Source of the DNA: Clostridium sp. 1001270J_160509_D11 | GTDB taxonomy: Bacteria > Bacillota > Clostridia > Peptostreptococcales > Peptostreptococcaceae | DNA length: 40,620 nucleotides | Reading direction: 5' to 3' | Assembly (NCBI RefSeq): GCF_015667935.1 | Contig: NZ_JADPET010000006.1 | Span: forward strand, 1-40,620 | In this document: positions 1 through 40,620 of the stretch, one piece after another | How positions within the stretch are numbered: position 1 is the first letter of the stretch | Layout: every line of letters begins with the position of its first letter | The notes under the pieces: generated by a model | Seen by the model: only the letters and a program-made list of their open reading frames with translations | What the model was told of the DNA's origin: nothing | The model's database searches: none | Translations under genes and position numbers: made by a program

Positions 1-17
1 ATTGACAATCTATCATA

Positions 18-49
18 TAAAAAAGACCATGCAAATTGGCAAGGTCTTT
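18..49 (-). terminator. Rho-independent terminator of the lysine operon
   Basis: Read on the minus strand, a 7-bp stem (AAAGACC / GGTCTTT) is followed at once by a run of T. It lies about 40 bases past the dapD stop codon, so it ends the asd-dapA-dapB-dapD transcript. Confidence 0.8.
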
Positions 50-86
50 ATCTATATAAATCTCTATTTTTATATTTTATTATTAA

Positions 87-794
87 TTATCCTCTTAAAT
101 CATCCATTAATTGAGTTTTACCAGCAGTTTTTTCGTCTTTCATTTTAACTACTTTAGCTGGTGAACCTGCAACAACAGCACCTGGTTCAACGTCTTTTGT
201 AACAACTGATCCAGCAGCTACAACAGCGCCTTTACCGATTCTTATACCTTCTAATATTACACAGTTAGCTCCGATAACAACGTCATCTTCAACTATAACT
301 GGAGTTGCTGAAGGTGGCTCAAGAACACCTGCTACAACTGAACCAGCACCTAGGTGTACGTTTTTACCTAATGTTCCTCTAGCGCCTACAACAGCATTCA
401 TATCTACCATAGTTCCTTCGCCTATAATAGAGCCGATATTTATAACAGCACCCATCATTACAACAGCATTTTTTTCTATAGTAACCATATCTCTTATTAT
501 AGCGCCTGGTTCTATTCTAGCGTCTATATTTAACATATCTACCATTGGTATAGCAGAGTTTCTAGCTGTATTTTCAACATACATATCTGTTATTTTATCT
601 TTTATAGGAGCTATAGCTTCTGTTATAGTTTTGTAATCTCCTATTAGAGTATATTCTCCATTGTTTCCGAAAACTTTGAAGTTCTCATTTTTTTCTATTT
701 CAGCAGTAGTAGAAACATAAATTTTAACTGGTGTTTGTTTTTCTGCGTCTTTTATATATTTTGCAATTGCATAAGCATCATTTAAATCTAACAT
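87..794 (-). CDS. dapD: Tetrahydrodipicolinate N-acetyltransferase
   Basis: The 235-residue product acetylates L-2,3,4,5-tetrahydrodipicolinate with acetyl-CoA, the branch-point step of the acetylase variant of diaminopimelate/lysine synthesis in the cytoplasm. The N-terminal ~85 residues form the mixed domain of this family. From about residue 90 there are imperfect hexapeptide repeats of the left-handed beta-helix type (for example [19 protein letters not shown]), ending in the typical [10 protein letters not shown]. Length matches the Bacillus DapH/clostridial DapD type rather than the longer succinylating DapD. The ATG is preceded by AAGGAG seven bases upstream. It is the last gene of the operon, 70 bases after dapB. 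Some databases call the same enzyme dapH. Family assignment is secure. Confidence 0.93.
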
Positions 795-864
795 GTCAAT
801 CTCCTTAAAACTTTATATTATTTGTAGTGTAAGTAGGTTAATCAAAATTTTATTAATATAAATT

Positions 865-1611
865 TTAGCCTAACATATCGTCCATATTATAGAAACCAGG
901 TTGTTGATTTACTAAGTATTTTGCTGCAGCTATAGCGCCTTCAGCAAATACATTTTTAGAACGAGCTGAGTGATTTATTTCTAATATTTCGTCGTTTCCA
1001 GCAAAGATAGCGCTATGTTCACCGACTATAGTTCCACCTCTTACAGCATGTATTCCGACTTCGTTTTGTTGTCTTTTTCCTGTACGACCATGTCTGCCAT
1101 AAATAAATTCAGATTGTTCTCTTATTTCCTTAACAGCATTTGCAATCATTACAGCAGTACCGCTAGGAGAGTCTACTTTTTTGTTGTGATGTTTTTCTAT
1201 TATTTCTATATCAAAGTTGTTTAAATTTTTGGCAGCTTCTTTTACTAATTTAAGTAAGATATTTACTCCAAGTGACATATTGAATGATAAGAAGACAGGA
1301 ATTTGTTTAGAAGCTTGATGGATTTTTTCCATTTCCTCATCATTGTATCCAGTAGTTGCAAGAACTACAGGAGTTTTTGTTTTTAGACAACAATCTAATA
1401 TATCATCTAGTGCAAGTGGGTTAGAGAAGTCTATAACCACATCTGCATCTTCTTTTACTTCGGCAAAACTTGAGTAAGTGTTAAATTGATTATTAACATC
1501 ATGGTGTTTTGGACTAACACCGGCAACAAGTTGAAGTTCTTCATCATCTAATACGCATTTTGTCAATACTTGACCCATTGTTCCGCTGTATCCGTTTATT
1601 ATAACTTTCAA
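865..1611 (-). CDS. dapB: 4-hydroxy-tetrahydrodipicolinate reductase
   Basis: The product (248 residues) reduces the DapA product to tetrahydrodipicolinate with NAD(P)H. The N-terminus has the Rossmann motif GYSGTMGQ, followed by ATTGY and SFNMSLGVN. The signature EKHHNKKVDSPSGTA near residues 139-153 holds the catalytic His pair and Lys. Length is slightly short but usual for clostridia. The start codon is TTG, not ATG: it sits about 8 bases after a GGGGG ribosome site and gives the correct N-terminus for the NAD-binding fold. The gap to dapA is 86 bases and to dapD 70 bases, so the three are one operon. Assignment is secure; the TTG start is inferred from spacing and alignment to the family fold. 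Confidence 0.93.
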   Translation of the reverse strand: MKVIINGYSGTMGQVLTKCVLDDEELQLVAGVSPKHHDVNNQFNTYSSFAEVKEDADVVIDFSNPLALDDILDCCLKTKTPVVLATTGYNDEEMEKIHQASKQIPVFLSFNMSLGVNILLKLVKEAAKNLNNFDIEIIEKHHNKKVDSPSGTAVMIANAVKEIREQSEFIYGRHGRTGKRQQNEVGIHAVRGGTIVGEHSAIFAGNDEILEINHSARSKNVFAEGAIAAAKYLVNQQPGFYNMDDMLG

Positions 1612-1697
1612 TGTTATACCCCCTAATTAAGTTTGATTTATTTCAAGGAAGAATAATAAATTATTTATATTCTTCCCTGTCAAAATTAAGCTTCGAT

Positions 1698-2609
1698 CTA
1701 TTTTACTCCAAGTTCAGCAGTTTGTTTAACATCAAGACCAGCATTTATTAATTCTTGTTTTAATACTTCTAAGTTTTTCGGATTCATTTCACCAAGTGGT
1801 AATCTTAAGTGACCAACTTCAAATCCTAATAAGTTTAATGCTGTTTTAACTGGAACTGGATTTACTTCTATAAATAAAGCATCAATAAGAGCTTTTAAAT
1901 CTAATTGTATTTTGAAAGAACCTTTAACATCACCGTCTAAGAATTTTGCAACTAAATCATGAGTTTGTTGTGGACAAACATTTGCTAAAACAGATATAAC
2001 TCCGCTACCACCTAATGATAATAATGGAGTGATAGAGTCGTCATTTCCAGAATAGATTGCAAAATCATCTGGAACTAATCTAGCAACTTCAGCAACTTGA
2101 GCTATATCACCGCTAGCTTCTTTTATAGCAACTATGTTTTCACATTCGTTAGCAAGTTCAGCAACTAAATCTGGAGCAATATTAACTCCTGTTCTAGAAG
2201 GAACGTTGTATAAAATTATTGGTAAATCAACAGCATCAGCTATTGCTTTGAAGTGAGCTTTAAGACCAGTTCTATTAGCTTTGTTATAATAGGGTGTGAT
2301 TATTAATAAAGCATCAGCTCCCATATCTTGAGCACCTTTTGCTAAACTAAGAGAATGTCTAGTATCGTTTGTACTAGCACCAGCGATAACTGGTATTCTT
2401 TTATTTACTGTATCGACGATACATTTAATAACATCTAGTTGTTCTTCATCAGTCATAGTACTAGCTTCACCAGTAGTACCAGTAGCAACTATGGCATCTG
2501 TTCCGTTAGCAATGTGGTATTCAACTAACTCTTTAATTTTTTCAAAATTTGGTGTGTTATCTTCATTAAATGGTGTAACTAATGCAACTGCAGAACCTGT
2601 AAATATCAT
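1698..2609 (-). CDS. dapA: 4-hydroxy-tetrahydrodipicolinate synthase
   Basis: The product (303 residues) condenses pyruvate with aspartate semialdehyde, the first committed step to diaminopimelate and lysine. It is a TIM-barrel of the DapA/NAL family. The Schiff-base Lys is K163 in VAIKEASGD; Tyr134 (ILYNVPSRTG) and the GTTGEAS motif near residues 44-50 complete the active site, and Arg139 follows. The C-terminus is about ten residues longer than the E. coli enzyme. GGGGAG lies upstream of the ATG at good spacing. It follows asd by 133 bases and has no promoter I can recognise, so it should depend on the riboswitch-controlled transcript. Confidence 0.95.
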   Translation of the reverse strand: MIFTGSAVALVTPFNEDNTPNFEKIKELVEYHIANGTDAIVATGTTGEASTMTDEEQLDVIKCIVDTVNKRIPVIAGASTNDTRHSLSLAKGAQDMGADALLIITPYYNKANRTGLKAHFKAIADAVDLPIILYNVPSRTGVNIAPDLVAELANECENIVAIKEASGDIAQVAEVARLVPDDFAIYSGNDDSITPLLSLGGSGVISVLANVCPQQTHDLVAKFLDGDVKGSFKIQLDLKALIDALFIEVNPVPVKTALNLLGFEVGHLRLPLGEMNPKNLEVLKQELINAGLDVKQTAELGVK

Positions 2610-2742
2610 ATATATCTCCCCTTTTTATATCATAATCATTTTTAAAAATTATTTTATTAATACTAATTAAGTTTTGTTTACTAAGTTGTGAAACTGTTAA
2701 ACATTTATTTTATTGAGTTTATAAATAAGTTATTTTGTCAGA

Positions 2743-3747
2743 TTAAACTAAATCATTTTTTACTAATAATTCAGCTATTTGTACTGCATTTGTAGCAGCC
2801 CCTTTTCTTATATTGTCAGCAACTACCCATAAGTTGATACCATTATCAACACTAAAGTCTCTTCTTATTCTACCAACAAAAACTTCGTCATGTCCTTCAG
2901 CATCTACAGCAAGAGGGTATTCATCTTTAGCTGGATTATCAACTAATACAACACCTTCAGCGTTTTTGATTGCTTCAACAACATCTTCAAGCTCAAAAGG
3001 TTTATTAAATTCAACGTTGATTGATTCACTGTGAGCACCTCTAACAGGAACTCTAACAGTAGTAGCAGTAACTTTTATGCTATCATCATTAAATATTTTT
3101 TTAGTTTCATTTATCATTTTCATTTCTTCTTTTGTATAACCATTATCCATAAATACATCTATATGTGGTAAACAGTTATACGCTATTGGATGAGGATAGA
3201 ATTGATTTGGTTTTCCAGCAATTCCGTCTTCTAAATCCTTAACACCTCTAACTCCTGAACCAGAAACAGCTTGATAAGTAGAGAATACAATTCTTTTTAA
3301 ACCGTATTTTTCATATAAAGGTTTTAGTGGAACCATAGCTTGTATAGTAGAGCAGTTAGGATTAGCTATTATACCTTTTTTTATTTCTTTTATAGCTTCT
3401 GGGTTAACTTCTGGTACTATAAGTGGAACGTCTGGATCCATTCTCCATTGAGCTGAGTTATCTACAACTATTATGCCTTTTGATGCAACTATTGGAGCAA
3501 ATTTTTCACTAGTAGCTCCACCAGCAGAGAATAATGCTATTTGAATATTTTTTCCATCAAAAGCAGTTTCAGTTAATTCTTCAACTGTGTAATCTTTTCC
3601 TGCAAAAGTTATTGTTGAACCAGCAGATTTTTTAGAAGAGAAAAAATATATATTTTCTATTGGAAATTGTCTTTCTTCAAGAACTTTTAAGAAAGTTCTC
3701 CCTACCATACCAGTAGCACCAACTACTGCTACATTAACTTTTTTCAT
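2743..3747 (-). CDS. asd: Aspartate-semialdehyde dehydrogenase
   Basis: The product (334 residues) reduces aspartyl phosphate to aspartate semialdehyde, feeding lysine and diaminopimelate (and in principle threonine and methionine). The NADP-binding loop GATGMVG is at residues 10-16. The catalytic Cys132 lies in NPNCSTIQ, followed by the family segment YQAVSGSGVRG and the C-terminal NLWVVADNIRKGAA. A GAGGTGAT ribosome site precedes the ATG. It is the first gene of the operon and lies 124 bases downstream of the lysine-riboswitch terminator, so lysine is expected to switch the whole operon off through it. No aspartokinase gene is in the window. Confidence 0.95.
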   Translation of the reverse strand: MKKVNVAVVGATGMVGRTFLKVLEERQFPIENIYFFSSKKSAGSTITFAGKDYTVEELTETAFDGKNIQIALFSAGGATSEKFAPIVASKGIIVVDNSAQWRMDPDVPLIVPEVNPEAIKEIKKGIIANPNCSTIQAMVPLKPLYEKYGLKRIVFSTYQAVSGSGVRGVKDLEDGIAGKPNQFYPHPIAYNCLPHIDVFMDNGYTKEEMKMINETKKIFNDDSIKVTATTVRVPVRGAHSESINVEFNKPFELEDVVEAIKNAEGVVLVDNPAKDEYPLAVDAEGHDEVFVGRIRRDFSVDNGINLWVVADNIRKGAATNAVQIAELLVKNDLV

Positions 3748-3870
3748 TTTATATCACCTCATATAATTTATTGTATTTTGTATCTAATCATGATTACTTC
3801 CCAAATAGAGATATAAAAGTAAGGGGAGGGTATATATATAAATGGATACTGCAAAAGTAGATTTTGATAT

Positions 3871-3901
3871 TAAAAAACGCACAAAGGAATACTTTGTACG
3901 T
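3871..3901 (-). terminator. Riboswitch-controlled intrinsic terminator
   Basis: On the minus strand a 10-bp stem (ACGTACAAAG / CTTTGTGCGT, one wobble pair) runs straight into TTTTTT. It follows the lysine aptamer by about 20 bases and precedes asd, the arrangement expected of a transcriptional OFF switch. Confidence 0.85.
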
Positions 3902-3911
3902 TGCTAACACA

Positions 3912-4090
3912 AATCAAAGTAAACCTGTAGCCCCCCACTTAGATAAGTGACAGTCTCATGTATCTTATACATGACCCCAGCATATACCTTCGCCAAGATA
4001 TAAACTTCGGCAAATCATCCTTTCAGTAATTATCTACACTTGCCAGCTACTATTACTTACTGATAATCATTGCGCCTCTACTTAGGTTAG
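3912..4090 (-). promoter_or_regulatory. Lysine riboswitch (L-box)
   Basis: Reading the minus strand, the conserved L-box elements appear in order: AGAGGCGC near 4080, AGTAGCTGG near 4050, CTGAAAGGATGATTTGCCGA at about 4027-4008, CTGGGGTCATG near 3975, and AGACTGTCAC near 3950. Helix P1 closes as AACCT..GTAG (5' side) with CTACAGGTT (3' side). These match the five-helix lysine aptamer known upstream of lysC and asd in Firmicutes and Thermotoga. In this family, lysine binding favours the downstream terminator. The site controls asd-dapA-dapB-dapD. Confidence 0.93.
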
Positions 4091-4128
4091 TTAATTGTTT
4101 TTGATTTTTAATAAGTTGTTATGAATTA

Positions 4129-4157
4129 ATGTTATTACAAAATTATGGAAAAATCAA
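4129..4157 (-). promoter_or_regulatory. Probable promoter of the lysine operon
   Basis: On the minus strand TTGATT (4157-4152) and TAACAT (4134-4129) are separated by 17 bases, each matching 4 of 6 consensus positions. Transcription would begin about 35 bases before the riboswitch. It is the best candidate in the stretch but not strong. Confidence 0.4.
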
Positions 4158-4159
4158 CC

Positions 4160-4584
4160 GAATTGTTATAAAAAGTTAAAAAATTTAAAAAATAATGAAA
4201 AGTGTGGCGGAAAACATTTTTTTGGGTTAAAATAATAAAGTAAAAAGTATATTTAGGTTTAAAAAAATTACCATTACTGTAAAATAATAGAAATTAACAA
4301 TAAGTATATGATTTATTTAAAGAAATATGTATAATGTTATGCGTAAGGATTTTTATCAAGCAGAAAAAGTAGGCATTTATTAATATAAATGCTTAAAAAA
4401 TTTCTTCTAAAAGCTTTAGCATAAAAATATGCCTTAGGAAAATGTTTGGAATAATGATTTTCTGATATATGATTAATTTATTAAAAATGACAAACAATAA
4501 TTATCATATACAACTATTATTATCAGATATTATTAAAAGTTTAACATACAAAAATAATTAATTTTTTATTAGGAGGAAAATTTA
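4160..4584. other. AT-rich gap between the lysine leader and serine dehydratase
   Basis: This stretch separates two divergent transcription units. It contains a 7-bp inverted repeat (GCATTTA / TAAATGC, 4373-4392) without a T-run, and scattered short palindromes. No open frame, riboswitch class or convincing promoter for the downstream gene could be identified. A long leader for the serine dehydratase is possible. Confidence 0.5.
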
Positions 4585-5802
4585 ATGGAATCATTAAAAG
4601 AGCTTTATAAAATAGGTCCTGGACCATCAAGTTCACACACTATGGGACCACAAAGAGCAGCAAGAATATTCAACGAAAAAAACCCTAATGCAGCAAGCTT
4701 CAGAGCGCACTTATACGGAAGTTTAGCAGCTACAGGAAAAGGTCACTTAACTGACTATATAATAATAAAAACTTTAGAGCCTAAACATGTAGAAATAGTA
4801 TGGCAACCAGAAGTAGTAAAAGAATTCCATACTAACGGAATGAAATTAGAAGCTTTAGATAAAGACGGAAATGTAGAAGATGAATGGACTGTATTCTCAA
4901 TCGGTGGAGGTTCTTTAGCTGAAGAAGGTAAAAGAGGACATTCTTCTGCAAGTGTTTACCCACACGACAACATAGAAGACATTATAGAATGGTGTAGAGA
5001 AAACCACAAAAACTTCGTTGACTACGTAAAAGAATTCGACGATGAAGATATAATGGATTACTTAAGACAAATAAGAATAACTATGAGACAATCATTAAAC
5101 GATGGTTTAAAAGCTACAGATGTTATTCCAGGAAAATTAAAATTAGCTAGAAGAGCTAGAACTTTCTTCAGACAATATAAAGTTAACAAACAACTTTCTT
5201 CAATGATATATGCATACGCTTTAGCTGTATCTGAGCAAAATGCATCAGGATTTGAAATAGTTACTGCTCCAACTTGTGGATCTGCAGGTGTATTACCAGC
5301 TGTATTATTCACAATGCAAGATTTCTATGGATTCGATGATGAAGCTGTAGAAGAAGGTCTTGCTGTAGCAGGTTTAATAGGTATAGCTGTTAAGAAAAAT
5401 GCATCAGTTTCAGGTGCAGAAGTAGGATGTCAAGGTGAAGTTGGTGTTGCATGTGCAATGGCAGCAGCAGCGGCAGCATTCATGAAAGGTGCAGCTCTTA
5501 GAAAAATAGAATACGCTGCAGAAATAGGTTTAGAGCATCACTTAGGTATGACTTGTGACCCAGCTTACGGATATGTTCAAATACCATGTATAGAAAGAAA
5601 TGCAATGGGAGCACAAAGAGCGTTAGATGCTGCTAACTATGCATTATTATCTGATGGTGTTCACCACGTTAAATTCGACCAAATAGTTAAAATAATGGAC
5701 GAAACTGGTAGAGACATGATGGATAAATACAAAGAAACAGCTCAAGGTGGAATCGCTTTATTATACGAAGAAAGCGGAGAATTCGACGATAACGAAGCAT
5801 AA
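4585..5802 (+). CDS. L-serine dehydratase, iron-sulfur type, single chain
   Basis: The product (405 residues) should deaminate L-serine to pyruvate and ammonia using an oxygen-labile [4Fe-4S] cluster. The beta domain comes first (PSSSHTMGP, residues 15-23). The alpha domain starts near residue 215. Candidate cluster ligands are C231 (APTCGSAGV), C282 (EVGCQGEVG) and C324 (GMTCDPAYG). The protein joins both domains, as in E. coli SdaA, but is roughly 50 residues shorter. Many clostridia instead use separate sdaAA/sdaAB genes, so I leave the symbol blank. An AGGAGG site lies at good spacing, and a strong terminator follows. The gene stands alone. Pyruvate from serine is a typical amino-acid fermentation entry in such anaerobes. 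Confidence 0.88.
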   Translation: MESLKELYKIGPGPSSSHTMGPQRAARIFNEKNPNAASFRAHLYGSLAATGKGHLTDYIIIKTLEPKHVEIVWQPEVVKEFHTNGMKLEALDKDGNVEDEWTVFSIGGGSLAEEGKRGHSSASVYPHDNIEDIIEWCRENHKNFVDYVKEFDDEDIMDYLRQIRITMRQSLNDGLKATDVIPGKLKLARRARTFFRQYKVNKQLSSMIYAYALAVSEQNASGFEIVTAPTCGSAGVLPAVLFTMQDFYGFDDEAVEEGLAVAGLIGIAVKKNASVSGAEVGCQGEVGVACAMAAAAAAFMKGAALRKIEYAAEIGLEHHLGMTCDPAYGYVQIPCIERNAMGAQRALDAANYALLSDGVHHVKFDQIVKIMDETGRDMMDKYKETAQGGIALLYEESGEFDDNEA

Positions 5803-5829
5803 TAAAAAATTAATAATAAATATATAAAG

Positions 5830-5868
5830 AAACTACATCTAGATATTTTATCTAGGTGTAGTTTTTTT
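5830..5868 (+). terminator. Terminator after serine dehydratase
   Basis: A 16-base stem with one wobble pair (arms 5830-5845 and 5850-5865, loop TTTT) runs into TTTTTTT. It ends the upstream gene and directly abuts the dispersed repeat. Confidence 0.9.
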
Positions 5869-5874
5869 ATTTGA

Positions 5875-5960
5875 GCAACGGACGAAGTCGTTGGCGATAT
5901 GAACACAGTGAATTTTAAGCAACGGAATCTTCGATTCGTTGGCGCATGAGCGAAGCAAAT
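5875..5960 (+). repeat. Dispersed hairpin repeat, copy 1 (two units)
   Basis: Two units of the intergenic repeat lie head to tail. Unit 1a (5875-5916) starts GCAACGGACGAAGTCGTTGG and has the AC-ACA-GT mini-hairpin. Unit 1b (5919-5960) has the AATC-TTC-GATT stem and the GC-GAA-GC mini-hairpin. The copy sits immediately after a terminator. See the finding on covariation. Confidence 0.85.
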
Positions 5961-6016
5961 CTTATACATAAATCCTTCTAAGAAAATATTACCTTCCTTA
6001 AAAATAAAATTCTACT

Positions 6017-6025
6017 TGGTATAAT
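6017..6025 (+). promoter_or_regulatory. Extended -10 promoter of the sensor kinase
   Basis: TGGTATAAT is a consensus extended -10 (TG-N-TATAAT). No good -35 is present, which is acceptable for this promoter class. The 5' leader would be about 80 bases and contains the inverted repeat TATAAAA / TTTTATA near 6061-6080. Confidence 0.45.
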
Positions 6026-6112
6026 ATATTAAATTAATATATACTAAAGTAGCACAAAACTATAAAAGGCAAATTTTATAATTTATTATAAAGTACTTAA
6101 AAAAGGTGGGCT

Positions 6113-9100
6113 ATGATAAAAAATAAATATATAAAAAAGATATTAGTGATGGCGTGTATATTTTCTTGTATTAATATTAGTACGAGTTACGCGAATATAA
6201 GTGAAAATTATAATTTTAAAAATATTATGAGTGAAGATGGTTTATCTCAATCTACTGTAGAAACTATATATCAAGATAGTAAAGGATATATATGGATAGG
6301 TACTAATGATGGTCTTGATAGATATAATGGCTATGAGTTTAAACAATATAAATATAATAAAAATGATAAAAACTCAATAGCTAATAATTATATTGTTGAT
6401 ATTATGGAAGATAAAGACGGGTATATATGGATATCAACTATAAATGGACTTAGTAGAATAGATACAGATAATGATGAGATAAAGAATTATTCATCTGATA
6501 AAAATAATGGAAATTTATCTGATGAAAATTTATGGCAGATAATTTATACTTCAGAAGATAAATTTTTAGTTTCAAGTGTAAATGGACTTAATTTATATAA
6601 CCAAGAGAAAGATAGTTTTGATAGAGTTTTATCTGATGAAGATGAACTTCCAAGTCAGTTTATATATTCTCTAAAAGAAGATTCTAATGGCCATATATGG
6701 GTCGGTACTGACAAAGGTTTAGTTGAATTAGATAAAAATTTAAAATTAGTAAATTCTTATCAAGATTCGATTGGAGAAAGTGAAATATATAACTTGTATG
6801 AAGACTTAAATAAGAATCTATGGGTTTGTACTGTAGATAAAGGTTTATTTAGAATAAATTTAAATGATAAAAGTATAAAGAATTATAAAAGTAGTGAAAG
6901 TAAGTTTTCTCTACCAAGTAACACTGTAAGAGATGTAATAAATAATTCAAAGAATGAGCTTTGGATTGGAACAGATAAAGGCCTTTGTTTATTTAATTAT
7001 GAAACAGAGGAATTCGTAAGATATAGTAAAAAGGCGTACGAAAGCAATACTTTAGTAGATAACTCAATATTTTGTTTATTCAAAGATAGAAGTGGTCTTA
7101 TATGGGTGGGGACATATAGGGGAATATCTGCATTTAATCCTAATACTAAATTCCAACATTACAAGTCTGACAAAGAAGACAGTAATAGCATAAGTGGAGA
7201 TGTAATTCAAGGGATATACAAAGATGATGATAATTTAGTATGGATGGGAACGAGTGAAGATGGTATAAATATCATGAATGGGAAAGCAGTTGAGTATTTA
7301 AATACAGGAAATAGTAAATTATGTAGTAATGCAATACAAGATATAACAGGATATAAAGAAAAAATATTTATAGGAACAAATGACGGTTTATCCGTTTTAG
7401 ATAAAAGTAGTGAAAATTATACTATAACAAATTATACAGAAAAAGATGGATTGCCATCAAATAAAATAAGATCTTTGTTTGTAGATTCTAAAGGACAGTT
7501 GTGGATAGGAACTAATAAGGGCTTGGCATTGTATTCAGATAACGAGCTTAGAGATATTACATATATTTTTGATGAAATGGGAGTATCAGATAAATTTATT
7601 AGAGCTGTTTATGAAGATTCAAAGGGAAATTATTATATCGGTTGCTTTCTAGAGGGAGGGTTAATAAAAATTAATCCAAAGGCTAAATCATATAAAATAT
7701 ATAAACATATTGAAAATGACGAAAATAGTATAAGTAATGACTGTATAAGATTTATAACTGAAGACCTAAAGGGAAACATATTAGTTGGAACAAGCTATGG
7801 ACTAAATATTCTTAATTCTAATACAGATACATTTAGAAGTTATACTGAAAAAGATGGTCTTATAAATAATACTGTATATGGAATATTAGTTGATGATAAA
7901 AACAACATATGGATGAGTACAAATGGTGGAGTATCAAGACTTTGTGCTGAAGAAGGTATATTTGAGAACTTTACTATAACAGATGGACTTCAATCTAATG
8001 AGTTTAATGGAAGATCTTGTTTTAAAGCTAGTACTGACAATATGTACTTTGGTGGTATAAATGGATTTAATGTTTTTAATCCTAATAAAATACATATATC
8101 TAAATTTAAACCTAATATTATAGTTGATAATTTTGAAGTAAATGGATTAAATAAAAAAGATATATCAAATACTAAATTTAAATATAATGAAAATAATATA
8201 AAAATAAGCTATTTTACAGATGATTATGTAAATACAAAGACAACTCAATATTATTATAAATTAGATGGAGATGAAAAAGAGTGGAGTACAACCAAAAATA
8301 ATTCAATTATATTTGCCAATTTAAGTCCTGGAGATTATACATTGAGAATAAAAGCTAAGAGCCAACATGGAGTAATAGGAGAAGAAACTGTAATTAAGTT
8401 TACTATTAAATATCCGTTTTGGAAAAGTAAATACGCAATATGCTTATATTTACTATCAATAATAATTTTGATACTTATAAATAAATATAAAGTAAGAAAG
8501 TTAGATAGATTGATAAATGAAAAAACTAATGATTTAAAATTAAAAATGGACGAAAATGAATTATTATTCAAAAAGGTACTAACACTAGAACAAAATAAAA
8601 ATAATTACTTTATCAACTTATCTCATGAGCTTAGAACACCGTTAAATGTATTAAATGGTATTAATCAATTAATAAAAGATTTTTGCAATAAAGATGTATT
8701 TATAACTCCTAAAAAGCTATCTTATTATATGGATATAATGGAGAGAAATACTTCTAGATTATTAAATTTAATTAACAATATAATCGACAATACAAAAATT
8801 GAAAATAATAGCTACATACTGACTAAAGAAAAAACAAATATAGTTTATCTAGTAGAAGAAAACGTTATGGATATGAAAGACTATATAGAAGAAAAGGGTC
8901 TTGAATTAATTTTTGATACAGATATAGAAGAAAAGATTATTTCATGTGATAAAACAGAAATAGAAAGATGTATCATAAACTTAGTTGGAAATGCTGCTAA
9001 ATTTACTCCAAAAGGTGGATTAATCCAAGTTATAGTAAGTGATTTAGGTGATAAAGTTAAAATATCGGTAAAAGATAATGGTATAGGTATTAGTGAAGAA

Positions 9101-9289
9101 AATAAAAAATTAATATTTAATAGATTTAACCAAGTTGTAGAAAATAACTCTGAAGTTAAGGGAGGGAGTGGTTTAGGACTTACAATATCTAAACAACTTA
9201 TATCACTTCATGGAGGAGATATATATGTAGAAAGTGAAGTTGGAGTAGGGAGCGAATTTATAATAATACTTCCTGTAGAAAATGACTAA
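6113..9289 (+). CDS. Orphan membrane sensor kinase with two-component propeller
   Basis: The protein has 1058 residues. A signal peptide (about 1-27, ending TSYA) leads into a long periplasmic-type sensor of Reg_prop repeats. The recurring unit is x-D-SKGYIWIGTNDGL-like, repeated roughly every 45-50 residues to about residue 690, enough for two beta-propellers. A Y_Y_Y domain follows (YYYKLDGDEKEW, LSPGDYTLRIKA, ~700-765), then one membrane helix (~773-791), a short coiled coil, HisKA with phospho-acceptor His838 (SHELRTPLN), an N-box near 956-964 (NLVGNAAKF), and G boxes (DNGIGI, GSGLGL). There is no receiver or AraC domain, unlike the Bacteroides hybrid (HTCS) proteins with the same sensor, and no response regulator gene lies nearby. 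Such sensors often read glycans or their fragments; the ligand here is unknown. The ATG follows AAAGGTGG at correct spacing. Confidence 0.88.
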   Translation: MIKNKYIKKILVMACIFSCINISTSYANISENYNFKNIMSEDGLSQSTVETIYQDSKGYIWIGTNDGLDRYNGYEFKQYKYNKNDKNSIANNYIVDIMEDKDGYIWISTINGLSRIDTDNDEIKNYSSDKNNGNLSDENLWQIIYTSEDKFLVSSVNGLNLYNQEKDSFDRVLSDEDELPSQFIYSLKEDSNGHIWVGTDKGLVELDKNLKLVNSYQDSIGESEIYNLYEDLNKNLWVCTVDKGLFRINLNDKSIKNYKSSESKFSLPSNTVRDVINNSKNELWIGTDKGLCLFNYETEEFVRYSKKAYESNTLVDNSIFCLFKDRSGLIWVGTYRGISAFNPNTKFQHYKSDKEDSNSISGDVIQGIYKDDDNLVWMGTSEDGINIMNGKAVEYLNTGNSKLCSNAIQDITGYKEKIFIGTNDGLSVLDKSSENYTITNYTEKDGLPSNKIRSLFVDSKGQLWIGTNKGLALYSDNELRDITYIFDEMGVSDKFIRAVYEDSKGNYYIGCFLEGGLIKINPKAKSYKIYKHIENDENSISNDCIRFITEDLKGNILVGTSYGLNILNSNTDTFRSYTEKDGLINNTVYGILVDDKNNIWMSTNGGVSRLCAEEGIFENFTITDGLQSNEFNGRSCFKASTDNMYFGGINGFNVFNPNKIHISKFKPNIIVDNFEVNGLNKKDISNTKFKYNENNIKISYFTDDYVNTKTTQYYYKLDGDEKEWSTTKNNSIIFANLSPGDYTLRIKAKSQHGVIGEETVIKFTIKYPFWKSKYAICLYLLSIIILILINKYKVRKLDRLINEKTNDLKLKMDENELLFKKVLTLEQNKNNYFINLSHELRTPLNVLNGINQLIKDFCNKDVFITPKKLSYYMDIMERNTSRLLNLINNIIDNTKIENNSYILTKEKTNIVYLVEENVMDMKDYIEEKGLELIFDTDIEEKIISCDKTEIERCIINLVGNAAKFTPKGGLIQVIVSDLGDKVKISVKDNGIGISEENKKLIFNRFNQVVENNSEVKGGSGLGLTISKQLISLHGGDIYVESEVGVGSEFIIILPVEND

Positions 9290-9346
9290 ATACAATAAAT
9301 TACAACTTATAAAATTTAATATTTATCACATTATAAAAATTAATCT

Positions 9347-9383
9347 AAAGAGATGTTAAATAAAAGTAACATCTCTTTTTTAT
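9347..9383 (+). terminator. Terminator after the sensor kinase
   Basis: Perfect 12-bp stem (AAAGAGATGTTA / TAACATCTCTTT) followed by a T-run. The dispersed repeat begins a few bases later. Confidence 0.9.
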
Positions 9384-9385
9384 AT

Positions 9386-9460
9386 CTTCGTTGGCGTTAT
9401 GAACGCAGTGAATTTTAAGCAACGGACGAAGTCGTTGGCGTTATGAACGTAGTGAATTTT
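9386..9460 (+). repeat. Dispersed hairpin repeat, copy 2 (one truncated, one full unit)
   Basis: Unit 2a (9386-9416) lacks the left arm of its first hairpin and begins within the terminator tail; its mini-hairpin is AC-GCA-GT. Unit 2b (9417-9460) is complete, with GAC-GAA-GTC and AC-GTA-GT hairpins. The join to the terminator suggests the repeat was truncated when it arrived or later. Confidence 0.85.
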
Positions 9461-9496
9461 TATATATTATGAAAAAGAGATTATGAGCATAAATAA

Positions 9497-9525
9497 TTGG
9501 ACAATTTATTAAAATTGTATATAAT
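9497..9525 (+). promoter_or_regulatory. Promoter with internal palindrome for the M20 deacetylase
   Basis: TTGGAC (9497-9502) and TATAAT (9520-9525) are 17 bases apart. The spacer carries a perfect palindrome, ACAATTT-ATTA-AAATTGT (9501-9518), which is well placed for a repressor to block RNA polymerase. The leader to the ATG is about 110 bases. Confidence 0.55.
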
Positions 9526-9640
9526 AAAATTATCTAAAAATTAAAACTATTAAATTATACATAATTGTAATTATAAAAATATATAAATTTAGGGAGAGAT
9601 TTAGTAGTTAAAATATAAAGTTAAATTAGGGGGAAATTAA

Positions 9641-10759
9641 ATGAAAGACATATCATATATAGATAAAATAGTAAAACAACATAGAACAAATCTACACAAA
9701 TTAGCAGAACTTTCTCATGAAGAATTCAATACAGCTAAATATATAAGAGATTATTTAGACAAACTAGGTATACGATATGAAACTCCTTTAGAAACAGCAA
9801 CAGTAGGAATAATTAAGGGGAATAATCCTAAAAAAACTATAGCTTTTAGAGCAGATATTGATGCACTTCCAACAGAAAACGGCGCTCAACATCTATGTGG
9901 TCATGATGGACATATGAGTATTCTTTTAGGATTTTTGGAATATATAATGGACAACAAAGAAAACTTAAATGATAATATAGTTTTTGTATTCCAACCAGCA
10001 GAAGAAGACACAGGTGGAGCAGAGCCACTAATGAAAGTGGGCATATTTAAAAAGTACAATGTAGATGAGGTATATGGTCTTCATATTCATCCAGATTTTC
10101 CAGAAGGGTATATAGGATGCAAAGCTGGGTACTTAATGGCACAAAATGGTGAGATAGATGTTGAAATAATCGGAAAAAGTGGTCATGGAGCTATTCCGCA
10201 AAATACAATAGACGGAATAGTTATAGGGGCTAATTTTGTTACTTCTGTCCAAAGTATTGTTTCGAGAAATCTAAATCCTATGGAAGGTGCTGTTCTTACA
10301 TTTGGAAAAATGGCAGCAGGTTCTATAAGAAATATAATTGCAGAGAATGTCAAGTTAGAAGGAACAATGAGATGTTTTAATCCAGAAATTTATGACACAA
10401 TGAAGAAAAGACTTTTTGAATTTGCAAAAGGATTTGAAATAGCATATAACTGTAAAGTAAATGTAAAAATAGAAGATGGATATATTGCAGTAAATAATGA
10501 TGAAAATCTATTTAATGAATTTGTGGAGGCAGTTGGAAAAGAAAAAATAACAAAAACTGAACCTCTTATGATTTCAGAAGACTTCTCTTATTATCAAAGA
10601 GAAGTGCCAGGGCTTTTCTTTATGCAAGGAGCCAGAAATGAAGAGAAGGGATTTGTTAATGGTCTACATAGTTTAAGATTCGACTTTAACGAAGATATTA
10701 TGTTAGATGCTATAAAAACTTATGTGAAACTACTTAAATTTAAAGGTTCAATAGAATAA
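9641..10759 (+). CDS. M20 metallopeptidase, probable N-acetyldiaminopimelate deacetylase
   Basis: The 372-residue product belongs to the M20D amidohydrolases, cytoplasmic two-metal enzymes that cleave N-acyl amino acids. Metal ligands are visible: C86 and H88 (LCGHDGH), the Glu pair in QPAEED near 121, His in GLHIHPD near 146, and the late His in GLHSLRF. The segments GGAEPLM, YIGCKAGYL and NIIAENVKLEGTMR resemble Bacillus YkuR (DapL) more than general hippurate hydrolases, as judged from memory of that protein. The genome has the acetylating DapD a few kilobases away, so a deacetylase is needed; this is the likeliest candidate. The gene is monocistronic with its own promoter and terminator. 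Alternative: a broad N-acyl amino acid hydrolase. Confidence 0.72.
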   Translation: MKDISYIDKIVKQHRTNLHKLAELSHEEFNTAKYIRDYLDKLGIRYETPLETATVGIIKGNNPKKTIAFRADIDALPTENGAQHLCGHDGHMSILLGFLEYIMDNKENLNDNIVFVFQPAEEDTGGAEPLMKVGIFKKYNVDEVYGLHIHPDFPEGYIGCKAGYLMAQNGEIDVEIIGKSGHGAIPQNTIDGIVIGANFVTSVQSIVSRNLNPMEGAVLTFGKMAAGSIRNIIAENVKLEGTMRCFNPEIYDTMKKRLFEFAKGFEIAYNCKVNVKIEDGYIAVNNDENLFNEFVEAVGKEKITKTEPLMISEDFSYYQREVPGLFFMQGARNEEKGFVNGLHSLRFDFNEDIMLDAIKTYVKLLKFKGSIE

Positions 10760-10810
10760 ATTATTATAGGTTAAACTTATTTTCTATAAAATTAAATATA
10801 GATTTATAAT

Positions 10811-10850
10811 AAAAATCAGTTTACACCGTTTAGATGTAAACTGATTTTTT
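10811..10850 (+). terminator. Terminator after the M20 deacetylase
   Basis: Perfect 15-bp stem (10811-10825 with 10835-10849) running into T. It may work in both directions because the 5' side is A-rich. Confidence 0.9.
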
Positions 10851-10859
10851 AAATTCTAA

Positions 10860-10902
10860 GGAAATTATATATTATCTGGTTTGTGGATAATATATAATTT
10901 CC
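10860..10902. repeat. Perfect 17-bp AT-rich inverted repeat
   Basis: GGAAATTATATATTATC (10860-10876) is mirrored exactly at 10886-10902 around a 9-base loop. It has no T-run and follows the true terminator, so it is not simply a second terminator. A decayed relative is seen at 29700-29733, also just before a dispersed repeat. Confidence 0.8.
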
Positions 10903-10917
10903 AACCTATTCACTAAA

Positions 10918-11008
10918 GCAACGGAATCTTCGATTCGTTGGCGCTATGAGCGAAGCGAATTTTAAGCAACGGACGAAGTCGTTGGCGCTATGAGCGAAGC
11001 GAATTTTT
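10918..11008 (+). repeat. Dispersed hairpin repeat, copy 3 (two full units)
   Basis: Unit 3a (10918-10963) carries AATC-TTC-GATT, and unit 3b (10966-11008) carries GAC-GAA-GTC. Both have the same GC-GAA-GC mini-hairpin. This is the best-preserved copy. It fills the space between the convergent M20 gene and the small minus-strand gene that ends at 11009. Confidence 0.88.
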
Positions 11009-11197
11009 TTATCTAATGTCAAATAATAATCCTGCTTTATAATCGTCGTCGCTTATATCTGTTATTGAATCGATATTTCTTAGAATCATGTCCTTATGAT
11101 CATCACTCATTGGAATACCTTCTTCCTCTAATGATTGAATAAATTCTAAGTTTTTGATTAATCTTTCTACTGATTCGTTAAGTTTATCAAAATCCAT
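11009..11197 (-). CDS. Small acidic hypothetical protein
   Basis: I do not recognise this 62-residue product. It is acidic and helical in character (LNESVERLIKNLEFIQSLEEEG), with no signal peptide, membrane helix or cysteine. AGGAGGT lies 8 bases before the ATG, which argues strongly that it is translated. Its first 11 bases overlap the end of a 35-codon frame upstream, suggesting translational coupling. It ends exactly where the dispersed repeat stops. A Spo0E-like phosphatase was considered because of size, but its signature is absent. Confidence 0.6.
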   Translation of the reverse strand: MDFDKLNESVERLIKNLEFIQSLEEEGIPMSDDHKDMILRNIDSITDISDDDYKAGLLFDIR

Positions 11198-11294
11198 GGC
11201 AGTATACCTCCTGTATTTGTTTGAAATTTAATTCCTCACTCCACCCAAATTCAGGATACAACGATGTTTTTGATTTATAATTGAATTTCATCAT
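11187..11294 (-). CDS. Possible 35-residue peptide upstream of the small acidic protein
   Basis: On the minus strand GGAGG lies 5 bases before ATGATG, opening a frame of 35 codons (contains KTSLYPEFGWSEELNF) that ends TGA inside the start of the next gene. The overlap is ATGGATTTTGA, a shifted-frame arrangement typical of coupled genes. The peptide has no recognisable family. It may be a genuine microprotein or a leader peptide governing the downstream gene. Support is a good ribosome site and the overlap only. Confidence 0.45.
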   Translation of the reverse strand: MMKFNYKSKTSLYPEFGWSEELNFKQIQEVYCHGF

Positions 11295-11525
11295 TGATTC
11301 CTCCGTATATATTATTTTCGAAGTCCCTCAACCAAGTTTGAAAAGCAATTTTGTTTCTATTATTATTATAGAGTTTAAATCGTAGAAATAAAAGGGAAAA
11401 AACAAAAAAACATTGGAATCACTAATAGAATCGTAAAATGCTCTTTAATAAAATTGATTAAAAAACTTTTAACATTTATAATTATATGTAACAGGGGAAA
11501 TTTTTATGATTATAAGGAGGGAAAA

Positions 11526-12398
11526 ATGAGAAAAAAATCATTAATACTATTAGGGATACTTATTATATCAATGATAAGTTTTGGTTGTTCAAACTCCAAC
11601 CAATCAAGTGACAATGAAGTTATATCAAATCAAAATAATTCATCGCAACAGTCTTTACAAAATAATCAAGAAAATTCAGCGGGGAATAATTCACAAGATA
11701 ATAACAACTCACAAAGTAATCCACAACAAAGTCAAATAACTGATAATGATAATTCACAAAATAAAACTGGACAATATGTAATTTGTATAGACCCAGGTCA
11801 TCAAGCAAAGGGAGATATGAGCCAAGAGCCAGTAGGACCAGGTTCATCTGAAACTAAGTTTAAGGTGTCATGGGGTACACAAGGTGTATCTACAAATATT
11901 CCAGAATATGAATTGACATTAAGTGCATCAAAAATTTTAAAAAGCTATTTAGAACAAATGGGATTTAAGGTAATAATGACTAGGGAAACTAACGACGTAA
12001 ATATTACAAATTCAGAAAGAGCAACTTTTGCAAATGAAAATAATGCAGATTTAGTAATTAGAATTCATGCTGATGGTTCAGAAGACCAATCTGTAAGTGG
12101 GGCATCACTTCATATTCCAGCACAAAACGGTCAATATACGAGCAAGATTTATCCAAAGAGCAACGAATGTGCAGAGATTATGATGGCTAGCATGAGACAA
12201 GCTGGATTTAAAGTGAATAATATATACCAAAGAAGTGATTTAACAGGATTTAACTGGTCGGAAGTACCGGCTGTGCTAGTTGAAATGGGATATATGTCTA
12301 ATCCAGAAGAAGATCAAAAAATGTCACAGACATCTTATCAAGAAAAGATGATGAAGAGTATAGCTGAGGCAACACAAAAATATTTCAATCAAAATTAA
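11526..12398 (+). CDS. N-acetylmuramoyl-L-alanine amidase, lipoprotein
   Basis: The 290-residue product should cut the bond between muramic acid and the stem peptide in peptidoglycan. The N-terminus is a lipoprotein signal (KKSLILLGILIISMISFGC), giving a lipid-anchored Cys at about residue 22. A low-complexity Ser/Asn/Gln linker spans ~23-80. The Amidase_3 domain follows, with metal ligands H92 (IDPGHQ), Glu127 or 129 (PEYELTL) and H181 (RIHADGS), and catalytic E253 (VEMGYMSNPEED). I chose ATG 11526 because AAGGAGG precedes it and the lipoprotein signal starts there; a longer TTG-initiated reading from 11454 has no ribosome site. It stands alone. No clear terminator follows. Confidence 0.9.
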   Translation: MRKKSLILLGILIISMISFGCSNSNQSSDNEVISNQNNSSQQSLQNNQENSAGNNSQDNNNSQSNPQQSQITDNDNSQNKTGQYVICIDPGHQAKGDMSQEPVGPGSSETKFKVSWGTQGVSTNIPEYELTLSASKILKSYLEQMGFKVIMTRETNDVNITNSERATFANENNADLVIRIHADGSEDQSVSGASLHIPAQNGQYTSKIYPKSNECAEIMMASMRQAGFKVNNIYQRSDLTGFNWSEVPAVLVEMGYMSNPEEDQKMSQTSYQEKMMKSIAEATQKYFNQN

Positions 12399-12499
12399 TC
12401 GAAAAAATACCATAACAGACCTTTTTTATATAAAAAAACATATAGTTTTTTACGAAGAATGAAAATTTTCAGTTTTTTCATAAATTTCTCTAAAATGCC

Positions 12500-12566
12500 T
12501 TGACATCATATGACAAAAGTATTAGTATTATGTAATACTTGAACAAGGAAAATATTACCTCATAAT
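12500..12566 (+). promoter_or_regulatory. BASS-transporter promoter/operator shared with ilvD
   Basis: TTGACA (12500-12505) and TAGTAT (12523-12528) have a 17-base spacer. An inverted repeat ACATCATA (12503-12510)-N15-TATTATGT (12526-12533) spans the core promoter, and the block AGGAAAATATTACCT lies at 12546-12560 in the transcribed leader. The whole 67 bases align without gaps to the ilvD promoter (39374-39308, minus), about 54 of 67 identical by hand count. A second palindrome, AAGTATTA-N8-TAATACTT, overlaps the -10 here only. Confidence 0.75.
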
Positions 12567-12670
12567 GTTTTTAGCTTGGGGGAGCTTAAGACAAAGGTAG
12601 ATATTCTTTATCAGGGGAATCAAAATCGGGGATATTTTGATTATATATATTTAAAAAGGGGGAATAAACA
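12567..12670 (+). promoter_or_regulatory. Structured 5' leader of the BASS transporter
   Basis: After the shared promoter block the leader has a perfect 9-bp hairpin, AATCAAAAT-CGGGGAT-ATTTTGATT (12618-12642), ending about 14 bases before the AAGGGGG ribosome site. An imperfect AGCT-based stem lies near 12571-12590. The hairpin has no T-run, so it is not a terminator. I do not match it to a riboswitch class. Confidence 0.4.
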
Positions 12671-13642
12671 ATGAAAACATTAGAAAAAATAAGCGACTTT
12701 GTAGGAAAGTATATGGCAATTATAGTATTAGTTATAGCTGCAATGGCGCTATTTGTACCTACTTCATTATCATGGGTTAAGACATCTTGGGTAAATTACT
12801 TATTAATGGTGGTTATGTTTGGTATGGGGCTTACGATAAAACCAGATGACTTTGTAATAGTATTTAAACAACCTAAAAATGTTATCATAGGATGCTTATC
12901 ACAATTTACAATAATGCCGTTATTAGCATTTGTATTGGGGAAATTATTTAAAATAGACGACGCATTATTAGTAGGTTTAGTATTAGTTGGTACATGCCCA
13001 GGGGGAACATCTTCTAATGTAATGAGTTTCTTAGCACAAGGAGACGTAGCATTATCTGTTGGAATGACTAGCGTTTCAACAATACTAGCACCAATATTAA
13101 CACCAGCAATAACATATTTATTATTAAGAACAACTGTAGATATAGATGCATTTAGTATGTTTTTCTCAATAATACAAGTTGTTATAGTACCAATAGGTCT
13201 TGGATTTATAGTTAACAAATTATTCTACAAATTTACTTCAAATGTAAAAAAGGTACTTCCATTAATATCAGTTACAGCTATAGTAATGATAGTTGCAGCA
13301 GTTGTATCAGCAAACTCAGCAAAAATACTTACAACAGGATTAGTAGTATTTGCAGTAGTTATACTACACAACTGTGGAGGATATGCACTTGGTTACACAA
13401 TAGCTAAGATGTTAGGATTAAATTTAAGTCAAAGAAAAACTATAGCTATAGAAGTTGGAATGCAAAACTCAGGTCTTGCATCAAGTTTAGCGACGACAGC
13501 TTTTCCAAATTTAGCAATGGCAACAGTACCAGGGGCAATCTTCAGTGTATGGCATAATATATCGGGGGCAATAATAGCGAGTATATTTTCTAAGATGAAA
13601 GATGATGAAACACAATCAAGTAATCGAGAAAGTGTAAGCTAA
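12671..13642 (+). CDS. BASS-family (bile acid:sodium symporter-like) transporter
   Basis: The 323-residue integral membrane protein has about ten hydrophobic segments. The family hallmarks are present: VVMFGMGLTIKPDDF near residues 47-61, VGTCPGGTSSNVMSFLA near 106-122 (first unwound helix), and EVGMQNSGLASSLA in the C-terminal half (second unwound helix). BASS proteins usually carry organic anions with sodium; bacterial members include the pantoate/pantothenate transporter PanS and Bacillus YocS. The substrate cannot be read from sequence. The promoter shared with ilvD points to a keto-acid or pantothenate-related substrate (inference). It is monocistronic with its own terminator. Confidence 0.88.
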   Translation: MKTLEKISDFVGKYMAIIVLVIAAMALFVPTSLSWVKTSWVNYLLMVVMFGMGLTIKPDDFVIVFKQPKNVIIGCLSQFTIMPLLAFVLGKLFKIDDALLVGLVLVGTCPGGTSSNVMSFLAQGDVALSVGMTSVSTILAPILTPAITYLLLRTTVDIDAFSMFFSIIQVVIVPIGLGFIVNKLFYKFTSNVKKVLPLISVTAIVMIVAAVVSANSAKILTTGLVVFAVVILHNCGGYALGYTIAKMLGLNLSQRKTIAIEVGMQNSGLASSLATTAFPNLAMATVPGAIFSVWHNISGAIIASIFSKMKDDETQSSNRESVS

Positions 13643-13687
13643 GATTCGGAATTATAATAGGAAAATTTAAGTGAGATATTTTTTATA

Positions 13688-13726
13688 TAAGATGGCTTTT
13701 ATCGATTTAGAAGTCATCTTATTTTT
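13688..13726 (+). terminator. Terminator after the BASS transporter
   Basis: 11-bp stem with one wobble pair (TAAGATGGCTT / AAGTCATCTTA) followed by TTTTT. Confidence 0.85.
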
Positions 13727-13761
13727 ATGAATTTATGTATAAAAGGCTTTAATATGGCAAT

Positions 13762-13782
13762 ACTCCTAAATATAGAAGGAGT
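13762..13782 (+). promoter_or_regulatory. Hairpin that pairs with the ribosome site of the spore-protein gene
   Basis: ACTCCT (13762-13767) is perfectly complementary to AGGAGT (13777-13782), the ribosome-binding site of the following gene. The small hairpin would hide the site and could limit translation until unfolded. The stem is only 6 bp, so the effect is speculative. Confidence 0.4.
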
Positions 13783-13789
13783 GTTAAAT

Positions 13790-14080
13790 ATGGAAAATAA
13801 AAAAACTAATACGCAATTAAGCGCTGAATTAATATATAAATGTGAGAAAACTAAAAAAAATAGCAGCAAGAAAGATAAACCATTGACAGACAATGATATA
13901 ATGAAATATGAGATAGCATCAGAATTAGGATTAATCGACAAAGTAAGCGAAAGAGGCTGGGCAGGCCTTACTGCAAAAGAAGCAGGTAAAATTGGCGGAA
14001 TGCTTACAGCCCGCAAGAAAAAACTAAAAAAACAAGAAGAAGAAAACAAGGGGAACGATAGCGAGGATGGATCAGTATAG
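13790..14080 (+). CDS. Atypical alpha/beta-type small acid-soluble spore protein
   Basis: The 96-residue product contains the spore DNA-binding core: MKYEIASELGL (like the GPR-protease cleavage region KYEIAxEF) and GWAGLTAKEAGKIGGMLTAR (like the GxVGGxxTxR segment). Unlike normal SASPs (60-75 residues) it has ~40 extra N-terminal residues rich in Lys, Ser and Asn, and a charged C-terminal tail. Such proteins coat spore DNA and are degraded at germination. ATG 13790 is preferred because GAAGGAG precedes it; the upstream in-frame ATGs lack a site. Its 3' end overlaps the next gene by 14 bases. Family membership is likely; function as a true DNA-saturating SASP is uncertain. Confidence 0.78.
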   Translation: MENKKTNTQLSAELIYKCEKTKKNSSKKDKPLTDNDIMKYEIASELGLIDKVSERGWAGLTAKEAGKIGGMLTARKKKLKKQEEENKGNDSEDGSV

Positions 14081-14813
14081 AGATTTTGCATTCGTCTATG
14101 ATGAACTTATGGACGATGTTGATTATGATGGTTGGGTAAACTATATAGAACAAATAATTAAAAACGAAAATGCAGAAGTAAAAAACATCTTGGAGTTAGC
14201 TTGTGGAACTGGTAATATAACAATACCACTAGCTAAGAAAAACTACGATATAGCAGGTATAGATATTTCTGACGAAATGCTTAACGTAGCAAGAAGTAAA
14301 GGTGAAAAACAAGGTATAGATTTAGTTTTACTAGAACAAGATATAGCAGAACTTGATTTCGATGTTACAAATTTAGATTGTGTTTTATGCGCTTGCGATG
14401 GATTTAATTATATAACTTACGACGAAGATTTAATGAATGTATTTTCTAAAACATATGAACTACTAAAACAAGAAGGTATATTTATTTTTGACATCAGCTC
14501 ATTCTACAAATTATCTACAGTATTAGGAGATAATATGTACGGAGAAAACAGAGATGGTGTATCATATATGTGGCAAAACTACTTCGATGATGAACAAAAC
14601 TTAGTTGAGATGGAATTAACATTTTTTGTTGCAGACGAAGATGGAAAATATGACAAACACGAAGAAAGACATTTACAAAGAGCTTACACAGAAGAGGAAA
14701 TCCTAGATATGCTTGAAGAAGCAGGTTTTTCTGATGTTAAGGTTTATGGAGATTTTACTTTTGAACAACCTGAAGAAGATTGTGAAAGAGTATTTTTCGT
14801 ATGCAGAAAATAA
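14067..14813 (+). CDS. Class I SAM-dependent methyltransferase
   Basis: The 248-residue product has motif I LELACGTGNITIPLAKK (~42-58), the acidic GIDISDEML (~66-74) and the YDELMDDVDYDGWV N-terminus typical of a widespread Firmicutes methyltransferase group of unknown substrate. The start ATG lies inside the end of the spore-protein gene (14-base overlap), so the two are probably co-translated. There is only GCGAGG as a close ribosome site, which fits coupling. It precedes hslO by 58 bases with no terminator, so the three may form one transcript. Substrate unknown. Confidence 0.82.
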   Translation: MDQYRDFAFVYDELMDDVDYDGWVNYIEQIIKNENAEVKNILELACGTGNITIPLAKKNYDIAGIDISDEMLNVARSKGEKQGIDLVLLEQDIAELDFDVTNLDCVLCACDGFNYITYDEDLMNVFSKTYELLKQEGIFIFDISSFYKLSTVLGDNMYGENRDGVSYMWQNYFDDEQNLVEMELTFFVADEDGKYDKHEERHLQRAYTEEEILDMLEEAGFSDVKVYGDFTFEQPEEDCERVFFVCRK

Positions 14814-14871
14814 TATTATGCTTATAATAACTAAGTATGGGCAAATTTTAGATAATTAATGGAGGAATACA

Positions 14872-15813
14872 ATGAAAGATTACGTAATAAAAGCTACAAG
14901 TGGAAATGGTGAAATAAGAGCTTATGTTGGTAACACTAGAGAAATGGTTGAACAAGCTAGAATAAACCACAATACAACAAAAGTAGCAACAGCAGCATTA
15001 GGAAGAACATTAACTGCAACTAGCATGATGGGTCTTATGATGAAAAATGAAAAAGACGAATTAACTGTAATAATCAAAGGTGGCGGACCAATAGGAACTA
15101 TACTTGCAACTTCTGATGCAAAAGGTATGGTTCGTGGATATGTTCAAAACCCAGATGTACAAGTTGAAAACTATCCAAATGGTAAATTAAACGTAGCAGG
15201 TGCTGTAGGAACAGATGGATACGTTCAAGTAATAAAAGACTTAGGATTAAAAGAACCTTATATAGGATCTTATCCATTAGTAAGTGGAGAAATAGCAGAA
15301 GACTTCACACATTACTTTGCATTATCAGAACAAACTCCTTCAGTAGTTTCACTAGGTGTTTTAACTAGAAATATGGAAGTTGAAAGAAAAATAACTAAAG
15401 AAGATGGTTCAGAAGAAATAGTAGCATGTAGAGAATTCGACGTTGAACAAGCTGGTGGATTTATAGTACAATTAATGCCATTTGCTAGCGAAGAAACTAT
15501 TGCTCAATTAGAAAACAACATAAAAGATATACCATCTATAACAACTTTATTAAAAGCTGGAAATAAACCAGAAGACATAGTAGAAATGGTACTTAAAGAT
15601 TTAGAACCAAAAATACTAGATGTATGTGAAGTTGGATTTGAATGTAACTGTTCAAAAGAAAGAACAGGAAAAGTTCTTCAATCAATAGGAGAAAAAGAAC
15701 TTCAAGCTATAATAGATGAAGATAAAAAAGCAGAAGTAACTTGTCATTTCTGTAACAACAAATATAACTTTACAGAAGAAGAATTAGTTAACCTTTTAAA
15801 CGATATAAAATAA
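14872..15813 (+). CDS. hslO: Hsp33 redox-regulated chaperone
   Basis: The 313-residue product is a cytoplasmic holdase activated by oxidation and unfolding. The zinc-binding redox switch is complete: C258-N-C260 and C291-H-F-C294, the CxC plus CxxC pattern of Hsp33. The N-terminal domain has GGGPIGTILATSD and NYPNGKLNVAGAVG. It is about 20 residues longer than the usual ~290, mainly through an insertion near residues 175-190 (TKEDGSEEIVACREFD), which adds an extra cysteine. GGAGG sits at good spacing. It is last in a likely spore protein-methyltransferase-hslO run and is followed by a strong terminator. Confidence 0.93.
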   Translation: MKDYVIKATSGNGEIRAYVGNTREMVEQARINHNTTKVATAALGRTLTATSMMGLMMKNEKDELTVIIKGGGPIGTILATSDAKGMVRGYVQNPDVQVENYPNGKLNVAGAVGTDGYVQVIKDLGLKEPYIGSYPLVSGEIAEDFTHYFALSEQTPSVVSLGVLTRNMEVERKITKEDGSEEIVACREFDVEQAGGFIVQLMPFASEETIAQLENNIKDIPSITTLLKAGNKPEDIVEMVLKDLEPKILDVCEVGFECNCSKERTGKVLQSIGEKELQAIIDEDKKAEVTCHFCNNKYNFTEEELVNLLNDIK

Positions 15814-15869
15814 TAAATTTAAAAGATATGTAGAATAAATATTCACATAAACATAACTGTATAAAAATG

Positions 15870-15920
15870 AAAAGGAGTATATAAAATAGATAAAATTTTC
15901 TACTTTATATACTCCTTTTT
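15870..15920. terminator. Terminator between hslO and the convergent regulator
   Basis: Perfect 16-bp stem (15870-15885 with 15904-15919), T-rich on both strands after the stem. It can terminate hslO on the plus strand and probably the regulator on the minus strand. Confidence 0.88.
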
Positions 15921-15922
15921 CG

Positions 15923-15989
15923 TATAACAATGGTTAAGTTGATATTTATTAGAGTATAAAAAATAAATGCCAACTTAACCATTGTTATA
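15923..15989. repeat. Long inverted repeat between convergent genes
   Basis: A 19-bp perfect arm pair (15923-15941 with 15971-15989) continues inward with one mismatch and one wobble to make a ~28-bp stem around an 11-base loop. There is no T-run on either strand. It marks the left edge of the regulator/M20/MFS cassette. It may be a second terminator-like structure or a remnant of a small non-autonomous element. Confidence 0.75.
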
Positions 15990-15997
15990 AATCAAGA

Positions 15998-17317
15998 TTA
16001 AATATGGAAATTTAATTCATATACTTTTGTTGGTCGCCCCTTAATATTGCTAGTTTGGGTACAAGTGATTTTTGCATAACCACCTTTTTCTAAATTTTTA
16101 AGTATACGGTTTGCATTTCTTACTGTACTTTTTAGATGGGACGATAAATCTTGAGTTGTTACCATATTTGAATTGGTAAGTTTTAAAATGCTTATGATTC
16201 TTTTTATTGTAACAGCTGACAGATTACTGTTCTTAGCTATTTTCCCAATATCATAAATTGCATGATTTTCAATAACCATACACGCTTTTGAATTTAGTGG
16301 TCCAATAAGGTTGCCCTTTTCAGTAAATATAAAGCTTTTTCCTGATAATAATGCCTCCCTGCGTGCAGTATGTGAATTTTTAATTGCCATGTCTAAGTTA
16401 AGTCCTATCCCATAACCAATTGATACTTCAAAATCTAGATGTTCATTTAAATAGACACTTAAATTACAATTTTGCTCATTATTTGTAATTTGATGTAAAT
16501 TATCTACAGTAATAAGAGCGCAACAATCAGCACTATTTTTGTATGTTGTACTATTTATCATATTAGAGCGTAAAAAATTCTTTGTATGTTCCATGATTAA
16601 CTCTATATTTTCATCTGTATTTAAACTATTATCAGAAGCTGAGATACTAATCATTACAGGTAGGTTTTCACGCATATGGTCTAAAGACATAAGTGACATA
16701 AATCTTTTGACTAAATTTTCAAGAAAAACTGGTGTTTCTATTGCATATTCATAAGGGATATTATGCTCTTGCAAAATCGGTACAATATTACCATATTGGC
16801 ATAAAACTATATCTATTGCATTCATATTCCATAGTCTTAGAATTTCATTTACAATTTGAGTTTCTAATTTTTTTATACTATCTTTACTTAAGTTTTTACT
16901 CCAAATATCAATAGGATACTGTTGATAATCTGAATCCATTAAACTTAAATAATCATTAGCTGTAATTCCAACTTCTAGCGGAATCATAAAATCCAAGATA
17001 ACTCTATTCATATTTAAGTCCCGATTTCGTAGAAGTAAATTTAAAATTGAGCGATATACTCCCGTAGAATCTATTTCAAAAGAAATGATGGGACGTTTTA
17101 TTTCATGATCTACCATCTCAAGAACAGCTTTTGCAGCAGAACTGCTAACTATAAAGCCATCAGTACAAGCGGCGTACTGGTCATAGACTTTATGTATTTT
17201 TTCAATACTATCAAAAGCTACAACTTTGATATTGCAATCTAAGTCTAACTTTGAAAACATATTTTCTAAATGAGAATGGAGAAAATGACTCGTAATAACT
17301 ACAATATTTGTGTTCAT
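15998..17317 (-). CDS. Transcriptional regulator of the adjacent M20/MFS cassette
   Basis: This is a 439-residue protein. The first ~140 residues resemble a PrpR-N-like or sugar/phospho-ligand sensing fold (DGFIVSSSAAKAVLE, RPIISFEID). The middle contains a degenerate GGDEF-like segment of the CdaR/PucR kind (SIGYGIGLNLDMAIKNSHTA, ~310-330). The C-terminal ~80 residues form a winged helix (TTQDLSSHLKSTVRNANRIL then a basic GRPTKVYEL wing). I do not know a named homologue. It is transcribed divergently from the amidohydrolase gene, with a 231-base shared control region, so it most likely regulates that gene and the MFS transporter. The ATG follows AGAGGTGA. Confidence 0.7.
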   Translation of the reverse strand: MNTNIVVITSHFLHSHLENMFSKLDLDCNIKVVAFDSIEKIHKVYDQYAACTDGFIVSSSAAKAVLEMVDHEIKRPIISFEIDSTGVYRSILNLLLRNRDLNMNRVILDFMIPLEVGITANDYLSLMDSDYQQYPIDIWSKNLSKDSIKKLETQIVNEILRLWNMNAIDIVLCQYGNIVPILQEHNIPYEYAIETPVFLENLVKRFMSLMSLDHMRENLPVMISISASDNSLNTDENIELIMEHTKNFLRSNMINSTTYKNSADCCALITVDNLHQITNNEQNCNLSVYLNEHLDFEVSIGYGIGLNLDMAIKNSHTARREALLSGKSFIFTEKGNLIGPLNSKACMVIENHAIYDIGKIAKNSNLSAVTIKRIISILKLTNSNMVTTQDLSSHLKSTVRNANRILKNLEKGGYAKITCTQTSNIKGRPTKVYELNFHI

Positions 17318-17339
17318 TTTTTATTCACCTCTAGCAATT

Positions 17340-17368
17340 ATATTATCAAAAAGCATTTTATAAATCAA
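17340..17368 (-). promoter_or_regulatory. Probable promoter of the divergent regulator
   Basis: On the minus strand TTGATT (17368-17363) and TAATAT (17345-17340) are 17 bases apart, with a short leader to the regulator ATG. Confidence 0.4.
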
Positions 17369-17437
17369 TGTAAATATTCCAAAAGGGAAATGTTTGTTAA
17401 AAAAATACATAAATGTATAATAACAAAGCAGAATTAT

Positions 17438-17466
17438 TTGACAAATGGAACAAATATTGATATATT
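17438..17466 (+). promoter_or_regulatory. Strong promoter of the amidohydrolase cassette
   Basis: TTGACA (perfect) and TATATT (5 of 6) are exactly 17 bases apart. The start of transcription should be near 17473. Confidence 0.75.
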
Positions 17467-17476
17467 ATTATTAAGA

Positions 17477-17515
17477 AAGTATTCTATATATATTCTATAA
17501 ATATAGAAAATACTT
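17477..17515 (+). promoter_or_regulatory. Inverted repeat at the transcription start, candidate operator
   Basis: AAGTATT-CTATA (17477-17488) pairs with TATAG-AA-AATACTT (17502-17515), apart from a 2-base bulge. It begins just after the expected start site, where a repressor, or an RNA hairpin in the leader, could act. Confidence 0.45.
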
Positions 17516-17548
17516 CAAAAAATATTCCGTAAAAGGAGAACAAAGGTT

Positions 17549-18724
17549 ATGAATTATTATAACAGAGCAAAAGAATTAGCAGAAGAAACGGTTGCACATC
17601 GTCGTTATATCCATACAAATGCTGAAGCGGGATTAGATCTTCCTAAAACTAAAGCATATGTTATGGAACAATTAAGAGCGTGTGGTATAGATGCTCAAGA
17701 TTGTGGATATGGTGTAACAGCTACTCTTGGAAAAGGCGGCAAAGTATTATTATTACGTGCTGATATGGACGCACTTCCAATGGCAGAAGAAAGTGGAGAA
17801 GAGTTTGCATGCCCAACAGGCAAAACTGCACACACTTGCGGACATGACTTCCATGCAGCTATGTTACTTACAGCAGCTAAGATGTTAAAAGAAAATGAAG
17901 ATGCTCTAGAAGGAACAGTAAAATTAATGTTCCAACCGGCAGAAGAAACATTTGAAGGTAGCAAAAACATGATCGAAAATGGTATATTACAAAACCCACC
18001 AGTAGATGCAGCGCTTGCATACCATGTATCAACAGGGCAAATGCCAGTTGGTCTATATATGTACAATAACAAAGATACAATGATGTATTCTGTAGATGGT
18101 TTTAAAATCACGCTAACAGGAAAGGGTTCGCATGGGGCTTATCCTCATGCAGGTATAGATCCAATAAATATTGGTGTACATGTACATCTTGCATTACAAG
18201 AATTAATAGCAAGAGAAAGTGACCCAACACATTCTTGTGTATTAACAGTAGGTAAATTCCATGCAGGAACAGTAGGTAACATAATACCAGAAACTGCAGT
18301 ACTTGAAGGAACTATACGTACTAACAAACCAGAAGCAAGAGAATTACTTGTTCGTAGAATGAAAGAAGTTGCAGAAAGTGTTGCAGCTGTTTATGGAGGA
18401 AGTGCAAAAGTAGAAATGCTTTCAGAAGTACCACCACTAATCTGTAATCCAGCTCTTACTGATGAATTCGTAGGATACATGGAAGAGATAGGTATACCAG
18501 GACTTACAGGATACCCAGGAATATCAGCTAGTGCATCTGAAGACTTCGCTGTTATAGCAGAGAAAGTACCAAGTACATTCATGTATTTATCAGCAGGATT
18601 CTTAGATGAAAGAGGTATAGCTCCAGCACATAATCCAAAAGTAAGATTCAATGAAGATGTATGTCCAATAGGATCTTCTTGTTTAGCTCATTGTGCAACA
18701 CAATGGTTAAAAAACAATAAATAA
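17549..18724 (+). CDS. M20D amidohydrolase (hippurate/N-acyl amino acid hydrolase type)
   Basis: The 391-residue product should hydrolyse an amide-linked acyl or aryl amino acid. Metal ligands are C97 and H99 (HTCGHDFH), the Glu pair of QPAEETFEGSKNMIENG near 133, His of AYHVSTG near 161, and the late His of APAHNPKVRF. LLRADMDALPMAEESG is the family signature. It resembles hippurate or aminobenzoyl-glutamate hydrolases rather than the DapL-like paralogue at 9641. By eye its codons are richer in G+C than those of neighbouring genes. It lies 131 bases before an MFS transporter and divergent from a regulator, suggesting uptake and cleavage of one compound. AAAGGAG precedes the ATG. Confidence 0.88.
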   Translation: MNYYNRAKELAEETVAHRRYIHTNAEAGLDLPKTKAYVMEQLRACGIDAQDCGYGVTATLGKGGKVLLLRADMDALPMAEESGEEFACPTGKTAHTCGHDFHAAMLLTAAKMLKENEDALEGTVKLMFQPAEETFEGSKNMIENGILQNPPVDAALAYHVSTGQMPVGLYMYNNKDTMMYSVDGFKITLTGKGSHGAYPHAGIDPINIGVHVHLALQELIARESDPTHSCVLTVGKFHAGTVGNIIPETAVLEGTIRTNKPEARELLVRRMKEVAESVAAVYGGSAKVEMLSEVPPLICNPALTDEFVGYMEEIGIPGLTGYPGISASASEDFAVIAEKVPSTFMYLSAGFLDERGIAPAHNPKVRFNEDVCPIGSSCLAHCATQWLKNNK

Positions 18725-18751
18725 TAAATATGATAAAAATTTATTACATAT

Positions 18752-18795
18752 CGTGAAAACGATAAATTTAGAACGTGAAAACGGTAAATTAAAAA
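18752..18795 (+). repeat. Two 22-base tandem repeats between amidohydrolase and MFS genes
   Basis: CGTGAAAACGATAAATTTAG (unit 1 begins 18752) recurs with few changes from 18774. Each unit contains a small palindromic core, ACG/CGT around GAAA. It may be a protein site or an mRNA element setting relative expression of the two genes. Confidence 0.6.
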
Positions 18796-18855
18796 AGAAA
18801 ATAAAAATTATTTTTAAATAAAAAAAACGGAAAAGAATTAAAGGAGATTTAGATT

Positions 18856-20313
18856 ATGTCTAACGAACGAACGCAACAGACAGTAGCAATACCGCTACCA
18901 AAAGCTAAGAAAAATCTTGTACAAATCGGATGTATATGTATGATGCTTTCTGTAGCTATGTACGGTCTTGTATTTTCAACATTAACTTCACCAATATTAG
19001 AAAGTGTAAACGCAATGGGATACGTAGGTTTATTCTCTATTTTTGCGGCATTAGGAGTATCTATAATGACACCAATCGGAGGAAAACTTGGTGACTTAAT
19101 AGGACGTAGAAATATAGTAGTTATACCAGGTATCATATGTATAATATGTGGGGTTGCATTTGCATTTGTGCGCTCATTAGTACCACTTATGGCTTTACGT
19201 TTATTAATAAGTCTTGCACAAGGGGCTTTCACAGCTGCACCTTATATAATAATGGGATTAATAAACGAAAGAAAAGATGTACCAAAAGCAATGGGTATGT
19301 TAGCAGCTGCTATAGCAGTTGGTGGTTTTGGAGGAAGTATAATAGCAGGTATACTTACTGATATGAATATGCTTACAGTAGCAATACTTATGCCAGCTTT
19401 ACCTCTAATCCTTGGTATAGTATTAATCGGATTAAACATGCCAAACCAAAAACGTGAAGGAAAAGTTACAATAGACATTCCAGGAATAATAGCATTAGTT
19501 GTTACACTTTGTGCGATATTATTATCTTTAAACTTCGGATCATCAATAGGATGGACTAATCCAGCTATAATAGGTGGATTCATATTAGGAATAGTTGCAC
19601 TTGTAGCGCTTATAAAAATAGAAGAAAAAGCAGAGGAACCAATAATACCTCTTGCATTATTCAAAAACAAAAACTATACAATGCTTTTAGTAGTAGGATT
19701 TGCTAGTTACTTCTATCAAAATGCAATGAACGTTTATGCACCAATAGGAGCAATGCAAGTAATGGGTAAATCAGCAAGTATAGCTGGTTCTTTACAAATG
19801 CCTCGTACTTTACTTACTATAATAGTACCAATAATAGCAGGAACATGGGTTGGAAAGAAAACTTCAAACATGTGGAAAGCTATGGTAGGAGCAACTGCTT
19901 TAGCAGGTATACCAATGTTAGCTATGGGATTCACTTCTCCAACTACACCAATAATGATATACTTCGTAGCTCTTACATTTACAGGAATTGCAGAAAGTTT
20001 CCGTTCAGTATCTATAACACCAGCAGCTCAATCTATGCTTGAGCCAAAAGATATAGGTGTTGGTACATCATTCGTAAACTTCTTCAACTCACTTTCAGGA
20101 ACAGTTGCAGCAACAGTATTCGCAGTAGCTTACAACATGAATACAGCAGCTGACCCAACAAATGTAGAATTAATACAAAAAGGTGTTAATGCAGTATATT
20201 GGGTTGCTGGAATAGTAGGAATAGTAGGACTTATAGTAGTTGTATTATTTGTAAGACCACAAATGTCTGATAAAAAACAACAAGTAGAAAAAACTGAAGA
20301 AAAATGTGCTTAA
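18856..20313 (+). CDS. MFS transporter, 14-helix type
   Basis: This 485-residue membrane protein of the major facilitator superfamily has about 14 predicted helices, like the DHA2 drug:H+ antiporter group. Motif A appears as GGKLGDLIGRRN (~75-86), followed by RLLISLAQGAFTAAPYIIMG, and a central loop EEKAEEPIIPLALFKNKNY. Both termini are charged and cytoplasmic. DHA2 members are usually exporters, yet pairing with an amidohydrolase and a regulator would also fit import of the substrate or export of a product. Direction and substrate are unknown. AAAGGAG precedes the ATG, and a good terminator follows the gene. Confidence 0.85.
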   Translation: MSNERTQQTVAIPLPKAKKNLVQIGCICMMLSVAMYGLVFSTLTSPILESVNAMGYVGLFSIFAALGVSIMTPIGGKLGDLIGRRNIVVIPGIICIICGVAFAFVRSLVPLMALRLLISLAQGAFTAAPYIIMGLINERKDVPKAMGMLAAAIAVGGFGGSIIAGILTDMNMLTVAILMPALPLILGIVLIGLNMPNQKREGKVTIDIPGIIALVVTLCAILLSLNFGSSIGWTNPAIIGGFILGIVALVALIKIEEKAEEPIIPLALFKNKNYTMLLVVGFASYFYQNAMNVYAPIGAMQVMGKSASIAGSLQMPRTLLTIIVPIIAGTWVGKKTSNMWKAMVGATALAGIPMLAMGFTSPTTPIMIYFVALTFTGIAESFRSVSITPAAQSMLEPKDIGVGTSFVNFFNSLSGTVAATVFAVAYNMNTAADPTNVELIQKGVNAVYWVAGIVGIVGLIVVVLFVRPQMSDKKQQVEKTEEKCA

Positions 20314-20344
20314 TATAAAGCCTTAAATAAATAATATAAAAAAT

Positions 20345-20396
20345 AAGGGATGTTTTATATCTGTAGTATTACAGTATAGGACATTCCTTTTTTTTT
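20345..20396 (+). terminator. Terminator after the MFS transporter
   Basis: Outer stem AAGGGATGT / ACATTCCTT (one wobble), inner stem CTGTA / TACAG, then nine T. Confidence 0.88.
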
Positions 20397-20920
20397 ATGT
20401 ATAATAAATTAGAATATATTATTTTAAAAGGAAACAAAATATTTATTGGTGTGATAATAGCAAGTAAAAAATCATCATCAAAATTTAAAGAAAAGATAAA
20501 AATATAAGATAATGAAAAAGAGTTGAGCGGGAAAAATAAAAACGTGGGAGTAAATTAAAAGCTTGCTTATAAACTCAGATAAATAAAAATATAAATTGCT
20601 TGAAAAATATAAGTTATAAGAGTGGTAAAGAGGGGACTTTGTAACTTAGAATAAAAAAGTTGGTTAAGGATACAATAAAAAACGAAGATTTACAAAATAA
20701 CTAATTTATAAATAAAATCAATAGAGAAAATATTTAAATAAAATCATAAATAAATATACTAAACAACAAAAGAAAATAAAAATAATGATAGAGATATTAG
20801 TATCAAGCGAAGATGGAACTTTGTTTTCTAAGTGAAAATGCTGGGAAATCAAGGTTTTTATTAAAATATAAAATAAAAACTATAATCTGAGTTAAAAAAA
20901 TAAAAAATTATGAAAACGTA
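20397..20920. other. Long A-rich non-coding gap before cggR
   Basis: No frame with a ribosome site, no family remnant that I can read, and no stable structured RNA are visible. The plus strand is strongly purine-rich. In related clostridia, as I recall, a sigma-54 gene precedes cggR; if so it has been lost here and this may be its eroded place. Confidence 0.5.
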
Positions 20921-20949
20921 TTGAAAAATATTTGCATCTAAGGTAAAAT
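20921..20949 (+). promoter_or_regulatory. Promoter of the cggR-gapA operon
   Basis: TTGAAA (20921-20926) and TAAAAT (20944-20949) have 17-base spacing; each matches 5 of 6 consensus bases. It lies immediately upstream of the CggR-like operator. Confidence 0.75.
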
Positions 20950-20961
20950 AAAATTATCTTG

Positions 20962-20998
20962 TGGGACTCAAATGGATACATAGGACTTAAAAAGTCCC
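20962..20998 (+). promoter_or_regulatory. CggR-type operator
   Basis: TGGGAC-N6 (20962) is followed 19 bases later by TAGGAC-N6-AGTC (20981-20996), closing as the palindrome GGACTTAAAAAGTCC. This resembles the Bacillus CggR operator, which has two direct GGGAC-N6-TGTC boxes just downstream of the -10. Its place between promoter and cggR fits autorepression relieved by fructose-1,6-bisphosphate. Confidence 0.65.
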
Positions 20999-21024
20999 AG
21001 CGTAAAGAATGAGGTATAAAACTT

Positions 21025-22056
21025 ATGAACAATTTATTAAAAATGCAACAAAAATTAATTCCACAAGTGCTTGACATAATGACAAGACGATACTCAATAC
21101 TTAGAGAGATATATTTAAACGAAACTATCGGAAGAAGAAGTTTGGCAAATATGTTAGGGTTGAGTGAAAGAATTGTTCGTTCAGAAACAGAAGTTCTAAG
21201 AGAACAAGGTCTTATCAATGTTGAAACATCAGGTATGAACATAACAGAAGAAGGAATAAAGCTTTTAGAAGGCTTAAAAGAAACTATGAATGAAGTTATG
21301 GGATTATCTACACTAGAAGATAGATTAACTCAATTATTAGGAATAAAAAAGGTAATACTTGTGCCTGGCGATTATGAAAAAAATAAAAGTGTTTTAATCG
21401 ATGTAGGAAGATCAGCCGCATCACATTTTACACATATATTACACGACCACGACATTGTTTCAATTACAGGTGGAACTACGATGGCAGAGTTTTCAAAAGG
21501 ACTAAAACACGATAAGAAATTTGAAAACGTAACTATAGCACCTGCTAGAGGAAGTGTAGGCTTAAATGTAGAGATACAGTCAAATAATATAGCGGCAGAT
21601 ATAAGCAAGAAATTACACTCACAATATGCATTGCTTAATTTACCTGATAAGTTAGGAAAAGAGTCAATGATGATGTTAGCTCAAGAGCCAGAAATCAAAA
21701 AGACTTTAGATTTAGTTTCAAAATCAGACATAGTTGTGTTTGGTGTTGGTAGAGCTGACGAAATGATATTAAGGCGAAACTTATCAAAAGAGGTAGCACA
21801 AGAAATACTAGATAAAGGTGCTGTATGCGAGTCTTTCGGATATTACTTTAATAAATCAGGTGAGATTGTATACAGATTAAATACAATTGGTATTGATTTA
21901 GAAAGTGTTCAACAAGCGAGAGAGGTAATCGCAGTATTTGCAGGATCTAAAAAGATAGAAGCTTTTCTAGCGATTTCTAAAATTAACAAGAACTTAGTTT
22001 TAGTAACTGACGAGCATAGTGGAGAAAAACTTATTGAATTAATTAAAAGTCAATAA
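21025..22056 (+). CDS. cggR: Central glycolytic genes regulator (SorC family)
   Basis: The 343-residue product is a DNA-binding repressor of the lower glycolytic genes that senses sugar phosphates. The N-terminal helix-turn-helix is GRRSLANMLGLSERIVRSET (~38-57). The C-terminal SorC sugar-binding domain follows (SITGGTTMAEF, APARGSVG, VVFGVGRAD, LVTDEHSG). Length and arrangement match Bacillus CggR. It sits directly before gapA with its own promoter and operator, as in Bacillus and clostridia, and should repress the block when fructose-1,6-bisphosphate is low. GAGG lies 10 bases before the ATG, a rather weak site that would keep repressor levels low. Confidence 0.92.
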   Translation: MNNLLKMQQKLIPQVLDIMTRRYSILREIYLNETIGRRSLANMLGLSERIVRSETEVLREQGLINVETSGMNITEEGIKLLEGLKETMNEVMGLSTLEDRLTQLLGIKKVILVPGDYEKNKSVLIDVGRSAASHFTHILHDHDIVSITGGTTMAEFSKGLKHDKKFENVTIAPARGSVGLNVEIQSNNIAADISKKLHSQYALLNLPDKLGKESMMMLAQEPEIKKTLDLVSKSDIVVFGVGRADEMILRRNLSKEVAQEILDKGAVCESFGYYFNKSGEIVYRLNTIGIDLESVQQAREVIAVFAGSKKIEAFLAISKINKNLVLVTDEHSGEKLIELIKSQ

Positions 22057-22068
22057 ATTTAGTCAATA

Positions 22069-22105
22069 ACTAATGATATCAGCATAGACTGATAAATAAA
22101 TTAGT
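22069..22105 (+). promoter_or_regulatory. Stem-loop between cggR and gapA
   Basis: Nested arms ACTAAT / ATTAGT and ATCAG / CTGAT form a bulged hairpin upstream of the gapA ribosome site. In Bacillus the cggR-gapA message is cut near such a stem-loop, leaving a stable gapA RNA; the same role is inferred here. Confidence 0.45.
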
Positions 22106-22158
22106 AAAATAGATATTAAAATATAATATAAAAATAGGTTTTATTTTTAGGAGGTTAA

Positions 22159-23172
<1,014 letters not shown>

Positions 23173-23180
23173 TTTAGGAT

Positions 23181-23223
23181 AAGGTCCGGGTTTGTAGTAT
23201 CTTCTACAGCTCCGGACTTTTTT
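23181..23223 (+). terminator. Terminator after gapA
   Basis: GTCCGG / CCGGAC core with an inner TTGTAG/CTACA stem, then TTTTTT. It separates cggR-gapA from pgk. Confidence 0.85.
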
Positions 23224-23277
23224 AGGATAAGGTCTAATAAATTAATTTAACATAAAAATAAAACTACTCAAGAGCGA

Positions 23278-23306
23278 TTATCATTTAGATTAGGGAATGG
23301 TATATT
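23278..23306 (+). promoter_or_regulatory. Promoter of pgk
   Basis: TTATCA (23278-23283) and TATATT (23301-23306) are 17 bases apart, and the -10 is extended (TGGTATATT). Confidence 0.5.
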
Positions 23307-23413
23307 GGGGAATAAAAAAAGCAAATCGGAATGAATAATAAATAAATACAAATTTTTACAAATATATGATATATTAAAAAAAGGAAAGTGTTTACTTTGA
23401 AAGGAGTTTAATT

Positions 23414-24616
23414 ATGTCAATGTTAAACAAAAAAACAATAGAAGATATAAACGTTACTGGGAAAAGGGTATTAGTAAGATGTGACTTCAACGTACCTCTA
23501 CAAAACGGAGTAATAACTGACGAAAACAGATTAGTAGGTGCATTACCAACTATAAAATACTTAATAGAAAAAGGTGCAAAAGTTATATTATGCTCTCACT
23601 TAGGGAAACCAAAAGGAGAACCAAAACCAGAATTATCATTAGCACCAGTTGCAAAAAGATTATCAGAAATGTTAGGACAAGAAGTAGTATTTGCTGCAGA
23701 TGATAACGTTGTAGGGGAAAACGCAAAATCAGCAGTTGCAGATATGAAAGACGGAGATGTTGTCTTATTACAAAATACTAGATATAGAAAAGAAGAAACT
23801 AAAAACGAAGAAAACTACTCTAAAGAATTAGCTTCTTTAGCTGACGTATTCGTTAACGATGCATTCGGTACTGCACATAGAGCTCACTGTTCAACTGTTG
23901 GAGCTGGACAATTCTTACAAGAAAGAGCTTGCGGATACTTAATCCAAAAAGAATTAAAATTCTTAGGTGAAGCAGTATCTAATCCAGTTAGACCTTTCAC
24001 TGCTATATTAGGTGGATCAAAAGTTTCTGACAAAATAGCTGTTATAAATCAATTATTAGAAAAAGTTGATAACTTAATAATAGGTGGAGGAATGGCTTAT
24101 ACATTCTTAAAAGCTCAAGGATATGAAATAGGAAACTCTTTATTAGAAGCTGATAAAGTTGACTATGCAAAAGAAATGCTAGCAAAAGCTGAAGAAAAAG
24201 GTGTTAAATTATACTTACCAGTAGATTCTAAAGCTGCTAACAAATTCGCTGCAGATGCAGAAGTATTAGTAACAGAAGATCAAAATATACCAGAGGGATA
24301 TTTAGGTTTAGATATAGGACCAAAATCAGTAGAAAAATTCGTAGATGTTGTTAAAAATTCAAAAACAATCGTTTGGAACGGGCCAATGGGAGTATTTGAA
24401 TTTGAAGCATTTGCAGGAGGAACTTTAGCAATAGCAAAAGCTATGGCTGATTTAGAAGATGCAACTACTGTAATAGGTGGTGGAGATAGTGCTGCTGCTG
24501 TTAACCAATTAGGATTCGGAGACAAAATGACTCACGTTTCTACAGGTGGTGGAGCTTCGCTTGAATTCTTAGAAGGAAAAGAATTACCAGGAATAGTTGC
24601 ATTAGACGATAAATAA
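23414..24616 (+). CDS. pgk: Phosphoglycerate kinase
   Basis: The 400-residue product transfers phosphate from 1,3-bisphosphoglycerate to ADP. Signature [15 protein letters not shown] is at the N-terminus, [17 protein letters not shown] follows, and the nucleotide loop region has [11 protein letters not shown] and [15 protein letters not shown]. The C-terminal [13 protein letters not shown] and [15 protein letters not shown] are intact. GAAAGGAG precedes the ATG. It has its own promoter after the gapA terminator, and no terminator is visible before tpiA. Confidence 0.96.
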
Positions 24617-24856
24617 GAAGTATTTAAATATAAAAATTTAAATAAATAATGGGAAAATAATAATAATATAAAGTCTAAGGAATAACTTAAAATTAAACTA
24701 TATCTGATTATAAAGACGATATCTAAGAAATGTTGATATATAGGGAGAATTGGCATATTTTGGATTAGATATATAAACAGTGTAAATTATAGCGATTTTG
24801 TACAATATAGTTTAAAATAAAAAGGTATTCTACATGTTCAAAAGGAGGAAATTTGA

Positions 24857-25603
24857 ATGAGAAAACCAATAATTGCTGGAAACTGGAAAATGAACAAAAA
24901 CATAAAAGAAGCTCTAGAGTTTGTTAAAGAAGTCGGAACTAGAGCTGATAGAGATGATGTTGAAGCAGTAATATGTGCACCATTTTTACAACTAAAAGAC
25001 CTTAAAGAAGCTACTAAAGGTACTAAGATAAAAGTTGGAGCTCAAAACATGCACTACGAAACATCAGGAGCATTCACAGGAGAAGTTTCTGCTGAAATGT
25101 TACAAGAAATAGGAATGGACTATGTTATTATAGGTCATTCTGAAAGAAGAGAATATTTTGGAGAAACTAACGAAACAGTTAACAAAAAAGTATTAAAAGC
25201 ATTACAAGTAGGTATAAATCCAATTTTATGCTGTGGTGAGACTTTAGAACAAAGGGAAGCTGGAGTTACTAAAGATTACGTAAAAACTCAAATATTAGCT
25301 GGATTAAAAGATGTAACTAAAGAAGATTTAGCAAAAGTTGTTATAGCGTATGAGCCGATCTGGGCTATAGGAACTGGAAAAACTGCAACTGCAGAACAAG
25401 CTAATGATGTTATATCATACATAAGAGAAGTTATCGCTTCAGTTTACGGGGATTTAGCTAACGAAGTTAGAATTCAATACGGAGGAAGTGTTAAGCCAGC
25501 TAATGTAGCAGAAATAATGGGGCAAAGCGACATAGATGGAGCTTTAGTTGGTGGAGCATCACTGAAAGCTGATGATTATGTTGCTCTTGTAAATTTTAAA
25601 TAG
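24857..25603 (+). CDS. tpiA: Triose-phosphate isomerase
   Basis: The 248-residue product interconverts dihydroxyacetone phosphate and glyceraldehyde-3-phosphate. Active-site residues are N10 and K12 (GNWKMNK), H94 (IIGHSERREYF) and E166 (AYEPIWAIGTGKTAT), with the phosphate loop YGGSVKPAN. AGGAGG precedes the ATG. The stop codon is 16 bases from the gpmI start, so the two are co-transcribed. The 240-base gap before it holds no recognisable terminator and only weak promoter-like matches. Confidence 0.96.
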   Translation: MRKPIIAGNWKMNKNIKEALEFVKEVGTRADRDDVEAVICAPFLQLKDLKEATKGTKIKVGAQNMHYETSGAFTGEVSAEMLQEIGMDYVIIGHSERREYFGETNETVNKKVLKALQVGINPILCCGETLEQREAGVTKDYVKTQILAGLKDVTKEDLAKVVIAYEPIWAIGTGKTATAEQANDVISYIREVIASVYGDLANEVRIQYGGSVKPANVAEIMGQSDIDGALVGGASLKADDYVALVNFK

Positions 25604-25619
25604 GAGTGAAATTATATAA

Positions 25620-27146
25620 ATGAAAAAGCCAGTAGCATTAATAATCATGGATGGTTTTGGAGAGAGTAATAATACAATAGGAAATGCTGTTAAAGAAGCA
25701 AAAACTCCTAACTTAGACAGAATCGAAAAAACTTATCCAACAACATTAATAAAAGCAAGCGGTCTTGATGTTGGTCTTCCTGATGGACAAATGGGTAACT
25801 CAGAAGTTGGCCATACAAATATAGGAGCAGGTAGAATTGTATATCAAGATTTAACTAGAATAACAAAATCTATACAAGACGGAGATTTCTTCACAAATGA
25901 AGTCTTAGTAAAAGCTATGGAAAATGGAAAAGAACATGCTGTTCATATAATGGGATTATTATCTGACGGTGGAGTTCATTCACATATAGATCACCTTAAA
26001 GCTTTAATCAAAATGGCTAAAGAACAAGGTGTAGAAAAAGTATACGTACATGCATTTACAGATGGTAGAGATACTGACCCACAAAGTGGTATAAACTACG
26101 TTAAAGAAATTGAAGCTTATATGGCTGAAATGGGTGTAGGACAGTTCGCTACTATAAACGGTAGATATTATGCAATGGATAGAGATAAGAGATGGGAAAG
26201 AGTAGAAAAAGCATACAGAGCTATGGTTTGTGGCGAAGGTGAAACTGCTACTTCTGCATCTGAAGCTGTTGAAGAATCTTATAAAAAAGGTGCAACAGAC
26301 GAATTTATCATTCCAACTGTAATAGTTAAAGATGGTCAACCAGTAGGAAAAATATCTGAAGGTGATTCAGTAATATTCTTCAACTTTAGACCAGATAGAG
26401 CTAGAGAAATATCTAGATGCATAGTTGATAAAGAATTCAATGGATTTGAAAGAGTAGACGTAAATACATTCTTTGTTTGCTTAACAGAATATGATGTTAC
26501 TTTACCAAATGTTCAAATAGCATTTGGACCACAATCATTAAGTAATACATTAGGGGAATATTTATCAAAATTAGGGAAAACTCAATTAAGAGCTGCTGAG
26601 ACTGAAAAATATGCTCACGTTACTTTCTTCTTCAACGGTGGTGTTGAAGAACCAAACAAAGGAGAAGATAGAGAATTAATACCTTCACCAAAGGTTGCAA
26701 CATATGACTTACAACCAGAAATGTCTGCACCAGAGCTAGAAGCAAAAGTTATGGAAAAAATAAACGAAGACAAATACGACTTCATAGTTGTTAACTTTGC
26801 TAATCCAGATATGGTTGGACATACAGGTGTAATGGAAGCAGCTGTTAAAGCTGTTGAAACAGTAGATAATTGCGTTGGCAAATTAGTAGATAGAATAGTA
26901 GAAATTGGTGGAAGCGTTATAATAACTGCTGACCACGGAAATGCTGAATTAATGTTAGATCCTACAACAGGAAAAGTTATAACATCACATTCAGTAAACC
27001 CAGTACCATTTATAATAGCTGGTAAAGATTACGTAGGAAAAGAGTTATTAGCTGATGGTAGACTATCAGATATAGCTCCAACAATATTAGATATGATGGG
27101 ATTAGAACAGCCAGAAGAAATGACTGGTCACTCATTAATAAAATAG
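25620..27146 (+). CDS. gpmI: Phosphoglycerate mutase, cofactor-independent
   Basis: The 508-residue product isomerises 3- and 2-phosphoglycerate using two manganese ions. The alkaline-phosphatase-like metal sites are intact: D11 (IIMDGFG), catalytic Ser61 (GQMGNSEVGHTNIG), NFANPDMVGHTG and TADHGNAE. The ribosome site (GGAG) overlaps the tpiA stop codon and lies about 13 bases from the ATG, longer than usual, consistent with coupling to tpiA. Activity depends on Mn and falls at acid pH in spores of related bacteria. Confidence 0.96.
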   Translation: MKKPVALIIMDGFGESNNTIGNAVKEAKTPNLDRIEKTYPTTLIKASGLDVGLPDGQMGNSEVGHTNIGAGRIVYQDLTRITKSIQDGDFFTNEVLVKAMENGKEHAVHIMGLLSDGGVHSHIDHLKALIKMAKEQGVEKVYVHAFTDGRDTDPQSGINYVKEIEAYMAEMGVGQFATINGRYYAMDRDKRWERVEKAYRAMVCGEGETATSASEAVEESYKKGATDEFIIPTVIVKDGQPVGKISEGDSVIFFNFRPDRAREISRCIVDKEFNGFERVDVNTFFVCLTEYDVTLPNVQIAFGPQSLSNTLGEYLSKLGKTQLRAAETEKYAHVTFFFNGGVEEPNKGEDRELIPSPKVATYDLQPEMSAPELEAKVMEKINEDKYDFIVVNFANPDMVGHTGVMEAAVKAVETVDNCVGKLVDRIVEIGGSVIITADHGNAELMLDPTTGKVITSHSVNPVPFIIAGKDYVGKELLADGRLSDIAPTILDMMGLEQPEEMTGHSLIK

Positions 27147-27179
27147 CAATCTAAATATAAATTTTTTATATTTAAAATT

Positions 27180-27207
27180 AGGGTGGCTGCTAGTACTCAG
27201 CCATCCT
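27180..27207 (+). other. Stable hairpin after gpmI without a T-run
   Basis: AGGGTGGCTG pairs with CAGCCATCCT (one wobble) around an 8-base loop, 33 bases past the gpmI stop. A-rich rather than T-rich sequence follows, so it may protect the 3' end or attenuate rather than terminate. Confidence 0.6.
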
Positions 27208-27393
27208 ACTAAAAAAGCCAATTTATATAAATAATAATTATAAATTTAACAAAAGTATAAAAAGGAAAGCTAATCGAGACAATTAAAATTAAAGAAAATA
27301 ATAATAATAAATATAATTAAAATACATAGATAATTTGCAAACTTATCCATCAATCTGTTTGAAAATAAATTTATGATTTTAAAACTAACTTGA

Positions 27394-28713
<1,320 letters not shown>

Positions 28714-28766
28714 TTTTCAATTAATTAGCAAACAAACAAATTTTATGAATAATAGTATAAATCCTT

Positions 28767-28804
28767 AAAAGCCTAGGTGGAAACTTCCACCTAGGCTTTT
28801 TTTA
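28767..28804 (+). terminator. Strong terminator after eno
   Basis: 16-bp stem (AAAAGCCTAGGTGGAA with TTCCACCTAGGCTTTT) around AC, then more T. It ends the glycolytic block. Confidence 0.93.
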
Positions 28805-28806
28805 AA

Positions 28807-28897
28807 GTAACGGACGAAGTCACCCGATCATGAACGTAGTGAATTTTAAGCAACGGAATCTCCGATTCGTTGGCGTCATGAGCGAAGTGAATTTTTT
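28807..28897 (+). repeat. Dispersed hairpin repeat, copy 4 (two units, first decayed)
   Basis: Unit 4a (28807-28847) keeps GAC-GAA-GTC and AC-GTA-GT but has lost the outer arm (CACCCGATC replaces CGTTGGCG). Unit 4b (28850-28897) has AATC-TCC-GATT and GC-GAA-GT. It lies directly after the eno terminator. Confidence 0.85.
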
Positions 28898-28931
28898 TAT
28901 AGTATTTAGAGATATTTTTTATAAAATAAAT

Positions 28932-28950
28932 GAAAATGATATTCATTAAC
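28932..28950 (+). promoter_or_regulatory. Fur box
   Basis: GAAAATGATATTCATTAAC matches 16 of 19 bases of the classical Fur consensus GATAATGATAATCATTATC, and the palindromic ATGATATTCAT core is intact. It covers the -35 region of the next promoter, so iron-loaded Fur should repress. Confidence 0.82.
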
Positions 28951-28969
28951 TTTTAAAGTGTGCTAAAAT
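28942..28969 (+). promoter_or_regulatory. Promoter of the iron-responsive cluster
   Basis: Extended -10 TGCTAAAAT (28961-28969) with TTCATT (28942-28947) 16 bases upstream; the -35 lies inside the Fur box. Confidence 0.6.
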
Positions 28970-29020
28970 TAGAATTAAAGAAGAATAATTTTAGAATTAA
29001 ATATTTGAAGGGGGTATATC

Positions 29021-29647
29021 ATGAAAGATTACATAAAGTTATCAGAACAGTATTTTGATGGTCAAGCAAAAGTGTATGATGAAAATAATAGTATGTATTA
29101 TTCTGGTCCTGCAAAGGTTAGTTGTAATGATACTGTCAAGTATTTAAAAGATATAAATTATAATAAATTGTTAGATGTTGGGTGTGGAACAGGATATCTT
29201 CTCAACCTATTATCTGATAAAAAAGAGGCAGAATATCATGGACTAGATTTATCAGAAGGAATGTTAAAACAAGCAAGAGCAAAAAATATCCGAGGTACAA
29301 CACTTGTAAAAGGAAGATCTGATGAGTTGCCATATGAAGATAATTATTTTGATGTTGTGACATGCATCCAAAGTTTTCATCACTATCCTGATTCAGATAA
29401 AGCTATGCAAGAGGTATACCGCGTATTAAAACCTGGTGGAATATATATACTTTCTGATACAGGGGTAGGAGGTATCGGAGGATGGATTTATAACCACATT
29501 ATATTTAAGTTAATAAATAGTGGTGATTGTCATGCAGCAAATAAAAATGGCATTTCAAACTTAATGATGAAAAATGGATTTGATATAGTAGAAAATAAAA
29601 AACTAGGTAAATTTATATATACTGTTGTGGGGAAAAAATTAAAATAA
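29021..29647 (+). CDS. SAM-dependent methyltransferase, Fur-regulated
   Basis: The 208-residue class I methyltransferase is of the UbiE/Methyltransf_11 kind. Motif I is LDVGCGTGYLLNLL (~48-61), with the acidic LDLSEGML, then DELPYEDNYFDVVTCIQSFH (motif II region, start ~107) and VLKPGGIYILSD (motif III). The C-terminal part (GVGGIGGWIYNHIIFKLIN) is somewhat hydrophobic, suggesting a lipid-like or membrane-near substrate. It is the first gene after the Fur box, so it should be made when iron is scarce. A terminator separates it from the FAD enzyme, perhaps leaky. Acceptor unknown. Confidence 0.82.
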   Translation: MKDYIKLSEQYFDGQAKVYDENNSMYYSGPAKVSCNDTVKYLKDINYNKLLDVGCGTGYLLNLLSDKKEAEYHGLDLSEGMLKQARAKNIRGTTLVKGRSDELPYEDNYFDVVTCIQSFHHYPDSDKAMQEVYRVLKPGGIYILSDTGVGGIGGWIYNHIIFKLINSGDCHAANKNGISNLMMKNGFDIVENKKLGKFIYTVVGKKLK

Positions 29648-29697
29648 AAAGAGATGGCCGAAATTGATGTAAAATTTCAGCCATCTCTTTTTATTTT
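29646..29697 (+). terminator. Terminator after the Fur-regulated methyltransferase
   Basis: Stem AAAGAGATGGC / GCCATCTCTTT extended inward by GAAATT / AATTTC with a bulged base, then T-rich. It may only partly end transcription before the FAD enzyme gene. Confidence 0.85.
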
Positions 29698-29699
29698 AA

Positions 29700-29733
29700 G
29701 GAGATTAAATATTATAAATTTAGTGGATAACAT
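29700..29733 (+). repeat. Decayed relative of the 10860 inverted repeat
   Basis: About 26 of 34 bases agree with 10860-10893 by hand alignment, including ATATTAT and GTGGATAA. Both lie between a terminator and a dispersed-repeat module. The right arm is lost here. Confidence 0.45.
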
Positions 29734-29734
29734 T

Positions 29735-29760
29735 AGCACCATGAACGTAGTGAATTTTTA
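29735..29760 (+). repeat. Dispersed hairpin repeat, copy 5 (fragment)
   Basis: Only the second half of a unit remains: a degenerate GCACC followed by ATGAACGTAGTGAATTTTTA with the AC-GTA-GT mini-hairpin. Confidence 0.65.
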
Positions 29761-29776
29761 TTTCACGTTGTAATAG

Positions 29777-29788
29777 TGAGAAATCTCA
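29777..29788. promoter_or_regulatory. Short perfect palindrome upstream of the FAD enzyme
   Basis: TGAGA-AA-TCTCA lies 56 bases before the start codon. It could be an operator; no confident promoter was seen around it. Confidence 0.3.
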
Positions 29789-29843
29789 ATTCATAGATAT
29801 TAATAATACATGAAAAATAGATAATATAAGGAGATTGATATTT

Positions 29844-31703
29844 ATGAAAAAAGAAGTTGTTTTTATCGGAGCAGGAATTTCAGGTCTTACAGGGGCTGCA
29901 CTTTTAGCAAAGAAGGGCTTTAAAGTTACTGTAGTAGAGGCACAATTTAAGCCAGGAGGTTCTTGTGGAATATTTAAACGAGATGACGTTATTTTTGAGC
30001 AAGGATCAGCTATGATTTATGGATTTGGAGAAATAGGGTTTAATCCACATAGATTTGTATTTAATTCATTAGAAGAACCGATAGATATTTTAAAACACGA
30101 TAGTTTATATGCAATTCATTTTAAAGGACACAAAATAATATTTTATGAAGATATAGATAAATTTGTAGAGCAATTGGGAGAGATTTTTCCAGATGAGAAG
30201 GAAGGATTTAAAAAGTTTTATCACGACTCAACAGATTTATATTTAAAAGTTATAGCAAACCAACCGACATTCACAACACCAGATGTAGTCACAAAGGAGC
30301 AGGGGTTAATGCAGTTAAAAAGTGCTCCAAAAGCATATTTGAAATTTTTAGGATATATGAATAAAAACACAGAGCATATATTGAAAAAATACTTCAAGTC
30401 TAAAGAAGTATTCGATTTTTTTAATAAATTAACATCTACATATTGTTATACAAATGTAAAAGAAACACCTGCCATACTTGCGGCTGTTATGTTTGTCGAC
30501 AACCATATTGGAGGAAGTTATTATCCAGCAGGTTCAACATTAAATTTAGTTGGTAAGCTGGAAAAAGTAATTGAAGAAAATAACGGCGATATGATTTATA
30601 ACAAGCAAGTCAAAAAAATACTTATAGAAAACGACAAGGTAGCGGGAGTAAAGCTAGACGACGGAAGTATTATAAAATGTGACAGAGTAGTTAATTCAGG
30701 AAATGTGTGGAACTTATACAACAACTTAATAGACAAAAATTTATGTAAAAAGGGAAGAGAATGGGCAAATTCACTTATCCCGACATATCCATCATTAGTA
30801 TTATTCACATTAGTAAAAGAAGACGTAATCCCAGAAGATACACTACCAATTGAGATGCTTATAGGAGATACAGAAAAAATAGATGAAGGCGAAGTAACGC
30901 TTTATATATTGGGAAAAGACGACTACACACTTTGTCCAAAAGGATACCAAACTGTAATTGCAATAGGACCAACTTTTAAAGAATGGATAAATCCAATAGG
31001 AGATTATCACACCGAAGCATATTTTAAACAAAAACAAGAAGAAAAGAACAGAATATTAGATTTAATAGAAAAGAGATTCCCAGGATTTAAAGATGCACTA
31101 TGTCATGTAGAACTAAGCACACCAGCAACTCTACAAAGACTTGTTATGAAAGAAAAGGGAGCAGTCGCAGGTCCAAAACAACAGCTAGGTCAACATATGT
31201 TAAAACGTTTAAAGACTAAAGGTGAAATCGAAGGGCTTTATAACTGTGGTGAATCAACAGTTATGGGAACAGGAACACCTGCTGTAACTGTATCTGGAAT
31301 AAGTGTAGCAAATCTTATTTTGAGAGAGTGCAATATGCAAGAATATGAAGCGAAATACATCAAAGGCGATTATGTAACAATGGTGAAAAAACCGTACACA
31401 GGAAAAAACTTAAAATTAAGTTCTGATAAAAATGAAGACAAAATTGGAAAATTAGCAATGAAGTGCCAATATTGTATGAATCCTAGATGCCAAAAATCAT
31501 GTAAAAACAATATTCCAATAAGAGATATAAATAGAAGGTTATCTGTCGTGAACTTTTATGGTGAAAGAAAGTTATTAAATCAATTTGATACAAATCCTTG
31601 CATTAACTGTGAAAATGTATCTTGTGAAGAAGTATGTATAAGAAATAAATTTGCAGAATCAGTAAGCATAAAAGAAATCAACAGTAACTTGGTTAAAAAG
31701 TAA
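29844..31703 (+). CDS. CrtI-like FAD oxidoreductase fused to an eight-cysteine Fe-S domain
   Basis: The product has 619 residues. Residues ~1-500 are a phytoene desaturase/carotenoid isomerase-type flavoprotein: dinucleotide motif GAGISGLTGAALL (9-21), VVEAQFKPGGSCG, and the C-terminal FAD segment YNCGESTVMGTGTPAVTVSG. After a linker, residues ~535-605 hold two identical cysteine quartets, CX2CX4CX3C, at 541/544/549/553 and 586/589/594/598, with NPC between. This resembles the two-cluster domain at the N-terminus of GltD/dihydropyrimidine dehydrogenase, here moved to the C-terminus, and should hold two [4Fe-4S] clusters. The enzyme probably reduces or desaturates a lipid-like substrate with electrons passing via the clusters. 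ATG 29844 follows AAGGAG; an upstream TTG overlaps that site. Next is an ABC exporter, 13 bases on. Confidence 0.82.
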   Translation: MKKEVVFIGAGISGLTGAALLAKKGFKVTVVEAQFKPGGSCGIFKRDDVIFEQGSAMIYGFGEIGFNPHRFVFNSLEEPIDILKHDSLYAIHFKGHKIIFYEDIDKFVEQLGEIFPDEKEGFKKFYHDSTDLYLKVIANQPTFTTPDVVTKEQGLMQLKSAPKAYLKFLGYMNKNTEHILKKYFKSKEVFDFFNKLTSTYCYTNVKETPAILAAVMFVDNHIGGSYYPAGSTLNLVGKLEKVIEENNGDMIYNKQVKKILIENDKVAGVKLDDGSIIKCDRVVNSGNVWNLYNNLIDKNLCKKGREWANSLIPTYPSLVLFTLVKEDVIPEDTLPIEMLIGDTEKIDEGEVTLYILGKDDYTLCPKGYQTVIAIGPTFKEWINPIGDYHTEAYFKQKQEEKNRILDLIEKRFPGFKDALCHVELSTPATLQRLVMKEKGAVAGPKQQLGQHMLKRLKTKGEIEGLYNCGESTVMGTGTPAVTVSGISVANLILRECNMQEYEAKYIKGDYVTMVKKPYTGKNLKLSSDKNEDKIGKLAMKCQYCMNPRCQKSCKNNIPIRDINRRLSVVNFYGERKLLNQFDTNPCINCENVSCEEVCIRNKFAESVSIKEINSNLVKK

Positions 31704-31716
31704 AGGAGGAGGTCTG

Positions 31717-32646
31717 ATGTATATTCTCCAGGTAGAGAATTTATACAAATCATATAACCATGTAGAGGCAGTAAAAGGAATTAGTTTCTCTATAAGACAA
31801 GGAGAAATATATGGGCTTTTGGGGCCAAATGGAGCAGGAAAAAGTACATTAATCAAGATGATTGCAGGAATTGAAAAAAAGGACAGTGGAAAAATAGTAT
31901 TTGATGAAAACCAGACAAATATAAATAAGTATAAAAAACACTTGGGAATAATAACACAAGACATTGCAATTTATCCTAGTTTCACAGCTTATGAAAACGT
32001 GTCGTTTTTCTGCTCACTATATTCATTTAAAGGAAAAGAATTAAAAACAAGGGTAAAACATGCATTAGAATTTACAGGACTTAGTGAGTATAAAGATAAA
32101 AAGGCGTCGGAGTTTTCTGGAGGGATGTTGAGAAGATTGCACCTTGCCTGTGCAATAGCTCACACCCCAGAGCTTATCATAATGGATGAACCGACAGTCG
32201 GAATAGATCCACAATCCAGAAATCACATTTTGGAATCAGTAAAACAATTAAACAAAAATGGGGCGAGCATAATTTATACATCACATTATATGGAGGAAGT
32301 AGAAGAACTTTGTGACGAGATATGCATAATCGATAAAGGAAAAATAATTGCACAAGGAACAACAGGGGACATTAAATCAAATTTACTCAAGTACAACATT
32401 TACACAATAATGCTTAAAAATGAAATAGAAGGAATTGAAAATCATATAAAAAAAATCAAGGGGATATATAGTGTAGATGTAAATGGAAATGAGATAAAGT
32501 GCAATTATAACAAGGATATAAATATACTTCAAAAACTCGTAAATACAATTTTTAATAATGGTGGCGTAATCGAAAGTATAAAAGACGAATTGCCGACTTT
32601 GGAAACTGTATTTTTAGATTTGACTGGAAAGAAATTAAGAGATTAG
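31717..32646 (+). CDS. ABC exporter ATP-binding protein (DrrA-like)
   Basis: The 309-residue ATPase has Walker A GPNGAGKST (~37-45), Q-loop ITQD, signature FSGGMLRRLHLA (~137-148), Walker B LIIMDEPTVGID and H-loop TSHYMEEVEEL. A C-terminal ~90-residue extension is typical of the DrrA/CcmA (ABC-2) exporters of drugs, lipids and antibiotics. AAAGGAGGAGG precedes the ATG. It is 13 bases after the FAD enzyme and 12 before the first permease, so one operon. It should power export through the two downstream permeases as a heterodimeric channel. Confidence 0.92.
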   Translation: MYILQVENLYKSYNHVEAVKGISFSIRQGEIYGLLGPNGAGKSTLIKMIAGIEKKDSGKIVFDENQTNINKYKKHLGIITQDIAIYPSFTAYENVSFFCSLYSFKGKELKTRVKHALEFTGLSEYKDKKASEFSGGMLRRLHLACAIAHTPELIIMDEPTVGIDPQSRNHILESVKQLNKNGASIIYTSHYMEEVEELCDEICIIDKGKIIAQGTTGDIKSNLLKYNIYTIMLKNEIEGIENHIKKIKGIYSVDVNGNEIKCNYNKDINILQKLVNTIFNNGGVIESIKDELPTLETVFLDLTGKKLRD

Positions 32647-32658
32647 AGGGGGATAGAG

Positions 32659-33807
32659 TTGATTTTATTAACTTTAATAAAAAAGGAAATAATACAATTT
32701 TTTAGAAATAAAACTGATGTAATTACAATGCTCATATTTCCAGTCATTCTTATATTTGTGATGGGAAAGTCACTAAACGGTCTTATGAGCATGGACAAGA
32801 ATATATTTTCTGGAAAAACTATATATTACAATATAGAAAACGACGGTGGGAAAAACAACAATGTGCAAGTTTTTTATGATTTTATTACAGAATTTCAAAA
32901 AACTAGCGATATAAAATTTGTGCAGAGTAATGATATTGAGAAAGCTACACAACTTGTAAATAAGAATGAGGCTATTTGCTTTATAAATATTGATGGTGAT
33001 GATATAGATTATTTTAGAAATGAAAATGAAGAAAGCACCGAAAGCAAGGTATTTAGAAATTTATACGAGCAGTACATGAAAAAATACACATTTATCCACT
33101 ATATTGCAAAGACTGATTCAACTAAAGTTTCAAAAATTCTAAGTTCTAAAAACAATACAGAAATTAAGTTAGAAGGAATAGGATATGACGAGGTCAACTC
33201 ATTTACATATTACACCTTTGTGGAGCTGACTTTGATTATATCATACATATCTACAATTACATCAATTTCAATGTATAAGGAGAAATTTTTACATACAATG
33301 ACTAGATTGAGAGTATCAAATATTAAAAAAATAAATATAATTATCTCAAAAATTGCTCTTGGAATAATTATTGGGCTTATGCAAATCTTAATCGTATACA
33401 TTTGCTCGACAAAGCTATTTGATGTAGATTGGGGAGAAAATACTACATATATTTTACTTGTCTTGATTTCATTTATAATATTTAGTTCTGTCCTAGGAAT
33501 ATTTATGTATATGGTGTTTGATGATCAAAAGACTGCCTATACATTTAGTAACATGTTGATAATTGTGATGGGGTTTTTGGGTGGTTCTTATGTACCACTT
33601 TGTTTGGTCAAATCAGCAAGAATAACGAGTTTTCTGTGCCAGCTAATGCCTAATTATTGGGTAAATATATCACTTCTAGGGCTAAACTACAACATAGACA
33701 CACCTTATTATAAAATGGTAATAGTAATATCTCTCGGGGCATCTGTTTTAATGATTATATTAGGAAATATAATATTGAAACTGAAAGAAGGTGGAAGTGT
33801 TGATTAA
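32659..33807 (+). CDS. ABC-2 type permease, first subunit
   Basis: The 382-residue protein has the ABC-2 topology: an N-terminal helix (TMLIFPVILIFVMGKSL), a large extracytoplasmic domain (~45-180), then five more helices from ~185 to the end (including FTYYTFVELTLIISYISTIT and MLIIVMGFLGGSYVPL). The start appears to be TTG (ILLTLIKKEIIQFF), with AGAGGGGG at correct distance; no ATG gives the N-terminal amphipathic helix. Its end overlaps the next gene by 8 bases. Confidence 0.85.
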   Translation: MILLTLIKKEIIQFFRNKTDVITMLIFPVILIFVMGKSLNGLMSMDKNIFSGKTIYYNIENDGGKNNNVQVFYDFITEFQKTSDIKFVQSNDIEKATQLVNKNEAICFINIDGDDIDYFRNENEESTESKVFRNLYEQYMKKYTFIHYIAKTDSTKVSKILSSKNNTEIKLEGIGYDEVNSFTYYTFVELTLIISYISTITSISMYKEKFLHTMTRLRVSNIKKINIIISKIALGIIIGLMQILIVYICSTKLFDVDWGENTTYILLVLISFIIFSSVLGIFMYMVFDDQKTAYTFSNMLIIVMGFLGGSYVPLCLVKSARITSFLCQLMPNYWVNISLLGLNYNIDTPYYKMVIVISLGASVLMIILGNIILKLKEGGSVD

Positions 33808-34909
33808 GCTAATATTAAACACAGTAAAGTTATTGATGAAGAAAAAAAGCTACATACTAATCGGGATAATTATGCCAGCATTTATAGTAGTTTTTTTCAG
33901 TTTTGAATTTGGAATAGAATATAAATACAAAGTAGGCATAGTCGACAAAGATAAATCATACGCCTCAAATGAAATTATAAAAAGTATAGACAATCTTGAA
34001 GATATAGAAACTACCAAAGTAAAAGAAAAAGACTACAATATTCTCTTGATAACGCAGCAAATCGAAGTAGCAGTAATAATAGATAAGGGATTTGAAGATA
34101 ATTTATTAAATTTTAAAGAACAAGATATAAATATAAAATCTATTAAACATAATGATGTGGAAAGCTCGATAAGCCAATTAATAAATTTAAAATGTGAAGA
34201 TTTGAGCATGGTGGCGTCTTTGAGCGAGAAAAACATAAATAAATTTAAAGAAATGAATTTAGAATATAACGACCAACTGGCAAGTCTTAGTTTAAATAAA
34301 ATAGAACAAAATATACCAAAAATACAAAACACCATCGGACTTATGATTTTTACTATATTTATAGTAGCAGGAAATATAGCTAGTTTCTTGATAGAAGATG
34401 AAGAAAACAAAACTAAGATGAGGATATTGAGCTCTGGAATTAATAAATGGAAGTACTACATATCTATGATTTTTATTTTTTACATAATGACTATGTTGAC
34501 TACGGGGGTTTATTATATTGTCAGCAAAATTTTGAACATAGATTATGGAATGGAAAAAAGCAGTTATTTTTTAATCGTTATGGCAGTTTTTAATTTAATT
34601 GCGATAAGTTTTAACTTATGTATTGTTTCATTTACTAAAAGTAGATACGCATCAACCATAATAAATATTTTGATAGTTGTGCCATGTTGTATGCTTAGTG
34701 GGTTGTTTTGGGACTTTGATATTATGGAAAAAAGTCTGCAAAAAGTCGGAAACCTTATGCCGACTAGATGGGTTTATGTATGTATTGAAACGCTTCAACA
34801 AAATAACAATTTAAGTGAAATAAACATGTACTTAGTGGCAATGATGATATTTTCTATGGGATTGTTTTTGATAAGTTTCGCTAAATTAAAAATGAATAAT
34901 GAATTATAG
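33800..34909 (+). CDS. ABC-2 type permease, second subunit
   Basis: The 369-residue protein has the same topology as its upstream partner: N-terminal helix (ILIGIIMPAFIVVFFSF), extracytoplasmic domain to ~170, then a six-helix-type C-terminal region (TIFIVAGNIASFLIE, VVPCCMLSGLFWDFDI, LMPTRWVYVC). I prefer the TTG at 33800, five bases after AGGTGG, to the GTG at 33791, which lies inside that site; both are in frame. Two unlike permeases with one ATPase suggest a heterodimeric exporter. No clear terminator follows; imperfect tandem repeats begin at the stop codon. Confidence 0.85.
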   Translation: MIKLILNTVKLLMKKKSYILIGIIMPAFIVVFFSFEFGIEYKYKVGIVDKDKSYASNEIIKSIDNLEDIETTKVKEKDYNILLITQQIEVAVIIDKGFEDNLLNFKEQDINIKSIKHNDVESSISQLINLKCEDLSMVASLSEKNINKFKEMNLEYNDQLASLSLNKIEQNIPKIQNTIGLMIFTIFIVAGNIASFLIEDEENKTKMRILSSGINKWKYYISMIFIFYIMTMLTTGVYYIVSKILNIDYGMEKSSYFLIVMAVFNLIAISFNLCIVSFTKSRYASTIINILIVVPCCMLSGLFWDFDIMEKSLQKVGNLMPTRWVYVCIETLQQNNNLSEINMYLVAMMIFSMGLFLISFAKLKMNNEL

Positions 34910-34910
34910 A

Positions 34911-35036
34911 ATTAGAAAATAAATTGTAAAACGTAAATAAAGGATTATAGAAATTAGAAAATAAATTGTAGAACGTAAAAAAGGAATATTAGAAATTAAA
35001 AAAAGGAATTGTAAAAAGTATAAAAAAATAAGAGAA
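34911..35036 (+). repeat. Three imperfect 42-base tandem repeats
   Basis: Units begin at 34911, 34953 and 34995 with ATTAGAAAATAAATTGTA (third: ATTAAAAAAAGGAATTGTA) followed by ACGTAAA and AAAGGA. The period is 42 bases. They are non-coding and A-rich, right after the exporter operon. Confidence 0.65.
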
Positions 35037-35146
35037 AAGTTAAACAATTTCTATATAACAGCATATAAATACATAAAATAAAAACTTTATTATAAATAAT
35101 TAAAAAGGAGTAATTATAACAGAAGTATAGGGAATGGAGGGAGAAC

Positions 35147-35890
35147 ATGATTTATATTACAGGAGATTGCCACGGGGATTATGCAAGATTTAATACAAAA
35201 AATTTTCCAGAGCAAAATAGCATGACAAAGGATGATTTTGTTATTGTTTGTGGTGATTTTGGATTTTGGACTCCATCAAAGGAACAAGAACATCAACTAC
35301 AATGGTTGTCACAAAGGCCGTTTACAACATTATTTATAGATGGAAATCATGAGTGCTTTGATGAGCTTTACAACCTGCCTATAGAAGAGTTTTGTGGCGG
35401 AAAAGTTCACTATGTAAAAGACTCAATAATACATCTAATGAGAGGGCAAATTTTTAACTTAGATGGACTAAAAATCTTTACGTTTGGAGGAGCCAAAACC
35501 CACGATATGCCAGCAGGAATATTAGATATAGAAGATCCTCACTTTAAACAAAAGAAAAAGAAGTTGGACAAAGAGGGCGCAAAATATAGAATAAACCACG
35601 TATCTTGGTGGAAAGATGAGATGCCGAATCAGTACGAATATAGATATGGAGTTGAAAATTTAGAAAAACACGACTGGAGAGTGGATTATGTAATAACGCA
35701 CTGCTGTCCATCTAGTATACAACGAATGATTGCAGAAGATGAATACAAAACAGATGAACTTACCGATTATTTAGACGAAATAAAAACAAGTTTGAGTTAT
35801 AAAAATTGGATTTTTGGACATTATCATGATAACAAGATGATTACAGATAAAGATATTTTAATTTACGAACAGATTATAAGAATAAAATAA
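35147..35890 (+). CDS. Metallophosphoesterase
   Basis: The 247-residue calcineurin-like phosphoesterase has all five metal motifs: GDCHGD (6-11), GDFGFW, DGNHECF, THCCP and GHYHD. Such small cytoplasmic enzymes act on nucleotides, proteins or RNA ends; this one is not close to a named group that I recognise. AGGGAG precedes the ATG. It appears monocistronic, between the iron-responsive cluster and secG. The substrate is unknown. Confidence 0.85.
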   Translation: MIYITGDCHGDYARFNTKNFPEQNSMTKDDFVIVCGDFGFWTPSKEQEHQLQWLSQRPFTTLFIDGNHECFDELYNLPIEEFCGGKVHYVKDSIIHLMRGQIFNLDGLKIFTFGGAKTHDMPAGILDIEDPHFKQKKKKLDKEGAKYRINHVSWWKDEMPNQYEYRYGVENLEKHDWRVDYVITHCCPSSIQRMIAEDEYKTDELTDYLDEIKTSLSYKNWIFGHYHDNKMITDKDILIYEQIIRIK

Positions 35891-36038
35891 ATTTACTTAT
35901 AAATTTATAAAAAAGTGGCTAAAAAATTGGTAAATATATACCAATTTTCCTTAAATAAAACACTCGTTTTCTTGTAATAAATGCACTAATATGGTAAACT
36001 AAAATTTGAATAAATTCAGTAATAATAGGAGGGTACTC

Positions 36039-36278
36039 ATGCTTAATAATATTTTAATGGGTGTACAAATAGTACTATCAGTACTTTTACTATTAGTTAT
36101 AATGCCTCAAGAAGGAAAAGGGAATTTCTCTTCTGATTTCAGTGGAGCAGGAGATGATTTTGAAGCACAAGCTTACTTTAAACCAAAAGGAAAACAAGCA
36201 TTTCTTTTAAAATCAACAAAAATATTCTCAGTATTATTTTTCCTTAATGCATTAGCATTAGTAGTATTAAATAAATAG
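36039..36278 (+). CDS. secG: Preprotein translocase subunit SecG
   Basis: The 79-residue protein has two membrane helices (VQIVLSVLLLLVIMPQ and FSVLFFLNALALVVLN) joined by a polar loop with EGKGNFSSDFSGAGDD, the SecG pattern. It helps SecYE/SecA cycle during protein export. ATG 36039 is chosen because GGAGGG lies at correct spacing; an upstream TTG in frame has no site. In related clostridia secG directly follows eno, so the ~7 kb between them here looks inserted (inference from remembered gene order). Confidence 0.9.
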   Translation: MLNNILMGVQIVLSVLLLLVIMPQEGKGNFSSDFSGAGDDFEAQAYFKPKGKQAFLLKSTKIFSVLFFLNALALVVLNK

Positions 36279-36341
36279 GGAATTAGATGATTGGCCATCA
36301 TTTAATAAAATTTAAAGATTGAATTTAGTTTTTAAATAAAA

Positions 36342-36373
36342 AGTCTTCTAGGATAACTAGAAGACTTTTTTTG
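36342..36373. terminator. Bidirectional terminator after secG
   Basis: Perfect 10-bp stem AGTCTTCTAG / CTAGAAGACT with loop GATAA, A5 before and T7 after. It serves secG on the plus strand and probably the AEC transporter on the minus strand. Confidence 0.9.
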
Positions 36374-36450
36374 TATATTTATATAAGTTTTTTTGTTATA
36401 TAAAATATGTATATAAGTTATGTATATATTTATATATAAGTAAGTAGATT

Positions 36451-37389
36451 TTATATAAGCGATAAAGTTTTTAATATATAAATCCACATAAACATTGTTA
36501 TTATGCAGAAAAATGATGTAAAGACTATTATTTGGGCGGCTAAATCGCTATCTCCGTCCATTTGTTTCGCCATTTGGAAAGTCGATACACCTGTTGGCGC
36601 ACCGTAGATTATAGTTAGCGTAAGTAATGCAATTCCTCTAATTCCAAGAAATACGCTAAGTGGAATCATAATTAAAGGAACTAGGATTAACTTTGTAATA
36701 ACGATAAATATGGTTTCGTGTAGATACTTTTTTACATCAGAAAATGCGAATGATGCACCAAGGAGAATTAAACCAAGTGGAGTTGCCATTTTTGACACAT
36801 CTTCAACAGTTTCCATTATGCAAGTCGGAAGTTTTATCCCAATAAGAAGGAAGACAATACCTACAAAAGCACCAATTATAAGAGGATTTGTAACAACACC
36901 TTTAAGTATTTTTTTGATGTTGATTTGAGAGCCTCTAAATATTTCAAGTGATATAACAGCTAGCATATTGAAAAGAGGGACTATAACTGCGATTAACATA
37001 GCTGTAGTACCGACATTGCCATCACCATAGACAGAGGTTGCAACAGGAATACCAAAGATGACGAAGTTGCTACGAAATACCCCTTGAATCATAACACCAC
37101 GCTTTGGATTTTCTTTTTCGATTTTTGGGATAAAAAATAGTAATAATAAGAATAAAATAATCACGCCAGATGCAGCAAATAAAATAAGTTTGCCGTCAAA
37201 TACTGTCTCCAAATCTGTAGTATATACGTTGTAAAAAAGCAGCACAGGTAAAAATACTTTAAAGACGACTTTGTTCATAACATCTAGTGTATGTTGGTCA
37301 AAGATTTTTATGTATTTTAGAAAATAACCAAGAACCATCATTAAAAACAACGGAGCTACAACGTTAAAAGATAAGATTAAGTTTTCCAT
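36451..37389 (-). CDS. AEC (auxin efflux carrier) family transporter
   Basis: The 312-residue membrane protein has about ten helices in two five-helix halves, with the family pattern of a long N-terminal helix pair (VAPLFLMMVLGYFLKYIKIF), NKVVFKVFLPVLLFYN, and PLGLILLGASFAF in the middle. Bacterial AEC proteins carry organic acids such as malate or malonate, or lysine-like cations. It lies 72 bases downstream of ilvD behind a weak hairpin and probably shares its promoter, so a branched-chain keto acid or related anion is a reasonable guess. GGGGAG precedes the ATG. Confidence 0.85.
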   Translation of the reverse strand: MENLILSFNVVAPLFLMMVLGYFLKYIKIFDQHTLDVMNKVVFKVFLPVLLFYNVYTTDLETVFDGKLILFAASGVIILFLLLLFFIPKIEKENPKRGVMIQGVFRSNFVIFGIPVATSVYGDGNVGTTAMLIAVIVPLFNMLAVISLEIFRGSQINIKKILKGVVTNPLIIGAFVGIVFLLIGIKLPTCIMETVEDVSKMATPLGLILLGASFAFSDVKKYLHETIFIVITKLILVPLIMIPLSVFLGIRGIALLTLTIIYGAPTGVSTFQMAKQMDGDSDLAAQIIVFTSFFCIITMFMWIYILKTLSLI

Positions 37390-37413
37390 AAGATTCTCCC
37401 CTTTAAAAGTAAA

Positions 37414-37437
37414 GGACTAAGTCAGATGACTTAGCCC
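37414..37437 (-). terminator. Weak hairpin between ilvD and the AEC transporter
   Basis: On the minus strand GGCTAAGTC pairs with GACTTAG-T-CC (one bulge), followed by TTTACTTTT. It is likely a leaky terminator that lowers expression of the downstream transporter. Confidence 0.55.
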
Positions 37438-37461
37438 ATATTAAGATTGAAAAGATTTCAA

Positions 37462-39129
37462 TTATTTATTTGCTTTTAATACTGCGCCTTTGTCACCAGA
37501 TGTAACCATAGAGGCATATCTTGCTAAATAACCAGTAGTTACTTTTGGTTTTCTAGGAGTCCAAGCAGCTTTTCTTCTTGCTAATTCTTCATCTGAAACG
37601 ACAAAATCTAAAGTTTTTTCTTTTATGTTTATTTTTATTAGGTCTCCTTCTTCAACAAGAGCTATCGGTCCGCCAACAGCAGCTTCTGGAGAAACGTGTC
37701 CGATTGATGCCCCTCTAGATGCACCAGAGAAACGTCCGTCAGTTATAAGAGCTACACTAGAACCTAATCCCATACCAGCTATTGCAGAAGTAGGATTAAG
37801 CATTTCTCTCATACCTGGTCCACCTTTTGGTCCTTCATATCTTATTACAACAACGTCGCCAGCTACGATTTTGCCACCTTTTATAGCAGCTATAGCATCT
37901 TCTTCACAGTCGAATACTCTTGCTGGACCTTCGTGTACTAACATTTCAGGAACAACGGCAGATTGTTTAACTATACCAGAGTCAGGAGCTAAGTTTCCTT
38001 TAAGGACAGCTATACCACCAGTTTCTGAATATGGGTTTTCGATTGGTCTTATTGTTTCTGGATCTTTATTTACACAATTAGCAATATTTTCGCCTACAGT
38101 TTTCCCAGTAACAGTCATTATATCTAAGTTAAGTAAGTTTTTCTTAGTTAATTCGTTCATAACTGCATAAACTCCACCAGCTTCGTTTAAGTCTTCCATG
38201 TATGTGTATCCTGCAGGAGCTAAGTGGCAAAGGTTTGGAGTTTTTGAGCTTATTTCGTTAGCTATATCTACGTTTAAATCAACTCCAGCCTCGTTTGCTA
38301 TTGCTGGTAAGTGTAACATTGAGTTAGTAGAACAACCTAGCGCCATATCTACAGTTAGAGCATTTTGGAATGCTTTTTCAGTCATTATGTCTCTTGGTTT
38401 GATGTCTTTTTCTACTAATTCCATTACTTTCATACCTGCATGTTTAGCAAGTTTTATTCTTTCTGAATATACAGCAGGAATAGTTCCGTTTCCTTTAAGA
38501 CCCATTCCTAAAGCTTCAGTTAAGCAGTTCATACTGTTGGCAGTATACATACCAGAACATGAACCGCAAGTTGGACAAACTTTGCTTTCAAATTCTAAAA
38601 CATCATCTTCGTCCATAGTTCCAGCAGCGAAAGAACCTACTGCCTCAAACATACTTGATAGACTTCTTTTTTCGCCTTTAACACGACCAGCAAGCATAGG
38701 ACCACCGCTGACAAATACGGTTGGTATATTAACTCTAGCTGCTGCCATTAATAATCCAGGTACGTTTTTGTCACAGTTAGGAACCATAACTAATCCGTCG
38801 AATTGGTGAGCCATAGCCATACACTCAGTAGAGTCAGCTATTAAGTCTCTTGTAACTAGTGAATATTTCATACCGATATGTCCCATTGCTATACCGTCAC
38901 AAACTGCAATCGCAGGGAAGACAACAGGAGTTCCTCCTGCCATAGCTACACCAAGTTTAACTGCTTCTACGATTTTGTCTAAGTTCATGTGACCAGGAAC
39001 GATTTCGTTGTATGAACTTACTATACCTATTAAAGGTTTTCTCATTTCTTCTTCAGTATGCCCTAAAGCATTAAATAATGAACGATGGGGTGCTTGTTGC
39101 ATCCCTTTTCTTACTGCATCACTTCTCAT
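37462..39129 (-). CDS. ilvD: Dihydroxy-acid dehydratase
   Basis: The 555-residue product dehydrates dihydroxy-isovalerate and dihydroxy-methylvalerate to the keto acids for valine, leucine, isoleucine and pantothenate. Cluster-ligand regions are intact: [11 protein letters not shown] and [18 protein letters not shown]; also [21 protein letters not shown] near the C-terminus. The length is standard. AGGGGG precedes the ATG. It is separated here from other ilv genes. Its leader is ~210 bases, and its promoter is almost the same as that of the BASS transporter at 12500. Confidence 0.96.
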
Positions 39130-39307
39130 CTTTATTATCCCCCTAAAATTTAAAATATATTCATTTAATGTAAAATTTTATAATTTATTGTTTTTATTGG
39201 TTCCATAAGTTCTGAAACATAAATTTTAAGTATCCTTTAAATTCAAAATTATATACAAAAATTTAAAGATTCAGACTTTTTAATTTAAAACTATTGATAA
39301 TCACTAT
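39130..39307 (-). other. ilvD 5' leader
   Basis: About 180 bases of AT-rich transcribed leader follow the shared block. There is a TGGAACC sequence and a short GTTC/GAAC inverted repeat, but no T-box stem I, antiterminator or intrinsic terminator, so I see no attenuator. Confidence 0.4.
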
Positions 39308-39374
39308 ATTATGAGGTATTATTTTCCTATAAATAATATAACATCATACTAATACATTTAACATATGATGTCAA
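39308..39374 (-). promoter_or_regulatory. ilvD promoter/operator shared with the BASS transporter
   Basis: On the minus strand TTGACA (39374-39369), 17 bases, TAGTAT (39351-39346); inverted repeat ACATCATA (39371-39364)-N15-TATGATGT (39348-39341), with perfect arms; block AGGAAAATAATACCTCATAA at 39328-39309. The spacing of every element is identical to that at 12500-12566. Confidence 0.75.
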
Positions 39375-39564
39375 TAATTACTGATAGAAAAATTTAAAAA
39401 TACTGAAAATATTGAATAATAAGAGAAAAATTAATAAAAAGTAATGCGAAATAAAAAATTATGTAGATATAAACTAAGATAATAATTAATACCTAGATAT
39501 ATAAATAAAAGCAATGTAACAAGTAATAGCATGGTATATAAATAAAAATCAAGGGGTGGAGAAT

Positions 39565-40254
39565 ATGGAATATAAAAAATCACAATCATTATCAGAGCAA
39601 GCGGCTGATGAAATACTAGATATGATAACAATAAAAAAACAATTTAAAGTGGGGGACAAATTGCCTAATGAAACAGAGCTATCATCTATTTTAAATGTGA
39701 GCAGGACGACATTGAGAGAGGCTATAAAAATGCTCGTCTTAAAAGATATAGTAGAAATTAAAAGAGGAAAAGGAACATTTGTAAAAAGTGACGAAGTAGA
39801 CAATTTCACACTTTCAGACTTAAAAGGACATTCATCTGATTTGGCGGATTTATTGGAAATGAGGCTGATTATAGAACCTATGGGTGCATATTATGCGACA
39901 AAGAGGGCAAGTGACAGCGAGATTGAAAAAATAATCGAATACGGCGAAATGGTAGAGCAAAAAATTCTAAATAACGAAGACAGAACAATAGCGGAACAAC
40001 TGTTTCACAACGCTATTGCAAAAGCAAGCGGTAACTCATTTATGAAAGAATTAGTACCTATTATCAGCAAGGCGATAAACGAAAGTGTCCAACTTTCAAA
40101 ACAATACGAAAAAGCAACAGAATTAACATTAAAAGATCACAAACTAATTATGGATTTTATGAAAGATAGAAATGCAGAAGGGGCAAAAACAGCGATGAAC
40201 CTCCATATCATCCACACAATCGATAGCTTTGGATTTAATGATAGATTAATATAG
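39565..40254 (+). CDS. FadR-type GntR transcriptional regulator
   Basis: The 229-residue regulator has an N-terminal winged helix (LPNETELSSILNVSRTTLRE, ~32-51, wing KRGKGTFV) and a C-terminal FCD ligand domain with metal-type residues (LEMRLIIEP, EQLFHNAIAKASGN, LKDHKLIMDFM, NLHIIHTI). FCD members usually sense organic acids. It is divergent from ilvD across a 435-base gap and is the nearest candidate to control ilvD or its own neighbours, though the ilvD inverted repeat is not a typical GntR site. ATG 39565 is preferred: AAGGGGTGG lies 5 bases upstream and overlaps the alternative GTG at 39556. Confidence 0.88.
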   Translation: MEYKKSQSLSEQAADEILDMITIKKQFKVGDKLPNETELSSILNVSRTTLREAIKMLVLKDIVEIKRGKGTFVKSDEVDNFTLSDLKGHSSDLADLLEMRLIIEPMGAYYATKRASDSEIEKIIEYGEMVEQKILNNEDRTIAEQLFHNAIAKASGNSFMKELVPIISKAINESVQLSKQYEKATELTLKDHKLIMDFMKDRNAEGAKTAMNLHIIHTIDSFGFNDRLI

Positions 40255-40374
40255 GTATAAAAATTGATTAACCTGCCAATAATGACATTGTGACGAATAC
40301 ACACTCACAAAGATGGTCTCAGGTTTAAATATACGGAAATAGCGTATAGAGTTGTTTAATTGAACAGAACTAAG

Positions 40375-40403
40375 AAAATCGGTGTTACTCTACACCGATT
40401 TTT
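40375..40403 (+). terminator. Terminator after the FadR-type regulator
   Basis: AAAATCGGTGT / ACACCGATTTT around six bases, then T. The dispersed repeat follows. Confidence 0.88.
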
Positions 40404-40424
40404 AATTATATAAAAATTTATTAT

Positions 40425-40490
40425 AATGAGCGAAGTGAATTTCAAGCAACGGAATCTTCGATTCGTTGGCGCTATGAGCGAAGCAAATTT
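40425..40490 (+). repeat. Dispersed hairpin repeat, copy 6 (one fragment, one full unit)
   Basis: Unit 6a (40425-40443) is only the ATGAGCGAAGTGAATT half. Unit 6b (40446-40490) is complete, with AATC-TTC-GATT and GC-GAA-GC hairpins. Confidence 0.85.
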
Positions 40491-40544
40491 CATATACTTA
40501 CAAAAAAAGAAAAATTCTCCTACGAAAATCTATAAAATATTTTG

Positions 40545-40568
40545 CAAATCAAGTATAATATTGATTTG
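40545..40568. promoter_or_regulatory. Palindrome centred on a TATAAT box
   Basis: CAAATCAA (40545-40552) and TTGATTTG (40561-40568) are perfect inverted arms around GTATAATA, which contains TATAAT (40554-40559). This is ideal for a repressor that covers the -10 of a gene beyond the window. No clear -35 was found. Confidence 0.45.
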
Positions 40569-40620
40569 GATTAAAATTCATTAAAATATAAAAGTGGCCA
40601 CATACATAAATAAAAATATT

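Follow-up and report, generated by a model that had tools for sequence, protein, structure and literature searches.

Control of the ilv genes in Firmicutes usually rests with CodY and T-boxes. In E. coli, a single ilv gene, ilvC, is served by a divergently encoded local regulator, the LysR-type activator IlvY. FCD domains commonly bind small carboxylates via a histidine-held metal. Together with a helix-turn-helix domain, they occur in FadR-subfamily GntR repressors with local targets (i.e., LldR, PdhR, DgoR, and NanR), whose genes adjoin the target and whose operators lie over the promoter. NanR binds repeated half-sites as several dimers (PMC8012715). The canonical operator of the FadR type is TKGT-N2-3-ACMA, and other motifs are used by some FadR-type proteins (PMC4494728). 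PanS is described among the bacterial BASS transporters (PMC10645422).

The locus described here lies in a window of 40,620 nucleotides, which is the whole stretch of DNA that was analyzed. It resembles LldR, PdhR, DgoR, and NanR in the domains of the regulator, the adjoining regulator gene, and the operator over the promoter, while the targets differ, being a branched-chain amino-acid biosynthesis gene (ilvD) and a distant transporter, and the canonical TKGT-N3-ACMA operator is at best partly matched. With IlvY-ilvC it shares a divergent dedicated regulator that plausibly senses a pathway intermediate, while the protein is of the GntR type and the operator is placed for repression. The transporter belongs to the same BASS fold family as PanS and has a 51% relative after a panC-like gene; unlike PanS, it is linked to ilvD rather than to pan genes and scores 264 bits against a cut-off of 400. 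Unlike genes under T-box control, neither ilvD nor BASS had a T-box in an Rfam search, and unlike CodY-controlled ilv genes, the locus offers only weak CodY-like matches. Literature searches of open-access papers returned no GntR regulator of ilvD. The proposed small control circuit is apparently undescribed, and its general kind is familiar.

The duplicated promoter block and its palindrome

Two blocks of 67 bp stand upstream of the BASS gene (12500-12566, + strand) and upstream of ilvD (39308-39374, - strand), at the positions and on the strands given in the earlier note. They align without gaps, and the computed identity of 54 out of 67 positions is exactly the number that had been counted by hand. 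BLAST against the 2.98-Mb genome matched the two blocks with an E value of 2.1e-11 and found no third copy, the next match being a 21-base stretch with an E value of 0.01. The block is therefore not dispersed, and the reading as a plain repeat, which had been named in advance as a possible refutation, is ruled out. The degenerate pattern occurred twice in the window against 0.00 expected in shuffled sequence, which places the pair beyond chance, as had been argued.

Both blocks contain the claimed sigma-70-type promoter TTGACA-17-TAGTAT (12500-12528, +, in the BASS copy). The -35 element, spacer, and -10 element are overlaid by a palindrome with the consensus ACATNATA-N15-TATNATGT, whose arms lie over the -35 element and over the -10/start region. 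In the BASS copy (12503-12533, +) it reads ACATCATA-N15-TATTATGT, an exact match to the consensus, and in the ilvD copy (39341-39371, -) it reads ACATCATA-N15-TATGATGT; the one changed arm base reported at 12526-12533 was thus confirmed (TATGATGT for ilvD vs. TATTATGT for BASS). Exact palindromes were found at two sites in the whole genome, the two blocks only, with 0 sites for the reversed-pattern control. Among the relatives, G001 carries two (ilvD and BASS) and G002 and G003 carry one each (ilvD). The exact palindrome is also present at ilvD in the Terrisporobacter-type genomes G035 and G091, where palindrome and promoter sit between GntR and ilvD with a spacer that differs from that of Intestinibacter, and the rest of the family had approximately 0.2 matches per genome, close to the level of the reversed-pattern control. 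A lack of conservation 5' of orthologues, the second possible refutation, was likewise not borne out, as ilvD orthologues in two genera have kept the palindrome in their upstream regions. Searching 12 genomes with a 40-base sequence profile for a larger regulon gave no further site above noise.

In the alignment of the GntR-ilvD intergenic region from four Intestinibacter genomes, the core from TTGACA to TTATA, which is the first 38 bases of the ilvD block, was invariant in 38 of 38 positions. The rest of the region was invariant in 144 of 403 columns (36%), and the next longest invariant run, at the ribosome-binding site, measured 12 bases. Between the ilvD and BASS copies, the promoter half and the transcribed half were identical in 33/38 and 21/29 positions in this genome and in 34/38 and 15/29 positions in G001, respectively. 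As the promoter half was held to this extent while the transcribed half was not, selection appears, from these alignments, to act more on the promoter with its operator than on the AGGAAAATA part, whose similarity probably reflects shared ancestry more than any regulatory role. The AGGAAAATA-W-TACCTCATAAT block, which had been pointed out as transcribed, is present but falls in this less conserved half. A search of 61 relatives for the pattern AGGAAAATANTACCTCATAAT on its own gave mostly chance-level matches.

The divergent GntR gene as candidate regulator

While the regulator had been called unknown, a strong candidate was found in the FadR-subfamily GntR gene that is divergent to ilvD (39562-40254, +) and is proposed to read both palindromes. 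Its protein combines a winged helix-turn-helix (PF00392, 65.3 bits, cut-off 27) with a C-terminal FCD domain (PF07729, 73.4 bits, cut-off 24.3). The GntR alignment has three C-terminal histidines among its invariant columns, a feature also of metal-binding FCD domains. By sequence, the closest solved structure is 6AZ6, a GntR-family regulator without a name. The neighboring ilvD (37462-39129, -) encodes a dihydroxy-acid dehydratase of 555 aa that scores 784.8 bits with the equivalog model TIGR00110 (cut-off 618.15).

GntR adjoins ilvD in Intestinibacter (in three other genomes too), in Terrisporobacter G035 and G091, and in Clostridium. When 30 ilvD loci from the family were compared, the palindrome arms matched in 14 of 14 positions at all six loci with an adjoining GntR and in at most 11 of 14 at the remaining 24; the positives in this comparison come from two genera only and are not phylogenetically independent. 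In the close relative G016, which has ilvD and no detected GntR, the promoter is kept and the palindrome is degraded, and in G092, which has no close ilvD, GntR is reduced to a C-terminal fragment in the same neighborhood. In this distribution, the palindrome tracks GntR and not ilvD as such. The FadR-type operator TKGT-N2-3-ACMA was matched in at most 6 of 8 positions in this genome; in I. bartlettii and Terrisporobacter, 7 of 8 positions agreed close to the right arm.

Clostridium GntR orthologues with 54-57% identity adjoin an ilvD approximately 80% identical to that of the window, and an orthologue in Oscillospiraceae (49% identity) adjoins ilvC. At these loci, the promoter spacer contains (A)GACATCATACAA-type boxes, and five out of the six Clostridium-type ilvD promoters examined carry another copy as a direct repeat around -10, at a distance of exactly 20 bp. 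The exact 12-mer GACATCATACAA was counted nine times across six genomes, with seven occurrences at GntR, ilvD, or ilvC promoters. While the box differs from the Intestinibacter palindrome, the core ACATCAT is common to both. The Clostridium-type promoter pattern had no match in 391 genomes of the class, so that this sample held no carrier. More distant GntR paralogues (L137-L139, 38-39% identity) precede an IlvD/Edd-like dehydratase of 571-576 aa; at L137, a GntP permease, a KDPG aldolase, and a PfkB kinase come next, likely as a sugar-acid pathway.

We consider it likely, on these comparative grounds, that ilvD and BASS are controlled by a local GntR repressor through an operator-overlaid promoter. 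The repressor would be the FadR-type GntR protein whose gene diverges from ilvD. With the arms about two helical turns apart, over the -35 and the -10/start region, the bound protein would block RNA polymerase, and a repressor rather than an activator role is suggested because the operator overlies the polymerase contacts. Its release would follow the binding of a small carboxylate in the C-terminal FCD domain, with the IlvD substrate or product, 2,3-dihydroxyisovalerate or 2-ketoisovalerate, respectively, as the likeliest candidates. The second promoter copy would put the PanS-like BASS protein, as a putative mover of a related acid, under the same control.

The BASS and AEC transporters and the history of the block

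The BASS-family gene (12671-13642, +) lies 27 kb from ilvD and encodes 323 aa with a Pfam SBF domain (PF01758, 158.4 bits, cut-off 24.3). Since a terminator-like hairpin (13687-13722, +) stands 3' of the gene, it looks monocistronic. The pantoate or pantothenate substrate proposed earlier stays tentative: the protein of the window falls below the cut-off of the curated PanS equivalog NF047939 (263.9 bits, cut-off 400) and also below the curated cut-off of TIGR00841, although a 51% identical BASS gene of I. bartlettii G003 (L130) starts right behind a gene reading as panC, which supports a pantoate-type substrate for that BASS branch. Another BASS gene with 47% identity (L131, in G093 C125) is preceded by a T-box-leader-like sequence (AGGTGGTACCGCG, then a hairpin and a T-run), so that amino-acid control seems to be a recurrent feature of BASS genes.

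In G001, the same block precedes a BASS gene that is internally deleted, and in both I. bartlettii genomes (G002 and G003) the gene is missing from the corresponding site, which is occupied by an amidase, a gamma-glutamyltranspeptidase, and the downstream methyltransferase region. As the gene is broken in one relative and absent from the site in two others, the second target is, judging by these genomes, dispensable. In Terrisporobacter G035, three BASS pieces with 76-84% identity begin approximately 34 bp behind ilvD, and a shorter piece is retained in G091. The G035 wreck is an independent ilvD-BASS link, so that GntR, ilvD, and BASS are linked in more than one genus. Given the position of such remnants just behind ilvD, the two genes probably formed one operon in the past, with BASS after ilvD. 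If BASS moved away together with a copy of the promoter, this would account for block similarity that runs into the leader.

The same history could suffice without any specific regulator, the ilvD promoter simply having been copied as BASS left the ancestral operon. The similarity extending past the operator into the leader, the G035 remnants, and the presence or absence of the BASS cassette at one site between related species all agree with such common descent. However, the split is older than the divergence of G000 and G001, yet 33-34 of 38 positions of the promoter half are retained while flanks and leader have diverged, and the exact palindrome arms recur in Terrisporobacter around a different spacer, which makes descent alone an unlikely explanation.

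The AEC-family transporter gene (36451-37389, -; Pfam Mem_trans) comes after ilvD in all four Intestinibacter genomes. A stem-loop between the two genes (37414-37437, -), terminator-like in the window, is kept in these genomes with base changes in the stem. Since its T-run is poor, its role may be that of a partial terminator or that of a stabilizer of the 3' end. The small regulon suggested by the earlier note thus held in part: the joining of ilvD and BASS is well supported, because the palindrome is site-specific, non-dispersed, and conserved at ilvD orthologues in two genera, while the membership of AEC is doubtful because the conserved hairpin separates it from ilvD.

The source genome is that of an Intestinibacter-like gut bacterium, of a species other than I. 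bartlettii, with I. bartlettii DSM 16795 (G003) and I. bartlettii N19 (G002) as the closest named genomes. The assembly yielded no ilvC, but an absence of the gene from this genome was not accepted, as the ilvB contig stops at the place expected for ilvC, an assembly break. A lysine riboswitch aptamer (RF00168, 100 bits) at 3920-4088 (-) is the sole Rfam match in the window, and 10831-11016 is part of a dispersed repeat with dozens of matches in G001 and G002 at approximately 70-98% identity. Matches to ilvD with one in-frame TAG were seen in seven genomes of genus g17 (L074, L075, L078-L080, L082, and L087).

CodY, T-boxes, and a proposed local sensor

Since ilvD counts among the typical targets of CodY in Firmicutes, CodY or another unlinked factor might control both promoters through the block, leaving GntR a bystander. 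CodY control of ilvD has been described in S. aureus (PMC5794164). An exact CodY box, AATTTTCAGAAAATT, is present upstream of ilvD in G016, which lacks GntR, and a 13/15 match was found at the G003 ilvD. The best matches to the AATTTTCWGAAAATT box in the window, however, reach 11/15 at both genes, in AT-rich DNA and outside the palindrome, and the palindrome tracks GntR rather than ilvD. Such control in place of GntR is accordingly improbable, and CodY may act in addition to it.

A 5' hairpin or riboswitch common to both messages in the transcribed AGGAAAATA-TACCTCATAAT part is highly improbable. A hairpin is predicted in the G002 and G003 ilvD leaders, with some stem changes in other ilvD leaders preserving the pairing by inspection, but it is not shared by the BASS leader, the transcribed half is poorly kept in G001, and neither block matches an Rfam family.

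With a local GntR repressor as the preferred reading, the system could tentatively represent an undescribed clostridial sensor of dihydroxyisovalerate or ketoisovalerate, of the GntR/FadR type, with ilvD (in one lineage, ilvC) and, by promoter copying, BASS under its control, alongside or instead of CodY and T-boxes. In gut Clostridia, the regulation of valine, leucine, and pantothenate precursors is usually attributed to these last two. A repressor dedicated to a regulon of one or two genes would constitute a simple branched-chain-acid sensor and would hint at a substrate for an orphan BASS transporter. A gene leaving its operon can remain in the regulon by carrying a copy of the promoter along.
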